Source: Crocinitomicaceae bacterium (lineage in GTDB: Bacteria; Bacteroidota; Bacteroidia; Flavobacteriales_D; Sanyastnellaceae). From it: a stretch of 64,000 bases of DNA. Where the stretch lies: the NCBI GenBank assembly GCA_002693775.1, contig NZRP01000049.1, positions 1 through 64,000 of the forward strand, given 5' to 3'. A model generated the notes under the pieces. The model saw nothing but the letters and a program-made list of their open reading frames with translations. It made no database searches and was not told the origin of the DNA. Positions 1 to 64,000 of the stretch are shown here, piece by piece. Each line of letters opens with the position of its first letter. The first letter of the stretch is position 1. A program made the translations under genes and the position numbers.

Positions 1-3000
1 TGTGCTTCTCCTCCAATTCAGTTTCCTGGTTGGACTTTCGAATTGTACGGCAGTGTTTATGATGAGTTCTACGTCAACTCCAAGGGAATGATCTCATTTG
101 GCGGCGATGTTATAGATTGGACTCCAACGAGCTTTCCTGAAGCAGAATACAATCAAATTGCTGGTTACTGGCAGGATACTGATAACAGATCTGTGGGTGA
201 AATCATGTATAAGGTTACTCAGGATGCTGTTTATGTGAATTACGTTGAAGTTGGATACTACAATAACCACAACGACTTGACTAACAACTACCAAATCATT
301 ATTACGCCTAACGATGGAATCATAGGCGACGGTAATAATGCCCAGGTGTGCTACCTGGACATGAATTGGGCTCATGGAGATATCGGTGGGGGCGGTGGAT
401 GTTGTGGACCAGACCCTGGGGTAACTGGAGCTGACCAAAACGCAACTGGATCAGACGGACCACACGTACAGTTTGGCCGTTTCAATCTTCTTGACGACAC
501 GTACAACGGACCGTATGGAGTTGGCGAGGGTTTTGATGACGGGATAAACTGGCTTGACTACAAGTACTTTGACATAAACACTGCTCTTTCGAGTAACAAC
601 CTATCTCCTGTAGCTACAGAAAATCTAGGTTGTGACACGATTACTATTTGCTTAGGTCAGTCAACTTCAGTTGACGTAAACTTCCTAGGGCCAGAGCCTG
701 GACAGTCGGTCACTCTTGATGTTATACAGAATTTAAGTGGATCAAACACAATTGATGGGTTTTTTGTTAATAACGGAACTAACGCGGGCATCACAGGAAC
801 TTTTGTCGGCAACTCGCCTGGCATTAACACCATTGACATTACAGCAGTTGATGACGGCTCGCCTTCATCGACTACGGCTGTTACCATGTACATCGAAGTA
901 CTTGATGTTCTTCCGCCAGAACTAACTGTTGAGGGAAATATGGCAATATGTGCTGGTGCTGAAACCGTGATTACCGCAACAGGGGACTTTGATTCTTTCT
1001 CTTGGAACCTTAATAGTCAGTTTACAGATGGAAATGTTGCTACAATCCCATTTGGAGGAAACTTCGTTGTAACTGGAATATTAGACGCTGGATGTGAAGT
1101 ACAGACCTCGTTTTTTATTGACCAAAGCCCTTATTACCTGCCAGACGTAGAATACGATCCAAACCCTCCGTATATCTGTGATGACGATTCTGTTTTTGTT
1201 CAGGTTGTCCCAGATGTAGACGAAGTGTTTGTTGGATATACTTGGGAAGCTGATTGGAACGGTCTAGGAGGAGAAGTCTACGATATCGCTGCAGACGAGA
1301 GTGGAGCATGGCTATCAGCTGGTATGTACAGGCTTCTAGTTGAAGATGAGTCTGGGTGTTTTGGTCAGCGTGTTTTCCAAGTAAACAACATCGGAGCTGA
1401 TATCCCAGATCTAGTAATCCCACCAATTTGTGATGGATTAGATACGGTTCAGTTTGCTGGAGGTTACGAAGGAACTGAAGAAGGCGACTTCAACGTTTAC
1501 CTAATTACGTCAAACAACGATGGTTGGTTAGGAAGCTTTGTTAACATAATCATTAATGGTGAGGTTGCTTCTACCCTTACATTGATCAATAGCACTTTCG
1601 ATACTTTCTCTGTCCCTATTGCCTTTGGTGATACTATCGAAGTAGAATACATCTCTGCAGACCCTAATGCAGATGCATTTAACCAGGTACAAGTGTTCAA
1701 CTGTTCTAACAGCCAGAATAGCGAATTAATCTCAGACCTCAGTGCAGGTATTATATACTCTGCTGCTGCTATGTGTGAGGTTGAAGAAGCAAATGGATAT
1801 TGGGAAGAGACTCAAGGCCCTGGGACATCATGGTTTGAATACACTGATCAGTACAACACTCTTTGGGTTCCAACAGAGTACGGCATGTATGAATTATGCT
1901 TTTATGAAGAAAACTGTAATATTCCATATTGCTACGAGGTTGAGGTAACCCTCCCACCAACAATTAGCTTAAACGAAGAGGAGGTTTTCTTATGTGATGG
2001 TGCTGAGCTTGAGCTTGTAGCAGACACGACAGATGCTGGAGGAACTGCTACGATAAACTGGCCTTACCCAGGAACGGACAACGTACTTCAAAACGAATAT
2101 AGCTACACTCAATACACAACAACTGAAATTGAAGTTGAGATTGAAAATGGTTGTGGATCTCAAGCTGATACTGTACAGGTGACAGCATACTTTGCTCCAA
2201 TCATTGACTCTATGTTCTTATGTGACGAAGGGGATGAGATTGAGATAGATCCTATTGTTGGAGACCAAAATGGCGACTTTGATTACGAGTGGACATTCAA
2301 TGGAGAACCTATAGATGGTCTTGATGAAATAGTAGTGTCAGAGACTGGATCTTACTGTGTTATTGTAACGAACGAGTGTTTCCCTAATGGAGCAATAAAC
2401 TGTGGTTTCGTTGATATTGTTAGCCAAATTGAGGACGTATTTAACGAAGAAAATGGAGGCGTAATTGCTGATTGTGATGATGAGGGAATTGACCCAGGTG
2501 AAACAGCAACAATTACTCTTAACCTCCCAAATGACGACTACATTGCTACTTGGCCTGACGGATCAACAGGTTTTGTATGGGAGCTCCCCGAAGACGTTCA
2601 AGAAACTGATGCTGATGGCAACCCGTTATTCGATGAGGGGGGCAATCCAGTTTGGACTTACAACGGAAACCAAATCTGCGTAGAAATTGAAGACCCATAC
2701 GGGTGTGGTGTTACTGAGCACTGCGTACTTCTTTACATTGGCCAAGATCCGATCATTGCACCAACTATTGATGACATCCCAGGAATTGAGGTTGAATCGC
2801 CTCTTATAATTTGCCCAGACATCCCGTACACATTCAACTTAAATGACTACCAAAACGGACCTGAATACTTCGACTATACATGGTGGGTTGAGTGTAATAG
2901 CGAAAACATATACTTTGGTGTAGGTGGTGAAGGAGGTCACCAGATCACAATAGGAGATCAGAATATTCCAGACGATTGTGAAGGCCAGCTTCTTGAGCTA

Positions 3001-3339
3001 AATGGATTAGTTGAAAACCCATGTGGTAATGCTCTTTTTACTCATGAGTTTATTGTAGAATTTTGTGAGCTTGATTTAATCAACGTTTTCACCCCATACA
3101 ATGGAGACTCAGATAACCCAGCGTTTATTATCAACGGTCTTGAAAACTATGATGATGTACTTTTAAGAGTATTCGACAGATGGGGTAACATGGTATACGA
3201 GGATTACGATTACACAAACACAGAGCCTTGGTACGGTGTTAACTTGAATAATAGAGAGTTAAGTGAAGGCACTTACTTCTATACGATAATCCTACCAAAC
3301 GGCTACGAGCACAGTGGACCTGTCACCATCTTCCGCTAA
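1..3339 (+). CDS. Large secreted protein with nidogen-like domain and T9SS type B sorting domain (5' truncated)
   Basis: The reading frame is open from base 1, so the true start lies outside the window; 1112 residues are visible. Roughly residues 10-190 look like a nidogen-like (NIDO) region (motifs AGYWQDTDN, NYQIIITPNDG, GRFNLLDD). A long stretch of Ig/PKD-like, acidic, Cys-containing beta repeats follows. The last ~85 residues form a type B (CHU_C/gliding) C-terminal domain, with NVFTPYNGDSDN, VFDRWGNMVYE and EGTYFYTI, ending in arginine. By family knowledge such proteins cross the outer membrane by the type IX system and sit on the cell surface or are shed, often as adhesins. The stop overlaps the radA start (TAATG). 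Domain identity is by motif only, and the ligand is unknown. Confidence 0.85.
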   Translation, partial: CASPPIQFPGWTFELYGSVYDEFYVNSKGMISFGGDVIDWTPTSFPEAEYNQIAGYWQDTDNRSVGEIMYKVTQDAVYVNYVEVGYYNNHNDLTNNYQIIITPNDGIIGDGNNAQVCYLDMNWAHGDIGGGGGCCGPDPGVTGADQNATGSDGPHVQFGRFNLLDDTYNGPYGVGEGFDDGINWLDYKYFDINTALSSNNLSPVATENLGCDTITICLGQSTSVDVNFLGPEPGQSVTLDVIQNLSGSNTIDGFFVNNGTNAGITGTFVGNSPGINTIDITAVDDGSPSSTTAVTMYIEVLDVLPPELTVEGNMAICAGAETVITATGDFDSFSWNLNSQFTDGNVATIPFGGNFVVTGILDAGCEVQTSFFIDQSPYYLPDVEYDPNPPYICDDDSVFVQVVPDVDEVFVGYTWEADWNGLGGEVYDIAADESGAWLSAGMYRLLVEDESGCFGQRVFQVNNIGADIPDLVIPPICDGLDTVQFAGGYEGTEEGDFNVYLITSNNDGWLGSFVNIIINGEVASTLTLINSTFDTFSVPIAFGDTIEVEYISADPNADAFNQVQVFNCSNSQNSELISDLSAGIIYSAAAMCEVEEANGYWEETQGPGTSWFEYTDQYNTLWVPTEYGMYELCFYEENCNIPYCYEVEVTLPPTISLNEEEVFLCDGAELELVADTTDAGGTATINWPYPGTDNVLQNEYSYTQYTTTEIEVEIENGCGSQADTVQVTAYFAPIIDSMFLCDEGDEIEIDPIVGDQNGDFDYEWTFNGEPIDGLDEIVVSETGSYCVIVTNECFPNGAINCGFVDIVSQIEDVFNEENGGVIADCDDEGIDPGETATITLNLPNDDYIATWPDGSTGFVWELPEDVQETDADGNPLFDEGGNPVWTYNGNQICVEIEDPYGCGVTEHCVLLYIGQDPIIAPTIDDIPGIEVESPLIICPDIPYTFNLNDYQNGPEYFDYTWWVECNSENIYFGVGGEGGHQITIGDQNIPDDCEGQLLELNGLVENPCGNALFTHEFIVEFCELDLINVFTPYNGDSDNPAFIINGLENYDDVLLRVFDRWGNMVYEDYDYTNTEPWYGVNLNNRELSEGTYFYTIILPNGYEHSGPVTIFR

Positions 3340-4700
3340 TGGCAAAACAGCGTTCCCATTACGTATGTTCAGATTGCGGAACAACTACTTCTCAGTGGGT
3401 GGGCAAATGCCCAGGTTGTAAAAAGTGGAACACTCTATCAGAAGAGTTAATTCCTGATTCAGGTAAAAGAGCGCATAGACATCAGTCTAATTCAACTTCA
3501 TCTAAAGCCAAACCACTTGCTACAGTCGAAGTAAGTACTATACCAAGGCTTATTACTGGAGAGACTGAATTAGATAGAGTCTTAGGTTCTGGTGTTGTCC
3601 CAGGATCGCTTATACTTCTTGGTGGAGAACCAGGAGTAGGTAAGTCTACGCTGATGCTACAGGTTGCTTTTTCAGTAAGCGCCACAGGCCATAAAATATT
3701 ATATGTAAGCGGAGAGGAAAGTCCCGAGCAAGTGCGTATGCGCGCTAGCCGTCTTGGTGAAGTGCCAGAGTCTCTGATGATTCTCCCGGAGACGAGAGTC
3801 CCACTAATCCTTCAGGCTCTTGAGGAAGATGAGTACTCACTACTTGTTGTTGATTCAGTCCAAACCCTTGACACCCCAACCATAGATGGAGTTCCAGGAT
3901 CTGTATCCCAAATCCGCGAATCAGTAGCCTCGATCACATCTGTAGCTAAAACAAGAGGCCTTCCAGTTTTCCTAGTCGGCCACATCACAAAAGAAGGCTC
4001 AATAGCAGGGCCTAAAATCCTCGAACACATGGTAGACGTAGTTCTACAATTCGAAGGAGATTGGAACCACGCATTTAGATTATTGAGGGCTGCGAAAAAC
4101 AGGTTTGGCACAACCTCAGAATTAGGCATCTACGAAATGCTCTCAGGCGGCTTAAAAGCCGTTGAGAACCCCAGCGACGTCTTACTAACAGAAGCTGGCG
4201 AACCATCTAGTGGATCGGCAATAGCAGTTTCCTTAGAGGGCGCTCGCCCCATGCTAGTCGAGGTTCAAGCCCTGGTAAGCACAGCAGTTTACGGTACCCC
4301 ACAACGTTCGGGCACCACCTTCGACCTACGCAGGTTAAACATGCTTCTTGCTGTACTTGAAAAGCGATGCGGGTTTAAACTTGGTTCATTCGACGTGTTC
4401 TTAAACATGGCCGGTGGAATGAAAATTGTTGACCCAGCAAATGACCTTGCAGTTGTAGCTGCGATACTTTCATCTAGCTTAGACCTTCCCCTTGACAGAG
4501 ACGTTTGTTTTGCCGGAGAAGTAGGTCTTAGCGGTGAAATCAGACCTGTTCCTAGGTTAGAAGCAAGGATGGCTGAAGCTTCAAGATTAGGCATGAAAAG
4601 AATGCTCGTAAGCGGTCACAGCAAACTGCCTAAATCACCTAAGGGCCTAGAAGTAATATCTGTAAAGAGAGTAAGCGAGGTGCACTCAAAGATTTTTTAA
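3339..4700 (+). CDS. radA: DNA repair protein RadA (Sms)
   Basis: RadA is a RecA-like, Lon-related ATPase that promotes branch migration in homologous recombination. The 453-residue protein has the full family layout: a four-Cys zinc finger (C10, C13, C24, C27), Walker A GGEPGVGKST at 95-104, the RadA-specific KNRFG motif at 253-257, and a C-terminal Lon-protease-like domain. The length matches the usual ~455. The ATG shares one base with the stop of the upstream secreted protein, so translation is probably coupled, an odd partner for a repair gene. It converges on rsmI with only 8 bases between the stops, too few for a separate terminator. Confidence 0.97.
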   Translation: MAKQRSHYVCSDCGTTTSQWVGKCPGCKKWNTLSEELIPDSGKRAHRHQSNSTSSKAKPLATVEVSTIPRLITGETELDRVLGSGVVPGSLILLGGEPGVGKSTLMLQVAFSVSATGHKILYVSGEESPEQVRMRASRLGEVPESLMILPETRVPLILQALEEDEYSLLVVDSVQTLDTPTIDGVPGSVSQIRESVASITSVAKTRGLPVFLVGHITKEGSIAGPKILEHMVDVVLQFEGDWNHAFRLLRAAKNRFGTTSELGIYEMLSGGLKAVENPSDVLLTEAGEPSSGSAIAVSLEGARPMLVEVQALVSTAVYGTPQRSGTTFDLRRLNMLLAVLEKRCGFKLGSFDVFLNMAGGMKIVDPANDLAVVAAILSSSLDLPLDRDVCFAGEVGLSGEIRPVPRLEARMAEASRLGMKRMLVSGHSKLPKSPKGLEVISVKRVSEVHSKIF

Positions 4701-4708
4701 AATCTCGA

Positions 4709-5386
4709 TTAGCGCTTTCCTTCAAGTACAACGACAAATTCTCCCTTAGGAGCCTTTTGCTTAAAGTGCTCAAGAGCATCTTCCACTGTACCTCTTACAA
4801 TCTCTTCGTGAAGTTTAGAGAGTTCGCGACAAAGAGCAATTCTTCTATTAGAACACTCATACTTTATTAGCTCTTCTAACAGTTTTACTACCCTGTGAGG
4901 TGACTCATATAGGACAGTTGTTTTATCTTCTTCAACTATAGCCGTCAATCTTTTTTGCCTACCCTTTTTATGAGGTAGAAAACCTTCAAAAACGAACCTA
5001 TCACATGGTAACCCAGACACAACAAGAGCAGGCACAAAAGCCGTTGCTCCTGGTAGGCAGCTAACCTCAACACCCGCTTCAACACAAGCCCTAACTAGAA
5101 GAAATCCAGGGTCTGAAATTGCAGGAGTTCCAGCGTCAGAACACAGTACAAAATGCGCTCCGCCTTTAAGTTGTTCTACTAGGTAATCAACCGCCTTATG
5201 CTCATTGTGAAGGTGGAATGATTTAAGAGACTTATCAACTCTGAGATGCCTTAATAGATTTCCTGTTGTTCGCGTGTCTTCAGCAAGTACAAGATCGCAT
5301 GAACTAAGAACCTCAACAGCTCTTTCAGTAATGTCTTTTAAGTTGCCTATAGGCGTAGGGACTATATCTAATCTTCCGTACTCCAT
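4709..5386 (-). CDS. rsmI: 16S rRNA (cytidine(1402)-2'-O)-methyltransferase RsmI
   Basis: RsmI uses S-adenosylmethionine to 2'-O-methylate C1402 in the ribosomal decoding centre. The 225-residue protein begins with the typical IVPTPIGNLKDIT segment. It carries the tetrapyrrole-methylase-fold motifs AEDTRTTGNLL (35-45), SDAGTPAISDPG (83-94), LPGATA (111-116) and FEGFLP (133-138). The C-terminus (RELSKLHEE, GEFVVVLEG) is complete; the protein is slightly shorter than the ~280 of E. coli, as is common in Bacteroidota. It is the last gene of the ftsX-to-rsmI run, 3 bases after the conserved hypothetical gene upstream. Confidence 0.96.
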   Translation of the reverse strand: MEYGRLDIVPTPIGNLKDITERAVEVLSSCDLVLAEDTRTTGNLLRHLRVDKSLKSFHLHNEHKAVDYLVEQLKGGAHFVLCSDAGTPAISDPGFLLVRACVEAGVEVSCLPGATAFVPALVVSGLPCDRFVFEGFLPHKKGRQKRLTAIVEEDKTTVLYESPHRVVKLLEELIKYECSNRRIALCRELSKLHEEIVRGTVEDALEHFKQKAPKGEFVVVLEGKR

Positions 5387-5389
5387 GGC

Positions 5390-5914
5390 TTAAAAAATTC
5401 TGGGTATACGCTCCTCAAAAGTCGATTGAGCTAGTTCGATATCCTCCTTACTTCCAGACGGTTTCATGGCCTTTCTAAACACCCTTGTAGCCTCTTCTGT
5501 GTTGCGACATTTATCCACCGCATCGAGCATATCGTTAAAGTTTAAATCGTCATTTGAAAACAGTATAGAAGTGAAGTTAGCTCTCTCTAAAATGGTAAGG
5601 CCTTCCCCGACCGACGATAGTGGTTTAAACTGGTGTTTTTCAGCAAGGCTGACTTCTTCAATTGAGTCGATGAGATCGATTTGGCTTTCATCAGTTTCAT
5701 TTTCAAGAGCCACATCTTCTACCTTCTTATCCTCAGCAACAGATGCTTCAAATGCTTTATATCTCAAAACAGCGAGTCGCTCGTGGATTTCTCTGGCGAT
5801 AGTAAGAAGATCATTAACCTCCTCGTTCGAAGCCTCGCCTTGATTCATGGATTTAACCCCTTGATATAGGGTCTTAACAAGATCTTTTAGCGGTATGTGC
5901 TTGTCGTTTTCCAT
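5390..5914 (-). CDS. Conserved hypothetical protein (Bacteroidota, rsmI-linked)
   Basis: No assigned function that I can recognise. The 174-residue protein has no signal peptide and no membrane segment, so it is probably cytoplasmic. The N-terminal half is helical and charged (ARE..ERLAVLRYKAFE, ~45-63); an acidic linker follows. The C-terminal half carries a segment (ERANFTSILFSNDDLNFNDM, ~110-129) that resembles a conserved block I recall in many small Bacteroidota hypotheticals. The gene lies 24 bases after AsmA and 3 before rsmI, so it belongs to the operon. A TATCTTTA box at 5923-5930 could be an internal promoter, but its last base departs from the TAnnTTTG consensus. Confidence 0.8.
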   Translation of the reverse strand: MENDKHIPLKDLVKTLYQGVKSMNQGEASNEEVNDLLTIAREIHERLAVLRYKAFEASVAEDKKVEDVALENETDESQIDLIDSIEEVSLAEKHQFKPLSSVGEGLTILERANFTSILFSNDDLNFNDMLDAVDKCRNTEEATRVFRKAMKPSGSKEDIELAQSTFEERIPRIF

Positions 5915-5938
5915 TGACGGAATAAAGATAGTGCTATT

Positions 5939-8443
5939 CTAAAAGTCGTCGTCCTCTGGGTCGTCTAAGTTGTTAGGAGAATTAGTTCTCATTCGAGTTC
6001 TAACTGGCTTTGTTTCCTCCGGAGCTTCCTCTTCTTTTATCTCCTTAGGTTTTTCCTCAGGCTCATCACCAGCTCCCCTTATGGCGTCTCGGATGCGTTC
6101 AGCCTCAGCATTTAACCCCCTTCTTCGGTGAGCTCTATGCGCCTCTCTATCATAACTGTATTCGGGCAATTCCAATGTGCCATCCATCCCCAAGAAGAAC
6201 ATGTTTCCAAGGCCATCGTCTTCTATGTTGCCAAACTCTCCTTGTCCATTATCCTTAAGATCTCTAAGGGCAAATCCTAGAGTGTAATCGATGCCGCCGG
6301 CGAAGGTTTGGGATCCTTCTAAGCTTACATCCATAGCTGAGGAATGAATCTTCAGAAAGGGTACAGTTACAGTTGAAGCGCTAACAGTAATAGGACTTTC
6401 AACAGACTCAAAATCTATATCTGATAGTCTCTTCCTGAGGTCTTCAGGGTCAACGAGTGGTGCGATTAATCGGTGCTCCTTCAAGTAATCAGCCACCTCA
6501 TCGAAGACTTCTAAATTTTTCAATCTGCCATTTGAAATGCCAATATCTAAGTCAGCATCGAATGCATCAGATTTCCAGGAACCGTCTTTAGCCCAAACCA
6601 GGTTCATACTGCCCGTTACATCGCCTCTTCCCTTTATATGCTCAGCCCTCAATACGGTTTGGCCAAAATTCTCATAAACCCTAAACATCTCTTTAAGCGA
6701 GATATTCTCTGCTCCACCAGATATTCCTAAAACTATATTTTCATTAGTTGGTCTTGCGGAACCTTGAAACACAAGCTCTCCCTCCAAGGTGTTCAGTTTA
6801 GCAAAACCCAGCCTTAGCTTATTTGCCCCTATATCGCCCCTTGTTGAAGCTTCAGTGCACTCTAATTGCTCCCAGTATAATTTGTCGGTGTTTATAGAAA
6901 AATTAAAATTAGAACCATGTGGTAAAAAGGCATAATCGCTTGCGCCCTCTCTATCATCAGGACGGTTTCCCCACCACACAAGAATTGGATCAACAACCAC
7001 AGATTCTGCTACAACGTCAACAGAGCCCTTTACAGCTCCTCCATCCATTGCCTTTTCATACGCCTCAACATTTGCGACTACATTTCCAACATTGCCCACC
7101 CAATCATAACTCAAGCTCTCCACATTCATCTTACCACCTGCAAATTTGACCCTAACATTAGATAGCTGATATGGACTTGAATCTAGCTCTCCCTCCATAT
7201 TAGAAGACTCCAACATCATTTGCTCACCCTTAAAGTCTGAAGAAAACTTCAACTCTCCTTTATTTGGCAGTATGCTCTGAGTGCTGGCCTCAAGCCCTGG
7301 CAACCATGAATCATAAGATCTACTAAGATCCAAGGTCCCCTCTACAGTCCCCTCAAACGGCACCTCCCTAAATCTCGAAGTCCTCCCCTCGATCCTAGCC
7401 TCAACCCCGTTAGACCTCACTTTAACATCGCTCAACTTCACGGCCACCACATCCCTTTCATAGTCCATCTCCAGACGAAACCCGCCAGAAATCTCGCCCT
7501 TATTATTTACCCTCAGTCCTGTCAACGACGGTCCCACGGCAAACTGCCCTTCCGGCGCGGTAAACTCCACAACCCCGTTCGACCCCCCAGTATTAAAAAA
7601 GACATTCACCCTTTTATCATAACTCCACCCCTCAAAATCCTCCTTCGCGATAAAAACCCTTTTCAAATCGTCTTGAGAGACGCTGTGAAAATGGCCCTTT
7701 GCATTGACATTCCCTTCATCGATTACCACTTCGGTGGTAACCCCAACATCGTTGAGCAAACCGCCCTCAATATTAGCGGTTACAAACCCTTCTTCATCAG
7801 TGCTGTAAACAGCCGTAAACTCGCCATAAAAGGGCTCGAACACTTCATTTAAATCGCTATAAACTAAGTCTTCAAACGTTAACCTTAATGTCTCACTTGA
7901 TGCGTTTCCACTTGTTACGATTCCGCGAGACTTAACCTCTCCTCTTTCGATATAGGTGAAGTCAATGTCGTTGCAGTAGAAGTTAGTTATCTCGAATTTC
8001 GACGCACCTTCGCTGTTCTCTTCTCCCTCTTTATCAAATTCGACAACCTCTAAATTCCACCTTCCATTAGAATATTCCTCAGCTATGATCTCACCTGAAT
8101 TTAAGTAGGCAGATCGTATAACTGGCTCACCAAAGAGGACATCCCAAACTGAAAAGCTCACTCCAAACTCACTCGCTATAACCATATTCGAGGGTAGATC
8201 ACCTTCTCTTTTTACAGCTCCCTTTATTTCAATGTCGTGAAGCACCACGCTTACTTGTGGAAACGAAGCAAATAAATCGACGTCTACATCTCCAACTGTC
8301 ATTTCTGTAGTGATGCGCTCTTGAATTGCCTCAACTGCCAGCCCCTTCCAAGAATCACTAAACAATAGCAGATACCCAACTAGACCGCCTATTAGCAATA
8401 GTAGGGTAAGAAAGAAGGATATAAGCAGACGCTTTTTCGTCAT
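5939..8443 (-). CDS. AsmA-family inner-membrane protein
   Basis: This 834-residue protein has one N-terminal membrane segment (~5-29: LLISFFLTLLLLIGGLVGYL) and a very long periplasmic beta-rich body typical of the AsmA/TamB-like group, whose members bridge the envelope and are implicated in phospholipid transport or outer-membrane assembly. Family-like marks include the early ...VDLFASFPQVSVVLHDIEIKG segment and the C-terminal AsmA-like region ~620-770. The last ~60 residues are a Glu/Pro/Lys-rich disordered tail ending DDPEDDDF. The ATG overlaps the upstream lipoprotein stop (ATGA), indicating coupling. Bases 7321-7500 have an extreme C-over-G skew on the + strand (see findings). Confidence 0.85.
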   Translation of the reverse strand: MTKKRLLISFFLTLLLLIGGLVGYLLLFSDSWKGLAVEAIQERITTEMTVGDVDVDLFASFPQVSVVLHDIEIKGAVKREGDLPSNMVIASEFGVSFSVWDVLFGEPVIRSAYLNSGEIIAEEYSNGRWNLEVVEFDKEGEENSEGASKFEITNFYCNDIDFTYIERGEVKSRGIVTSGNASSETLRLTFEDLVYSDLNEVFEPFYGEFTAVYSTDEEGFVTANIEGGLLNDVGVTTEVVIDEGNVNAKGHFHSVSQDDLKRVFIAKEDFEGWSYDKRVNVFFNTGGSNGVVEFTAPEGQFAVGPSLTGLRVNNKGEISGGFRLEMDYERDVVAVKLSDVKVRSNGVEARIEGRTSRFREVPFEGTVEGTLDLSRSYDSWLPGLEASTQSILPNKGELKFSSDFKGEQMMLESSNMEGELDSSPYQLSNVRVKFAGGKMNVESLSYDWVGNVGNVVANVEAYEKAMDGGAVKGSVDVVAESVVVDPILVWWGNRPDDREGASDYAFLPHGSNFNFSINTDKLYWEQLECTEASTRGDIGANKLRLGFAKLNTLEGELVFQGSARPTNENIVLGISGGAENISLKEMFRVYENFGQTVLRAEHIKGRGDVTGSMNLVWAKDGSWKSDAFDADLDIGISNGRLKNLEVFDEVADYLKEHRLIAPLVDPEDLRKRLSDIDFESVESPITVSASTVTVPFLKIHSSAMDVSLEGSQTFAGGIDYTLGFALRDLKDNGQGEFGNIEDDGLGNMFFLGMDGTLELPEYSYDREAHRAHRRRGLNAEAERIRDAIRGAGDEPEEKPKEIKEEEAPEETKPVRTRMRTNSPNNLDDPEDDDF

Positions 8444-8979
8444 CTCACATAATCGCCCATATGAGTTAGGCCATCAGAATTAAGCAACTTTCTAAACGCT
8501 GCGTTGTTTTCAGGATTAATTTGGTACTCTTCGATTTCAGGATCGTCATCACTTTTTGTGACCTCCTCAATTGCTTCAACGCCTAAGACTTCTTTCCAAA
8601 TAGCGTAGTTTTCATCTGTTCCTTCGAACTCATAGATGCTTAATACGCTTCCTCTACGCTTACCTAAAATAAGTGACCAACGCTCATCATCATCATCTTG
8701 CATGCTTATGATGAAATACCCATTGAATTTTCTAAGAACATTTTTCTCATTTAAAACGACCTGCTCGTTTTCCATTGCGACATACTTAGGATGAATGGTG
8801 ATAGTTTCGTCCATATTTGTATTACTCCCCTTGTGGTGCCACTCTCCTTGCCAGCTTATTGGAAAAACTGTTCTATCTCTTCTGAGATATGGCATTGGCT
8901 CAGGAAATGTTACTTCAACACATCCAGTAAAAAGGAAGATTGCTGAGAATAGTAAGCTTAAAATCGTTGACTGTTTCAT
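8440..8979 (-). CDS. Predicted lipoprotein, unknown function
   Basis: A 179-residue protein with a clear lipoprotein signal: MKQSTILSLLFSAIFLFTGC, lipobox LFTGC with Cys20. A longer reading from 9042 exists, but the ATG at 8979 shares one base with the uppP stop (TAATG) and places the signal peptide at the N-terminus, so I chose 8979. The mature part has alternating beta-type stretches around a Trp-rich SWQGEWHHKG segment (~43-52) and an acidic C-terminus, which could be a small lipocalin-like barrel, but I cannot name the family. It sits between uppP and the AsmA gene with overlaps on both sides, so an envelope-maintenance role is a reasonable inference. Confidence 0.8.
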   Translation of the reverse strand: MKQSTILSLLFSAIFLFTGCVEVTFPEPMPYLRRDRTVFPISWQGEWHHKGSNTNMDETITIHPKYVAMENEQVVLNEKNVLRKFNGYFIISMQDDDDERWSLILGKRRGSVLSIYEFEGTDENYAIWKEVLGVEAIEEVTKSDDDPEIEEYQINPENNAAFRKLLNSDGLTHMGDYVR

Positions 8980-9779
8980 TAGGTAAATAGGTTTAATAAG
9001 ATGGCTGTTAACCCGGCTATCCCACAGTAAACGGCAAACCACATTAGGTTAGTGCCCTTAACTAGTTTAATCATTAGTTTACAGGCAAGTAGCCCTGATA
9101 CAAATGCTGCAATAAAACCGGCAATGTAGCCCTCCACACTACCACTCATCACATAATCATCCTCAAACAAATCCTTGGCTTCTAATAGTGTTGCTCCAAG
9201 AATCACAGGCAAAGCCATCAGGAAGCTGAATTTGGCAGCTTCTTTTCTTGAAACACCAAGTAATAGAGCTGCACCTATGGTGCTGCCTGATCTACTGATG
9301 CCAGGAAGAATTGCTAGAGCCTGAGCAAGGCCTATTAAAATAGAACTCTTCCCGCCAACATCTTTATTAGATGGGGGATTGAGTTTTTGAGAAACAACTA
9401 ATATCAAAGCTGTCACGAGTAACATGTACCCAACAAACCCAGAGGTGTAAAGCGGCTTTATTTCATCTTTGAAAAAGACGCCAACAATTCCAGCAGGAAC
9501 GGCGCTCAGCGCAATTAATCCTACGTACAAACGAGCCTTTCGCCCTCCGTCGTCATTACGCTTAAAAAACCCAACTGCTAATTCCGCGATCTCCTTCCAA
9601 AACACCACAATGGTACTCAAAGCAGTTGCGAAGTGAACTAGGATTTCAAAGGTGATATCGTCCTTATCTACCTCAAGAAAATCAGCAAAAAGAGTTAGGT
9701 GGCCAGAGCTAGATACGGGAAGAAATTCAGTTAGTCCTTGAACAAGACCAAGTATAATATATCTAACAATTTCCCAGAT
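8979..9779 (-). CDS. uppP: Undecaprenyl-diphosphatase UppP (BacA), non-standard start
   Basis: UppP dephosphorylates undecaprenyl pyrophosphate to recycle the lipid carrier for peptidoglycan and other glycans; it is an integral membrane enzyme. The conserved blocks QGLTEFLPVSSSGHL (near the N-terminus) and LPGISRSGST are both present. A TTG-initiated reading from 9620 would lack the first block, so it cannot be the full gene. The frame is open upstream, but from the preceding in-frame stop to 9620 it holds no ATG, GTG or TTG. The best start by homology is ATC at 9779-9777 (reading MWEIVRYIILGLVQG), giving 266 residues, the family norm. It lies 2 bases after the DUF3098 stop. Identity is certain; the start is an inference. 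Confidence 0.9.
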   Translation of the reverse strand: MWEIVRYIILGLVQGLTEFLPVSSSGHLTLFADFLEVDKDDITFEILVHFATALSTIVVFWKEIAELAVGFFKRNDDGGRKARLYVGLIALSAVPAGIVGVFFKDEIKPLYTSGFVGYMLLVTALILVVSQKLNPPSNKDVGGKSSILIGLAQALAILPGISRSGSTIGAALLLGVSRKEAAKFSFLMALPVILGATLLEAKDLFEDDYVMSGSVEGYIAGFIAAFVSGLLACKLMIKLVKGTNLMWFAVYCGIAGLTAILLNLFT

Positions 9780-9781
9780 AA

Positions 9782-10003
9782 CTACTTCTTTAAAATGGCA
9801 TAAAGAATAGTTCCGTAGCCGGCAAGGACAGTAACTGGCGCAAGTGTTATTCTGCGGAAACTAAAGATTTCGTCAGCATGAAATTCGTTAGGACTTTCAG
9901 CTCCACCTCCACTCATGAGTAAATAACCCACAAATAAAAGGATGATTCCAACGAAAAGCCAGATGTAGTTAGCTTTTGAAAAAGCAAAAGATTGTTTACT
10001 CAT
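9782..10003 (-). CDS. DUF3098 small membrane protein
   Basis: A 73-residue protein with two membrane helices (~13-31, FVGIILLFVGYLLMSGG, and ~53-70) and a short charged loop containing FSFRRITLAPV, the hallmark of DUF3098. Function is unknown, but the family is very often found between ftsX and uppP in Bacteroidota, as here (14 bases after ftsX, 2 before the inferred uppP start). This suggests a role in envelope or division processes. Near its 3' end the sequence T TTA AAG (9794-9788) precedes the TAG stop, a potential -1 slippery site leading into the uppP frame. Confidence 0.88.
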   Translation of the reverse strand: MSKQSFAFSKANYIWLFVGIILLFVGYLLMSGGGAESPNEFHADEIFSFRRITLAPVTVLAGYGTILYAILKK

Positions 10004-10017
10004 AATGCGAATTTAGT

Positions 10018-10878
10018 TTAATGTAACCTGCCTAAATCGAGTTTTAAATATCTGTTTACAGCAAGCGTTGTTGAAACCAACCCCAGTATTGCACCTATTG
10101 CAGATAGCCCTCCTCCCATGATAGCGACGAATTCGAGATCCATAGAAATAGAAGCTTCAGTTGAATAGCTCTTTAGCAGGGCAAGGCCACCTATTAATAT
10201 TGCAAGCGCAAGGAAGCCTGAGGTGATTCCGAGAAGCACACCATTTTTTACAAATGGCCTTCTTATAAAGCTTGGTCGAGCGCCTACAAGTTGCATGTTT
10301 CTGATCAAGAATCTCTTTGAAAACACTGTAAGCCGTACCGTGTTATTCATAAGCGCCAGAGCAATGAATAGACATACACCAGCTAAACAAATAAGCGGAT
10401 AGAAAATCTTCGAAATGGTTTTCTCAATTTTTGCTAGAAGGTGATTTTGCCAAACCACCTCGCTCACGCCAGGCATTTCACCTAGCCTTTCTGCTAGAAT
10501 TTCAATGTTTTCCGAGGTGCCATGTTCGCTTCTAACCCTAATATCCATCGCAGGAGGTAGAGGCACGTAGCCTAGAAAATCTATGAAATCTTCGCCAAGG
10601 GTTTTTTCAAGTTTTTTCGCTTCCGAAGCTGGGTCAAGGTAGGTGGCCTCCTCAACTGCGATGTCTGACTCAACAGCAGCAATGGCTGTTCTTAGGACAA
10701 CGTCGTCCAAATCTCTTTGAAAGTACACCTGTACTCTAATTTCTGTTCTCAGTTGTTTTTCCCAGCGAGAGCCAAGCATTCCAACAATAAACAGAAGCCC
10801 AACAAGGACTAGAGTAAGGGTCATTCCCACGATTGTGGTTAAGATTGTTGTCGCTTGAGATGCAGGCATTCTCTCCAT
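10018..10878 (-). CDS. ftsX: Cell division protein FtsX (ABC transporter permease)
   Basis: FtsX is the membrane subunit of the FtsEX complex, which controls peptidoglycan hydrolases at the septum. The 286-residue protein shows the family topology: membrane helix ~12-34, an extracytoplasmic domain ~35-165 with EIRVQVYFQ, and three further helices (~165-185, ~210-235, ~250-275) around a loop with VGARPSFIRRPF. ftsE is not adjacent, as is common in Bacteroidota. It heads the operon that runs to rsmI. CATATTTG lies four bases before the ATG (10883-10890), one mismatch from the TAnnTTTG promoter box, supporting this start. Confidence 0.93.
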   Translation of the reverse strand: MERMPASQATTILTTIVGMTLTLVLVGLLFIVGMLGSRWEKQLRTEIRVQVYFQRDLDDVVLRTAIAAVESDIAVEEATYLDPASEAKKLEKTLGEDFIDFLGYVPLPPAMDIRVRSEHGTSENIEILAERLGEMPGVSEVVWQNHLLAKIEKTISKIFYPLICLAGVCLFIALALMNNTVRLTVFSKRFLIRNMQLVGARPSFIRRPFVKNGVLLGITSGFLALAILIGGLALLKSYSTEASISMDLEFVAIMGGGLSAIGAILGLVSTTLAVNRYLKLDLGRLH

Positions 10879-10935
10879 ACATCAAATATGCAATTTCATT
10901 CCTTTATATCTGAGCTAAAGTCGTAAAGAAAATAT

Positions 10936-10976
10936 AACAGCCTTTTATTTATAACCTGTTTAAATAAGAGGCTGTT
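10936..10976. promoter_or_regulatory. Long near-perfect palindrome upstream of the suf operon
   Basis: Two 16-base arms (10936-10951 and 10961-10976) are inverted repeats of each other around a 9-base spacer, with a single G-T wobble. The element lies between the divergent ftsX and suf operons, 17 bases before the suf promoter box. Its right arm ends in TTG where a -33 element would fall. This fits an operator for an iron-sulfur or iron regulator, or an RNA hairpin if a transcript crosses it. It lacks a directly following T-run on either strand, although CCCCTTTTT lies 4 bases beyond the right arm. The regulator is not identified. Confidence 0.65.
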
Positions 10977-10993
10977 GCATCCCCTTTTTATGG

Positions 10994-11001
10994 TATTTTT
11001 G
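10994..11001 (+). promoter_or_regulatory. Bacteroidota -7 promoter box for the suf operon
   Basis: TATTTTTG matches TAnnTTTG and lies four bases before the ATG at 11006. The implied transcript would start at or next to the ATG (leaderless). Confidence 0.7.
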
Positions 11002-11005
11002 CGCC

Positions 11006-11332
11006 ATGATTACAGTAAGTGATTCAGCGGCGAAGCAGGTGCTTAAACTCCTTAAGGAGGAAGGGATGCCTGAAAACAGCTTTGTGAGAGTAGGAGTGAA
11101 GGGTGGAGGCTGTAGTGGCCTTATGTATGAGATGGACTTTGGCTCTGAGCTAACAGATAAAGACCAAAAGTTTGAGGATAAGGGAATTACAATAGTAGTT
11201 GAGAAAAAAAGTTACCTGTATTTAGTTGGAACAGAGCTTAGATATAGCGGTGGATTGAATGGTAAGGGGTTTGAATTTTACAACCCCAACGCAAACAGAA
11301 CATGTGGTTGTGGAGAGAGTTTCTCCCTTTAG
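11006..11332 (+). CDS. A-type iron-sulfur carrier protein (SufA/ErpA/IscA family)
   Basis: A 108-residue A-type carrier that binds or passes Fe-S clusters or iron to target apoproteins in the cytoplasm. The three conserved ligand cysteines are visible: C36 in GGCSGL, and C100 and C102 in the C-terminal NRTCGCGESF. The length equals the family norm. It is the first gene of the suf operon, 15 bases before sufB, so sufA is the likely role, although ErpA and IscA cannot be separated by sequence alone. The start is fixed by the promoter box four bases upstream. Confidence 0.95.
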   Translation: MITVSDSAAKQVLKLLKEEGMPENSFVRVGVKGGGCSGLMYEMDFGSELTDKDQKFEDKGITIVVEKKSYLYLVGTELRYSGGLNGKGFEFYNPNANRTCGCGESFSL

Positions 11333-11347
11333 AAAGAACTGAAAGAG

Positions 11348-12796
11348 ATGGAGCCTACTGAAGAAGATAAGCTGCTGAATGAAGTAACTGGAAAGAGTTA
11401 TGAGTTTGGCTTTACAACAGATATAGACTCTGACACGATTGCACCAGGTCTTAATGAGGACGTGATCCGAGAAATCAGCGCTAAGAAAAGTGAACCTGAA
11501 TGGCTTCTTGAGTGGAGGCTAAATGCGTTCAAGGTTTGGTCTGAGATGGAAGAGCCAGAATGGGCTCATCTAGAATACCCTAAGCCGGATCTTCAAGCAA
11601 TTAGTTATTACTCAGCTCCCAAGAAGAAAAAGGAGATTGCATCTTTAGATGAGGTAGATCCTGAGTTAATAAAAACAATGGAGAAGCTAGGTATTAGTCT
11701 AGAAGAGCAAAAGCGTTTGAGTGGAGTAGCTGTTGACTTTGTGATGGACAGTGTAAGTGTTGCGACATCATTCAAAGACAAACTTGCAGAGCTTGGAATT
11801 ATTTTCTGCTCATTAAGCGAAGCTGTTCAAGAGCATCCAGAATTAGTAAAGAATTACATAGGAACTGTAGTTCCTCAAAGAGACAACTACTATGCTGCTC
11901 TAAATTCAGCAGTATTTACTGATGGTTCATTCTGCTACATCCCTAAAGGGGTAAGATGCCCCATGGAATTAAGCACCTATTTTAGAATCAACGAAGCTGG
12001 AACAGGTCAGTTTGAAAGAACTCTTCTTGTTGCAGACGAAGGGAGCTATGTGAGTTATTTGGAAGGTTGTACTGCCCCCCAAAGAGATGAAAACCAACTT
12101 CACGCAGCTGTTGTAGAGATAGTGAGTCTTGACGATGCAGAGGTAAAGTACAGTACTGTTCAGAACTGGTACCCAGGCGACGAAGAGGGGCAAGGTGGTG
12201 TATACAATTTTGTAACTAAGAGAGGGATTTGCCACAAGCGCTCTAAGATTAGTTGGACTCAAGTGGAGACTGGATCAGCTGTGACATGGAAATACCCAAG
12301 TTGTATCCTTAAAGGAGACGATAGCATTGGAGAGTTTTTCAGCGTAGCTGTAACGAATAATATGCAACAGGCAGATACAGGAACTAAGATGATTCACCTT
12401 GGAAAGCGGACTCGTTCAACGATTATTTCTAAGGGAATTAGCGCAGGGAAATCCCAAAACAGCTACAGGGGACTTGTAAAGATTCATCCTGGAGCTACCA
12501 ATGCTAGAAATTTCTCTGTTTGTGATTCGCTACTTATGTCGGACACATGTGGGGCTCACACCTTCCCCTATATTGAAGCAAGCAACCCCACTGCTCAGAT
12601 TGAGCACGAGGCAACAACTTCAAAAATTGGGGAAGACCAAATCTTCTACTGCCAACAAAGAGGCATAGATGAAGAAGAAGCTATAGGACTTATTGTAAAG
12701 GGTTACGCAAAAGATGTACTCAACAAACTTCCAATGGAGTTTGCAGTTGAAGCCCAAAAACTTTTGACAATTTCACTAGAAGGAAGTGTAGGATAA
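11348..12796 (+). CDS. sufB: Fe-S cluster assembly protein SufB
   Basis: SufB is the scaffold core of the SufBC2D complex, on which [4Fe-4S] clusters are built from SufS/SufE sulfur. The 482-residue length matches the family (~480-495). Recognisable segments are [39 protein letters not shown] and the C-terminal SCDTCGAH-equivalent [14 protein letters not shown] followed by [22 protein letters not shown]. The sequence is complete and shows no odd residues. The stop overlaps the sufC start as TAATG, indicating translational coupling between complex partners. Confidence 0.98.
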
Positions 12797-13530
12797 TGCT
12801 AAAGATTAAGAATTTACACGCGAAAGCAGGGGAAACAGAAATCCTCAGAGGATTAAACCTAGAAGTAGGACCTGGAGAGGTTCATGCTATCATGGGGCCT
12901 AATGGTTCTGGTAAGTCTACCCTAGCTTCAGTGCTAAGTGGAAGAGAGGCATATGAGGTGACAGACGGCTTTGTAGATTTCGACGGAGTGGACCTGCTCG
13001 ATATGGATGCAAGCGATAGAGCGCGAGAAGGATTATTCCTTGCTTTTCAGTATCCAGTTGAGATACCTGGAGTAAGTAACATGAACTTTATGAAGGCGGC
13101 CGTAAACGGCAATAGAGCTCATGCTGGACTTGACCCAATTAAGGGAACTGACTTTTTACAAAAGGTTAAGGAGTGTGCATCGTTAGTTGAACTAGATGGA
13201 AGACTAAGAGACAGATCGGTAAACGAGGGGTTCTCTGGTGGAGAGAAAAAGAGGAATGAGATTTTCCAGATGGCGATGCTCCAGCCTAAGCTGGCTGTAC
13301 TAGACGAGACGGATTCTGGATTAGATATCGACGCTTTAAGAGTGGTTTCTCAGGGTGTTAATGCAATGAGAAGTTCAGACAGAAGTTTCATTGTGATTAC
13401 CCATTACCAGAGGCTACTCGATTACATTGTTCCGGACTTTGTACATGTACTTTCTGGGGGTAAAATCGTGAAGACTGGAGGCAAAGAGCTCGCGCTTGAA
13501 CTAGAAACTAAAGGATATGACTGGATCTAA
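12796..13530 (+). CDS. sufC: Fe-S cluster assembly ATPase SufC
   Basis: SufC is the ABC-type ATPase of the SufBC2D scaffold; it drives the conformational change that exposes the cluster site. Visible motifs are Walker A GPNGSGKST (34-42), the SufC-type signature FSGGEKKR (146-153), and Walker B with the SufC-specific LDETDSGLDID (from ~169). The length of 244 residues is normal. It shares one base with sufB and overlaps sufD by 14 bases, so all three scaffold proteins are read as a coupled block. Confidence 0.98.
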   Translation: MLKIKNLHAKAGETEILRGLNLEVGPGEVHAIMGPNGSGKSTLASVLSGREAYEVTDGFVDFDGVDLLDMDASDRAREGLFLAFQYPVEIPGVSNMNFMKAAVNGNRAHAGLDPIKGTDFLQKVKECASLVELDGRLRDRSVNEGFSGGEKKRNEIFQMAMLQPKLAVLDETDSGLDIDALRVVSQGVNAMRSSDRSFIVITHYQRLLDYIVPDFVHVLSGGKIVKTGGKELALELETKGYDWI

Positions 13531-14767
13531 GGAAAGCTTTACTCTAAACTTTAAAGCGCCAGAATTTTCTGAGGAGCTGAGGTCTGAAGGAGCTGAATTT
13601 CTTCAGGATTTACCGGTTCCTAATAGGAAAACTGAGCGTTGGAAGTACTCGCCAATTGCTAAGCTTTTAAATGGCTCGCTGAAGACGTTTGGTAGTGAAG
13701 GGTTGGTTTGGCCTGAAGAAATATTACCTGATCCAGTTCCGTTTTTAAATTCTTATAGAATTGTTTTTAGAAACGGGACGTATGTTTCTTCATTGAGTGA
13801 CTTTCCAGTAGCTGAAGGCGTTGTGTGCTCACCGCTTTCAGAAGTTGATTCAGTTGAGTTTAAAAACACTTACCACAGAAAGGAATGGGTTGGTGCAATG
13901 AACGCGACCTATCATCAAGACGGACTTTTCCTGACGGTTGACAAGAACGTGATTCTTGACAGACCAATTGTTGTTCATCATTTAACTGACGGATCCGACA
14001 CCGCATCATTTCTAAGGCATTTTATAAGCTTAGGAGAAGGGGCGGGTGCTGAAGTAGTGGTTTGGTGTAGTGCGACAGACGCTTCATCAGGGATGTGCAA
14101 CTCACTTTTAGAGGGGCATATCGCTTCAAATGCTTACCTAGTTATCGACAAGGTCTGCAATGAGGGAGGGGAGATTTTCAAATTTTCGCATGAACACTTA
14201 ATTCAAGAGAGAGATAGTAGACTTAAGATCAACACATTTACTGTGAAGGGACATTGGGTTAGAAACGAATTAGAAATTTTAGCTGTTGGAGCGGGGACAG
14301 ATTCTGTGTTTAACGGTACTTATATGCCCACTGGATTAGAGCACGTGGATAACCACACTACTATGGACCATGCTCACCCTAACGGAACCTCTTCAGAGCT
14401 TTACCGTGGAATAGTTTACGGAAAATCAACGGCAGTATTCAACGGAAAAGTATTTGTTCGAAAAGATGCCCAAAAGGTGAATGCCTTCCAACAAAACTCT
14501 AACATTGTAGCAGATCAAGGAGCAACTATCAACGCTAAGCCAGAACTAGAAATCTACGCTGATGACGTTAAGTGTTCTCACGGCTGCACAGTAGGCCAAT
14601 TCGATAAAGAAGCACTCTTCTACCTCAAGTCACGAGGCATAGGCACAGATGAAGCAAAAGCACTACTTGTTAAAGCATACGTAGGAGATGTAATTAGTAG
14701 TGTAGATAGAGATGAGGTGAGAAATGAAATCGTGAGACTTTATTCTGAACGACACGGCTGGGAATGA
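13517..14767 (+). CDS. sufD: Fe-S cluster assembly protein SufD
   Basis: SufD is the SufB paralogue in the SufBC2D complex and contributes a cluster ligand and iron acquisition. The 416-residue protein ends in the conserved SufBD core: FNGKVFVRKDAQKVNAFQQN, INAKPELEIYADDVKCSHG and GQFDKEALFYLKSRGI. The N-terminal region carries the usual R-K-T-E-R-W-K-Y motif (~36-43). The ATG chosen lies inside sufC (14-base overlap), and its downstream ATGA overlaps sufS. The sequence is complete. Confidence 0.97.
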   Translation: MTGSKESFTLNFKAPEFSEELRSEGAEFLQDLPVPNRKTERWKYSPIAKLLNGSLKTFGSEGLVWPEEILPDPVPFLNSYRIVFRNGTYVSSLSDFPVAEGVVCSPLSEVDSVEFKNTYHRKEWVGAMNATYHQDGLFLTVDKNVILDRPIVVHHLTDGSDTASFLRHFISLGEGAGAEVVVWCSATDASSGMCNSLLEGHIASNAYLVIDKVCNEGGEIFKFSHEHLIQERDSRLKINTFTVKGHWVRNELEILAVGAGTDSVFNGTYMPTGLEHVDNHTTMDHAHPNGTSSELYRGIVYGKSTAVFNGKVFVRKDAQKVNAFQQNSNIVADQGATINAKPELEIYADDVKCSHGCTVGQFDKEALFYLKSRGIGTDEAKALLVKAYVGDVISSVDRDEVRNEIVRLYSERHGWE

Positions 14768-15999
14768 CACAGTCGGGTTCATATGATGTTAATGCTATAA
14801 GGAGGGAGTTCCCTATTCTTAAAAAATCAATTAATGGTTATCCGTTAGTTTATTTGGATAGCGCTGCTTCAGCCCAAAAGCCACTTTCAGTCATTGAAGC
14901 TCAGCGCGAGTACGAGGCTCATTTTCACAGCAACATACATCGCGGAGTCCACACTCTAGCAACCCAAGCAACTGAAGCTTTTGAGTCTGTAAGAACTAAA
15001 ATTGCTGACCACATAAATGCCGCTCAGCGCGAGGAGATTATCTTTACTTCAGGCACAACAGACGGCATAAACCTTGTTGCTGGAACATGGGGTAGAGCAA
15101 ACCTGAACGAAGAAGACACCATTGTTCTTTCTCGCCTTGAGCATCACAGCAATATTGTACCATGGCAGATCCTTGCCACGGAAAAGCGCTTTAAAATTGA
15201 AGTGATAGAGCTAAATGAAGACGGCTCACTCGACGAAAGCAGTCTCAATGAAAAACTCGCACTCAACCCTAAAATGGTGGCAATCTCCCACGTCTCAAAC
15301 ACACTCGGAACGGTAAACGACGTAAAGAGAATCACAGCACTCGCCCACTCCGTGGGCGCCACCGTCATCGTCGACGGATCCCAAGCGGTCCCCCATAAAA
15401 CCATAGACGTCACAGACATTGACTGTGACTTTTACGTAGCGTCCGGCCATAAAATGTACGGTCCCTCCGGCATCGGCTTCCTCTACGGAAAGCACTCTCT
15501 ATTAGAGCAAATGCCACCATGGCGCGGTGGAGGCGAAATGATTGCCTCTGTCAGCTTCGAGGAGCCAACGACCTTCAACATCCCCCCTTATAAATTCGAG
15601 GCAGGAACACCACATTTAAGTGGAGTTGTAGGGTTGGGCGCAGCAATCGACTGGCTTAACTCGGTGGGGCTCGAAAAAATTGCAGCTCACGAAAAGTCGC
15701 TAATTGAGTACGCATCAGGAGAACTGATGAAGATTGATGGCATGAAGCTCATCGGCACTGCTCCTGCAAAGGCTAGTGTGATTTCTTTCCTAGTAGAAGG
15801 CATTCACCCATCAGACATTGGAACCCTACTTGATGGTCTAGGGATAGCAGTTAGAACGGGACACCATTGCACGGAACCCATCATGACTAAACTGGGAATC
15901 CCTGGAACGGTTAGAGCATCATTTGCAGCTTACTCGACTAAGGCTGAAGTAGACGCATTAGTAGCTGGGGTAAATAGGGCTGTGAAATTGCTTAGGTGA
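14764..15999 (+). CDS. sufS: Cysteine desulfurase SufS
   Basis: SufS is the PLP-dependent enzyme that removes sulfur from L-cysteine as a persulfide and hands it to SufE. The 411-residue protein has the PLP lysine K230 in ASGHKMYG, the cofactor aspartate segment VIVDGSQAVPH (201-211), the catalytic cysteine C369 in RTGHHCTEP, and the early LDSAASAQKP block. Group II (SufS/CsdA-type) spacing is clear. It overlaps sufD by 4 bases (ATGA). Part of the gene, ~15360-15500, uses many C-ending codons compared with its flanks. Confidence 0.97.
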   Translation: MTQSGSYDVNAIRREFPILKKSINGYPLVYLDSAASAQKPLSVIEAQREYEAHFHSNIHRGVHTLATQATEAFESVRTKIADHINAAQREEIIFTSGTTDGINLVAGTWGRANLNEEDTIVLSRLEHHSNIVPWQILATEKRFKIEVIELNEDGSLDESSLNEKLALNPKMVAISHVSNTLGTVNDVKRITALAHSVGATVIVDGSQAVPHKTIDVTDIDCDFYVASGHKMYGPSGIGFLYGKHSLLEQMPPWRGGGEMIASVSFEEPTTFNIPPYKFEAGTPHLSGVVGLGAAIDWLNSVGLEKIAAHEKSLIEYASGELMKIDGMKLIGTAPAKASVISFLVEGIHPSDIGTLLDGLGIAVRTGHHCTEPIMTKLGIPGTVRASFAAYSTKAEVDALVAGVNRAVKLLR

Positions 16000-16011
16000 T
16001 ATCTTTACAAC

Positions 16012-16443
16012 ATGAATACCGACACAAGGTTAGAACTCAGACAAAGGGAAATAATTGAAGAGTTCGAAATGTTCTCCGATTGGATGGAGAAGTACGAGCA
16101 CATCATTGAAATAGGCAAGGAGTTAGACCCTATTTCTGAGGAGCATAAAGTTGATGACAACCTAATCAAGGGATGCCAAAGCAGGGTTTGGCTTCATGCT
16201 GAATTAAACTCTGAAGGTATAGTGATCTTCACAGCAGATTCTGATGCCATTATAACCAAGGGTTTGGTCGCCTTAATGATTAGAGTATTGAGCGACGCGG
16301 AGCCACTAGAAATTGCAAAGACAGAACTTCACTTTTTAGAGGCGATAGGCCTCAACTCACACCTGAGCCCAACAAGATCTAATGGACTTCTTTCAATGGT
16401 AAAACAGATGAAAATGTACGGAATTGCTTTTTCTGCACGTTAA
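16012..16443 (+). CDS. sufE: Sulfur acceptor protein SufE
   Basis: SufE accepts persulfide sulfur from SufS, boosts its activity and passes the sulfur to SufB. The 143-residue protein carries the acceptor cysteine C55 in the invariant GCQSRVW motif (54-60) and the SufE-fold C-terminus. It lies 12 bases after sufS. TATCTTTA at 16000-16007 sits exactly four bases before the ATG, one base off the TAnnTTTG box, so an internal leaderless promoter is possible on top of operon transcription. Confidence 0.97.
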   Translation: MNTDTRLELRQREIIEEFEMFSDWMEKYEHIIEIGKELDPISEEHKVDDNLIKGCQSRVWLHAELNSEGIVIFTADSDAIITKGLVALMIRVLSDAEPLEIAKTELHFLEAIGLNSHLSPTRSNGLLSMVKQMKMYGIAFSAR

Positions 16444-16463
16444 CTTGACCCTGAGAGAAAACC

Positions 16464-17792
16464 ATGATTAGGCAAGCGATCAATTTTATTAAGGGATTTA
16501 GCCCAGAATTTGTCAAGCTATTGACAGGATCAGGAGTTGTGTTTGGTGTGAAATTACTTGGTGCGCTTGCTGGCTACCTATTTACTTATCTGATCACCAC
16601 GAGCTACGGCGCTGAAACATTTGGAGTGTTCGAACTATGCCTAACCTTTATGACCATATTTGGAGTTCTTGGAAGGTTAGGTCTAGATGGAGCACTAGTT
16701 AGATTTATTCCAGAATACAAGGAGAAAAAAGAATGGGGAAATATGCAGGCGGCATACAAGCACGCTCTTAAAGTTGCACTGCCAGTCTCAACTGCGCTAG
16801 CTGTAATCCTATTTTTCACCTCAGATTTTCTCGCTGGCCTGTTCGAATCCTCTCACCTTAGTTTAGGTCTAAAAATAACAGCAGTTATCATACCTATTTC
16901 CACTTGGATGGGCCTCAATGCAGAAGCATTTAGGGGGATGAAAAACATGAAGGCCTATTCGTTTTTCCAAAGGGGAACGGTGGTGCTTATAGCTTCAGGA
17001 GTAATTCTAGCATTAGGCGTAGCATACCCTGCATGGGAACAAAATCCACTCATTTCATTTGGCGTAGCTATAGGTTTACTTGCTCTAATTGCGGGGTTAA
17101 AGACTCCAAAAAGGCTTGTTTCAATGGGTTCTTCAACGTCTAAGTTCAACTCCTTAGACTTCCTCCTAGTTGCCTTACCAATGCTCATAAGCACATCGAT
17201 GTTTATGGTTATGAATTGGACGGATACAATTATGATAGGAGTGTACATGGAGGAGTCTCAAGTAGGAATCTATAGACTTGCCTTTAAAGTTGCTGCCCTT
17301 GTGACATTTGCCCAGTTTGCGATTAACTCTATTGCCGCACCAATGTTTAGCTCCTTCAAAGCTAAAGGAGATATGCTAGGGCTAAGAAAAATGGTTAGCA
17401 ACATAGGATACCTAAACGTTTTAATTAGCGTCCCCATTTTCATTATTATCATGATTTTCCCAGAGCTACTCTTGGAGATATTTGGCGATGATTTTAAAAA
17501 AGATGGAGTTAAACCCCTAAGAATACTTGCTGTTGCTTCAGTAATCAACGCGCTTTGTGGTCCAGTCATGTACTTGCTTAATATGACAGGCAAGGAAAAA
17601 AGCGCCAGAAACATCATGCTTGTGGCAAGCGTGCTAAACCTTGTATTAAACCTTTGTCTTATTCCACACTATAGAGTCAATGGAGCTGCAACAGCTACAG
17701 CGTTGAGCACAATAATTTGGAATTTACTCGCAGTAATTGCCGTTAAAAAAGAGTACGGTTTCATCTCTATCCCTAATCCATTTTCTAAATAA
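16464..17792 (+). CDS. Polysaccharide/oligosaccharide flippase (Wzx-like, MOP superfamily)
   Basis: A 442-residue integral membrane protein with about 12-14 hydrophobic helices, in the RfbX/Wzx group that flips lipid-linked oligosaccharides across the inner membrane for capsule, O-antigen or exopolysaccharide. Typical features are the N-terminal GSGVVFGVKLLGALAGYLF helix, the YGAETFGVFEL segment, GRLGLDGALVRFIPEY, and paired hydrophobic repeats throughout. It follows sufE by 20 bases and overlaps the sulfotransferase start (TAATG). This pairing suggests export and sulfation of the same glycan. The substrate is not deducible. Confidence 0.88.
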   Translation: MIRQAINFIKGFSPEFVKLLTGSGVVFGVKLLGALAGYLFTYLITTSYGAETFGVFELCLTFMTIFGVLGRLGLDGALVRFIPEYKEKKEWGNMQAAYKHALKVALPVSTALAVILFFTSDFLAGLFESSHLSLGLKITAVIIPISTWMGLNAEAFRGMKNMKAYSFFQRGTVVLIASGVILALGVAYPAWEQNPLISFGVAIGLLALIAGLKTPKRLVSMGSSTSKFNSLDFLLVALPMLISTSMFMVMNWTDTIMIGVYMEESQVGIYRLAFKVAALVTFAQFAINSIAAPMFSSFKAKGDMLGLRKMVSNIGYLNVLISVPIFIIIMIFPELLLEIFGDDFKKDGVKPLRILAVASVINALCGPVMYLLNMTGKEKSARNIMLVASVLNLVLNLCLIPHYRVNGAATATALSTIIWNLLAVIAVKKEYGFISIPNPFSK

Positions 17793-18730
17793 TGTCTAGG
17801 ATTAATTTCTTCATAGTAGGTGCGGCAAAGGGGGGGACGACTACCGTTTTTGAAAGACTGAACAATAGACCTGATGTTTATTTGAGCCCCCTAAAGGAGC
17901 CCAACTATTATTCATCAGACATCGACATTGCGAAGTTCTCTCCAGAGTTCAAGGCAAATACAAGGCTTGATTTATCTGATTACTTCAAGACCTCCCCTCT
18001 TGAGTTACGCCAAATAGGTTTTGTTCGCGACCCAGAAGATTACGCAAAGCTTTTCGCTTCAGCTCCTGATTGCGCAAAAATCATTGGAGAATGTAGCACC
18101 TCATATCTGTGGTCAGAAGAGGCTCCCAAGCGCATCGTTCAAGCCCATCCTGAAGCGAAAATCCTCATCATACTGAGAAATCCTATCGACAGGCTTTACT
18201 CACATTATATGATGGCTCGCAAATACGGATTCACATCCCTACCACTTATCGATGCGGTTAAAAAGGACATGGACCGTCCTGAAAAGGGTTGGGGCGCAAG
18301 TGAGTTATTTGTTGATTTGGGCCTTTATACAGACCAAATCTCTCGCTATAAAGAGCTCTTCCCAGCAGCTTCGATAAAGATTATGCAGACCTCAGATCTG
18401 CGTAACCCACATTCTTGGCAAGACCTACTCAACTGGCTCGACCTACCTCGACTAGATACACCTAAGGGTATAACAGACAAATCAAAAGACGCCAATACAG
18501 CAGGCCTTCCCAGATTCGAGGCTCTCAACCGCGCCCTAACTAAGGGCGGTTTAAAGCGTAAACTGGGCAACATGCTACCACCATCTGTCAAGGCCTCACT
18601 TGTCAAGTGGTACTATAGCTCTGATAACCTCCCTAAAATGTCGGCGGAAGAACGTAAGTTTCTCAAAGCAATCTATTCAAAAGAATTATCGAGACTGAAC
18701 GCTAAGCATGGAATCAGCTTCGAGCTCTAG
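17792..18730 (+). CDS. PAPS-dependent sulfotransferase
   Basis: A 312-residue protein of the sulfotransferase family that moves sulfate from PAPS to a hydroxyl or amino acceptor. The 5'-phosphosulfate loop is GAAKGGTTT (10-18), and the 3'-phosphate motif is ILRNPIDRLYSHYM (127-140), with Arg129/Arg134 and Ser137 in the expected places; GECSTSYLW (99-107) also matches the family. There is no signal peptide, so it is probably cytoplasmic and acts on a lipid-linked glycan or small molecule. It is coupled to the flippase by a one-base overlap. Its 3' end overlaps the convergent M23 peptidase gene by 45 bases. Confidence 0.93.
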   Translation: MSRINFFIVGAAKGGTTTVFERLNNRPDVYLSPLKEPNYYSSDIDIAKFSPEFKANTRLDLSDYFKTSPLELRQIGFVRDPEDYAKLFASAPDCAKIIGECSTSYLWSEEAPKRIVQAHPEAKILIILRNPIDRLYSHYMMARKYGFTSLPLIDAVKKDMDRPEKGWGASELFVDLGLYTDQISRYKELFPAASIKIMQTSDLRNPHSWQDLLNWLDLPRLDTPKGITDKSKDANTAGLPRFEALNRALTKGGLKRKLGNMLPPSVKASLVKWYYSSDNLPKMSAEERKFLKAIYSKELSRLNAKHGISFEL

Positions 18731-19915
18731 CCTATTAACCTCGACGGCAAAGGCGTCCATCATATCGTCTCTTACTGGAGTGTCTGGCGGGAAAGCCTCC
18801 TGCCTGTGATCTACCTGCTGACCGTGTTTCCAAAATCTAAAACAAACGTGCGGTCCTGTAGCTAGCCCTGTGCTTCCCACCTTACCAATAACGTCCCCTT
18901 GTTTAACTACATCACCCACCTTAACTAGCCTCTTACTCATGTGCAGGTACTGTGTTTCATAGGTCGCATTATGCCTAATTTTCACGTAGTGCCCGTTATT
19001 CCTTTTGTACTCACTCTTTATTATAGTCCCACTACCTACAGCTCTAATAGGAGTCCCCTTTGGAGCTGCATAATCTGTTCCTAAATGCGGCTTCACCTTC
19101 TTAAGCACGGGATGAAAGCGCTTTTTATTAAACCCACTCGACATCCTGCCAAATTCAATTGGAGTCTTTAAAAACGCCTTTCTCAATGACGCTCCAGTTG
19201 GGTCAAACCAATCAGGACCATCCCCCTGGTCAAATCTGTAAGCCTTAAAATCCACCCCCCTATGAGTGAAGTTAGAAGCGAGAACTTGAGGCATATTCAC
19301 AGGCGATTCGTTCACCCTTTGTTGCATGTAGTACACATCAAAAGAATCCCCCTTCTGCACATGCGAAAAGTCAATAGTCCAATCATAAACTGAAGCCATA
19401 GAAAGCGCCAGCTTTTCACTCTCGCCTGCCGCTACAATATCCATGGAAAGTGAGTTTGTAATTACTCCCTGCACCCTTTTGTAAATCGTATCAGTTGGGT
19501 ATTCTCCATTGTATGCACCCAAAGTATCACTAAGAGAAAACACCACATAATCTGTTTTACTCTTTTCATAAATAAGCCATTGTGGAACTCTCAAGCTGTC
19601 TAAACTTGACGCAACCCACCAAGGATAGCCAACCTTCATGTTAACGACATTGAACACGTCTCTGCTGTTCGCCGCAAGAGTAGCCACCTGTCCTGGGGTG
19701 ATGCCGTAGGCGTCTAGTAGGTGCGATAGGGTTTGTCCTGATTTAATCTTCCCAGAATCAACTTGCAGACTATCCCAGTACAGCCCAAACCTCATCCTAG
19801 GCTCCGGATCTGGCGAAGTTATAATCACCCCGGGCAGTTTATCAGAATTATACAGGGCGATTGCAAAGACGCATCCGACTCCAAATAATACTATAGCCCA
19901 GGCTTTCTTGCTCAT
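18686..19915 (-). CDS. M23-family (LytM/NlpD-type) peptidase with atypical HxC site
   Basis: A 409-residue envelope protein with an N-terminal membrane anchor (~4-20) followed by a LysM-like part and a C-terminal M23 peptidase/EnvC-like domain, expected to cut peptidoglycan cross-links. The zinc-binding HxxxD is H277/D281 in HLGTDYAAP. The second motif, usually HxH, reads GPHVCFRFW (H356, C358), so Cys stands where the zinc-binding His is expected. An ATG at 19948 also exists, but 19915 gives a proper membrane anchor and a one-base TAATG overlap with the tryptophan dioxygenase stop. The 3' end overlaps the sulfotransferase gene on the other strand. Confidence 0.9.
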   Translation of the reverse strand: MSKKAWAIVLFGVGCVFAIALYNSDKLPGVIITSPDPEPRMRFGLYWDSLQVDSGKIKSGQTLSHLLDAYGITPGQVATLAANSRDVFNVVNMKVGYPWWVASSLDSLRVPQWLIYEKSKTDYVVFSLSDTLGAYNGEYPTDTIYKRVQGVITNSLSMDIVAAGESEKLALSMASVYDWTIDFSHVQKGDSFDVYYMQQRVNESPVNMPQVLASNFTHRGVDFKAYRFDQGDGPDWFDPTGASLRKAFLKTPIEFGRMSSGFNKKRFHPVLKKVKPHLGTDYAAPKGTPIRAVGSGTIIKSEYKRNNGHYVKIRHNATYETQYLHMSKRLVKVGDVVKQGDVIGKVGSTGLATGPHVCFRFWKHGQQVDHRQEAFPPDTPVRDDMMDAFAVEVNRLELEADSMLSVQSR

Positions 19916-20889
19916 TATTTTATGCCAAACACCTCGCGTTTCACCCATCCTTTACCCCATTCAGTCAGCTCTTCGTCTGTCCAAAGCTCTGGATAAAATA
20001 TGCGCTTTTGGAATCTTGGCGGAAGGTATTTCTGCCAGTTAGTTCCACCTGTAGCTGCGATGTCTTCCACGTCTTTTTGAAGGTAGCGAATGGCGCTTTT
20101 GTAGTGCATGAGAGGCCAGTTGATGTTAACGTTTACATCTAACCAACGCATTGCTTGCTTCAATTCGTCTGTCATCTGAACTTCTCTTGAAAGAGATCTA
20201 ATGTTGCAATTGAAAAACTCCTTAGCAAGCTCAAGGAATTCTAAGTCGTATTTATCCTCAAACTGTCTTAGAGTTAGAGTTTTTTTTCCGGTTTTAACCT
20301 CGATAGCCCCTTCTCTCCAATAGAGGTGTTTAGCTAGATTGGGGATATCTGATTTGTTGTGGTCAGCATACTTTTCCCTAATATCCTTGTGTACTATTCT
20401 GTCGAGTGAAGTAGAACAGATTTCAATCTTTCTGTATTGACCTGACTGGAACCCTGACGCGGGAAGAAGTGACATTCTGAATTGAAGGAATTCAGCTTGG
20501 TCCATACCATCGACCATTATGTTGAAACTATGAGTAAGAGCTTCGAAATATCTGTTTATTCGCCTCACTCTCTCGTGCAGAAATTCAGTGTTTACGCTAC
20601 CTTTTTCCGACTCAATTTTAAGCCTTTTAAATTCATTCATGCTGAGCTTGAAGTAAAGCTCAGTAATCTGGTGATAGATTATGAAAATCTCCTCATCAGG
20701 GAAGGGGGTCTTAGGCTGCTGTAGTGTGAGTAGAGTATCAAGGTTGATATAGTCCCAGTAAGTGAGGAAATCAGCGTATAGTAGGCCGTCGAGATACGAT
20801 ACAAGGTCTTGGCCTACAGAAGAGTATTTCTCCTGTAAAAGCTGGATCTTCTCAATTATCTCTGGGCTTAAATCCGTCTTAGTATGCAT
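19915..20889 (-). CDS. Tryptophan 2,3-dioxygenase family protein
   Basis: A 324-residue protein of the heme-dependent tryptophan 2,3-dioxygenase (TDO/KynA) family, which opens the indole ring to N-formylkynurenine, the first step of the kynurenine pathway. Matching family features are EEIFIIYHQITELYFK (~75-90), LQFRMSLLPASGFQSGQYR, and near the C-terminus a probable heme-ligand His in NWPLMHYKSAIRYL followed by ATGGTNWQKYLPP. This last block replaces the classic GTGGSSG, so it is the longer Bacteroidota subtype. It lies 19 bases after a RidA-family gene and overlaps the M23 gene. Enzymatic activity is inferred from family. Confidence 0.9.
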   Translation of the reverse strand: MHTKTDLSPEIIEKIQLLQEKYSSVGQDLVSYLDGLLYADFLTYWDYINLDTLLTLQQPKTPFPDEEIFIIYHQITELYFKLSMNEFKRLKIESEKGSVNTEFLHERVRRINRYFEALTHSFNIMVDGMDQAEFLQFRMSLLPASGFQSGQYRKIEICSTSLDRIVHKDIREKYADHNKSDIPNLAKHLYWREGAIEVKTGKKTLTLRQFEDKYDLEFLELAKEFFNCNIRSLSREVQMTDELKQAMRWLDVNVNINWPLMHYKSAIRYLQKDVEDIAATGGTNWQKYLPPRFQKRIFYPELWTDEELTEWGKGWVKREVFGIK

Positions 20890-20908
20890 ATGTGCAAGTT
20901 CGGAAAAC

Positions 20909-21352
20909 CTAGTTGGTTTTCACTGTTGCAATGCACTTTAATTCAATAGCGATGGGAGTGGGAAGGCAATTTATTTCCACTGTAGTTCTACAAGGTCTGT
21001 TCTCTGAAGAGCTAGGAAAATACTCAGCGTAAATCGTGTTGAAAGTTTTGAAGTCTCTTTTCATATTTACAAGGAACACAGTAATATCAACTAATTCGTT
21101 CCAGCTACTGTCGCTTGCCTCAAGAATGGCTTTAACGTTCGCAAAAACCGCGTGCACCTGAGCAGAAAAATCGAATTTAACAACTTCACCATTTTCATTA
21201 ATCTCAAGGCCTGGAACCCTGCTATCTCCATCTCCAGAGCCTGCCACCCTTGGGCCTACTCCACTTAAAAACAACAATTCTCCCACCCTGCGTGCGTGTG
21301 GGTATGATCCTACTGGCTTAGGAGCCGACGAAGTTGAAATGCTATCACTCAT
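20909..21352 (-). CDS. RidA/YjgF-family protein, candidate 2-aminomuconate deaminase
   Basis: A 147-residue member of the RidA (YER057c/UK114) family, whose small trimeric enzymes hydrolyse enamines and imines. The core signature is clear: GSYPHARRVGELLFLSGVGP near the N-terminus, LVDITVFLVNM, FNTIYAEYFP and the C-terminal RTTVEINCLPTPIAIELKCIA. Longer RidA proteins of this kind next to tryptophan-degradation genes are often the 2-aminomuconate deaminase of the kynurenine/aminomuconate route. Adjacency to the dioxygenase supports that role, but it is an inference. It heads the short operon leading to TDO and M23. Confidence 0.85.
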   Translation of the reverse strand: MSDSISTSSAPKPVGSYPHARRVGELLFLSGVGPRVAGSGDGDSRVPGLEINENGEVVKFDFSAQVHAVFANVKAILEASDSSWNELVDITVFLVNMKRDFKTFNTIYAEYFPSSSENRPCRTTVEINCLPTPIAIELKCIATVKTN

Positions 21353-21356
21353 GCCC

Positions 21357-21364
21357 CAAAGCTA
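21357..21364 (-). promoter_or_regulatory. -7 promoter box for the RidA-TDO-M23 operon
   Basis: On the minus strand TAGCTTTG lies four bases before the ATG at 21352, matching TAnnTTTG and the same spacing seen elsewhere in the window. Confidence 0.65.
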
Positions 21365-21386
21365 ATGCCTTTCGTACCTTGCATGC

Positions 21387-22676
21387 ATGCGTTATCAAAA
21401 ATTACCTTCATCGCTTTACGTGCGAAACAGAAAATCATTTGTAGATGCTATGGAAAACAAGGGGTTAGCCCTGTTTTTTTCTAATGACATTTATCCGACT
21501 AGTGCTGACGGTACTCTGCCGTTTAAGCAGTCGGCTGACGCATTCTATATGTCTGGAGTGGATCAAGAAGAAACAATTCTTCTATTATTCCCTGGAGCAC
21601 ATGCTGAAGCAGATAGGGAAATTTTATTCTCACTTGAAACTAGTGAGGAGCTTGCGATTTGGCATGGTGCCAAGCTCACTAAAGCGGAGGTTACAGACCA
21701 AACAGGCATTAAAAACGTTCAATGGCTTAGCACGTTTGAGTCTACTCTTCACAGGCTTATGTCTGAGGCTGAGGTATTGTACTTAAACGACAACCAGCAC
21801 ACTAGAGCTAACTCTCCTGTTGAAACAAGGGAGATTAGAGAAAACGCGCGCATCAAGGCGAAATACCCAAACCATAGAGTTGAAAGGTCTGCACCTATTC
21901 TTCATAAAATTAGATCAATAAAAGCTGACGAAGAAATTATGCAGATGCAACGCGCTTGTGACATCACTAAGGCAGGATTCGATAGAGTTCTTCAGTTTGT
22001 GAAGCCTGGCGTGATGGAATATGAAATTGAAGCAGAATTTATGCATGAGTTCTTGCGCCATGGGTCGAGAGGGTTCGCATATACGCCTATCATTGGATCT
22101 GGATTTAACGCTTGTGTGCTACACTACATTGAAAATCAAAGCGAGTGTAAAGCTGGCGATGTTATTTTGATGGATGTTGGTGCTGAGTACGGCAACTACG
22201 CTGCAGATATGACTCGTTGCATCCCTGTTAGCGGAAGATTCACAGATCGTCAGAAAGCAGTTTACAACTCTGTTTACTGTGTTATGCAAGAAGCTATGAA
22301 ACTTCTAAAGCCAGGAGTTAGTCTTCACGAATACCACAAGGAAGTAGGCGAGTTGATGACCAAGCAACTCCTTGATCTTAAGCTAATCGACAATCATGAC
22401 GTGGCAAAGCAGAATCCTTCATGGCCAGCTTATAAAAAGTACTTTATGCACGGCACTTCTCATTTTATAGGATTGGATGTGCACGATGTAGGGCTTTGGC
22501 ATGAGCCGATAGCAGAAGGAAATGTATTCACTGTTGAACCAGGGATTTACATCAGAGAAGAGAACCTAGGAATTAGACTTGAAAACGACATTGTAATCAA
22601 GAAAGATGGTTTCCACGATTTAATGAGCCAAATTCCGTTGAAGGCTGATGCAATTGAGGACGCAATGAACCCATAA
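21387..22676 (+). CDS. pepP: Xaa-Pro aminopeptidase (M24B family)
   Basis: A 429-residue metallopeptidase that removes N-terminal residues preceding proline. It has an N-terminal AMP_N domain (~1-150) and a C-terminal pita-bread M24 domain. All five metal ligands are visible: D263 (LMDVGAEYG), D274 (AADMTR), H359 (HGTSHFIGLDVHD), E384 (VEPGIYI) and E399 (RLENDIVI). The length fits the family. An ATG four bases upstream is out of frame, so 21387 is the start; both lie in a GCATGCATGC palindrome (21381-21390). It is divergent from the RidA operon. Confidence 0.96.
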   Translation: MRYQKLPSSLYVRNRKSFVDAMENKGLALFFSNDIYPTSADGTLPFKQSADAFYMSGVDQEETILLLFPGAHAEADREILFSLETSEELAIWHGAKLTKAEVTDQTGIKNVQWLSTFESTLHRLMSEAEVLYLNDNQHTRANSPVETREIRENARIKAKYPNHRVERSAPILHKIRSIKADEEIMQMQRACDITKAGFDRVLQFVKPGVMEYEIEAEFMHEFLRHGSRGFAYTPIIGSGFNACVLHYIENQSECKAGDVILMDVGAEYGNYAADMTRCIPVSGRFTDRQKAVYNSVYCVMQEAMKLLKPGVSLHEYHKEVGELMTKQLLDLKLIDNHDVAKQNPSWPAYKKYFMHGTSHFIGLDVHDVGLWHEPIAEGNVFTVEPGIYIREENLGIRLENDIVIKKDGFHDLMSQIPLKADAIEDAMNP

Positions 22677-22717
22677 ATTTCATACCTTGTTGACCATAAC
22701 ACACAGTCAGCAAGAAA

Positions 22718-24406
22718 ATGAAATTGAAGTTTACGACAGTCTTATTCTTAGCCCTAATCACAACCTTTTTAGCTAAGGCCCAGTTCACTGGGTTTACTGC
22801 AGAGCTAGACACTGTCTTTTTTGGAGCGAACACCCCTGATACGGATGATCCGTTTGACCCAGAAGGCAATCTAGAATTCTACGGAGCATATAAGATTTAT
22901 GCAAACTTTACTAATCCTATGGATGCATTGAGTGCAGTTTACTCAGATGTTGAATCACTAGGAACTCCGTCTATGTACATCGACGCTCCATGTGGATGTC
23001 ACAATCCAGTTGAAGGATCTTACATTATGGATGCCTCTAACCCATCTTCTATTTGGATGGGGCCATTCCTTGATTGGGAGTATGACACTTATATGACGAT
23101 AGGAATGCCAAGTTCAGACGCCCCAGGCTCACTACCTCAGGGCGTAGGAATACCAGCTGATGGGTCTAACATCTGTTCAGACATTATCACCAACGGTTCA
23201 CTCTTCAGCGTAGGAATGCCACAAAACTCGGTAGCTGGTGCTGATCTAAAAGTTCTTGTTGCTCAGGTAACTACTTGCGGACATTTTTCATTCAGTGCTT
23301 GTGTTCAGGTGTTTATCGACGGAGACCAGGAGCAGATTCAATACACCTGCCCAGGGGTTCTTGAGGTAATGCATGTATACGAGGATGGAGTATGTGTTAA
23401 TGATGCTGATGGAGACGGAATTTGTGATGAGTTTGAGGTGATAGGATGCATGGAGGAAGATGCTTGTAACTACGACCTAGAAGCCACAGATAACACAGGA
23501 GGATGTGATTACAGCTGTTATGGTTGTACAGATGAATTTTCTTGTAATTACAACGACGAGGCTACACTGGATGATGGAACATGTGAGTACACTTCTTGTG
23601 CTGGATGTACTGACCCTGTAGCTTGTAATTTCAACGTTACAGCTTGGCTAGAGGACGGAACATGTGAGTACACATCGTGCGCAGGCTGCATTATTCCTGA
23701 AGCTTGTAACTACCAAGAAGAGATGACTATTGACGATGGGTCTTGTATCCTACCTGGCGATCCATGTGATGATGGCGAAGAGTACACATACGACGACTTT
23801 ATACAAGATGACTGTTCTTGCACAGGGTACGGCTGCGATGATTCCGACGCCTGTAATTACAACCCTAATGCGATACCTAACAATAGCATCTGCAACTACA
23901 TCACCCTGTATAGCATTATAGGTGAGATAAATCCTAATGCCATAATGCTGTTAACATACAGTTACCCAAACACTCCTGGCTCTACTTATGAGTGGGTAAC
24001 AACTTTTGGAGATGTAGAAGATGGTGAGGGAACAAGTGAAGTTGAAGTTGCATGGTGGGGTGATGACCAAGGAACAATCTGTGTCACTGAAACAAACGGT
24101 GGTGGCTGTTCTGGAGAGCAGGTTTGCTTAGATGTAGATATCATTCCTGTGAATATTGATGAACTGGGAGAAGTGCCGTTTATCGTGTATCCATCTCCTG
24201 CTACATCGACACTTAATATCAGAACAATTAACCAAGTTGACCAGGCGATAATCCAAATTAGAGATACTTCAGGCAGGTTAGTTTACACATCTTCTATGAA
24301 TAGAATGTCTACAGTAGATGTGAGCTCTCTAGCACGAGGAACATATTTAGTAAAGTTAATTTCTGGCGACTCTCAGAGTCAGTTTAGAAGAGTAGTTCTA
24401 CATTAA
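22718..24406 (+). CDS. Secreted Cys-rich repeat protein with T9SS type A sorting domain
   Basis: A 562-residue secreted protein. Residues 1-22 are a signal peptide ending AKAQ. Residues ~25-225 form an unrecognised globular region with Cys pairs. A calcium-loop-like DADGDGICDEFE (229-240) leads into five GC(T/M)xxxACNY-type repeats, and residues 486-562 are a type A sorting domain (FIVYPSPATSTLNIR ... ARGTYLVKL). Repeats of this kind are common in surface proteins of marine Bacteroidota, but their role is unknown; adhesion or calcium/disulfide-stabilised stalk formation is plausible. It begins 42 bases after pepP and 25 bases before the DUF1800 gene. Confidence 0.87.
   Translation: MKLKFTTVLFLALITTFLAKAQFTGFTAELDTVFFGANTPDTDDPFDPEGNLEFYGAYKIYANFTNPMDALSAVYSDVESLGTPSMYIDAPCGCHNPVEGSYIMDASNPSSIWMGPFLDWEYDTYMTIGMPSSDAPGSLPQGVGIPADGSNICSDIITNGSLFSVGMPQNSVAGADLKVLVAQVTTCGHFSFSACVQVFIDGDQEQIQYTCPGVLEVMHVYEDGVCVNDADGDGICDEFEVIGCMEEDACNYDLEATDNTGGCDYSCYGCTDEFSCNYNDEATLDDGTCEYTSCAGCTDPVACNFNVTAWLEDGTCEYTSCAGCIIPEACNYQEEMTIDDGSCILPGDPCDDGEEYTYDDFIQDDCSCTGYGCDDSDACNYNPNAIPNNSICNYITLYSIIGEINPNAIMLLTYSYPNTPGSTYEWVTTFGDVEDGEGTSEVEVAWWGDDQGTICVTETNGGGCSGEQVCLDVDIIPVNIDELGEVPFIVYPSPATSTLNIRTINQVDQAIIQIRDTSGRLVYTSSMNRMSTVDVSSLARGTYLVKLISGDSQSQFRRVVLH
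23444..23902 (+). repeat. Five tandem Cys-rich protein repeats (GCxxxxACNYN type)
   Basis: Residues 243-395 of the secreted protein hold five degenerate copies of about 27-30 residues: GCMEEDACNY, GCTDEFSCNY, GCTDPVACNF, GCIIPEACNY and GCDDSDACNY. The first four end in a DDGTC/DGSC-type motif; the last, interrupted by a DDCSC linker, ends in SICNY. The DNA copies are diverged, so this is an old protein-level repeat, not a recent duplication. Confidence 0.85.
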
Positions 24407-24430
24407 GATTTACACGAAAAGAAGTTGCTC

Positions 24431-26287
24431 ATGAGACATGTTACCGCGCTAACATTAGTTATTGTTCTGGCCAGCTTTAATTGTATTGCACAGGGAGCAC
24501 CTCACTCAGATTACCTGGGTGCTGGGCATATTACTGGGGTTACTGTTACAACTAGCGGTACCGGATTTTTTGGGGAGGGTGTAAACACAATTAATGCATC
24601 TGGGCTTGATCAGCACCTGAGGGATGCTGCGAGGTTTTTAGGCCAAAGCACAACAGGTGCTAATTACGAGGCTATTGAGTCCCTCTCCACTGAGAGCTAT
24701 GAAACATGGATTGATAATCAGATGGTCATGCCGGAGATGACTTATCTGGACTCTTCGAAGATGGTTTGGGACCACTTTGTGCAGGCGTATTTCGATGAGT
24801 GGGGTCAGATTGTAATTGAGGGGAATGAAGATGTTTTTCCTGCGAGTTTTTATTGGAGGATGGCTTGGTGGCATAACGCAATGCACGGAGAAGACTTACT
24901 AAGACAGAAGGTAGCACTCGCATTAAGTGAGCTATTAGTTGTGTCTGAGGATTCAAGGTTAGATTCGGACGCGTTTGGGCTAGCTTCTTATTATGATGTG
25001 TTATATAGCAATGCATTTGGCAATTATCGAGACCTTTTGGAGGAGGTTACTTATCATCCAGCGATGGGATATTATCTCAGTTCGATTAATAATGAGCCTA
25101 CGAATGAGGAAATGAATATCCACCCTGATGAGAATTATGCGAGGGAGATAATGCAGCTTTTTACAATTGGACTTTATGAGCTCAATCAAGATGGCACGCT
25201 TATTCTTGATTCGGGAGGAATGCCTATTGAGACTTATGATAACAGTGATATTGGTGAGTTTGCAAGGGTGTTTACGGGGCTAGGTCCAGCTGGATATTGG
25301 GCGCCTTGGGAGGATTATTCTGAGGAGGAGCCTATTTGGGGAGTTTGGTATAATACCATTCCTTTTATCGATGCTACTCAGCCCATGTTGATGTTCGAGG
25401 ACTATCACGAGGGAGGTGTAAAGCACTTGCTAAATGGAGCTGCAACATTAGATGGTGCATCTGGCGAGGAGGATATTGATGTAGCTCTGGACAACCTGTT
25501 TTATCATCAGAACACTGCTCCTTTTGTGAGCAAGAATTTAATTATGCGACTCGTCAAGAGTAACCCTACTCCTGAATATGTTGCCAGGGTTGCTTCCGTG
25601 TTTAACGACAACGGTGCAGGAGTAAAGGGCGATTTAGGAGCTGTAGTGAAGGCGATTTTGCTTGATGTCGAAGCAAGGGATTGTGAGTGGATTTCAGATC
25701 CATATAGCGGAAAGATGAGAGAGCCTATGATTAGGTACATCCAACTTTTGAAGGCATTCGATGCTCAAAATGAAAGCGGAAAGATGTTTTCTGTAGGATG
25801 GAACACAAGTGATATACAGCACCCTTTAAACTCCCCTTCCGTTTTTAATTTTTTTCTTCCAACTTATGCCCCTTCAGGACCTATTATGGACTCGTCTTTA
25901 GTAGCTCCTGAGTTTGAGCTTTTAAATTCTACAATAGCCATAGAATATATTAACATGAGCTTTGATATTATTTGGAGTGAAAATTATATGGAATCGATAA
26001 CTTTAGCTAGCCCAGAAAATATCGGATATCCGTGGTGGGAAATAGGCTTTTCCAACCCGGAAGACCATGTTGAATTAGACTTTAATGAGGAGATTTCTTT
26101 GGCCGCCTATGACCCTGCAGCTATGATAGAACGATTAAATTTACTTCTAGGTGGAGGTACAATTTCAAGCGCCACAATGCAGACAATAGTTAATATTATA
26201 GATGTAGATTATTTGGAACCCTCAGATAGAGTAAAATTAGCTCTGTACTTTATTCTTATTTCACCTGATTACGTTATCCAAAAGTAA
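24431..26287 (+). CDS. DUF1800 family secreted protein
   Basis: A 618-residue protein with a signal peptide (MRHVTALTLVIVLASFNCIAQ). A TTG six bases upstream is in frame, but the ATG at 24431 starts the signal peptide directly. DUF1800 marks are DAARFLGQSTTGANYEAI (~65-82), RMAWWHNAMHG..LLRQKVALALSELLVVS, and ENYAREIMQLFTIGLYELNQDG. The domain reaches the C-terminus and there is no T9SS sorting domain. Family function is unknown; DUF1800 genes are almost always followed by a DUF1501 gene, as here, 5 bases downstream. Together they probably act as a pair in the periplasm or on the cell surface. Confidence 0.9.
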   Translation: MRHVTALTLVIVLASFNCIAQGAPHSDYLGAGHITGVTVTTSGTGFFGEGVNTINASGLDQHLRDAARFLGQSTTGANYEAIESLSTESYETWIDNQMVMPEMTYLDSSKMVWDHFVQAYFDEWGQIVIEGNEDVFPASFYWRMAWWHNAMHGEDLLRQKVALALSELLVVSEDSRLDSDAFGLASYYDVLYSNAFGNYRDLLEEVTYHPAMGYYLSSINNEPTNEEMNIHPDENYAREIMQLFTIGLYELNQDGTLILDSGGMPIETYDNSDIGEFARVFTGLGPAGYWAPWEDYSEEEPIWGVWYNTIPFIDATQPMLMFEDYHEGGVKHLLNGAATLDGASGEEDIDVALDNLFYHQNTAPFVSKNLIMRLVKSNPTPEYVARVASVFNDNGAGVKGDLGAVVKAILLDVEARDCEWISDPYSGKMREPMIRYIQLLKAFDAQNESGKMFSVGWNTSDIQHPLNSPSVFNFFLPTYAPSGPIMDSSLVAPEFELLNSTIAIEYINMSFDIIWSENYMESITLASPENIGYPWWEIGFSNPEDHVELDFNEEISLAAYDPAAMIERLNLLLGGGTISSATMQTIVNIIDVDYLEPSDRVKLALYFILISPDYVIQK

Positions 26288-26292
26288 TACCC

Positions 26293-27732
26293 ATGGGACA
26301 TCATCATCACGACAAAAAGTCTTCTTCTAGGAGGGAAATGAGTAGAAGAAAATTCTTAGGCACTGCTTCTTGTGCTGCTCTAGGATCAACAACATTCCTT
26401 TCATCATTCACGTCACTGGGGATGATAAATTCTCTTGCTGGAGCTCGGCCGCTTGCTTCAGGTGCTCAACCACCTACGGGATATAAGGCTCTAGTTTGTA
26501 TTCTTCTTGCCGGCGGTAACGATTCGTTCAACATGATCGTACCTACAACTTCAGAACAGTATACAGATTACTCGGCTTCAAGGTCAACAGTCGCTCTTCC
26601 TTCAGGAGATTTATTGCCATTAAACTATACAGACCCTCAGGGTATAAGCTACGGTCTTCACCCATCTATGCCTGAAGTTGCAAACATGTTTAACGACGGT
26701 AAAGCGGCAATTCTAGCAAACATAGGAACGCTAATTGAACCTGTGAATAAGACGCAAGTACTCAATGGCACGGCTCCATTACCATTAGGCCTTCAGTCTC
26801 ACGCAGATCAAGCTAGACATTGGCAGACGTCAATTCCTCAAAACCGACATGCTAAAGGCTGGGGCGGTAAGGTTGCAGATATGCTTGCAGCGGGTAATAG
26901 CAATCAGGACATTTCGATGAATCTATCGCTTAGCGGAACAAATCTTTGGCAAGCTGGTAATACAGTTGATGAGTTTTCGATTACTCCTCAGGGGAGTGTA
27001 GGTGTTAACATATTGGCTGAAACAGATCCTTTTGATGTGATTATGGGTCAAGGATTACAAAACATACTAGACCAAACTTACTCGGATGTTCTCAAGCAGA
27101 CATATTCGACTAAAGTAAAGGATTCCCAAACACAGCATGAAGTGTTTACTGCTGCCTTAGAAAACCTTAACCCGCTTTCAACACAATTCTCTCAGACTTC
27201 GATTTCTCGTCAAATGAGAATGGTTGCTGAGAGCATTGCCATTGCTGGTGGATTGGGTATGCAGAAACAGACGTTCTATATTAAGTTTGGTGGTTTCGAT
27301 AACCACGGAGAGCTATTAAATAACCACGCTGGAAGGCTAAGTTTACTGAGTTCTGCCATAGGAGAGTTCTATACTGCGATGGACGAGCTGGGGATGTCAG
27401 ATAGCGTAACGACGTTTACCGTTTCTGATTTCGCAAGGACTTTGACGCCAAACGGATTTGGAACTGATCACGCTTGGGGCGGTAACGCCATGGTGTTTGG
27501 TGGCGCAGTTAACGGTAGTACGATATACGGTAACTATCCATCACTTGCTCTAGGGAATGACCTAGACCTAGGTAACGGAGTTTTAATTCCCGAGCTATGC
27601 ACGGATCAGTATTTCGCTGAGCTAGCATTATGGTTGGGAGTAGCTCCGACAGAACTAACAGATTTATTCCCCAACATAGAAAACTTCTATACGCTGGGTA
27701 CTGGCAACCCTATTGGATTCTTAAGTCTATAA
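26293..27732 (+). CDS. DUF1501 family protein with Tat signal
   Basis: A 479-residue protein with a twin-arginine signal, SRRKFLG (17-23), followed by a hydrophobic stretch, so it is probably exported folded. The body has DUF1501 hallmarks: LLAGGNDSFNMIVPT, HADQARHWQTSIP, FGGFDNHGELLNNH, TVSDFARTLTPNGFGTDHAWGG and VFGGAVNGSTIYGNYPSL. DUF1501 shares the alkaline-phosphatase/sulfatase fold superfamily, and the conserved Asp/His residues would suit metal-dependent hydrolysis. Substrate and reaction are unknown. Oddly, the n-region of the signal peptide begins MGHHHHDKK, a natural poly-His run. It is coupled to DUF1800 and followed 4 bases later by a small T9SS protein. Confidence 0.92.
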   Translation: MGHHHHDKKSSSRREMSRRKFLGTASCAALGSTTFLSSFTSLGMINSLAGARPLASGAQPPTGYKALVCILLAGGNDSFNMIVPTTSEQYTDYSASRSTVALPSGDLLPLNYTDPQGISYGLHPSMPEVANMFNDGKAAILANIGTLIEPVNKTQVLNGTAPLPLGLQSHADQARHWQTSIPQNRHAKGWGGKVADMLAAGNSNQDISMNLSLSGTNLWQAGNTVDEFSITPQGSVGVNILAETDPFDVIMGQGLQNILDQTYSDVLKQTYSTKVKDSQTQHEVFTAALENLNPLSTQFSQTSISRQMRMVAESIAIAGGLGMQKQTFYIKFGGFDNHGELLNNHAGRLSLLSSAIGEFYTAMDELGMSDSVTTFTVSDFARTLTPNGFGTDHAWGGNAMVFGGAVNGSTIYGNYPSLALGNDLDLGNGVLIPELCTDQYFAELALWLGVAPTELTDLFPNIENFYTLGTGNPIGFLSL

Positions 27733-27736
27733 CGCT

Positions 27737-28462
27737 ATGAAAAATTTACTTTTTGCAATACTAGCGTTCGTGTCAGCCGGACTATTGAGCGCTCAATGTG
27801 AGGGAGCTCATGAAGCAATGGACGATCAAAGTTGGTTGTCGTGCACGGGAACGGAGAACCCCAATACTTCGAGGACTGAGGGGCACTGGATTCTTTACGA
27901 TTTTGGGAGCTATTACTTTTTAAATGAGAGTCATTTCTGGAATTATAATCAAGCTGGCGAAACTGCTAACGGGATGGCAACGGTAGCTTTAGACTATTCA
28001 GTTGATGGCGATACCTGGTACTGGTGGGGTGACTTGAATCTAGACGAGGCGCCGGGATCGGATGAGTACTACGGCGAAGTGGGGCCGGATTTTGAAGGTC
28101 TACTAGCGAGGTACTTATTGCTGACAGTTGTGTCAAACCACGGGGGGCCTTGTTATGGGTTTTCAGAAATGAAAATCGACGTGGACCCCGGAGCACTTGA
28201 TGTTGAGGAGCCAAGTTTACAGGCCTTCCAGTTTGGTGTATATCCCAATCCGGCTTCTGATTTCGCAAGGTTTCAACTTAAGGGTGGAGTGGGGTCAATG
28301 GTAGATGTTTACAGCCCAACAGGTAAGCTCGTTTTGAGCTTGGTGATGGCGTCAGAGACTACCAGAATTGATGTTAGCGATTTCGTCCCAGGTCTTTACT
28401 TGGTAGAAGTCGAAACCACAGACGGCTCAAGGGCAACCCAGAGACTAACAGTAGTAAAGTAG
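27737..28462 (+). CDS. Small discoidin-like secreted protein with T9SS type A sorting domain
   Basis: A 241-residue protein: signal peptide 1-20, then a compact domain (~21-150) that resembles the F5/8-type C (discoidin) fold, with WILYDFGSYYFLNESHFWNY, DYSVDGDTWYWWG and ARYLLLTVV..HGG. A type A sorting domain covers ~166-241 (FGVYPNPASDFARF ... VPGLYLVEVET). The discoidin-like assignment is by pattern only; such domains usually bind carbohydrate or lipid. It follows the DUF1501 gene by 4 bases, so it is likely the third member of that module and could tether or guide it on the outer surface. Confidence 0.82.
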   Translation: MKNLLFAILAFVSAGLLSAQCEGAHEAMDDQSWLSCTGTENPNTSRTEGHWILYDFGSYYFLNESHFWNYNQAGETANGMATVALDYSVDGDTWYWWGDLNLDEAPGSDEYYGEVGPDFEGLLARYLLLTVVSNHGGPCYGFSEMKIDVDPGALDVEEPSLQAFQFGVYPNPASDFARFQLKGGVGSMVDVYSPTGKLVLSLVMASETTRIDVSDFVPGLYLVEVETTDGSRATQRLTVVK

Positions 28463-28474
28463 AGTAAACGTCTT

Positions 28475-29134
28475 TTAGACGCCTATGGCTACGACGTCTT
28501 CTACGGCGTCAAGCTTGGACTTGAGGAGGGATTCTATTCCTCCTTTGAGAGTTTGGGTTGAAGAAGGGCAGCCAGAGCATGCACCGCGTAGGTGTACGTA
28601 AACGGTGCCTTCTTTAAACGCAACGTAGTCGATGGCCCCACCGTCTTGTTCTACGGCAGGCTTAACGAATTCATCTAATAAGCGTTTGATCTCATCGTCA
28701 TGCTCAGACGGACTTATGTCCTCTTCTTTGATGAAATTCTGAGGGGCAAATCCAGGAGCGTCATCTATGTCCGAAGACGAAGATTCTCCTAAGATGGCTA
28801 GAGCGGATTCAACCTTTTCAGGGTCTACGGCTAGTTCGTTATCCATAAGCCACTCACGAATGTATTCTCTAAGTTGGTTTACGATCATTTCCCAGCCGAG
28901 GCTCTCATCCTTAGTTACAGAAACGAAACTTCCGCTGATGAAAACGCCTTTAACAAACGGAAAATGGAACAGCTCTACTGCTAAGGGTGAACAAAGAGCA
29001 GCTTGTTCGGGGCTCAAAAATTCTAATTGGCGCCCATCATTTGTGAGCTTCCTATCCGCTACGAATTTCATCGTAGTAGGGTTAGGAGTCATCTCAGCGT
29101 AAATGTTTGTAGGAATTTTCTTAGTTGACATCAT
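28475..29134 (-). CDS. NifU-like (Nfu) iron-sulfur scaffold/carrier protein
   Basis: A 219-residue protein with an N-terminal Nfu domain (~10-100; starts YAEMTPNPTTMKFV) and a C-terminal NifU domain (~140-219) carrying the cluster-binding CxxC: C186 and C189 in GACSGCPSSTQTLKG. It receives Fe-S clusters from the SUF machinery encoded elsewhere in this window and delivers them to client proteins. It is divergently transcribed from the amidohydrolase genes and convergent with the discoidin-like gene. Its stop lies in the loop of a small inverted repeat (28469-28481), a weak candidate terminator. Confidence 0.95.
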   Translation of the reverse strand: MMSTKKIPTNIYAEMTPNPTTMKFVADRKLTNDGRQLEFLSPEQAALCSPLAVELFHFPFVKGVFISGSFVSVTKDESLGWEMIVNQLREYIREWLMDNELAVDPEKVESALAILGESSSSDIDDAPGFAPQNFIKEEDISPSEHDDEIKRLLDEFVKPAVEQDGGAIDYVAFKEGTVYVHLRGACSGCPSSTQTLKGGIESLLKSKLDAVEDVVAIGV

Positions 29135-29138
29135 AGCA

Positions 29139-29146
29139 CAAAGATA
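29139..29146 (-). promoter_or_regulatory. -7 promoter box for the nfu gene
   Basis: TATCTTTG on the minus strand, four bases before the ATG at 29134. Confidence 0.7.
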
Positions 29147-29183
29147 CCGCAGGCGTTAACTTGTGACACCACTTTTAAACGAT

Positions 29184-32100
29184 ATGAGGAATTATTCTAT
29201 TTCAAGGGTTTTCCTGATGCTAATCACTACGACTTTCAACACCGTTGTTTCTTTAGCACAAACCCCTTCTCAGCACTCTTCCACCTTTCCTGTAAACGGA
29301 ACGGTAGATAAACATTTAGTTAGAACTGTGCTTGAAAACGCAACGGTACACGTTGATGAGAATACAGTAATTGTAAATGGGACAGTAGTTCTATTCCGTG
29401 GCTTAATTGAATCTGTTGGCAGTCCTGAAGAAGTAGTGGTAAATGGTCCTGCTATTAGATTAGACATGAGTGGATATCACTTGTACCCCTCGTTTGTGGA
29501 TTTGCATAGCTCGTATGGCTTGCCTAAAGTAAAACCAGCTGAGTGGTCAAGAAAACCTCAGTATGAAAGTGATAAAAAGGGAGCATACGGATGGAATCAG
29601 GCAATCAGACCAGAGATAAATTCGGCGGAAGCTTTCACTGTAGATGCTAAAAAATCAAAGGAGTACAGGACAGCAGGAATAGGCGCTATGCTTATCCATA
29701 TCCCAGACGGAATATCAAGAGGAACAGGTTCTTTAGTGATGCCTGTAGATAACCCTCGAGACGCGATGTTGCGCCCAGAGGCGTCAGCGCATTTTAGTTT
29801 CAGGAAGGGTTCTTCTAAGCAGAATTACCCTAGCTCACTTATGGGTTCGATTGCCCTTTTACGCCAAACCTACTACGATGCACTTTGGTACTCAGAAGCT
29901 TCACCACTAGGCCTAGCAGGCGGCACTAATCTCAGCCTTGAGGCATTTAACAGCAATGCCTCACTACCCCAAATCTTCAGCGCAGGTTCATGGAAAGACA
30001 TACTGAGAGCGACAACTGTTGGTGATGAATTCGAAGTTAACTACATAGTATTAGGCGGAGGAGACAGCTATCAACGAGCTGAAGCAATTTATTCCACTGG
30101 AACAACGGTAATAGTGCCTGTAAACTATCCAGCAGCATATGACCTCAGCGACCCATTCCTTTCGCGCTTTGTATCTCTAACTGAGCTAAAGCACTGGGAG
30201 CTCGCCCCGAGCAATGCTGCATACTTGAACGATGCGGGAGTGACTATCTGCTTCACATCAGAAGGCCTTAAATCACCGTCTGACCTTCTGCCTGCTGTGA
30301 GAAAATCGGTAGAGTGCGGCCTACCCGTAGATGTCGCCCTTGCCTCACTCACATCTACCCCTGCCTCAACGATCAAGGCCTCAAACCTCGTCGGTTCAAT
30401 CAATCCTGGCCTTATTGCAAACGTCATAGTCATGGACGGCCCCATCTTCGACTCCGAAAGCAAAATAATAGAACACTGGGTTAGCGGAGACCCAACAATT
30501 CTCGTTGACAGGCAAGCCCTAGATTTAAGCGGCAACTACAACGTTACTGTGGGCGCAAACTCGTTTGAACTTGAAGTAAAAGGCAGCACGGGCAAGTGGA
30601 AGGCAACTGAACTGGTTAACGACACTACCACAAAAAAGCTCGACCTTAAACTCGACGATAGAACCGTAGTCATGGGCCTTAAGCGCGATGAAGGTCTAAT
30701 CAGAATGACGGGTAACGTCTGGATGGACAGTAGGATATGGGAAGGGACCGCGATGGACGCAAAGGGCAACTCCCTTGAATGGAGCGCAGTGAAAACAGAG
30801 GTACTAACTGAGCCAGTTGACGAGAAAGCTGACACAACTGAAGTAGCGCATCTAGAGCTCGGCGCAATCACTTATCCGTTTACCGCATACGGATCCACTG
30901 AGAGCCCCGTAAAGGAGAATGTGCTGATTGAGAGCGCTACGGTTTGGACTTGCGAAGAAGAAGGAATTTTAGAGGAAACAGACGTTTTAATCAGCGACGG
31001 AAAAATCATCGCTGTGGGTATGAGACTGCAACCTCAAGAATGGATTGGAGCAAATGCGGAATACACAACAGTAAGCGGAAGGGGCAAGCACATCACTCCC
31101 GGCATTATCGACGAGCACTCACATATCATGATCGAAAGGGGAGTTAATGAAGGAACCCAAGCGAGTAGTGCTGAAGTTTGGATAGGCTCATCGCTCAACA
31201 GCGAGGACGTAAATATCTACAGACAGCTTGCAGGTGGTGTGACGTGTGCTCAACTGCTCCATGGATCAGCGAATCCAATTGGAGGGCAGAGTGCAATTGT
31301 CAAATTTCGCTGGGGACTCCTGCCAAACGATTTATTGTACCAGGACGCCTCACCATTTATCAAATTCGCTCTGGGCGAAAACGTGAAGCAAAGCAACTGG
31401 GGCGACTTGCAGACCACAAGATTCCCTCAAACTAGGATGGGAGTTGAGCAGGTCTTTTACGACAACTTTATCAGGGCCCGCGAATATGGCCAGGCGCAGT
31501 TCGACTACCGCCAAGCAATGAGGAAGGTGAAGAGAAGGGATATTCTTAAGGGGAATTTTCCGCTTGCGCCTAGAAGAGATTTAGAACTGGATGCCTTAAA
31601 CGAAATCCTAAACGAGGAGCGCTTTATTACATGTCACAGTTATAGGCAGGACGAGATAAACATGCTCATGCACGTTGCCGATTCTATGGGCTTTAGGCTA
31701 AACACCTTCACACACATACTTGAGGGATATAAGGTTGCTGATAAAATGAAGGCTCACGGAGTGGGTGGGTCAACCTTCAGCGATTGGTGGGCATACAAAT
31801 ACGAGGTTAAGGACGCCATCCCATACAATGCCGCAGTTTTGTATAACATGGGCATAACTACGGCCATAAACAGTGACGACGCAGAGATGGGAAGAAGGCT
31901 TAACCAAGAAGCAGCAAAGGCTGTGAAGTACGGCCAGGTTCCACAAGAAGAGGCCTTGAAGATGGTCACTCTTAATCCTGCGAAACTTCTTCACATCGAC
32001 CATAAAACTGGGTCAATTAAAAAGGGTAAGGATGCAGATGTTGTGATTTGGGATGCGAACCCTTTGAGTATGGATGCTCAGGTTGTGGCAACTTATGTCG

Positions 32101-32282
32101 ATGGCATGTGCTTATTCAGCCTAGAGAAGGATAAGGAGCTCAGGGAAAACATCAGACTCGAAAGGGCTCGACTAACTGAGAAGATGATGACCTCTGCTGA
32201 GCCTGGAGAGAAATTGAAAAAGCCTTCTGAGCGAGTTAGACCTCATTACCACTGTGATACATTAACTGAAGAAAACAGATAA
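29184..32282 (+). CDS. Tandem amidohydrolase-family protein (pseudo- plus active domain)
   Basis: A 1032-residue exported protein. A GTG at 29163 is in frame, but ATG 29184 gives a clean signal peptide (MRNYSISRVFLMLITT...SLAQ). Two amidohydrolase-type domains follow. The first (~30-440) has the strand-1 segment FVDLHSSYG, where only one His (H108) of the usual HxH remains. The second (~560-1000) is intact: HSH at H645/H647, H818 (ITCHSYRQDE), H844 (FTHILEGY) and D898 (NSDDAEMG), and ends with the imidazolonepropionase-like GSIKKGKDADVVIWD block. The substrate is unknown; it may be a dipeptide or cyclic amide. It is coupled to the next amidohydrolase-like gene, whose ATG lies 1 base after the stop. 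Confidence 0.88.
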   Translation: MRNYSISRVFLMLITTTFNTVVSLAQTPSQHSSTFPVNGTVDKHLVRTVLENATVHVDENTVIVNGTVVLFRGLIESVGSPEEVVVNGPAIRLDMSGYHLYPSFVDLHSSYGLPKVKPAEWSRKPQYESDKKGAYGWNQAIRPEINSAEAFTVDAKKSKEYRTAGIGAMLIHIPDGISRGTGSLVMPVDNPRDAMLRPEASAHFSFRKGSSKQNYPSSLMGSIALLRQTYYDALWYSEASPLGLAGGTNLSLEAFNSNASLPQIFSAGSWKDILRATTVGDEFEVNYIVLGGGDSYQRAEAIYSTGTTVIVPVNYPAAYDLSDPFLSRFVSLTELKHWELAPSNAAYLNDAGVTICFTSEGLKSPSDLLPAVRKSVECGLPVDVALASLTSTPASTIKASNLVGSINPGLIANVIVMDGPIFDSESKIIEHWVSGDPTILVDRQALDLSGNYNVTVGANSFELEVKGSTGKWKATELVNDTTTKKLDLKLDDRTVVMGLKRDEGLIRMTGNVWMDSRIWEGTAMDAKGNSLEWSAVKTEVLTEPVDEKADTTEVAHLELGAITYPFTAYGSTESPVKENVLIESATVWTCEEEGILEETDVLISDGKIIAVGMRLQPQEWIGANAEYTTVSGRGKHITPGIIDEHSHIMIERGVNEGTQASSAEVWIGSSLNSEDVNIYRQLAGGVTCAQLLHGSANPIGGQSAIVKFRWGLLPNDLLYQDASPFIKFALGENVKQSNWGDLQTTRFPQTRMGVEQVFYDNFIRAREYGQAQFDYRQAMRKVKRRDILKGNFPLAPRRDLELDALNEILNEERFITCHSYRQDEINMLMHVADSMGFRLNTFTHILEGYKVADKMKAHGVGGSTFSDWWAYKYEVKDAIPYNAAVLYNMGITTAINSDDAEMGRRLNQEAAKAVKYGQVPQEEALKMVTLNPAKLLHIDHKTGSIKKGKDADVVIWDANPLSMDAQVVATYVDGMCLFSLEKDKELRENIRLERARLTEKMMTSAEPGEKLKKPSERVRPHYHCDTLTEENR

Positions 32283-32283
32283 G

Positions 32284-33609
32284 ATGAAGAATTTTAAGAT
32301 TATAATTTCGCTTCTAAGTCTTTGCCTGTTTTTAGCTTTTACTGGTCAGGCACAACAAACTCCTGCTCCTGAACAAAGTAGATCCGTTTTAATAGTTGGC
32401 GGCACAGCTCACCTTGGTACTGGGGATGTTATTGCTGATGCAGCTATAGGATTTAAAGATGGGAAGATTGACTATGTTGGAAGAGCTTTCCAGGTTGATA
32501 AAAGCACGTATGACGATCTGGTTGACGCTTCAGGGAAGCATATATACCCAGGGTTTATCGTATCGAATTCTACCATAGGCCTTCAGGAGATAGGGGCTGT
32601 TAGAGCTTCAAGAGACCAATATGAAGTTGGGACGTTTCGCCCAAATGTTAGATCAGTAATCGCATTTAATACAGATTCAGAGATAACTCCTACCGTTAGA
32701 ACCAATGGTGTTTTGATGGGGCAAATTACTCCACGCGGTGGTGTCATCAGCGGCTCTAGTTGCGTCGTTCATTTCGACGGATGGAACTGGGAAGATGCAG
32801 CGGTTAAAATGGTGGACGGCGTTCATTTGAATTGGCCTACGACACATCACAAGCATAATAAGGATGGTGTAATTGATATTAGAAAAAGCAAGTCATACGA
32901 TCAGAGTAAGCAGGAAATCAAATCCTACTTTACCGAGGCAAAAGCTTACGCTGAAGCATATCCTAATCACTCCTTAGGCACCATGGATGTGAGGCATGAA
33001 GGTATGAGAGGATTATTTGATGGATCGTTAACTCTTTACGTTCACGCGGATGATGCTCGAGCTATCTCAGAGGCCATTCACTTCAAGCGCGAGATGAGTA
33101 TTTCTAGAATGGCAATTATTGGAGGTTACGATTCTTATTTGGTTGCTGACCTTCTAAGAGAAAACGGCGTAAGCGTCTTACTCAACAGCGTGCACCGACT
33201 GCCAAGATTTAAGGAGGACGATGTAGATCTGCCATATAAATTGCCCAAACTGTTAGCGGATGAGGGCGTGTTGTTTGGCCTACAAGTAGACGCTCAAATG
33301 ACTGAGATGAATACTAGAAATCTTCCTTTTTATGCCGGAACTGCTAGAAAATATGGCTTGACGGAAGAGCAGGCTGTTATGGCCTTAACGAGGAATGTTG
33401 CAACGATTCTGGGGATAGAGGATAGATGTGGTTCGATTGAAAGAGGGAAGGATGCTACTCTGTTTATTTCGTCTGGTGATGCTCTTGATATCATATCAAA
33501 CAACCTTACTCATGCCTACATTTTAGGAAAGAGCATTGACCTAGATAACAGACAGAGGGAACTATACAGAAAGTTTCAAACGAAGTATGGATTTGAGTGT
33601 CTAGACTAG
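32284..33609 (+). CDS. Amidohydrolase-like protein lacking metal ligands
   Basis: A 441-residue exported protein with a signal peptide (1-23, ending GQAQ) and an amidohydrolase-type body. The strand-1 motif reads YPGFIVSNSTIGL, so the HxH is absent. The later His positions are also replaced: IIGGYDSYLVADLL stands where active relatives have THxxEGY. The C-terminal GSIERGKDATLFISSGD block of the family is retained. I infer a non-catalytic partner or substrate-binding subunit of the upstream active enzyme, to which it is directly coupled. Confidence 0.85.
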   Translation: MKNFKIIISLLSLCLFLAFTGQAQQTPAPEQSRSVLIVGGTAHLGTGDVIADAAIGFKDGKIDYVGRAFQVDKSTYDDLVDASGKHIYPGFIVSNSTIGLQEIGAVRASRDQYEVGTFRPNVRSVIAFNTDSEITPTVRTNGVLMGQITPRGGVISGSSCVVHFDGWNWEDAAVKMVDGVHLNWPTTHHKHNKDGVIDIRKSKSYDQSKQEIKSYFTEAKAYAEAYPNHSLGTMDVRHEGMRGLFDGSLTLYVHADDARAISEAIHFKREMSISRMAIIGGYDSYLVADLLRENGVSVLLNSVHRLPRFKEDDVDLPYKLPKLLADEGVLFGLQVDAQMTEMNTRNLPFYAGTARKYGLTEEQAVMALTRNVATILGIEDRCGSIERGKDATLFISSGDALDIISNNLTHAYILGKSIDLDNRQRELYRKFQTKYGFECLD

Positions 33610-33624
33610 GTTTATTAGCTAAAC

Positions 33625-34596
33625 TTAGTAACCTACCTTAGAGCGAGTCCTATCAAGCACCTCTCTAGCAATTTTTCTTGCTTTTTCTGCGCCGATTTTT
33701 AGAGCGGCGTTTATCTCAGCTGGGTTAGCCATAAGATGGTTAAACCTAGCTCTTTCCTCAGCGAATCCATCTACGATAGCTTCAAGTAAATCCTTCTTTG
33801 CATGCCCCCAACCGAAGCCTCCAGCTCTAAGAGAAGAAGCCATTTGCTCAGCATCACTTTCAGATGCTACTAGCTTATAAAGTTGGTATACAACTGATGT
33901 GTCTGGGTCCTTAGGACCTTCGAGAGGAGTAGCATCAGTAATGATCTTCTTATTGATAACCTTTTTAATGGCAGATGGTTCTGCGAAGATGTCAATAGTG
34001 TTGTCTTGAGACTTTGACATCTTGCCTCCATTAGTTCCAGGAACATACATGGTGTTTTCATTAACCATTACTTCAGGTAAAACAAAGGTCTCACCAAAGA
34101 AATGATTAAATCTGCTTGCAACATCTCGAGTCATTTCGAGATGTTGCATTTGGTCTTTACCTACGGGCACCTTTTCAGCATCGTACAGAAGAATATCTGC
34201 AGCCATCAGCATGGGGTAGGAGAAAAGCCCAGCATTTACATCTTCCAGCCTGTCGGCTTTATCCTTGAAGCTATGCGCTAGGGTAAGTCTGGAGTAGGGG
34301 AAGAAGCATTGCAGATACCAAGAGAGTTCAGTAACCTCTGGGATGTCGCTTTGGCGGTAGAAAACCGTTTTCTCTGGGTCTAGCCCAAAAGCAAGCCAAG
34401 CCGCAGCAACCTTATATGTGTTGTCTCTAAGAGTTGATCCATCCTTAATTTGGGTCAAGGAGTGGAGATCAGCGATAAATAGAAACGACTCGTTATGCGG
34501 GTCATTTGCTAGTTCAATGGCAGGCTTAATAGCACCTAGAATATTCCCTAGATGTGGTGTCCCTGTGCTTTGTATTCCTGTTAGGATGCGTGCCAT
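33625..34596 (-). CDS. trpS: Tryptophan--tRNA ligase
   Basis: TrpRS charges tRNA(Trp). The 323-residue protein has both class I signatures: a HIGH-type TPHLGN (13-18) and GGKMSKSQDN (190-199), with KMSKS at 192-196. A TTG two codons upstream is in frame, but the ATG at 34596 gives the conserved MARILTGIQSTG start. It follows brxB by 9 bases as the last gene of the aspS-brxB-trpS run and converges on the amidohydrolase genes. Confidence 0.97.
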   Translation of the reverse strand: MARILTGIQSTGTPHLGNILGAIKPAIELANDPHNESFLFIADLHSLTQIKDGSTLRDNTYKVAAAWLAFGLDPEKTVFYRQSDIPEVTELSWYLQCFFPYSRLTLAHSFKDKADRLEDVNAGLFSYPMLMAADILLYDAEKVPVGKDQMQHLEMTRDVASRFNHFFGETFVLPEVMVNENTMYVPGTNGGKMSKSQDNTIDIFAEPSAIKKVINKKIITDATPLEGPKDPDTSVVYQLYKLVASESDAEQMASSLRAGGFGWGHAKKDLLEAIVDGFAEERARFNHLMANPAEINAALKIGAEKARKIAREVLDRTRSKVGY

Positions 34597-34605
34597 TTTC
34601 AAATA

Positions 34606-35016
34606 TCAACAGAATTCATTGAATGCTAACCTAAGGTGGGCAGCAATTGCTTCAGCAGTATTTCCTTCGATGTGATGACGCTCTACCATCATAGCAATCT
34701 TGCCATCCTTAAATAGTGCGATACTAGGTGAAGATGGAGGGTATGGAAGCATGAATTTACGAGCGTGTGCCACAGCATCCGTATCTACGCCAGCAAAGGC
34801 AGTTGTGATGTTGTCAGGAGTCTTTTCATTATCCAAGGCCTGAATTACAGCAGGCCTCATTGATCCAGCAGAACAACCACACACGCTGTTGATAGCAACA
34901 AGAGTAGTGCCTGGTTTGTCCAATGCATCGTTTACATCGTCAACAGTAATTAGTTCTTTAAAGCCAGCATCAGAAAGCTGAGCCTTCATTGGGGCAACTA
35001 GTTCAGGAGGGTACAT
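34606..35016 (-). CDS. BrxA/BrxB family bacilliredoxin
   Basis: A 136-residue thioredoxin-fold protein of the YphP/YqiW (DUF1094) family, which removes bacillithiol or other small thiols from protein mixed disulfides. The CxC active site is C46-G47-C48 in [13 protein letters not shown], and the cis-proline loop region is [17 protein letters not shown]. The length matches the family. It overlaps the aspS 3' end by 14 bases. Bacteroidota often carry this gene even where bacillithiol use is not proven. Confidence 0.93.
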
Positions 35017-36757
35017 ATGTAGATTTTAAAAATAGTTCGTCGTATTGTTCATTATCGATAGGCGACGGAGCGTCTATCATAATATCTCTTCCAGAGTTGT
35101 TTTTAGGGAATGCGATAAAGTCTCGTATTGATTCTGACCCGCCAAACATTGAGCAAAGCCTGTCAAATCCTAATGCTAAACCACCGTGTGGAGGAGCTCC
35201 GTATTGGAATGCATCCATTAAGAAGCCAAACTGAGCTTGAGCCTCCTCTGGAGCAAATCCAAGTAGGTCAAACATTCTAGATTGTAATTCTCTATCGTGG
35301 ATTCTAATAGATCCACCGCCTATCTCAACACCATTAATCACCATATCGTAGGCGTTTGCTTTTACCTTACCAGGATCAGTGTCGATGAGCGCAAGCTGAT
35401 CTGGCTTAGGAGAAGTGAACGGGTGGTGCATAGCGTGGTAACGCTCAGTATCCTCATCCCACTCAAGAAGAGGGAAGTCCATTACCCAAAGAGGCTTAAA
35501 TACTTTAGGATCGCGCAAACCAAGCTCAGAACCCATATGCAGCCTAAGCTCACCTAATTGCTTTCTTGTTTTATCTAGATCTCCTGAAAGGATTAGTATA
35601 AGATCGCCTTTTTCAGCTCCAGCTTTTTTAGCCCAAGCAGACCTATCAGCTTCATCGAAAAACTTGTCGACGCTACTCTTTGTAGTTCCATCTTCGTTCA
35701 TTTTGCAATAGACAAGGCCCTTAGCTCCTATCTGTGGACGCTTCACCCATTCAGTTAATTTATCGAGTTGCTTTCTAGTGTATTCAGCTGCTCCTGGAAC
35801 AACAACTCCTAGAACGGATTCTGCTGAATCAAATACGCCAAACCCTTTCCCCTGGCTCACCTCTGCCATATCAACAAACTCCATCCCAAACCTTGTATCA
35901 GGCTTGTCAGATCCGTAAAGTCTCATTGCTTCGTCGTAATCCATGCGAGGAAAATCTTCAATATCAACGTCGAGGACAACCTTGAAAAGATGACGAACCA
36001 TGCCTTCAAAAGTGTTCAGGATATCTTCCTGCTCAACAAATGCCATCTCGCAGTCAATCTGCGTGAACTCTGGCTGACGGTCAGCCCTTAGGTCCTCATC
36101 GCGGAAGCACTTTACAATTTGGTAATACCTGTCAAACCCACTAACCATGAGTAGCTGCTTAAACGTTTGAGGGCTCTGTGGAAGAGCGTAAAACTGGCCT
36201 GGGTTCATCCTAGAAGGCACGATGAAATCACGCGCTCCTTCCGGAGTAGATTTAATCAGATACGGAGTCTCTACATCGATAAATCCGATAGAGTCTAAAT
36301 ACTTTCGTGTCTCAATACCTACTCTGTGGCGCAACATAATGTTTTGCTGTACGGTGTTACGACGCAAATCGAGGTAGCGGTACTGCATTCTTAAGTCGTC
36401 ACCGCCATCAGTATTGTCTTCAATAGTAAATGGAGGAGTCTTTGATGCGTTAAGCACATCAAGAGTCTTCACATCGATTTCAATATCACCAGTGGGGTTG
36501 TTTGGGTTTTTACTTTCCCTTTCAACAACATCTCCTGAGATTTTTATGACAAACTCACGACCTAATTTTCTCGCTTGAGCGCAAAGGTCTGCGTCAGTAT
36601 CCATGTTAAACACGAGCTGCGTAATTCCGTAACGGTCACGCAGGTCAACAAAGGTCATACCTCCAAGGTCTCTAGTCTTTTGAACCCAACCTGAAAGGGT
36701 AACGTTTATTCCCTTTTTTTCTTGGTTTAGGTCTCCGCATGTATGTGATCTATGCAT
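35003..36757 (-). CDS. aspS: Aspartate--tRNA ligase
   Basis: AspRS charges tRNA(Asp). The 584-residue bacterial-type protein has an N-terminal OB-fold anticodon domain ([11 protein letters not shown] ... [15 protein letters not shown]), class II motif 2 around [16 protein letters not shown], the inserted GAD domain (~280-420) and motif 3 ALGFDRL near the C-terminus. The length is as expected. A promoter box lies four bases before the ATG. It leads the aspS-brxB-trpS operon and is divergent from the carboxylase gene. Confidence 0.98.
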
Positions 36758-36761
36758 GGCG

Positions 36762-36769
36762 CAAAGTTA
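36762..36769 (-). promoter_or_regulatory. -7 promoter box for aspS
   Basis: TAACTTTG on the minus strand, four bases before the aspS ATG. It shares a 38-base divergent gap with the promoter of the carboxylase gene. Confidence 0.7.
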
Positions 36770-36783
36770 GAATTTATCTGCCG

Positions 36784-36791
36784 TAGATTCG
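36784..36791 (+). promoter_or_regulatory. Variant -7 box for the acyl-CoA carboxylase gene
   Basis: TAGATTCG, one base from TAnnTTTG, lies four bases before the ATG at 36796. The identical octamer occurs at the same spacing before the DUF72 gene (61603-61610, minus). Confidence 0.5.
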
Positions 36792-36795
36792 CATT

Positions 36796-38349
36796 ATGCA
36801 AAACCAGTTTAATAGTCCGGTGGAACGCCTCGAAAACATGCGCGAAGAAGCGCTGAAAGGCGGAGGTGAAAAACGCATTAAAGCCCAGCACTCTAAGGGC
36901 AAACTAACGGCACGTGAGCGCATTAGCCTTCTTTTAGATCCTGGCACTTTTGAGGAGCTTGGAATGCTAGTGACGCATAGGTCGACGAATTTTGGCTTAG
37001 ACAAGCAGAAATTTTTAGGTGACGGAGTAGTAACTGGGTACGGAAAAGTGAATGGAAGACTGGTTTATGTCTTCTCTCAGGACTTTACAGTTCTTGGTGG
37101 TTCACTTGCTGAAGCGCACGCGGAGAAGATCTGTAAAATCATGGATCTTGCCCTTGAAAATGGCGCGCCGGTTGTGGGTCTTAATGACTCGGGAGGTGCA
37201 AGGATTCAAGAGGGGGTTGTGAGTCTTGGTGGTTATGCAGACATCTTTTACAGGAATGTTCAGGCAAGCGGAGTTGTGCCACAACTATCATTAATTCTGG
37301 GGCCGTGTGCCGGTGGAGCCGTTTACTCTCCAGCATTGACAGATTTTACTTTTATGGTTGAGGGGTCGTCGTACATGTTTGTGACTGGCCCTAACGTAGT
37401 CAAGACCGTAACTCACGAGGAGGTAACTTCTGAGGAGCTAGGGGGAGCGAAGACACATGCTACTAAGTCGGGTGTAACTCACTTTACTGCGCCACACGAG
37501 GCTGCTGCCATTGAGCAGGCGAAGACTGTGCTTGGATTCTTGCCTCAGAACTGCGAGGAAGATCCACAGGCACTTGAATATACAGCTTCTGACGAAAAGC
37601 GCCCTGCATTAGACACTCTGATTCCTGAGAACGCACAGCAACCTTACGATATCCGTGAAGCGATAAATGAAATTGTTGATTCAGAAACTTTCTTTGAAGT
37701 CCAAAGGGATTACGCAGAAAATATAGTTGTTGGTTTTGCTCGTCTTGGAGGAAAGTCTGTAGGTGTGGTTTCTAATCAACCTGCATTCTTAGCTGGGGTA
37801 CTTGATATCCACGCTTCAATTAAGGCAGCAAGGTTTGTTAGAACATGTGATGCTTTTAATGTGCCATTGTTAGTGTTAGAAGATGTTCCTGGGTTCCTTC
37901 CTGGAACGGATCAGGAGTGGAACGGAATTATTACCCATGGTGCGAAGCTTCTATACGCTTTCTCTGAGGCTACAGTTCCTCGTGTTACGGTGATTACTAG
38001 AAAGGCATACGGAGGAGCTTACGACGTGATGAATAGCAGAAACATCGGTGCGGACATAGTATACAGCTGGCCTACGGCTGAGATTGCTGTTATGGGAGCT
38101 AAGGGAGCTGCTGAGATTATTTTTAGAAAAGAAATCAGCGGAGCTGATGATCCTTCTGCGAAGCTTGCTGAAAAAGAAGCTGAATATGCAGAGCTGTTTG
38201 CTCACCCATATAATGCTGCAGCAAGAGGTTATGTAGATGAGGTAATCAACCCAAGTGATACCCGTGATAAGCTAATTAAAGCTTTCGATATGCTTAAAAA
38301 TAAGGTTAGAAATAACCCACGTAAGAAGCACGGGAACCTACCGCTTTAA
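36796..38349 (+). CDS. Acyl-CoA carboxylase, beta (carboxyltransferase) subunit
   Basis: A 517-residue biotin-dependent carboxyltransferase, most like the propionyl-CoA carboxylase beta chain (PccB), which moves carboxylate from biotin to an acyl-CoA. N- and C-terminal crotonase-like halves are both complete. Recognisable blocks are [65 protein letters not shown] and [15 protein letters not shown]. The biotin carboxylase partner is not in the window. Whether the acceptor is propionyl- or methylcrotonyl-CoA cannot be settled here, although the GxxCAGGA/AYGGAY pattern favours propionyl. Confidence 0.94.
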
Positions 38350-38362
38350 GGTCTTATATCCT

Positions 38363-38983
38363 TTATTTTACTCTTTTTATAGAGCAGCCTAGTGGGGCTG
38401 TTGTGTTTGTACGTACGCGCTTTCCTGCTGCGTGACGCTCAATTGCATTGATCAAATAATGCTTTTCTACCTCTTTAGCACTATCCACGTTATCGTCGAT
38501 GGCTCCTGTGTAGATTAGGTCTAGTTCTCCATCAAAAAGGAAAACATGAGGAGTAGTCTTTGCTCCAAACCCATTTGCAAGCTTACTCTCTTCGTCCACC
38601 ACGTAAGGAGCAGCGTATTCCATATCTCTAGCTCTGTTTTTCATAGCGCTGACGTTATCATCGCCATCGCGCTTAGCAGAGTTGGAATTAACAAGAATGC
38701 TTCCTATTCCAAGAGAATCAGCAAGGGTGATAATAGAATTATACCTGCCTTCCCATCCTTCAGTTTTCTTTCTTCCAACCACAAATGGGCAGGTGTTGCA
38801 AGTGAAAATCACAAGAACGCCATTTTCCTTAACTACATCTTCGATACTAAGAGTTGATCCATCTACGTTCCTCATTTGGTAAGTATGGAACGGGGCTCTA
38901 TCACCAATTTCAATTGTTGCGGTTTGGGCTGAAGCAAAAGAAACAGCAGATAAAGCAAGAAGGGATAGAGCTAGATTTTTCAT
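38363..38983 (-). CDS. Exported thioredoxin-like (redoxin) protein
   Basis: A 206-residue periplasmic protein with a signal peptide ending SFASAQ (1-20) and a thioredoxin fold of the TlpA/AhpC-like redoxin group. The active site reads TCNTCPF, with C62 and C65, and the cis-proline is in KTTPHVFLF. An additional Cys near the C-terminus (APLGCSIKR) could form a resolving pair. It follows queA by 6 bases. It may act in periplasmic thiol reduction; the partner is unknown. Confidence 0.88.
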   Translation of the reverse strand: MKNLALSLLALSAVSFASAQTATIEIGDRAPFHTYQMRNVDGSTLSIEDVVKENGVLVIFTCNTCPFVVGRKKTEGWEGRYNSIITLADSLGIGSILVNSNSAKRDGDDNVSAMKNRARDMEYAAPYVVDEESKLANGFGAKTTPHVFLFDGELDLIYTGAIDDNVDSAKEVEKHYLINAIERHAAGKRVRTNTTAPLGCSIKRVK

Positions 38984-38989
38984 GTCCTT

Positions 38990-40054
38990 TTATTTAATTA
39001 GAAGGGCGTCTCCATAAACGTAAAAACGGTAGCCCTCCTTGATTGCCTCGTTGTAAGCCTCCATGATAAGCTCGTGACCAGCGAACGCTGATTGGAGCAT
39101 AAGGAGAGTAGATTGAGGAGTGTGGAAGTTTGTAAGTAGACTGTCAGCAACGCGGAAGTCATACTTAGGGAAGATGAACTTATTAGTCCAACCAGTGAAT
39201 GGCTTCAGAGTGTTAGTTGTGCTAACAGAAGTCTCCATAGCTCTCATTGCTGTAGTACCAATAGCGCAAATTCTTCTTTCTTCAGACTTAGCTCTGTTCA
39301 CTCTTTCTACACAAGACTGAGGAATGATTAACTGCTCTGAATCTACTTTGTGCTTAGTGATATCCTCAACTACAACTTCTCTGAAAGTACCAAGTCCAAT
39401 GTGTAGAGTAAGGAAGCTCATATCGATTCCTTTAATCTCTAAACGCTTTAGAATTTGCTTAGAAAAGTGAAGTCCAGCTGCTGGAGCACCAACGGCACCT
39501 TCAACGCTTCCGTATATAGTTTGGAATCTTTCGCTATCGATATCCTCAGTACCACGATCTAGGTAACGAGGAAGTGGAATCTCACCCAGCTCAGAAATCT
39601 TCTTTATGAAATCAGCTTTAGAACCTTCAAATAAGAATCTTAGTGTTCTTCCTCTTGAAGTAGTGTTGTCGATTACCTCAGCAACAAGTTCGTCATTCTC
39701 GCCAAAGTATAGCTTATTACCAATTCTGATTTTTCTAGCAGGATCAACAAGCACATCCCAAAGCATGCTTTCTTCATTCAGTTCACGAAGAAGGAATACC
39801 TCGATTACAGCTCCAGTCTTCTCCTTGTTACCGTAAAGACGAGCAGGGAAAACCTTAGTGTTATTAGCAACGAATACGTCACCTTCATCAAAAACATTGA
39901 TGATGTCCTTAAACATCTTATGCTCGAAAGTCCCTGTCTTTCTGTCGATCACCATCATTCTGGCATCTTCACGATTATCAAGAGGGTATCTCGCAATTTG
40001 TTCCTCAGGAAGGTCAAACCTGAAGTGCGATAATTTCATTCTTTGAGCTGACAT
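38990..40054 (-). CDS. queA: S-adenosylmethionine:tRNA ribosyltransferase-isomerase
   Basis: QueA adds the ribosyl moiety of SAM to 7-aminomethyl-7-deazaguanine in tRNA, making epoxyqueuosine. The 354-residue protein has the family blocks [39 protein letters not shown]-type [24 protein letters not shown] and [19 protein letters not shown]. The length is normal and no residue is missing. In many Bacteroidota truB and queA are adjacent; here they are neighbours with a 91-base gap. A TAGTTTCG box (40091-40098, minus) may be its promoter with a ~36-base leader. Confidence 0.97.
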
Positions 40055-40145
40055 ATATGTGCAGTTTTTAGGGTGCGAAAATTGAGCGTGCGAAACTAAT
40101 TAAAAACACCATGTAAGTCAAGTACTTTCAGCTATAAAATTCAGT

Positions 40146-40895
40146 CTACGCTAAAGACTTGACAGAAGAGATAAATTCCTGTAAATCATAGGCATTTTCT
40201 ACTGAGAAATTCCCACTCTTAGTTCGCCTTAATTCTGTTAGTGTGCCACCCACTTCAAGAGCCTTTCCAAGGTCCCTTGCAAGAGCCCTGATATATGTTC
40301 CCTTTGAGCACCTAATCTCAAATTTAACATCAACAACCGGATGACCATCAAGCTCCAAATTCTCCCTTTCACCAATATCAAAACTAAATACCTCCACAGC
40401 CTTAGGTCTTAGGTTCACAGTCTTCCCTTTTCTCGCAGCTTTATAAGCGACTACGCCGTTTACTTTTTTAGCGCTGAACTGAGGGGGCATTTGGTCTAAA
40501 CTCCCTGTTAAAGTAGAAGCTGCATCTTGAATTGCATCATCCTCCAGCTTGAGAATCACGTCCTTTTCTCCCCAAGAATCAACCTCCGTTTCAGCATCAA
40601 ACGATGGAGTTGTCACCCCCAACCTGATTGTCCCAGTATAAGTCTTCTCCTTAGCTTGCAGCGATTCAATTGTCTTAGTTTTCCTTCCAATGCAAAGGAT
40701 CAAAACACCAGTTGCCAAAGGATCAAGAGTCCCAGCATGTCCCACTTTCACCTTCCTTAGTCCAAACACATTTTTAAAAGTATAGCGCACCTTATTCACG
40801 ACATCGAAACTCGTCCACGTAAGAGGTTTGTCAAACACTAAAACCTGTCCTTCAAGGACTTCATCTGAAGTTGAAAAAGGGAGTTTACTCTGCAT
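40146..40895 (-). CDS. truB: tRNA pseudouridine(55) synthase TruB
   Basis: TruB converts U55 of tRNA to pseudouridine. The 249-residue protein has the catalytic-Asp motif GHAGTLDPLATG and the conserved TSFDVVNKVR and GTYIRALARDLG segments. A GTG at 40925 is in frame, but the ATG at 40895 gives a typical short N-terminus and an 11-base overlap with the mfd stop, so I prefer it. It is the last gene of the serS-to-truB operon. Confidence 0.96.
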   Translation of the reverse strand: MQSKLPFSTSDEVLEGQVLVFDKPLTWTSFDVVNKVRYTFKNVFGLRKVKVGHAGTLDPLATGVLILCIGRKTKTIESLQAKEKTYTGTIRLGVTTPSFDAETEVDSWGEKDVILKLEDDAIQDAASTLTGSLDQMPPQFSAKKVNGVVAYKAARKGKTVNLRPKAVEVFSFDIGERENLELDGHPVVDVKFEIRCSKGTYIRALARDLGKALEVGGTLTELRRTKSGNFSVENAYDLQEFISSVKSLA

Positions 40896-43800
40896 TTTGC
40901 TTTTCCTTTTTAGCAGCTCTACCACTAGTCATCTCAGTCGCCTCAGATGCAGTCATGCCAGCCATGTCCTCAAATATACCCAGGGCATGCCTTACGGACT
41001 GCACCCCAGTAATTTTCAATCTCAGTGCTCCATTCCTTTGGTACATACTCGTATACTTAGTGTTGTGCTTTAGATAATTTAAAATCCTGGCAAACATTGG
41101 ACCCTGGAAATAAGGACTCTCCTCCTCAGACACAAAGGCCGCAATCAGAACCTCACTCTTAAGAATCACTTTTTCCATACCCAAAATCCTAGATAACCAC
41201 CTCAGTCTAATTGTATCAAGTAGCTCCTTAGTTTCCTTAGGCATAGGGCCAAACCTATCCTCAAGCATCACCTTAAACCCTTCTAGATCATGCTCAGAAT
41301 CTAGCCCGTCTAGCTTCCTATACAATGTAATCCTCTCAGGTATATCACTTACGTAATTGTCTGGGATAAGCAGGGCAAGATCAGTTTCTAGCACGGTCTC
41401 TTCCACATAATTTCCAGTCTCACGGCGCTCCTCTTCAAATAGCTCCTTAAACTTCTCTTCCTTCAGTTCTTTAACCGCATCTGAAAGAATTCTCTGATAC
41501 ATTTCAAACCCTATATCAGAAATAAACCCACTCTGCTCAGCGCCCAACAAATCACCAGCCCCCCTGATATCCAGATCGCGCATTGCTATTTGAACACCAC
41601 TGCCTAAATCGCTAAACTGCTCCAGCGCTTGCAGCCTCTTCCTAGACTCAGACGGCAAAGCACCAAGCGGTGGCGCCATCAAATAACAAAAGGCCTTTCT
41701 ATTTGACCTTCCAACTCTTCCCCTTAATTGGTGCAGGTCGCTTAGGCCAAACTTTTGGGCATCATTAATTAAAATGGTATTTGCGTTACTGATGTCAATT
41801 CCACTTTCAATGATGGTTGTTGCAACCAGGACGTCGTATCCGCCTTCAATAAATCGCGCCATCACATCCTCGAGTTCTTTGCCCTCCATTTGGCCATGCC
41901 CAATTCCTATCCTCACATCTGGGCAAAGTCTTTGAATCATGCCCGCAACATCCTTGATATTGCTCACTCTATTATGGACGAAGTAAACCTGGCCACCACG
42001 ACTAACCTCATAGGTCACGGCATCGCGAATAGTCTCTTCACTAAATCCAGTCAAGATGGTTTCTACAGGATGACGGTTAGGAGGTGGAGTCCTGATAATA
42101 CTCAAGTCTCTTGCGCCCATTAATGAAAACTGTAGCGTCCTGGGGATAGGCGTCGCTGTCAGAGTAAGGGTATCTACATTTTCCTTCAGAGTCTTCAGCT
42201 TGTCTTTTACTCCCACACCAAACTTTTGCTCCTCATCGATAATAAGCAAGCCCAAATCCTTAAACTTCACCCTCTTCCCCACTAGCGCGTGAGTACCCAC
42301 AAGAATATCTACCTCTCCACTTTCTACTTTTTTCAGTGTTTCAGTTAGCTTCTTTCCAGTCTTGAATCTGTTGATGTAATCGACAGTTACTGGAAAGTCC
42401 TTAAGCCTTCTAGAAAAACTCCTCGCGTGTTGCATAGATAGAATAGTGGTAGGCACTAGAACAGCAACCTGCTTACCATCGGTAGCAGCTTTGAATGCCG
42501 CCCTTATTGCAATCTCAGTTTTACCAAATCCCACATCGCCACACACCAGCCTGTCCATAGGCATAGACCTCTCCATATCCTGCTTAACTGCTTTAGTTGC
42601 TTCGTGCTGGTCAGGCGTGTCGTCGAACATAAAGCTAGCCTCCAACTCGTGTTGCAAATAGCTGTCCGGCGTATACGCAAAACCCTCAGAAGCCTTCCTC
42701 TTTGCGTAAAGTTGCAGAAGGTCGTAGGCGATTTGTTTAACACGAGATTTGGTCTTTGCCTTAGTCTTAGCCCAAGTGGCAGTTCCCAATTTGTTGACCT
42801 TAGGGTGCGTTCCTTCCTTAGAAGTAAACTTTGAAATTCTGTGCAGAGAGTGAATGCTCACATATAGAACGTCACCACCCTTGTAAGACAGTCTAATTGC
42901 CTCTTGCTCTTTACCGTTTACCTCAATTTTATGAAGCCCTGAGAACTGCCCTATTCCGTGGTCAATATGAACCACGAAATCGCCAACTTCTAGAGCTATG
43001 AGCTCTTTTATGGTAAGTGCTTCCTTGCTTTTTTTATACCCTTCTTTAAGCTTGAATCTGTGATATCTGTCGAAGAGCTGATGGTCTGTATAAACCAGAA
43101 GTTTCAAAGCCTTATCGACAAATCCCTCACTTAACTCCATAGCAATGGGATTGTATGGCGCATCTTCTTCTCTGTCAGAAAAAATATCGTAAAGCCTTTC
43201 TAGTTGAGTGGCCTGACCTGATACAATTACATTCACATAACCGCTTCTGCTGTTGGCAATAAGATTCGAAGAAATCATATCGAAATTCTTATTGAAAGCT
43301 GGTTGCTCTGTCATCTCATAATCAAGAGTCAACCTGTCTGGAAAGGTTGTACCTCCGCCAAACTCTACAACCCTAAAGTCCTCAATCATAGATTTAAAAA
43401 CTCCAGGATCTAGGTATAATTCCTCTGGTGGAGTATGCTCTAATTCTTCATCCAGTCTTTCATAATGAGCTCTTGCTTTTTCTAATTCAGCACTTAATCC
43501 CTTCTCACAGCTCACCACATCGTGCATCCATATCACAGTGTCTTGAGGGATAAAACTGAAGAAACTTTCCATAGACTCATGCAGCATTTTCTTCCCAACA
43601 TTAGGCACTAAAGTTGCCCTTATAAGCTTCCCGACACTAAGCTGACTTACTGGGTCAAACTTTCTAATCGAATCGATCTCCTCGCCAAAAAATTCTATCC
43701 TGTATGGATAGTCTAAAGAGAAACTAAACACATCAACTATCCCCCCTCTCATTGCATACTGCCCCGGCTCGTAAACGAAATCAACCTTTTCAAATCCGTA

Positions 43801-44310
43801 CTCCATAAACACCTCATCGATAAAATCAAGACTGAAGCTATCTCGCAGTGCTAGAGTAAATGTTTGCGAGCTAAGCTTCTTCTTCGTCACCACCATTTCA
43901 GACAGTGCTCCCGGGTATGTGACAATCACACAACCATCTCGCCCCCCATTAATTTCATTCAACACCTGAGCCCTCATGCCTATGTTGGCATTCTCAACCA
44001 CTTCCTCTTGGTAAGGTACTCTGGCAGATCTAGGGAACAGGAAGGTGGGCCTAGGATTTTTCAGCAAGGTCTGCTCAACGTCATTCATGAAATAAGCAGC
44101 AGACTCTTTATCCTCTAACACCACTAAATGATGCCTGGGCTTTCCCCCACTTTCAAGTTCTCTTTCAAGGATACCACAAAATGAAATTGGCAGTGCTGAC
44201 CCGACGATATTGCGTAACTCTACCTTGCTCCCAGCTTTTTCCAGGGAACCTAGAACCGTTGTAGTTCTATTATCTCGCCTATAAAATTCTAATAGATCGT
44301 CCGGGCGCAT
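40885..44310 (-). CDS. mfd: Transcription-repair coupling factor Mfd
   Basis: Mfd is the DNA translocase that removes stalled RNA polymerase and recruits UvrA to lesions. The 1141-residue protein has the expected order: UvrB-like domains (1-~340), RNA-polymerase-interacting CarD-like domain (~440-510; GDFVVHIDHGIGQFSGL), helicase domains with Walker A GDVGFGKTEIA, DEEQKFGVG, TATPIPRTLQF and QLRGRVGRS, and the C-terminal TRCF/D7 domain with NYVSDIPERITLYRKL. It lies 8 bases after fbp. The C-terminal ~500 codons sit in a stretch with C-rich plus strand. Confidence 0.98.
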   Translation of the reverse strand: MRPDDLLEFYRRDNRTTTVLGSLEKAGSKVELRNIVGSALPISFCGILERELESGGKPRHHLVVLEDKESAAYFMNDVEQTLLKNPRPTFLFPRSARVPYQEEVVENANIGMRAQVLNEINGGRDGCVIVTYPGALSEMVVTKKKLSSQTFTLALRDSFSLDFIDEVFMEYGFEKVDFVYEPGQYAMRGGIVDVFSFSLDYPYRIEFFGEEIDSIRKFDPVSQLSVGKLIRATLVPNVGKKMLHESMESFFSFIPQDTVIWMHDVVSCEKGLSAELEKARAHYERLDEELEHTPPEELYLDPGVFKSMIEDFRVVEFGGGTTFPDRLTLDYEMTEQPAFNKNFDMISSNLIANSRSGYVNVIVSGQATQLERLYDIFSDREEDAPYNPIAMELSEGFVDKALKLLVYTDHQLFDRYHRFKLKEGYKKSKEALTIKELIALEVGDFVVHIDHGIGQFSGLHKIEVNGKEQEAIRLSYKGGDVLYVSIHSLHRISKFTSKEGTHPKVNKLGTATWAKTKAKTKSRVKQIAYDLLQLYAKRKASEGFAYTPDSYLQHELEASFMFDDTPDQHEATKAVKQDMERSMPMDRLVCGDVGFGKTEIAIRAAFKAATDGKQVAVLVPTTILSMQHARSFSRRLKDFPVTVDYINRFKTGKKLTETLKKVESGEVDILVGTHALVGKRVKFKDLGLLIIDEEQKFGVGVKDKLKTLKENVDTLTLTATPIPRTLQFSLMGARDLSIIRTPPPNRHPVETILTGFSEETIRDAVTYEVSRGGQVYFVHNRVSNIKDVAGMIQRLCPDVRIGIGHGQMEGKELEDVMARFIEGGYDVLVATTIIESGIDISNANTILINDAQKFGLSDLHQLRGRVGRSNRKAFCYLMAPPLGALPSESRKRLQALEQFSDLGSGVQIAMRDLDIRGAGDLLGAEQSGFISDIGFEMYQRILSDAVKELKEEKFKELFEEERRETGNYVEETVLETDLALLIPDNYVSDIPERITLYRKLDGLDSEHDLEGFKVMLEDRFGPMPKETKELLDTIRLRWLSRILGMEKVILKSEVLIAAFVSEEESPYFQGPMFARILNYLKHNTKYTSMYQRNGALRLKITGVQSVRHALGIFEDMAGMTASEATEMTSGRAAKKEKQNAE

Positions 44311-44318
44311 CTATTGTT

Positions 44319-45308
44319 TTATGATGATAAGCACTCCTGCATTACATCAACAAGATTTTTACTGCCGACATAATAAGGAATCCTCTGGTGTAGTTCTGTT
44401 GGCTGAACATCCATAATTCTTCCGTTATCGTGAAGCGCTACTCCGCCTGCTTGCTCCGCGATAAATGAAAGAGGAGAGCATTCATATAAGAGACGAAGCT
44501 TTCCGTTAGGCTTATGTTCTAGGGATGGATAGATATAGATTCCGCCATGAATTAAGTTGCGATGAAAATCTGCAACTAGTGATCCGATGTATCGGGCTCT
44601 ATAGTCCAAACTATCATCAGCTTGACATCTCCTCAAGAACTGCCTTGTAGGTTCTGTGCATATATCTAAAAGTGCGCCATTTAAAGAATAAGTCTTACCT
44701 ACGTCTGGGAAAATCATCATAGGATGAGACAAGAAAAACTCTCCTACAGCTGGATCTAGAGTGAATCCATTCACGCCTGTTCCAGTTGTGTAAACAAGCA
44801 TGGAAGAGGATCCATATAGCACGTAACCAGCAGCTACTTGCTCAGTTCCCTTTTGAAGAAAATCGACTTCGCCGATAGGTTCTCCAATAGGAGTAATTCT
44901 TTTGTAAATGCTGAAAATTGTTCCGATGCTTACGTTAACATCAATGTTTGAAGAGCCATCAAGTGGATCGATCAACACAATGTATTTCCCCCTTCTTCCC
45001 TCTTCTTCACAAATAAACACTTCGTCTTGTTCTTCAGATCCAATTCCAGCAACAGACTTGCCCGCTGATAGAATTCTCATAAAAGTATCGTCAGCAAGAA
45101 CGTCTAGCTTCTGCTGAGCTTCATTCTGCACGTTTGTTGAACCGGCCTCTCCAAGTATTCCAGCAAGACCTGCTCTATTTACCTGATGGCTAACAATTTT
45201 AGAAGCTACTGAGATATCAGTCAGTAGTCTAGTCAATTGACCAGAAACAAATGGGAACGCAGCTTGGCGATCCATTATGAATTCTCCTAGAGTTTTAGTT
45301 TTGCCCAT
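44319..45308 (-). CDS. fbp: Class 1 fructose-1,6-bisphosphatase
   Basis: FBPase hydrolyses fructose-1,6-bisphosphate to fructose-6-phosphate in gluconeogenesis. The 329-residue protein shows the metal-binding motif IDPLDGSSNIDVN, the GSEEQDEVF segment and the substrate region ...RYIGSLVADFHRNLIHGGIY. The length is typical. It overlaps the rsmA 3' end by 14 bases, and a TAnnTTTG box lies four bases before its ATG, so it may be transcribed alone as well as from the operon. Confidence 0.97.
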   Translation of the reverse strand: MGKTKTLGEFIMDRQAAFPFVSGQLTRLLTDISVASKIVSHQVNRAGLAGILGEAGSTNVQNEAQQKLDVLADDTFMRILSAGKSVAGIGSEEQDEVFICEEEGRRGKYIVLIDPLDGSSNIDVNVSIGTIFSIYKRITPIGEPIGEVDFLQKGTEQVAAGYVLYGSSSMLVYTTGTGVNGFTLDPAVGEFFLSHPMMIFPDVGKTYSLNGALLDICTEPTRQFLRRCQADDSLDYRARYIGSLVADFHRNLIHGGIYIYPSLEHKPNGKLRLLYECSPLSFIAEQAGGVALHDNGRIMDVQPTELHQRIPYYVGSKNLVDVMQECLSS

Positions 45309-46092
45309 TCTGCAAAGGTAAGTCTAGCTTGATAGCTAGAGCGTGAAATTCTTTTACGCATAACTGCTCAGCTCTTTTTCCAGCGTATTCCTCCGGAATT
45401 AAATCCTTAGCAAAGCCCGCGTTACTCAATGAATTCCTAAGAGTTTTTCTTCGCTGATTAAAAGCCCCTTTTACGACTCTTTTAAAGTGAGAAAAAGAGC
45501 AACCTATATCTTGGGTGTCATTCCTAACCAATCTGATTACTCCGCTTTTCACCTTTGGTGGAGGGTCGAATGCATCTTCGTGTACAGTGAAGAGGTATTC
45601 AATGTCATAGTATGACTGAAGCAAGACACTTAAAATTCCGTAGGTTTTAGTCCCAGGCCTCTCTGCCACTCTTTCAGCCACTTCCTTTTGGAACATCCCG
45701 ACTACCTCCGGAACCCTATCTCTTTTCTCTAAGACCCAAAACAAAATTTGCGACGAGATATTATACGGGAAATTACCTGCTACAATAAATGGTGCTCCAT
45801 CCGGGAAGGCCAAATCAGGATTCCACCTCAACAAATCAACTCCATGAACTTTATTAGAAGGAAGTATCTCCTCAGTAATCAAGTAGTCTACGCTTTCTTC
45901 ATCGAGCTCCACAACATGTAGGTCTAAATCTCCTCTTGCAATTAGTGGCTTAGTCAGCGCCCCAGTTCCAGGTCCTACTTCTAAAACTGTCGTACACCCA
46001 TTGTGCAGAGTGACAGCATTAGCAATGCTCGCGGCAATCCCAGGACCGGTTAGGAAGTGTTGGCCTAAGTGTTTTTTTGCCCTAACGTCCAT
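45295..46092 (-). CDS. rsmA: 16S rRNA (adenine(1518)-N(6)/adenine(1519)-N(6))-dimethyltransferase RsmA
   Basis: RsmA (KsgA) dimethylates two adjacent adenines in helix 45 of 16S rRNA during 30S maturation. The 265-residue protein has the N-terminal KKHLGQHFLTG motif, the SAM site EVGPGTGALT, and the catalytic NFPYNIS motif (N-x-P-Y). The length is normal. Its ATG shares one base with the DUF4286 stop (TAATG), and its 3' end overlaps fbp by 14 bases. Confidence 0.97.
   Translation of the reverse strand: MDVRAKKHLGQHFLTGPGIAASIANAVTLHNGCTTVLEVGPGTGALTKPLIARGDLDLHVVELDEESVDYLITEEILPSNKVHGVDLLRWNPDLAFPDGAPFIVAGNFPYNISSQILFWVLEKRDRVPEVVGMFQKEVAERVAERPGTKTYGILSVLLQSYYDIEYLFTVHEDAFDPPPKVKSGVIRLVRNDTQDIGCSFSHFKRVVKGAFNQRRKTLRNSLSNAGFAKDLIPEEYAGKRAEQLCVKEFHALAIKLDLPLQNGQN
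45313..45320 (-). promoter_or_regulatory. Possible internal -7 promoter box for fbp
   Basis: TACCTTTG on the minus strand, inside the 3' end of rsmA and four bases before the fbp ATG at 45308. The same box-to-start spacing recurs at other genes. Confidence 0.5.
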
Positions 46093-46406
46093 TAAGCTTT
46101 CCCTTCTGCAATAATTGGAAGAACTGTTCTAAAGGCAGCAGCCTTAGAACCCCATCTTTCAATAAATTCTTTTTGAAGAGCAGGGGCGCACTCCTTTTGG
46201 TAGGTGTTAAAAGCATCAACACTATGAGCCACATATTGTACAGCAAATGTTAATCCTCCCTGCTCACCTCCCTCAACTCTGCAAAGCTTAAAATCCCTAA
46301 AGTGACCTGTGTCTAAAACTGCAGGGATGTGCTCCTTATGCATATAGTTAATCCACTCATCAGCTAGAGATGCGTCAACGCTTAAAGTAATGTTGTATAG
46401 TACCAT
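46092..46406 (-). CDS. DUF4286 family protein
   Basis: A 104-residue cytoplasmic protein of the Bacteroidota DUF4286 family, whose function is unknown. It starts MVLYNITLSVDASLADEWINY and has the conserved HIPAVLDTGHF and TFAVQYVAHS segments. The fold is probably a ferredoxin-like (dimeric alpha-beta barrel) domain. It begins 1 base after the TPR gene's last codon and overlaps rsmA, so it is embedded in the operon. Confidence 0.9.
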   Translation of the reverse strand: MVLYNITLSVDASLADEWINYMHKEHIPAVLDTGHFRDFKLCRVEGGEQGGLTFAVQYVAHSVDAFNTYQKECAPALQKEFIERWGSKAAAFRTVLPIIAEGKA

Positions 46407-48239
46407 TTATTCTTCTAGTTCACCTGTAAGCTCCCTATAACGTTTTCTTGATTCAACGGTATAAAGCGAGCCTGAAAATTCAAATAACAGCTTAGAGTAA
46501 AGCTCTTCAGCTTTTTCATAGTCTCTTAGAACCTGATCATAGATAACAGCTAAGTTATACAAAGCATCATCACCAGTGATATCGTCGAAATGCAACTCAA
46601 CTACCTCGTTGTAATACTCGATAGCTCCTTCAAGGTCTCCTTCTTGCATAGCTAAATCTCCTAGGACTACAAGAATTTCATCCTCTAAAGCATGGCCAGG
46701 ATAATTAGTGGAAATTGAATCCAGAGCAAGTCGAGCATCATCAAACCGTCTTTGCATGATAAGAAGGTCAGCTCTTGCATAGATCTCCATGGGCTCGAAA
46801 ATTGTATCCAGATTGAAGTTGTCTGTGATAAGCAAACTCAAATCTATGGCGTCATTTGAAATCAGCTTCGAAGTAGAAGCTTTGAGTGCATCGAGCTGGG
46901 TTTGGGCCCAAGCAAAATCACCCGTGAAATAACTAATTCTAGCATTTCTATACTTAGCCTCATGGCCTAGTGGGTCATCCTTAAAATCTAATATGATTTG
47001 AGAAAAAATCAGGGATGCATCCCAAATCAAGTCAGCAAACACATACACATCTCCAAGCTCTAGTTTCACAGCTGCAGCCACTCTTCTATTTAAGTTAGGC
47101 AATTCAAGAACGGCCTCAAGCTCATCCATGGCCTCTTCACTTTTTTCAAGATAAAAAGCCTGCAAGTGAGCGTGATTTTTTGCCATCATGGCAGTCTCAG
47201 GAGTCACGCCAAGATCTCTCAAACTAGCAGCGTAATCGACCTCGAGTTCTTCGAGCATCTCATAGTCTAGAGGAACTTCCTGCTTTAATGCGGTGAATCT
47301 GGTATTGAGGATTTGGTTTCTAGCTATGTAGAAATATGGATTGCTTCGACCTAAGCCCGCCACGTAATTATAGCACTCTTCAGCTGTTTCTAGGTCTCCG
47401 TTAGATGCGGATGTGTTTCCAAGTTCTATGATTCCAGCTCCTCTTTCTCCAAGCCTTAAATCAAGAGACCTGGCATGAATAAATGCAGATGAAAAATCTT
47501 GCTCCCCAGTGAAATACCAAACAAGCATTTGAGGGTAGACGGCGTCTTCAGGATATTTTTTAGCTGCTTTTAAAAGCGCCCCCTTAACTAGGATTGAGTT
47601 CTTTTTATCTGTCTCAAGCCTAAGGTTGCGGTTTAAAGAGGTTTGGATTGTGGTGATATAAGTGGGCTTGGTGTGAAGAAGCTCCATAAAGCTTTCTACC
47701 ATCCCCTTATAATTGCCCATCATGCCCTGAAGGTTAGCAAGTTCGAAGTGGAAATCGTTAGTTCCCATTTCTATAGCCTTCATATAAGTCTCATGGGCGA
47801 GGTCTAATTCATCAAGGCTGATAAATGCGTTTGCAAGCCTAACAGCATGGCTCTTCCCTGGTTGCATTATCTGAAGCGCATCGTCGAATGCGTCGAGAGC
47901 TTTCCCCCGCATTTCAAATCTTAGATACAAAGCGCCCAAATCCACATATGCAGTAGACTTACTGTTTTTATGCCTTCTCTTCAGACGGCCTTTAACTAGT
48001 TTTTCAGCTTCGTAAAACTCGTCCATTGCAAGAAGGGACTCGTAGTACATCTGGTAGACTTTGTTAGTCTTATTCTTTTTATAAATGTCTCCTAAGTAAA
48101 GGAGAGCCTGCTCGTAGCTACCGTTATTGTAGTAGTACTCTGCGAGTTCAAGATCAGTCTGTGCTGATAGATTTTGCGAAAAAAAGAGTGTAAGGATGAG
48201 GGTGCACCCTATTGCTAAACTTCTTTTCAATTCAATCAT
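46407..48239 (-). CDS. Secreted/periplasmic tetratricopeptide-repeat protein
   Basis: A 610-residue protein with a signal peptide (1-26, ending NLSAQ) and TPR helices through most of its length. The clearest repeats are at the N-terminus (AEYYYNNGSYEQALLYLGDIY) and the C-terminus (DLAMQEGDLEGAIEYYNEVV, AVIYDQVLRDYEKAEELYSKL). TPR proteins serve as interaction platforms; the partner is unknown. The ATG overlaps the preceding lipoprotein stop (TAATG), so the two may form an envelope complex. It resembles TPR proteins found next to rsmA/serS in other Bacteroidota, but I cannot assign a named family. Confidence 0.85.
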   Translation of the reverse strand: MIELKRSLAIGCTLILTLFFSQNLSAQTDLELAEYYYNNGSYEQALLYLGDIYKKNKTNKVYQMYYESLLAMDEFYEAEKLVKGRLKRRHKNSKSTAYVDLGALYLRFEMRGKALDAFDDALQIMQPGKSHAVRLANAFISLDELDLAHETYMKAIEMGTNDFHFELANLQGMMGNYKGMVESFMELLHTKPTYITTIQTSLNRNLRLETDKKNSILVKGALLKAAKKYPEDAVYPQMLVWYFTGEQDFSSAFIHARSLDLRLGERGAGIIELGNTSASNGDLETAEECYNYVAGLGRSNPYFYIARNQILNTRFTALKQEVPLDYEMLEELEVDYAASLRDLGVTPETAMMAKNHAHLQAFYLEKSEEAMDELEAVLELPNLNRRVAAAVKLELGDVYVFADLIWDASLIFSQIILDFKDDPLGHEAKYRNARISYFTGDFAWAQTQLDALKASTSKLISNDAIDLSLLITDNFNLDTIFEPMEIYARADLLIMQRRFDDARLALDSISTNYPGHALEDEILVVLGDLAMQEGDLEGAIEYYNEVVELHFDDITGDDALYNLAVIYDQVLRDYEKAEELYSKLLFEFSGSLYTVESRKRYRELTGELEE

Positions 48240-48826
48240 TACTCACCAGCTATGTTTCTTGAGTATTCACCTCTTTTCGCTGTGATCAAGCTATCGATTG
48301 AGCTCCAATGCACAGAATCAATTTCAAGTCCTAACCTGAAGAACCTTTCAGTATCAGTGTAGGTTCTTTTTAAACTCTCGACGGCCTCTAATTCACGAGC
48401 GGCGTTCTCATTTATGTAAGCGTCGTTAATTGTGTCGCCGTTAGCGTCGTTAGTTGCATTAGTCTCAATGATGGAAATAAGACCAGAAATTTGAGACATG
48501 CATCTTTCGCTTTCTTTTTTAAGCCCACTTAATCTTGATGGTGCGTCTTTTAAGAATCTGCTTGCTTCAGAAAGCTTGCCTATTATGGGAGCGTCTGTTC
48601 TAACAAATTCTACAGAAGCTTCAATGCCTAACCAGCGCACATCGTCTTTTGCTTTGTTCATCCTCTCACGTACTGATATAATTGAATCAGCAGGGAAGGC
48701 CTTAGTGCTTTCTGAAATTTCAAGAGATTCCTGAAGAGCTGTTTTAAGAGCTGGAATATTAGGGTTCTCTTTAGTGCACCCGACAAATAGTGTACAAGCA
48801 AATAAAATTAAAAGAACTGCTCTCAT
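48239..48826 (-). CDS. Predicted lipoprotein, unknown function
   Basis: A 195-residue lipoprotein: MRAVLLILFACTLFVGC, lipobox with Cys17. The mature part is alpha-helical and probably coiled-coil, rich in Glu/Ser/Arg, with no domain I recognise. It overlaps the TPR gene by one base and follows serS by 5 bases. Co-translation with the TPR protein suggests a joint role at the envelope. Confidence 0.8.
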   Translation of the reverse strand: MRAVLLILFACTLFVGCTKENPNIPALKTALQESLEISESTKAFPADSIISVRERMNKAKDDVRWLGIEASVEFVRTDAPIIGKLSEASRFLKDAPSRLSGLKKESERCMSQISGLISIIETNATNDANGDTINDAYINENAARELEAVESLKRTYTDTERFFRLGLEIDSVHWSSIDSLITAKRGEYSRNIAGE

Positions 48827-48831
48827 CAGAA

Positions 48832-50100
48832 TTAGATTCTTTCAAAACCAACAAATGGTACAAGTGCCTTAGGCATTACAACGTCTCCATCTTGTTGATG
48901 GTTTTCAAGAAGGGCAGCTACAATTCTTGGAAGAGCAAGAGCTGAACCATTTAGTGTGTGAACAAGCTGGTTCTTTCCGTCAGCGTCCTTGTAACGACAC
49001 TTAAGCCTGTTAGCTTGGAATGTTCTGAAGTTAGAAACAGAGCTAACCTCTAGCCAGCGTCCTTGAGCTGCACTCCAAACCTCGAAGTCATATGTGATGG
49101 CAGCAGTAAAGCCCATATCTCCTGCACATAAACGCAAGATTCTATATGGAAGCTCCAGCGCCTCCAGAAGGCCTTTCACGTGATCTACCATAGTATCCAA
49201 TGCGGCGTCAGAAGTGTTAGGCTCTGCGATTTGGACTATCTCAACCTTATCAAATTGATGAAGCCTATTTAATCCTCTTACATCCTTACCATAAGATCCA
49301 GCTTCACGGCGGAAGCAAGGAGTGTATCCACAAATCTTAATAGGTAGATCAGAAGAATTCACGAGAGACCCTCTATAGATATTCGTTAGAGGCACCTCAG
49401 CTGTAGGAATCATGTACAAATCATCATTCTCCATGTGGTACATCTGCCCCTCCTTATCTGGAAGTTGACCTGTGCCAAACCCACTATCAGCATTAATCAT
49501 ATGAGGCGGGATGTACTCTAGGTATCCAGCTTCTTCAGCTTTTTCAAGGAAGAACCTTGTCAGTCCTCTTTGGAGTTTAGCACCCTTGCCTTTGTAGAAT
49601 GGGAAGCCAGCTCCTGTAACCTTAGCGCCTAAGTCGAAGTCAATGATGTCCTTTTCTTTAGCAAGGTCCCAGTGTGGCTTGCATGAATCGCTAAGATCAA
49701 CTTGCTCTCCGTGAGTGCTGACTACCTCGTTGTCTTCTTCAGACTTGCCTGCTACAACGATGTCGGCAGGCGTATTGGGGATAGAGTAGAGGAGTTCATT
49801 CATAGAAGCTTCAAGACTCTGCATAGAATCCTTAAGCTCAGTTGACTTTGCTTTTAAACCAGCAGTCTGTGTCTTTACTTCTTCAGCTTCGTTTCTTTTA
49901 CCAGACTTCATTAGCTCGCCTATTTGACGGCTAAGAGCATTAGACTCAGCAAGAGTGTCGTCTAACTCTTTTTGGAGAGATCGTCTTTCTTTATCCTGAG
50001 AGATGATTTGGTCTATTGACTCACTTACATCTAGTCCTCTTTTAGAAAGGGCCTTTATAATTTGATCGCGCTCTTCGCGAATGTGGTTTAATGTCAGCAT
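48832..50100 (-). CDS. serS: Serine--tRNA ligase
   Basis: SerRS charges tRNA(Ser) and supplies selenocysteine tRNA where present. The 422-residue protein has the N-terminal tRNA-binding coiled coil (~25-100) and the class II catalytic core: motif 2 CFRREAGSYGKDVRGLNRLHQF and motif 3 NGSALALPRIVAALLENHQ. The length is normal. It heads the operon running to truB. No good TAnnTTTG box is visible immediately upstream. Confidence 0.98.
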   Translation of the reverse strand: MLTLNHIREERDQIIKALSKRGLDVSESIDQIISQDKERRSLQKELDDTLAESNALSRQIGELMKSGKRNEAEEVKTQTAGLKAKSTELKDSMQSLEASMNELLYSIPNTPADIVVAGKSEEDNEVVSTHGEQVDLSDSCKPHWDLAKEKDIIDFDLGAKVTGAGFPFYKGKGAKLQRGLTRFFLEKAEEAGYLEYIPPHMINADSGFGTGQLPDKEGQMYHMENDDLYMIPTAEVPLTNIYRGSLVNSSDLPIKICGYTPCFRREAGSYGKDVRGLNRLHQFDKVEIVQIAEPNTSDAALDTMVDHVKGLLEALELPYRILRLCAGDMGFTAAITYDFEVWSAAQGRWLEVSSVSNFRTFQANRLKCRYKDADGKNQLVHTLNGSALALPRIVAALLENHQQDGDVVMPKALVPFVGFERI

Positions 50101-50150
50101 TTGATTTGGTGAATTTCGGGCGAATTACTCTAAACTCCACCTTTTAAAAG

Positions 50151-50181
50151 CAAAAACTCCCGCCCCGAAGGGGGCGGGAGT
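50151..50181 (-). terminator. Rho-independent terminator after rplU-rpmA
   Basis: A perfect 11-bp stem (50156-50166 with 50171-50181) of GC-rich sequence closes on the tetraloop CTTC read on the minus strand, followed by a T-run (50152-50156). It ends the L21-L27 operon and isolates serS from it. Confidence 0.92.
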
Positions 50182-50205
50182 CTGAGATACTAAAGTGTCT
50201 ACTCT

Positions 50206-50475
50206 TTACGCTTCGCCTCCTGCGAAAGGAACTACGCTAACGTATGAGCGGTTGTTGCGCTTCTTGCGGAACTCAACAACTCCATCTGTAAGAGCGTATA
50301 AGGTGTGATCCTTACCCATTCCTACATTGTTACCTGGGTGGTGAGCAGTACCTCTCTGGCGAACAATAATGTTACCAGCGATACAGCCTTGGCCACCGAA
50401 TATCTTTACACCGAGTCGTTTCGAGTGTGACTCACGTCCGTTCTTCGAACTACCTACACCTTTTTTATGTGCCAT
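50206..50475 (-). CDS. rpmA: 50S ribosomal protein L27
   Basis: L27 lies at the peptidyl transferase centre of the large ribosomal subunit. The 89-residue protein starts [16 protein letters not shown] without the cleavable N-terminal extension of some Firmicutes, and contains LGVKIFGGQ and [22 protein letters not shown]. It lies 12 bases after rplU and ends before a strong terminator. Confidence 0.98.
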
Positions 50476-50487
50476 GATCTAGGGGTA

Positions 50488-50994
50488 TTATGCTTTAGTT
50501 GATTTAGTCGCTTTCTTAGCTGCAGGCTTTTTAGCTGCTGCTTTCTTTGTTGCAGGCTTTTTAGCAGTTGCTTTCTTAGCTGCTGCTTTCTTTGTTGCAG
50601 GCTTTTTAGCAGTTGCTTTCTTAGCTGCAGGCTTATCATCAGTTGATACTTCTTCCTTCTTAGGAGCTGCTTTCTTAGCTGCTGCCTTCTTGATATCCGA
50701 AATGCGAATCTCAGTTAAGTAAGGACGGAAACCGTTAAGCTTCTGGTAACCTTTACGACGTTTCTTCTTGAAAATAAGAACCTTGTCTCCCTTTAGATGC
50801 CTCTCTACAGTGGCATGAACGGCTAAGCCGTTTATAGCTGGGGCGCCAACTGTTACGTCGCCATTCTTATCCATAAGAAGAACCTTGTCGAACTTAATCT
50901 TAGCCCCTTCTTTTGCATCAAGACGGTTAACGAAAACCTGCTGGTCTTTCTGTACCTTGTACTGGTGCCCTGCTATCTCTACGATTGCATACAT
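50488..50994 (-). CDS. rplU: 50S ribosomal protein L21 with Lys/Ala-rich C-terminal tail
   Basis: L21 binds 23S rRNA in the large subunit. Residues 1-~100 are a complete L21 domain (MYAIVEIAGHQYKV ... GYQKLNGFRPYLTEIRI). It continues with about 68 extra residues (101-168) made of Lys/Ala/Pro/Thr, like histone H1 or AlgP tails, encoded partly by a perfect tandem repeat. Ordinary L21 is ~103 residues, so the tail is an unusual addition. It would be unstructured and strongly basic. A promoter box lies ~50 bases upstream, giving a short leader. Confidence 0.97.
   Translation of the reverse strand: MYAIVEIAGHQYKVQKDQQVFVNRLDAKEGAKIKFDKVLLMDKNGDVTVGAPAINGLAVHATVERHLKGDKVLIFKKKRRKGYQKLNGFRPYLTEIRISDIKKAAAKKAAPKKEEVSTDDKPAAKKATAKKPATKKAAAKKATAKKPATKKAAAKKPAAKKATKSTKA
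50534..50623. repeat. Perfect 45-bp tandem duplication in the L21 tail
   Basis: Two identical 45-base units, 50534-50578 and 50579-50623, encode two copies of a 15-residue block (ATAKKPATKKAAAKK-type). Complete identity suggests a recent slippage or unequal crossing-over event; further imperfect units flank it. Confidence 0.93.
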
Positions 50995-51043
50995 TGTATA
51001 AATTTTTTAATAGTCCCGTCCAGAATTAATCTGTAAGGGGGCG

Positions 51044-51051
51044 CAAAGATA
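51044..51051 (-). promoter_or_regulatory. -7 promoter box for rplU-rpmA
   Basis: TATCTTTG on the minus strand, ~50 bases before the rplU ATG. Unlike most boxes in this window it leaves room for an untranslated leader, where ribosomal-protein autoregulation could act. Confidence 0.6.
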
Positions 51052-51090
51052 GGAATAACAACCGTATTGCCCAAGTTTTCAGTGGATTCT

Positions 51091-52020
51091 CTATTTTTTT
51101 TCACTTTTGAGCCCTCGGACAAGGGCAACTCCTAACAAAATCACTACTCCACCTAAGAGGTGCCATTCATTTATTTCCTCTCCCACAATCCAGCCCCACA
51201 TTGCAGCAAATACCGGGATTACATAAGTAACAGAGCTTGCGGTAAGAGCATCTGTCCACTTGATTAAAGCGTTAAAAATAACAAGCGCACTAGCTGTTCC
51301 AATAACTGCTAGAACAAGAACAGAAATCATTCCTGTTACGCCATGTGGATTATTGACTAATACGTCAGGAACATCTGAACCTATTAATGCAATAATTGCA
51401 ACAGGCATTACCATGGATAGTGCGATAGCAGCAATGGCAGTTGCATTTACCTCACCTAGCTTGTTCTTTAAGATGTTTACGCTTAATCCATAAAAGACCG
51501 TAGCTAGTGCTACCTTACCGCAAGCGATAATACTAATATCTGCTTCAGAGGAAAACACTTGTAGGATGTTCCCGCCGTCACTTATTAAAATAATCGCTCC
51601 TATAAACCCCAAGAGTAGACCAGCAAGTTGTCTCAGGGAAAATGTAGTTTTGAAAAGTAGTATTGCAATTATTAATGTAAAAAGAGGAGTGAGTGAATTG
51701 AGCATTCCGGTCATGCCAGATGCTAGCTCGGTTTGGGCTGAACTAAATAAATAAGCGGGGAAAAGATTTCCAAAAGCTCCTACTCCTAAAATCCAAATCA
51801 GCTTGTCCTTAGGCACCTTTGAAAACTGCATAATCGCAACAGGTAGTAAGGCAATTGCGGCAAATAAGATCCTCATAGCGGCCACGTCCATGGCCGCGTA
51901 AACGGGTTGCTCAATCCAGTTGAATAGAGCAAGCTTCATCAAGATGAAAGAGGTACCCCATATAAAGGCTAGCAAAAGCAGGACTCCATAAATAACCCAT
52001 ATTGGCTTTTCTTTTTGCAC
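51091..52020 (-). CDS. EamA/DMT-family transporter
   Basis: A 309-residue membrane protein with about ten helices arranged as two EamA repeats, each of five; the first contains LLLAFIWGTSFILMK and the second NILKNKLGEVNATAIAAIAL...FAAMWGWIVGEE. The family exports or imports small metabolites such as amino acids or nucleotide sugars, and the substrate is unknown. The start is a GTG at 52020, supported by a promoter box seven bases upstream; no ATG fits better. Confidence 0.9.
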   Translation of the reverse strand: MQKEKPIWVIYGVLLLLAFIWGTSFILMKLALFNWIEQPVYAAMDVAAMRILFAAIALLPVAIMQFSKVPKDKLIWILGVGAFGNLFPAYLFSSAQTELASGMTGMLNSLTPLFTLIIAILLFKTTFSLRQLAGLLLGFIGAIILISDGGNILQVFSSEADISIIACGKVALATVFYGLSVNILKNKLGEVNATAIAAIALSMVMPVAIIALIGSDVPDVLVNNPHGVTGMISVLVLAVIGTASALVIFNALIKWTDALTASSVTYVIPVFAAMWGWIVGEEINEWHLLGGVVILLGVALVRGLKSEKK

Positions 52021-52027
52021 AGTTTTG

Positions 52028-52035
52028 CAAAGTTA
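52028..52035 (-). promoter_or_regulatory. -7 promoter box for the EamA gene
   Basis: TAACTTTG on the minus strand, seven bases before the GTG start, back to back with the box for the HMA gene in a 43-base gap. Confidence 0.65.
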
Positions 52036-52051
52036 ACCCCTCACACCTCAC

Positions 52052-52059
52052 TAACTTTG
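52052..52059 (+). promoter_or_regulatory. -7 promoter box for the HMA-ctaA pair
   Basis: TAACTTTG four bases before the ATG at 52064. Confidence 0.72.
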
Positions 52060-52063
52060 CACC

Positions 52064-52462
52064 ATGAGATTATTACTTGCTTCAATTATCACTGTACTAG
52101 CAACTATGACATTTACAAGTTGCGACCAGCAGATTCAAAAACAATCCTTACCCAAATTTACAGAAGTTTATAAGGACGGAATTGACTCTAGGAGAAAGCT
52201 TAAAATAGAAATTGAAGGAATGATGTGTGAGGTTGGATGTGCGTCGAAAATTAAAAAAGAACTCCTTGAACAAGATGCCGTTTCGAGCGTTATAATTGAT
52301 TTTGACAAGGAAAGGGAAACTGATTTTGCATTAGTAGAGTTTGACCCCAAAGGAAACACATCTGAATACATTTACGGTGTGGTTAATTCAATTGCTGATG
52401 GAAAGATTTACACTGTGAAATCTGTTGAAACGACTTACTACAAGGAAAACTACCCAGAGTGA
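52064..52462 (+). CDS. Lipoprotein with heavy-metal-associated (HMA) domain
   Basis: A 132-residue predicted lipoprotein: signal peptide with lipobox Cys20 (MTFTSC), then a linker and one HMA ferredoxin-like domain (~45-125). The metal motif reads GMMCEVGCASKI (C55, C59), a C-x3-C spacing in place of the classic CxxC. The domain would hold Cu+ or a similar soft metal at the periplasmic face of a membrane. It is translationally coupled to heme A synthase (GTGA overlap), which points to a role in assembling heme-copper cytochrome oxidase. Confidence 0.85.
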   Translation: MRLLLASIITVLATMTFTSCDQQIQKQSLPKFTEVYKDGIDSRRKLKIEIEGMMCEVGCASKIKKELLEQDAVSSVIIDFDKERETDFALVEFDPKGNTSEYIYGVVNSIADGKIYTVKSVETTYYKENYPE

Positions 52463-53448
52463 GAAACATCACCTACATAGCTTTTACTTTAGTTTTTTTG
52501 GTGGTCCTCGCAGGATCTGTGGTAAGGATGACAGGGTCTGGAATGGGCTGTCCGGATTGGCCTAAATGTTTTGGGCTTTTAATTCCCCCTACCTCTGAAG
52601 ACCAAATTACATGGCAACAAGGTGCGGAATATGCTGAAGGCCAAATGGTCATCGCAAACGATACACTTTGGCAAGCCACGAAAGACCATATATCAAAAGG
52701 CCCTGATTTAAAGGCATGTGATTGTTGGGAAAAATATGAAAAGCACGACTACGCGCACTTTAACGCTAAGCATACGTGGATTGAGTACATCAATAGATTA
52801 CTTGGAGCACTCGCAGGCATACCAATCATTCTATTGTTCTCTATGACGCTTATGGAGAACAGGAAAAAGGGCATCTTCATTTCAAGTGGAGCACTGCTCT
52901 TCGTCCTTATAGCTGCGTGGCTTGGAAAGGTCGTTGTCGACGAAAACCTCGAGGCCATAATGATCTCAATCCATGTAGTAGTTGCCATCTTAACCCTTGC
53001 CTTCTTAGTGGGGATGATGCAATACGTAAGTCGTAAAAAGTACAATGTCCCATCAAAAACTAGATTTCTGATTTTACTGTCGTTGATTCTGTCATTTGCT
53101 CAGCTCCTTTTGGGCACACAAGTTAGGGAGCAGGTCGACGGATTGCTAGAACACGGAACGGATAGACTAGATATAATCTCTGAGCTACCAAGTTGGTGGA
53201 AGATTCACAGGTCTGCTGTTTGGCCTTTGATTGCACTTCATCTTTTGTGGGCCTTCCCACTATTTAAGATTAAGGAGTTGAGAGCCTATGCTGGAGGAGT
53301 GGTGGTCATTATTTGTTCGCTTGCTATTACAGGGTTAGTGTTTGTTAAACTCGGTATGCCTGCAGTTATTCAGCCCGTGCATATCCTACTAGCGTTTGCA
53401 CTAGTGCTAATCAATTTCAGGATTTACATCGCAACAAGGAAGGGGTAA
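52459..53448 (+). CDS. ctaA: Heme A synthase (COX15/CtaA)
   Basis: CtaA oxidises heme O to heme A for cytochrome aa3 oxidase. The 329-residue membrane protein has the N-terminal GSVVRMTGSGMGCPDWPKCFG segment and heme-ligand histidines in HTWIEYINRLLG (first half), SIHVVVAI, KIHRSAVWPLIALHLL and QPVHILLAFALV. A periplasmic insert with Cys-x-Cys (ACDCWEKYE) is a Bacteroidota feature. The start is GTG, fixed by a 4-base overlap with the HMA gene. Confidence 0.95.
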   Translation: MRNITYIAFTLVFLVVLAGSVVRMTGSGMGCPDWPKCFGLLIPPTSEDQITWQQGAEYAEGQMVIANDTLWQATKDHISKGPDLKACDCWEKYEKHDYAHFNAKHTWIEYINRLLGALAGIPIILLFSMTLMENRKKGIFISSGALLFVLIAAWLGKVVVDENLEAIMISIHVVVAILTLAFLVGMMQYVSRKKYNVPSKTRFLILLSLILSFAQLLLGTQVREQVDGLLEHGTDRLDIISELPSWWKIHRSAVWPLIALHLLWAFPLFKIKELRAYAGGVVVIICSLAITGLVFVKLGMPAVIQPVHILLAFALVLINFRIYIATRKG

Positions 53449-53475
53449 AAAAAACCCCGGCTGTTGCCGAGGTTT
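53447..53475 (-). terminator. Rho-independent terminator of nrdBA
   Basis: Inverted repeat 53452-53461/53466-53475 (one internal mismatch), loop of four bases, followed on the minus strand by an eight-base T-run (53447-53454). It may also slow plus-strand transcripts from ctaA, but lacks a T-run on that side. Confidence 0.85.
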
Positions 53476-53534
53476 GATGCATGTTATCCGCTGCACAACT
53501 TGCTTACACCTAATGCCTGGGGTAATTGAATGTT

Positions 53535-53553
53535 GTAGTGGCTTAGCCACTAC
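53535..53553 (-). other. Palindrome with the nrdA stop codon in its loop
   Basis: Perfect 8-bp arms GTAGTGGC (53535-53542) and GCCACTAC (53546-53553) flank exactly the three bases of the nrdA stop codon. No T-run follows directly; the true terminator lies ~60 bases downstream. Confidence 0.75.
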
Positions 53554-55912
53554 ACATTTCACAATCTGAGCCGTTTTCGATGCTGCACATCGCTACTTGT
53601 TCCTCGTGAGTTAGCTCAGGCGCTTCTCCTACGTTTATTTCGTCCTTGTACTTCTTATCGATAGTGAACTTGATTGCATCAGCTGCAGCTTTAGTTCTCA
53701 AGTAGTACATGCCAGTCTTAAGACCAAGTTTCCATGCGTGGAAGTGCATAGAAGTAAGCTTAGAGTTGTTCACGTTCTCCATGAAAACGTTTAGTGATTG
53801 AGACTGACAGATGTAAGCTCCACGGTCAGCAGCCATGTCTAGAATAGAACGTTGAGAGATCTCCCAAGCTGTTCTGTAAAGAAGCTTAAGGTTATCTGGA
53901 ATCTCTTTGATGTTCTGAATAGAGCCGTTTGCAGCGATTAGACGGTTCTTCATATCCTCGTCCCAAAGACCCAGCTTTGTTAGATCGCGAAGAAGGTGCT
54001 TGTTTACAACGATGAACTCACCAGATAGTACACGACGAGTGTATATGTTCGAAGTGTATGGCTCGAAGCATTCGTTGTTTCCAAGGATTTGGGCTGTAGA
54101 AGCTGTAGGCATAGGAGCCATTAGAAGTGAGTTACGCATACCATGCTTCTTGATTTCGCTCTTAAGAACGTCCCACTCCCATCTTTCTGTTGGAGTAACA
54201 CCCCATAGGTCAAACTGAAGCTTGCCCTTAGACGCAGGTGATCCTTTGAAAGTTTCGTAAGCTCCTTCCTCTTTAGCAAGATCCTTTGAAGCGGTACAAG
54301 CAGCGTAGTAAATTGTTTCAAATACTTCTTTGTTAAGCGCTTTTGCTTCTTCAGAGTCAAATGGGTAGCGCATTAAAATGAATGCATCAGCTAGACCCTG
54401 AACACCGATTCCAATAGGGCGGTGACGGAAGTTTGAGTTACGAGCTTCAACTACAGGGTAGTAGTTTCTGTCGATGATCTTATTAAGATTTTTAGTAACC
54501 TGGTAAGATATCTCGAATAGCTTGTCGTGATCGAATGTACCGTCCTCCTTAACGAATTTAGGAATTGCAACAGAAGCTAGGTTACATACGGCAACCTCAT
54601 CTGGAGAAGTGTACTCGATAATCTCTGTACAAAGGTTTGAAGATCTTATAGTACCGAGGTTCTGCTGGTTAGACTTAGCGTTAGCTGCGTCTTTATAGAG
54701 CATATATGGGGTGCCAGTTTCAATTTGGGATTCAAGAATCTTAAACCAAAGCTCTTGAGCCTTAATAGTCTTTCTACCCTTTCCTTCAGCCTCATACTTC
54801 TTGTAAAGCTTTTCGAATTCTTTAGAGTGAGTATCCGGAAGACCTGGACACTCATTAGGACACATCAGCGTCCAATCACCGTTCTCCTCAACACGCTTCA
54901 TAAATAAATCTGGGATCCAAAGAGCGTAAAACAAGTCACGAGCTCTTTGTTCCTCCTTTCCGTGGTTCTTCCTCATATCAAGGAAGTCGAAAATATCTGC
55001 GTGCCATGGCTCGATGTACATAGCGAATGATCCCTTACGTCGACCTCCACCTTGGTCTACATAACGAGCTGTATCGTTGAATACCCGAAGCATAGGAACG
55101 ATACCATTTGAAGTACCATTTGTTCCCTTGATGTATGATCCTGTTGCGCGGATATCGTGCATAGCAAGACCAATACCTCCTGCGCTTTGAGAAATCTTAG
55201 CGCACTGCTTAAGTGTGTCATAGATGCCTGAGATACTATCCTCTTTCATTGTAAGAAGGAAGCAAGAAGACATCTGTGGCTTAGGTGTGCCAGAGTTGAA
55301 CAGGGTTGGAGTTGCATGAGTGAACCACCCTTCACTCAGCATGTTGTAAGTACTTACAACTGACTCCAAGTCATCTTTGTGAATACCTACGGACACTCTC
55401 ATAAGCATCTGTTGTGGGCGTTCAGCAATTTTTCCGTTGAGCTTCATTAGGTATGATCGCTCAAGAGTTTTAAACCCAAAATAATCGTAGCTAAAATCTC
55501 TATCGTAAATGATTTGAGAATCTAGGTATTCAGCATTTGTTTGAATGATTTCATGTACGTCTTCCGCAAGTAAACTTGCAGAGTCTCCTGTCTTAGGATC
55601 TACGTAGTGGAATAAATCATTCATAGTGTCGGCGAAAGATTTCTTCGTCGACTTGTGGAGATTACTTACAGCGATTCTACTAGCTAGGTGTGCGTAATCT
55701 GGGTGGCTAACAGCGTTAGTTGCAGCTACCTCAGCAGCAAGGTTATCTAGTTCAGTAGTTGTTACGCCGTCGTATACGCCTTCAATTACTTTCATTGCGA
55801 TACGAACAGGGTCTACATTTTCGTGTAGGCTGTAACACATCTTCTTGATGCGGGCTGTGATTTTATCGAACTGTACTAGCTCTCTTCTTCCGTCTCTTTT
55901 TACTACATGCAT
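53543..55912 (-). CDS. nrdA: Ribonucleoside-diphosphate reductase, alpha subunit (class Ia)
   Basis: NrdA is the catalytic subunit that reduces ribonucleotides to deoxyribonucleotides. The 789-residue protein has an N-terminal ATP-cone (1-~90, [20 protein letters not shown]), the barrel with [18 protein letters not shown] and the [17 protein letters not shown] regions containing active-site Cys/Glu/Asn. The C-terminal redox pair C784/C787 (GSDCEMCSG) accepts electrons from thioredoxin or glutaredoxin. It lies 36 bases after nrdB, an order (nrdB first) seen in several Bacteroidota. The stop codon is the loop of a perfect hairpin. Confidence 0.98.
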
Positions 55913-55948
55913 GGCAAGTCTCTTGTGGGTGGTGGTTCAGGTTTTTAT

Positions 55949-57037
55949 TTAGAAGTCGGCGTCTAGGCTGAATCCTTTATCAGCGTCATTGCCATGGTTC
56001 ATAACCCCAGCTTTCTGATAATCGCCAACTCTCTTTTCGAAGAAGTTAGTCTTACCTTGAAGCGAAATCATATCCATAAAGTCGAAGGGATTCGACGTGT
56101 TGTATACTTTTTCATTACCAAGCTCTACTAATAATCTATCAGCCACAAACTCAATGTATTGCTGCATTAAATCAGCGTTCATTCCAATAAGGCGAACTGG
56201 AAGCGCGTGAGTCACGAAATCCTTTTCCATTTCTACAGCAGAAGTGATTACAGTCTCCACTGTTTTCTTTGGGAGCTTATTGATTAAGTGCTTGTTGTAA
56301 AGAAGGCAAGCAAAATCACAATGCATGCCCTCATCTCTAGAAATCAATTCGTTTGAGAAAGTAAGTCCTGGCATTAGGCCACGCTTCTTGAGCCAAAAGA
56401 TTGAGCAGAAACTACCGCTAAAGAAAATACCCTCTACAGCAGCAAAAGCTATAAGACGCTCAGCAAAAGATCCGTTTTCAATCCAACGTAATGCCCATTC
56501 TGCTTTCTTCTTTACGAATGGTACTGTTTCAATTGCATTAAGAAGATGATCCTTTTCTTCTGCGTCTTTTATGTATGTATCAATAAGGAGAGAGTATGTT
56601 TCAGAGTGGATGTTCTCCATCATAATCTGAAAACCGTAGAAGAACTTCGCTTCAGTGTATTGCACTTCTTTTACAAAGTTCTCAGCAAGGTTCTCATTTA
56701 CGATTCCATCAGATGCGGCGAAGAATGCAAGAACGTTCTTAATGAAGAATCTTTCGTCGTCATTTAGTTTTTCATTCCAATCGATGATGTCTGAGGATAG
56801 GTCGATCTCCTCAGCAGTCCAGATACTAGCTTCTTGCTTTTTATATTCAGCCCAAATATCATCATGCTCAATAGGGAATAAAACAAAGCGATTAGGATTC
56901 TCTGTAAGAATAGGCTCCATTACCTCGGTGTTCTCCGGCAAGACCTCTTCAATTGACGTTTGTTGCGCCATATCTACTTCTTTTATTGTGTTTTCCTTGT
57001 TCTCGGCGTCGTTAACTTTTGAAGATGGTTGTTGCAT
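55949..57037 (-). CDS. nrdB: Ribonucleoside-diphosphate reductase, beta subunit (class Ia)
   Basis: NrdB houses the diferric-tyrosyl radical cofactor. The 362-residue protein is of the eukaryote-like class Ia type: metal ligands D110 ([14 protein letters not shown]), E141 and H144 in MENIHSETY, radical tyrosine Y148 in the same motif, and later Glu/His ligands near [17 protein letters not shown]. The N-terminal ~45 residues are a poorly conserved acidic extension; an internal ATG at codon 23 is an alternative start, but the frame upstream is open and plausible. It is divergent from secA. Confidence 0.97.
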
Positions 57038-57308
57038 GTCTCTATGACTTTAGTTGGGTGGTTAAAGAAATTTTGGGTGGCTGTGGCAAAGCGAAATCGA
57101 CTCGCTACCAATCAACGTTTCAAAGAAAGTTTACCAATTACATTATTTCAACCCTTCTTCTACTGGAGTTGTTAACATTCAATATTGATAACAGTTTAAA
57201 CAACTGACAAACAGCAAACTAAATATTTAAAATACCATATTTATATGAGAGCTACATATTGCATTGTTCAATCTCTATTTCAATTTAAATCACTGTATTT
57301 TTGCACCC
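57038..57308. promoter_or_regulatory. Divergent nrdB-secA intergenic region with palindromes
   Basis: This 271-base gap holds no gene that I can support. It contains GTTAAC (57171-57176), the perfect palindrome TCAATATTGA (57179-57188), and the interrupted inverted repeat CAGTT-TAAAC-AACTG (57192-57206). The cluster is ~135-170 bases upstream of nrdB and ~100 upstream of secA. It does not match the known NrdR box. A regulator of nrdBA could bind here, but no site is established. Confidence 0.4.
57296..57303 (+). promoter_or_regulatory. -7 promoter box for secA
   Basis: TATTTTTG five bases before the ATG at 57309. Confidence 0.68.
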
Positions 57309-60300
57309 ATGCTTAAGAGCCTATTTAAAATTTTTCTAGGGGATAAGTCCTCTGCAGACATGAAGGAAATTCAGCCTACAGTTGATGCTGTTCATGCTGC
57401 AGAACAGTCTTTGACCTCACTTAGCCCAGATGGGTTGAGGGGGAAATCAGCCGAACTAAAAGAGCGCATAAATAAGCACGTTGAACCATTGACAAATGAG
57501 GTCGCTGAATTAAAAGCTAAGGCTGAGTCAATGTCTGAAGCTGATCTCGATGCAAAGGAGGCCGTGTTTAATCAGATTGATAAAATTGAAGACCAAATCA
57601 ATCAAGAGTTGGAAGTAGTTTTAGAGGAGATTCTACCTGAGGCATTCGCACTTGTCAAGGAAACAGCAAGGCGATTTGCAGCCGATGGAGAAATTGAGGT
57701 TACAGCTCAGGACTACGATAAGGACATTGCCGCTCAGAGGGACGTTGTTAGAATTGAGGGCGATAAAGCGTATTGGTCTAAGAGCTGGACTGCTGCAGGA
57801 TCAGAGGTAGCGTGGGAGATGGTGCATTACGATGTGCAGTTAATAGGTGGTGTTGCTCTTCACCGAGGAAACGTTGCAGAGATGCAGACGGGTGAGGGTA
57901 AGACGCTTGTGGCCACACTTCCAGTTTTCTTGAATGCATTAACTGGAAGGGGTGTGCACGTGGTGACAGTTAACGATTACCTGGCACGACGAGATTCAGA
58001 ATGGATGGGCCCTATTTATGAGTTCCACGGAATGTCTGTGGACTGTATAGATAAGCACCAGCCTAATAGTGAGTCGAGAAGGGAGGCTTATAAATGTGAT
58101 ATCACGTTTGGCACGAACAATGAGTTTGGCTTTGATTATCTTAGAGATAACATGGCCCAAAGACCAGAGAGTTTAGTTCAGCGTAAGCATCACTATGCGA
58201 TTGTCGATGAGGTTGATTCGGTATTGATTGATGAGGCGAGAACGCCACTGATTATTAGTGGACCTACGCCTAAGGGTGATGAGCATGAGTTTGATTCGCT
58301 GAAGCCTATGGTTGTGAAGCTAATCCAGGTTCAGCAGAAGGCAGTTCAGGGTTTCTTGAGTGAAGCAAAGAAATTGCTTGATGATGGTCTTTCGAAGAAG
58401 GAGAAGGAAGCTGCTGGTCTGGCACTTTATAGAGCGTTTAGAGGATTGCCTAAGAGTAAGCCATTGATTAAGTTTTTAAGCAATGAAGGCATGCGCCAAA
58501 CCCTATTAGGTGTAGAGGGTTATTATTTGGCGGATAATCAGCGTGAAATGCACAAGGCTGATGAAGAGCTGTTCTTCGTAATAGACGAAAAGAACAATCA
58601 GATTGAGCTTTCAGAAAAGGGTATTTCATTCCTTACTCAGGGAATGGAAGATGACGCGTTCTTCACAATGCCGGATCTTGCAACTGAGCTTGTTGTTGTA
58701 GATAATTCAGGTAAGACGGATGATGAGAAGCTTCATATGAAGCAGGAAATCATGAGGGATTACGGGGTGAAGTCAGCGAGAATACACTCTATGAATCAGC
58801 TACTGAAGGCGTACACTTTATTCGAGAAGGATGTTGAGTACGTTATTATGGACAACAAGGTAAAGATTGTTGACGAGCAGACCGGCCGTATCATGGACGG
58901 TCGTCGCTATAGCGACGGACTTCACCAAGCCATAGAGGCAAAGGAGAACGTGAAGATTGAGGCAGCTACTCAGACTTATGCTACAGTAACTCTACAGAAC
59001 TACTTTAGGATGTACCACAAGCTAAGTGGCATGACTGGTACTGCTGAGACGGAAGCGGGCGAGTTTTGGGATATCTACGAATTAGACGTAAAGGTTATTC
59101 CAACAAACAGACCTATAGCAAGAGAGGACAAGGAGGATTTGGTCTACAAGACTAAGAGAGAAAAGTACAATGCTGTTATTGAGGATGTAGAAAAGCTGTC
59201 AAAGCAAGGAAGACCCGTTCTAGTTGGCACCACAACTGTTGAGGTGAGTGAGCTTCTTTCTAGGATGCTGGATATGAGGGGCTTGAAGCATCAGGTACTT
59301 AATGCAAAGCGTCACCAACAGGAGGCGGAAGTTGTTACAAGAGCAGGTCAGCCAGGCACGATTACTATTGCTACAAACATGGCAGGTCGTGGTACTGATA
59401 TTAAGCTTTCTGATGAGGTTAAGGCTGCAGGTGGTCTTGCGATTATTGGTACTGAGCGCCACGACTCGCGAAGAGTTGACAGGCAGTTAAGAGGTCGTTC
59501 AGGTCGTCAGGGAGATCCAGGATCGTCGCAGTTCTATGCGTCACTTGAGGATGATTTGATGAGATTGTTTGGCTCGGATAGGGTATCTAAAATGATGGAC
59601 AGAATGGGTCATCAGGATGGAGAAGTTATTCAGCATAAAATGATTAGCAAGTCTATTGAAAGAGCCCAAACAAAAGTCGAGGAAAATAACTTTGGCGTAC
59701 GTAAGAGGCTTCTTGAATATGATGATGTTATGAATTCTCAGCGTGAGGTAATCTATAAGAGAAGACGTCACGCTTTATACGGTGATAGAATCAGAACTGA
59801 CATAGCTAACATGTTCTTCGAGCTTGTTGAAATGAATGTTGATTCTACTCATGAGATGAAGGATTTTGATAGCTTCAGATTAGGCATGCTAGCTAATTTG
59901 GGTATGGAAGCTCCTTTAAGCGAAGAGGAATTCCACACATCTAGCACTGATAGTTTGGTGTATGATATCTACTCAAAATCTGAGGTTCATTACAGAGCTA
60001 AGATTGATGAGCTTGCTCAAAGAGCTCACCCAGTAATTAAGAGGGTGCACGATGATGATAGCAACGACTACAAGAGCATATTAGTTCCTTTTACTGACGG
60101 TAGAAAGACTATTCAAATCAGTACTGATATTGAAGAAAGTGTAGCTACTGAAGCAAAGAGTGTTATGAAATCACTAGAAAAGCAAATTGTGCTTGCAGTT
60201 ATAGACCAACACTGGAAGGAACACCTAAGGTCTATGGATGATTTACGCTCTAATGTTCAACATGCACGTCACGAGCAAAAAGATCCACTCCTTATTTATA

Positions 60301-60707
60301 AGTTTGAATCGTACGAGTTGTTTAAGAAGATGATCAGCAAGGTTAATGCTGAAGTAGCATCATTCTTAATGAAGTGTACTATTCCTTCGAATCCTTCAGA
60401 CCAAAAGATTACTCAGGCTCGTAACACAGAAACTGTTCCTCAAGGAAAAGCATCAAAAGACGGAGTCAATAACCTTGCTCAACAATCTTCTGCGGCTAGA
60501 TCAAGAGCTGGTCTACGACCTGGAGTAAGAGCTGGATCACCTCAAAAAAGACCACAAAAAGTCAGCCCTATTAGAGCTCATAAAAAATATGGCAGAAATG
60601 AAGTTGTCACAATTAAAAAAGATAGTGAGGTGAAAAAACTAAAATATAAAAAAGCTGAAACATTACTAAACCAAGGATGGACAATTGTTGGGGATTCTTC
60701 AAAGTAA
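57309..60707 (+). CDS. secA: Protein translocase ATPase SecA
   Basis: SecA drives preproteins through SecYEG. The 1132-residue protein is long, as is typical of Bacteroidota SecA, due to insertions in the first half (~55-110 and ~300-400). Walker A is TGEGKT (194-199); DEVDSVLIDEARTPLIISG, TNMAGRGTDIKL and QLRGRSGRQGDPG are intact. The C-terminus is basic and ends NEVVTIKKDSEVKKLKYK..., lacking the zinc-binding SecB-type CxCxSGxxxxxxC tail. An in-frame TTG at 57264 exists, but ATG 57309 fits the conserved start and the promoter box. Confidence 0.98.
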   Translation: MLKSLFKIFLGDKSSADMKEIQPTVDAVHAAEQSLTSLSPDGLRGKSAELKERINKHVEPLTNEVAELKAKAESMSEADLDAKEAVFNQIDKIEDQINQELEVVLEEILPEAFALVKETARRFAADGEIEVTAQDYDKDIAAQRDVVRIEGDKAYWSKSWTAAGSEVAWEMVHYDVQLIGGVALHRGNVAEMQTGEGKTLVATLPVFLNALTGRGVHVVTVNDYLARRDSEWMGPIYEFHGMSVDCIDKHQPNSESRREAYKCDITFGTNNEFGFDYLRDNMAQRPESLVQRKHHYAIVDEVDSVLIDEARTPLIISGPTPKGDEHEFDSLKPMVVKLIQVQQKAVQGFLSEAKKLLDDGLSKKEKEAAGLALYRAFRGLPKSKPLIKFLSNEGMRQTLLGVEGYYLADNQREMHKADEELFFVIDEKNNQIELSEKGISFLTQGMEDDAFFTMPDLATELVVVDNSGKTDDEKLHMKQEIMRDYGVKSARIHSMNQLLKAYTLFEKDVEYVIMDNKVKIVDEQTGRIMDGRRYSDGLHQAIEAKENVKIEAATQTYATVTLQNYFRMYHKLSGMTGTAETEAGEFWDIYELDVKVIPTNRPIAREDKEDLVYKTKREKYNAVIEDVEKLSKQGRPVLVGTTTVEVSELLSRMLDMRGLKHQVLNAKRHQQEAEVVTRAGQPGTITIATNMAGRGTDIKLSDEVKAAGGLAIIGTERHDSRRVDRQLRGRSGRQGDPGSSQFYASLEDDLMRLFGSDRVSKMMDRMGHQDGEVIQHKMISKSIERAQTKVEENNFGVRKRLLEYDDVMNSQREVIYKRRRHALYGDRIRTDIANMFFELVEMNVDSTHEMKDFDSFRLGMLANLGMEAPLSEEEFHTSSTDSLVYDIYSKSEVHYRAKIDELAQRAHPVIKRVHDDDSNDYKSILVPFTDGRKTIQISTDIEESVATEAKSVMKSLEKQIVLAVIDQHWKEHLRSMDDLRSNVQHARHEQKDPLLIYKFESYELFKKMISKVNAEVASFLMKCTIPSNPSDQKITQARNTETVPQGKASKDGVNNLAQQSSAARSRAGLRPGVRAGSPQKRPQKVSPIRAHKKYGRNEVVTIKKDSEVKKLKYKKAETLLNQGWTIVGDSSK

Positions 60708-61598
60708 TAATTTTGGATATTTTATTTTGATTTTTAATGAGTCATATATTAAATCAGCAAACTGAACACAAGTATGTGGAGTGTGAATACTATTAGTTTG
60801 GTGAATTAAAAAGTGAAATTCAGTAACTCCGTGACCTTGTAGTTCTGAGATTTTTTCAACCCAATCCTTCATCCTTTTATCATCTGTTATGTGGCCATCG
60901 TACCCGCCAAATCTAACGATCAAAAATGGCGAGGTGAGCCTCATGTGCACTGCATCTCTTCTTCCTGCAGTGTCACTTATCACCGCCCCTATTCCTAATT
61001 CAGAAAGTGTAGCCCAAACCCTCTCAGCCACCACTCCGCCTTCAAACCATTCCGGATGTCTAAACTCCACTGCCACCTTTAAATCTCTTGGCAGTGTGTG
61101 TAAATAAGCGATTAGTTTTTCTGAATGTGATGGTTTAAAATGTGGTGACAATTGCAGAAAAGCAGGGCCCAACTTATCTCCCATTGCAAGCACACCTTCG
61201 ATAAAATCGTCAGTGGGTCCCTCGCAATTATTAAAGCGTCTGTAATGTGAAATTATAGCTGGAAACTTGGGGCAGAATAAAAACCCTTCAGGCATTTTCT
61301 CAGCCCACTCTCTCATTTTTTCAGGCGGATAAATCCTGTAGTGAGTTGCGTTGAATTCAATGCTGCTAAATTGTTTACCGTAGTACTCAGGCCAAGTCTT
61401 CATGGGCTCCTTCATTGGATAAACAATCCCTCGCCATGGCTTTATGGTCCACATGGTGCCTCCAGTTGTAATTGTTGGCTTAGAACTTTGAACTAAAATA
61501 GCCCTTTTAATGTTATCGGATATTTCATTGCTAAAATTAGGGAGATCAAGTTGAACACCTCCTAATTCATCGACACTATCTAATTTACCAAATTTCAC
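60699..61598 (-). CDS. DUF72 family protein
   Basis: A 299-residue TIM-barrel protein of the DUF72 (YecE-like) family, function unknown. Typical marks are SSIEFNATHYRIYPPEKMREWAE-like segment (~95-115), GFLFCPKFP, LGPAFLQLSPHF, VAVEFRHPEWF and VRFGGYDGH. The start is GTG at 61598: TAGATTCG lies exactly four bases before it (61603-61610), the same octamer and spacing as at the carboxylase gene. The 3' end overlaps the secA 3' end by 9 bases. Confidence 0.9.
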   Translation of the reverse strand: MKFGKLDSVDELGGVQLDLPNFSNEISDNIKRAILVQSSKPTITTGGTMWTIKPWRGIVYPMKEPMKTWPEYYGKQFSSIEFNATHYRIYPPEKMREWAEKMPEGFLFCPKFPAIISHYRRFNNCEGPTDDFIEGVLAMGDKLGPAFLQLSPHFKPSHSEKLIAYLHTLPRDLKVAVEFRHPEWFEGGVVAERVWATLSELGIGAVISDTAGRRDAVHMRLTSPFLIVRFGGYDGHITDDKRMKDWVEKISELQGHGVTEFHFLIHQTNSIHTPHTCVQFADLIYDSLKIKIKYPKLLL

Positions 61599-61602
61599 TC
61601 TA

Positions 61603-61610
61603 CGAATCTA
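61603..61610 (-). promoter_or_regulatory. Variant -7 box for the DUF72 gene
   Basis: TAGATTCG on the minus strand, four bases before the GTG start; one base differs from TAnnTTTG. Confidence 0.45.
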
Positions 61611-61622
61611 ACGAATACGCAC

Positions 61623-61781
61623 ATGAAGTTGGCTTTGAATAGGTTTAAGAAATTATTTCATTTGATTTTGAAAATTATAGATGACGTATTGACTACTGGA
61701 TCAACACTTTGAGTATTGAGATAGATTCTTTAAGAAAATGGAAGGGCAGTATTAGGAGCTGCTGTGCTTGCGTTAGCATAG
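61623..61781 (+). pseudogene. Degraded comF-like phosphoribosyltransferase remnant
   Basis: In the 202-base gap between the DUF72 gene and the fRMsr gene, one frame (61674-61709) reads IIDDVLTTGSTL, the PRPP-binding signature of ComF-type phosphoribosyltransferases (VDDVLTTGATL). A second frame (61746-61781) reads AVLGAAVLALA followed by TAG, like a ComF C-terminus. The pieces are in different frames with stops between and no complete start region, so this looks like the broken 3' end of a comF gene. It rests on motif recognition only. Confidence 0.6.
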
Positions 61782-61787
61782 CGTCTC

Positions 61788-61795
61788 TATATTTG
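61788..61795 (+). promoter_or_regulatory. -7 promoter box for the fRMsr gene
   Basis: TATATTTG five bases before the ATG at 61801; CTTG at 61767-61770 could be the -33 element, 17 bases upstream of the box. Confidence 0.65.
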
Positions 61796-61800
61796 TTCAC

Positions 61801-62256
61801 ATGCCCATAACACCATCAATTATTAAGTCAATTGAATCTCTAATTGAGATTGAAAAAAGCAGTGTTGCTAATATGGCCAACATAAGTGCTTTGTTGATGG
61901 CTGAGGCTAATTATCATTGGGTTGGATTTTACACTGTTGATGAGGAGAATGATGAATTAGTTCTGGGTCCATTTCAAGGCCCGATTGCTTGCACAAGACT
62001 TAGACACGGCTTGGGAGTTTGTGCTAAGGCATGGGATGATGCTAAGACTGTAGTGGTGCCTGACGTAAACAAATTCGAGGGACATGTTGCCTGTAGTTCA
62101 CACAGCAATTCAGAGTTAGTAATTCCAGTGAAAGTTGATGGAAAAGTTGTTGCAGTTCTTGATATAGATAGCGTCGAATTCAATGCGTTCACTAGAAAAG
62201 AAATAAAGGTGCTAGAAAAGATTGTAAGTAAATTAGAGGACAGATGGGAAGGATAA
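61801..62256 (+). CDS. msrC: Free methionine-(R)-sulfoxide reductase (GAF-domain fRMsr)
   Basis: A 151-residue GAF-domain enzyme that reduces free methionine-R-sulfoxide in the cytoplasm. All three redox cysteines are present: C64 (PIACTRL), C74 (GVCAKA) and C98 (HVACSSHSNSE). The flanking motifs VGFYTVDEEN, LVLGPFQG and VLDIDSVEFNAF are family-typical. The length matches. It overlaps the downstream lipoprotein gene by 13 bases. Confidence 0.95.
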   Translation: MPITPSIIKSIESLIEIEKSSVANMANISALLMAEANYHWVGFYTVDEENDELVLGPFQGPIACTRLRHGLGVCAKAWDDAKTVVVPDVNKFEGHVACSSHSNSELVIPVKVDGKVVAVLDIDSVEFNAFTRKEIKVLEKIVSKLEDRWEG

Positions 62257-63815
62257 AGTTTATTTTTATTACTACTATTTCAATAGTTGTATATTCTTGC
62301 GCTCAAGTGGGTGTGCCTAGTGGTGGAGTTGAGGATAAAGATGCGCCTAGGGCTTTGCAGATTAGTCCTGAATTGGGAGGAATTGGATATGCTCTTAAAA
62401 AGGGTGATATGATTTCTGTGGAGTTTGATGAGTATGTAAATGTGAGGCAGTTGAGTGCACAATTGCTGGTGTCTCCGCCATTGACTAAACCGATGGAGTG
62501 GGTAGTAAAGGGGAAGTGGGTATACTTTATTTTACAAGAGGACTTGGATGAGGATAGGACCTATATTTTTCAGTTTGGCGATGCCATTGTCGATGTGAAT
62601 GAAGGGAATCCGGCTAGTGGCTTTGTGCATGCTTTTTCTACGGGTGATCAGTTAGATACGCTGAGCTTGAGCGGTCGTGTTGAGGACGTTTTTACCGATG
62701 AGAAGCAGAAGGGTAAAAGGGTGTTTTTATATGATGCGGGAACACCACTTGATACAATAGTACTCGGAGCTTTGCCACTTTTTGTGACAACTACTGATGA
62801 CGCTGGAGAGTTTACTGTTGACTATATGCCTAAGGGGGAGTATAGGGTAATAGCAGTTGATGATGTTGACAGGAATTATATTTGGACAGCAGGTGAGGCG
62901 CTAGCGATTAATAGTGAAATGGTGGAGGTAGTAGGGAATGACACCTTACAAGAAGCAATGCAAATGCAGATGACTCTGAATACCGACGTGAAGTATTTTG
63001 TAGACACTTATAAGGACCCACTTGGATTATTGAAAATGGAGCTGAGTGGTGAAGTTGATGCAGATAAGGAAATAGAGGCGGAGGGGTTAGAGGTGTATTC
63101 TGAGGGCGAGATTTTGTGGGTTTGGGATATGCCTGAAGAGTTGGAAAAATCTACTGTGATATGGAAATCAGCAGATACTTTGAAAGTGTCAGAGGAGAGT
63201 GTAGGAGAACTAATTGATTTTGATGTGGTGGGCGCTCCAGAGGGCAAACAGGTGAGCGGGTCGACAGCTTCGCTGACGTTTAATAGACCCGTAACTGAAG
63301 TTCATAAAGAGCAGTTTAAGCTTACTAGATCTGATAGTATTAACGTTGAAATAAAGAGTGTTTTTATTTCTGAAGAGAGCCCATTCCAAATTGAGGTTGA
63401 GGCATCATTTGGCAGGGGGCATGTGGTAGAACTTACTATGTTGCCTGGTGCTGTAAAGGGTTTTGGGGACGTAGCTCTCTTAGATACGATTTCTAAAAAG
63501 TGGTCGACTTTTAAACAGGATGAATTAGCTGAGCTTAAAGTTGAAATAGACGCAGAAGGATGGTTAGAGCTGATTTCAGCTAATGGAAAAGTCATAGAGG
63601 TCGTAGACCTTGAGCCTGGTATGGAACCGGTTCTTTTTAAAAATCTAACGCCTGGATCATATGCTCTAAGGTGGTTGGGGGATCCAAATGGAAATGGTAG
63701 ATGGGATGACGTGAGTCTAGAAAGATGGGAGCTTCCAGAACCGGCAAGAGTGATGCAAGAGCCTATTAAGGTAAAAGCAGATTGGAGCCACGAAGTGAGT
63801 TGGCAGGTTCGCTAG
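62244..63815 (+). CDS. Lipoprotein with N-terminal SbsA-like Ig domain
   Basis: A 523-residue predicted lipoprotein (signal MGRIKFIFITTISIVVYSC, Cys19). The N-terminal ~110 residues fit the Ig-like (SbsA/Big_5) domain that many Bacteroidota surface lipoproteins carry (PSGGVEDKDAPR, DEYVNVRQL, LVSPPLTKPM, AFSTGD). A carboxypeptidase-regulatory-like middle section (FTVDYMPKGEYRVIAVDD) and further beta domains follow, and the C-terminus carries SYALRWLGDPNGNGRWDD. Function is unknown; surface adhesion or transport are both possible. It overlaps the fRMsr gene by 13 bases. Confidence 0.87.
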   Translation: MGRIKFIFITTISIVVYSCAQVGVPSGGVEDKDAPRALQISPELGGIGYALKKGDMISVEFDEYVNVRQLSAQLLVSPPLTKPMEWVVKGKWVYFILQEDLDEDRTYIFQFGDAIVDVNEGNPASGFVHAFSTGDQLDTLSLSGRVEDVFTDEKQKGKRVFLYDAGTPLDTIVLGALPLFVTTTDDAGEFTVDYMPKGEYRVIAVDDVDRNYIWTAGEALAINSEMVEVVGNDTLQEAMQMQMTLNTDVKYFVDTYKDPLGLLKMELSGEVDADKEIEAEGLEVYSEGEILWVWDMPEELEKSTVIWKSADTLKVSEESVGELIDFDVVGAPEGKQVSGSTASLTFNRPVTEVHKEQFKLTRSDSINVEIKSVFISEESPFQIEVEASFGRGHVVELTMLPGAVKGFGDVALLDTISKKWSTFKQDELAELKVEIDAEGWLELISANGKVIEVVDLEPGMEPVLFKNLTPGSYALRWLGDPNGNGRWDDVSLERWELPEPARVMQEPIKVKADWSHEVSWQVR

Positions 63816-63835
63816 CAAAATACTCTACTAGATTT

Positions 63836-64000
63836 TTACTCGTTAATCTCGAGGAATTTCTTCACAGACTTTAAGGGGCCAAACACAACAAGAGTATCCG
63901 TTTCACGGATTTCAGTGTCTGGCTGAGGAACACCGATAATGTGTTCAGTGATAGTCTTCTCGCCATTTACTTCCTCTTCGAATTCTCTTCTGATTGTGAT
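63836..64000 (-). CDS. TrkA-type potassium transport protein, C-terminal part (truncated by window)
   Basis: Only the last 54 residues are in the window. They read as a TrkA-C (RCK_C) ligand-binding domain: an HIIGVPQPDTEIRETDTLVVF segment of typical spacing (GxPQPDTxIxxxDxLVVxG) ending KSVKKFLEINE. TrkA/KtrA-type proteins gate K+ uptake by nucleotide binding. The rest of the gene lies beyond 64000, so the exact subfamily (Trk, Ktr or a channel fusion) is open. Confidence 0.8.
   Translation of the reverse strand: MTIRREFEEEVNGEKTITEHIIGVPQPDTEIRETDTLVVFGPLKSVKKFLEINE

Follow-up and report, generated by a model that had tools for sequence, protein, structure and literature searches.

Do the closely spaced genes for a DUF1800 protein (B), a DUF1501 protein (C) and a small discoidin-like protein (D) form a coherent system, and what might such a system do? 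The locus lies in the window, the whole 64,000-nucleotide stretch of Crocinitomicaceae DNA that was analysed, and a sequence-only reading had proposed that the DUF1800-DUF1501 pair gains a surface-anchored third partner here. The three genes and their products have the following features.

24431..26287, + strand: B, long-type DUF1800 protein of 618 residues (Pfam PF08811, 6e-76)
B, about residues 1-21: Sec-type signal peptide
B, residues 69-615: DUF1800 domain (Pfam PF08811)
26293..27732, + strand: C, long-type DUF1501 protein of 479 residues with a Tat-type leader (Pfam PF07394, 4.7e-29)
26341..26361, + strand: Tat motif S-R-R-K-F-L-G in C, including R18-R19, read directly in the sequence
27737..28462, + strand: D, 241 residues, signal peptide followed by an F5/8C-like domain and a T9SS type A tail
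27794..28201, + strand: D core, F5/8C-like, about residues 20-155, with the cysteine pair C36 and C139 (from alignment)
28238..28459, + strand: T9SS type A sorting tail of D, residues 168-241 (TIGR04183, 41.6 bits, cut-off 23)

Gene organization and predicted export routes

The open reading frames, their coordinates and the claimed spacing of 4-5 bases were all found as described: B, C and D are co-directional and separated by 5 bases (B-C) and 4 bases (C-D). By profile matching B belongs to the DUF1800 family (256.7 bits, cut-off 26.1, profile positions 2-418 of 419), which together with its Sec-type signal peptide agrees with the Sec-exported protein that had been proposed. C matched the DUF1501 profile with 102.2 bits (curated cut-off 27). 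The signal peptide of D is also of the Sec type, and its description as a small discoidin-like protein with a T9SS domain agrees with a match to Por_Secre_tail (1.6e-9) and with a weaker one to F5_F8_type_C (1.8e-4), which lies below the curated cut-off. A scan of the locus for promoters and terminators returned sites no more numerous than in shuffled sequence.

Upstream of the locus, a T9SS-tailed gene (22718-24406), omitted from the earlier description, ends 24 bases before B and is itself preceded by an M24 aminopeptidase gene. The position of these two genes is kept within the genus only.

Export of C by the Tat route, as claimed before, is supported by the SRRKFLG leader, in which 96 of the 97 aligned homologues share R18-R19, and by a TatC encoded in the genome (profile match, 214.8 bits); the leader itself scored 14.3 with the NCBIfam Tat model, slightly below the cut-off of 16.7. 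The genome also encodes SprA, a T9SS translocon protein (profile match, SprA_N 509 bits). With TatC and SprA both encoded, the Tat and T9SS routes are available in this genome. Twin-arginine motif and TatC thus place C among the Tat substrates, and sorting domain, signal peptide and T9SS in the genome place D among the T9SS type A cargo proteins. Because B and C have no T9SS tail, they are predicted to be periplasmic and D to be outside.

Linkage of D to the DUF1800-DUF1501 pair

D is a permanent third partner of the pair in one branch of the Bacteroidota. Two profiles, one of long C and one of the D core stripped of its tail, were each searched against a single set of 297 Bacteroidota genomes. 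Six genomes gave D-core scores of 159-188 bits, and no other genome exceeded 30 bits; in those six, long C reached 599-702 bits, against a maximum of 147 bits in the rest. The distance between C and D was 0.05-1.9 kb in each of the six, and D was absent from the 119 genomes that have ordinary DUF1501 only. Co-occurrence of D and long C in 6/6 versus 0/291 genomes corresponds to a Fisher exact p of 1e-12, or 2e-10 when restricted to the 125 genomes in which DUF1501 gave any match; these p values are indicative, since genomes are non-independent and the pattern was recognised in part from two of these six, namely the window's genome and a relative, G018.

A second sample consisted of 80 homologous loci from a species-level genome collection, many of them from metagenome bins and with taxon names as given in the records. 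D accompanied the pair in 55 of the 60 testable Bacteroidota loci and in a single locus recorded as Chlorobiota; it was missing from the pair in all 18 loci from Verrucomicrobiota, Pseudomonadota, Chloroflexota, Acidobacteriota and Myxococcota. The 58 nearby D genes all share the strand of the pair: 51 follow C, six precede B and one is fused with B. In 15 whole genomes that have no D at the pair, no D core was detected elsewhere, apart from one partial 26-bit match in Puteibacter. The neighbourhood survey that the sequence-only reading had called for thus found the third gene linked to the pair, where an absence of linkage had been named as its refutation.

Two other explanations of this association were rejected. 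That the genes are chance neighbours conflicts with the phylum-wide survey and the repeated relocation of D, and acquisition of a generic F5/8C domain conflicts with the finding that the D core never occurs away from the pair in the 297 + 15 genomes. Correlation of the distance matrices of B, C and D (r 0.84-0.90) was dropped as evidence of interaction because common descent gives the same result.

Two lineages of the pair

A survey of 60 related genomes showed that DUF1800 proteins are present in a short and a long form. The short form (mostly 440-550 residues, about 460) has its own DUF1501 partner, and D was the next gene in 0/11 of its loci. The long form (about 600-640 residues) is paired with the long-type DUF1501 protein, with D next to the pair in every locus not ended by a contig edge. 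Homology between long and short DUF1800 extends along their length (hhalign profile-profile E 1.5e-30), and in the tree of C the two forms split with an SH-aLRT support of 100. The order B then C is the same in the short pair, yet the short pair occurs without D. D therefore belongs to one old, clearly separate lineage, composed of long DUF1800 and its own DUF1501 clade, and not to the pair generally. The idea that the pair gains a surface-anchored partner stands insofar as D is a stable partner, but it applies to the long lineage only and anchoring is usual rather than universal, as the tails of D show.

Tail and domain variation of D

The tail is of T9SS type A in 45 of the 58 nearby D genes and dockerin-like in several. 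Several species of the window's genus (L041, L042, L044, L052 and L058) have a D with a 56-residue dockerin-like tail in its place, which occurs in 11-39 copies per genome in this genus, always C-terminally in the loci read, and scores slightly under the NCBIfam GC-type dockerin model. An alignment of 49 cores has 12 invariant columns, including the cysteine pair, one of the two being nearly invariant. Although the window's D reaches 22 bits with the F5/8C model, under its cut-off of 28.2, relatives such as that in L073 (40 bits) are above it, and 12 of 14 orthologues match two F5/8C models (best 1.8e-7). Variants with additional PA14 (L104), fn3 or TSP3 domains were found, and in L103 a D-type core and a GH9 glycosidase are joined in one protein.

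Relocation, fusion and co-loss

D precedes B in three loci (L066, L094, L111) and occurs on both sides of the pair in two (L067, L076). In L087 a single protein consists of a signal peptide, a D core (F5_F8_type_C, residues 52-152), some 200 further residues and a DUF1800 domain (360-865), with C as the next gene and no T9SS tail. This fusion of the D core to DUF1800 suggests that the binding domain works with B.

A joint loss of B and D was found in two closely related metagenome genomes, L062 and L070, with a neighbourhood like that of the window. The flanking genes and C are kept, B and D are gone, and about the last ten codons of B remain (FSPDYII / TPEYIIEK); neither B nor D was found elsewhere in these two genomes, both of which are incomplete. 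The C proteins have lost 48 residues corresponding to the following segment.

26980..27123, + strand: residues 230-277 of C, helical segment and proposed docking element, absent from C of L062 and L070

Every other long C protein has a segment at this position (51-60 residues across the stretch that was compared). The dN/dS between the two shortened C genes is 0.105, indicating purifying selection, and their candidate active-site residues are retained. On the simplest reading, segment 230-277 serves contact with B or D. With linkage, relocation, fusion and co-loss together, the proposal that these genes form a coherent system is well supported.

Predicted fold and candidate active site of C

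No relatives of C were found in the PDB by sequence; only the fold search retrieved them. The AlphaFold2 model (pLDDT 87.5) gave Foldseek matches to MCR-1, LtaS, PbgA/YejM and carrageenan and choline sulfatases with probabilities of 0.97-1.00, the match to MCR-1 having a probability of 1.00 and an E of 2e-5. TM-scores by query length were modest (0.25-0.38) and sequence identities 8-12%. On the predicted fold, C is modelled as a member of the alkaline-phosphatase/sulfatase superfamily, in line with the earlier assignment. The following candidate active-site residues were located, with counts referring to aligned homologues and roles being putative.

26521..26523, + strand: Asp77, candidate metal ligand just past the first strand (97/97; position from model topology)
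26797..26802, + strand: Ser169-His170, candidate nucleophile at the N-end of a helix (97/97)
27298..27306, + strand: Asp336-x-His338, candidate metal ligands (97/97)
27424..27438, + strand: Ser378-Asp/Glu379-Phe380-x-Arg382, invariant except for the Asp/Glu exchange at 379
27466..27471, + strand: Asp392-His393, candidate metal ligands (97/97)

All 97 homologues, long and short, thus have Asp77, Ser169, His170, Asp336, His338, Ser378, Asp/Glu379, Arg382, Asp392 and His393. The helix following Ser169 spans residues 170-179 in the model, and by model topology the conserved residues follow the strands on which the alkaline phosphatase superfamily places its ligands. For C, the best supported description is that of a metalloenzyme for phosphate or sulfate esters, exported by Tat, of which we infer both the metal and the chemistry.

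Predicted fold of B

The AlphaFold2 model of B is all-helical and of high confidence (pLDDT 91, pTM 0.88). Neither a sequence search of the PDB nor a comparison of the model with 350,542 PDB chains revealed a relative (best structural match E 0.82, probability 0.03). Residues common to long and short DUF1800 include P-D/N-E-N-Y/F-A-R-E (232-239 in the window's protein), T282-G283, H326 and K331. The conservation of these residues suggests a functional site more than a scaffold.

Proposed mechanism and alternatives

We propose, at slightly below even confidence, that B, C and D are a three-component cell-envelope enzyme module that acts on a polymer bound by D. C would be exported by Tat as a folded, metal-loaded enzyme and would move or remove phosphate, a phospho-group or sulfate. 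As a Sec-exported protein, B would dock on C via helical segment 230-277 and shape or complete its active site. D on the outer surface would bind the polymer targeted by B and C, most likely a glycan, whether captured from the surroundings or belonging to the surface of the cell itself. This proposal is favoured by the exclusive linkage of D to long C, the position and strand of D and the L087 fusion; by the loss of B and D together with the C segment, with C still under selection in L062 and L070; and by the predicted fold and invariant residues of C. It is weakened by the predicted periplasmic location of B and C versus that of D outside, by the D-B fusion without T9SS tail, by the pair without D in other phyla, by the modest TM-scores and by the flanks, where neighbour clustering of the 80 loci gave no recurrent SusC/SusD-like pair, glycosidases or other glycan-utilisation genes. 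One FecR/TonB-receptor set was seen in the flanks of four loci. Membership of a glycan-utilisation locus is accordingly unsupported.

F5/8C domains bind proteins and lipids too, which counts against a glycan as the target. Further points in favour of the module are the D-type cores joined to PA14 and GH9 and, in other bacteria, the reported adjacency of the pair to chitin synthase genes (PMC5122149). Glycan degradation or assembly is an inference, and the data do not separate degradation from decoration. The more specific idea that the long set is an undescribed glycan-processing machine of the Bacteroidota envelope, in which an all-helical DUF1800 protein with a fold absent from the PDB and an alkaline-phosphatase-type enzyme form the working complex and receive their substrate from a surface lectin, is more tentative, with perhaps one chance in three.

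An alternative that we consider rather unlikely is polymer assembly or decoration, in which C would be a periplasmic transferase adding a phospho- or sulfo-group to an exopolysaccharide, with B as a helper and D holding the polymer at the surface. The best Foldseek matches include transferases (MCR-1, LtaS) besides sulfatases, DUF1800-DUF1501 pairs occur in chitin synthase operons of other bacteria (PMC5122149), and the flanks have no recurrent glycan-degradation genes. Against this, a recurrent glycosyltransferase or polymer export gene is equally lacking in the flanks of the 80 loci, and a fold likeness at 8-12% identity cannot separate hydrolase from transferase.

It is improbable that D itself, or T9SS cargo, is what B and C work on, in periplasmic maturation or quality control of a family of secreted proteins. 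D is the sole recurrent extra partner across the Bacteroidota and usually T9SS cargo, and on its way out it would pass the predicted compartment of B and C, but the D domain fused to DUF1800 has no T9SS tail, phyla that lack T9SS have the pair but not D, and the tails of D are exchangeable. Least probable is a non-catalytic surface attachment structure of the three proteins with C as a degenerate superfamily member: discoidin-like and fn3-bearing D variants resemble adhesins and no published activity of ordinary DUF1501 was found in the literature searched, but the candidate active-site residues are invariant across long and short families (97/97) and C went on evolving under purifying selection once B and D were lost.

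Implications and relation to known systems

DUF1800 and DUF1501 are old, widespread families that co-occur in several phyla, and no characterised function for either was found in the literature searched. The pair itself is known and uncharacterised; the D-bearing long pair is new, and no description of the third gene was found in the literature searched, with subscription papers and preprints outside its scope. The long lineage offers a recognisable third partner, a fusion that arose in nature and a joint loss accompanied by a corresponding deletion in C, and it sharpens two questions: whether B binds C via segment 230-277 and whether D binds the substrate of C.

In PVC bacteria, a DUF1501 protein is likewise kept with a large exported partner. 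The DUF1501 module of these bacteria is reported with PSCyt/PSD1-type partners (Kamneva et al. 2012, as cited in PMC4960237). Comparison of B with PSD1 proteins gave no significant profile match (hhalign probability 0.1 and 2.1), which gives no support for B as a PSD1 homologue.

In the literature searched, a link to chitin synthase is the sole proposal on what the pair might do: in other bacteria the pair adjoins chitin synthase genes, and the DUF1501 protein has a twin-arginine motif (PMC5122149, BMC Evol Biol 2016). The long pair shares with it the same two neighbouring families and a twin-arginine DUF1501 protein, whereas no chitin synthase was seen near the long pair. The short pairs of related genomes have the same B-then-C order and conserved C residues; the long pair differs from them in forming its own clade, in a B of about 600 instead of about 460 residues and in the attached D. 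With the alkaline phosphatase superfamily (MCR-1, LtaS, PbgA/YejM, carbohydrate sulfatases) C shares the predicted fold and the order of Asp, Ser and His residues, but it differs in its low identity of 8-12%, Tat export, constant DUF1800 neighbour and helical segment 230-277. D resembles F5/8C (discoidin, CBM32-like) T9SS cargo in its signal peptide, F5/8C-like domain and type A tail, while its core is a separate subfamily that accompanies the long pair only, the next-best score among the 297 genomes being 30 bits.

Dockerin-like tail and genes flanking the long pair

A dockerin-like C-terminal tail, some 56 residues long and containing four conserved cysteines, was found across the genus of the window's organism at 11-39 copies per genome (14 in the window's genome) and was nearly absent from the other families of the order. 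At the loci read, the tail stood in every case at the end of secreted proteins, among them a GH16 enzyme (examples: L041:11781-12434, L058:8390-9043 and loci L159-L172). Some orthologues of D, the gene for an F5/8C-like core with a T9SS tail, carry it in place of the T9SS tail, and it may serve as an alternative tail for surface sorting or anchoring. The same kind of tail is also present in the genus on a convergent neighbour gene, from which D may have acquired it:

L062:8283-10358, type I phosphodiesterase with laminin-G domain
L058:9167-11359, 731-aa product

The gene upstream of B, the long-type DUF1800 gene, is conserved within the genus only:

22718-24406, T9SS-tailed Cys-rich repeat protein, separated from B by 24 bases

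The two genomes that lost B and D have retained its counterpart together with C, the long-type DUF1501 gene.

Certain metagenome-bin record names fit the gene tree of C homologues poorly, namely L075, L079 and L082 (Chloroflexota titles), L119 (Chlorobiota title) and L063 (Chryseobacterium gleum title), which may reflect mislabelling or gene transfer.

Possible regulatory genes near the long pair

At nine loci from three phyla (L073, L074, L080, L092, L112, L113, L115, L123 and L131), the surroundings of the long pair, B and C, include a gene for an ECF sigma factor. A FecR and TonB-receptor set occurs near the pair at four Bacteroidota loci (L073, L074, L078 and L080). These neighbouring genes hint at control by envelope sensing.
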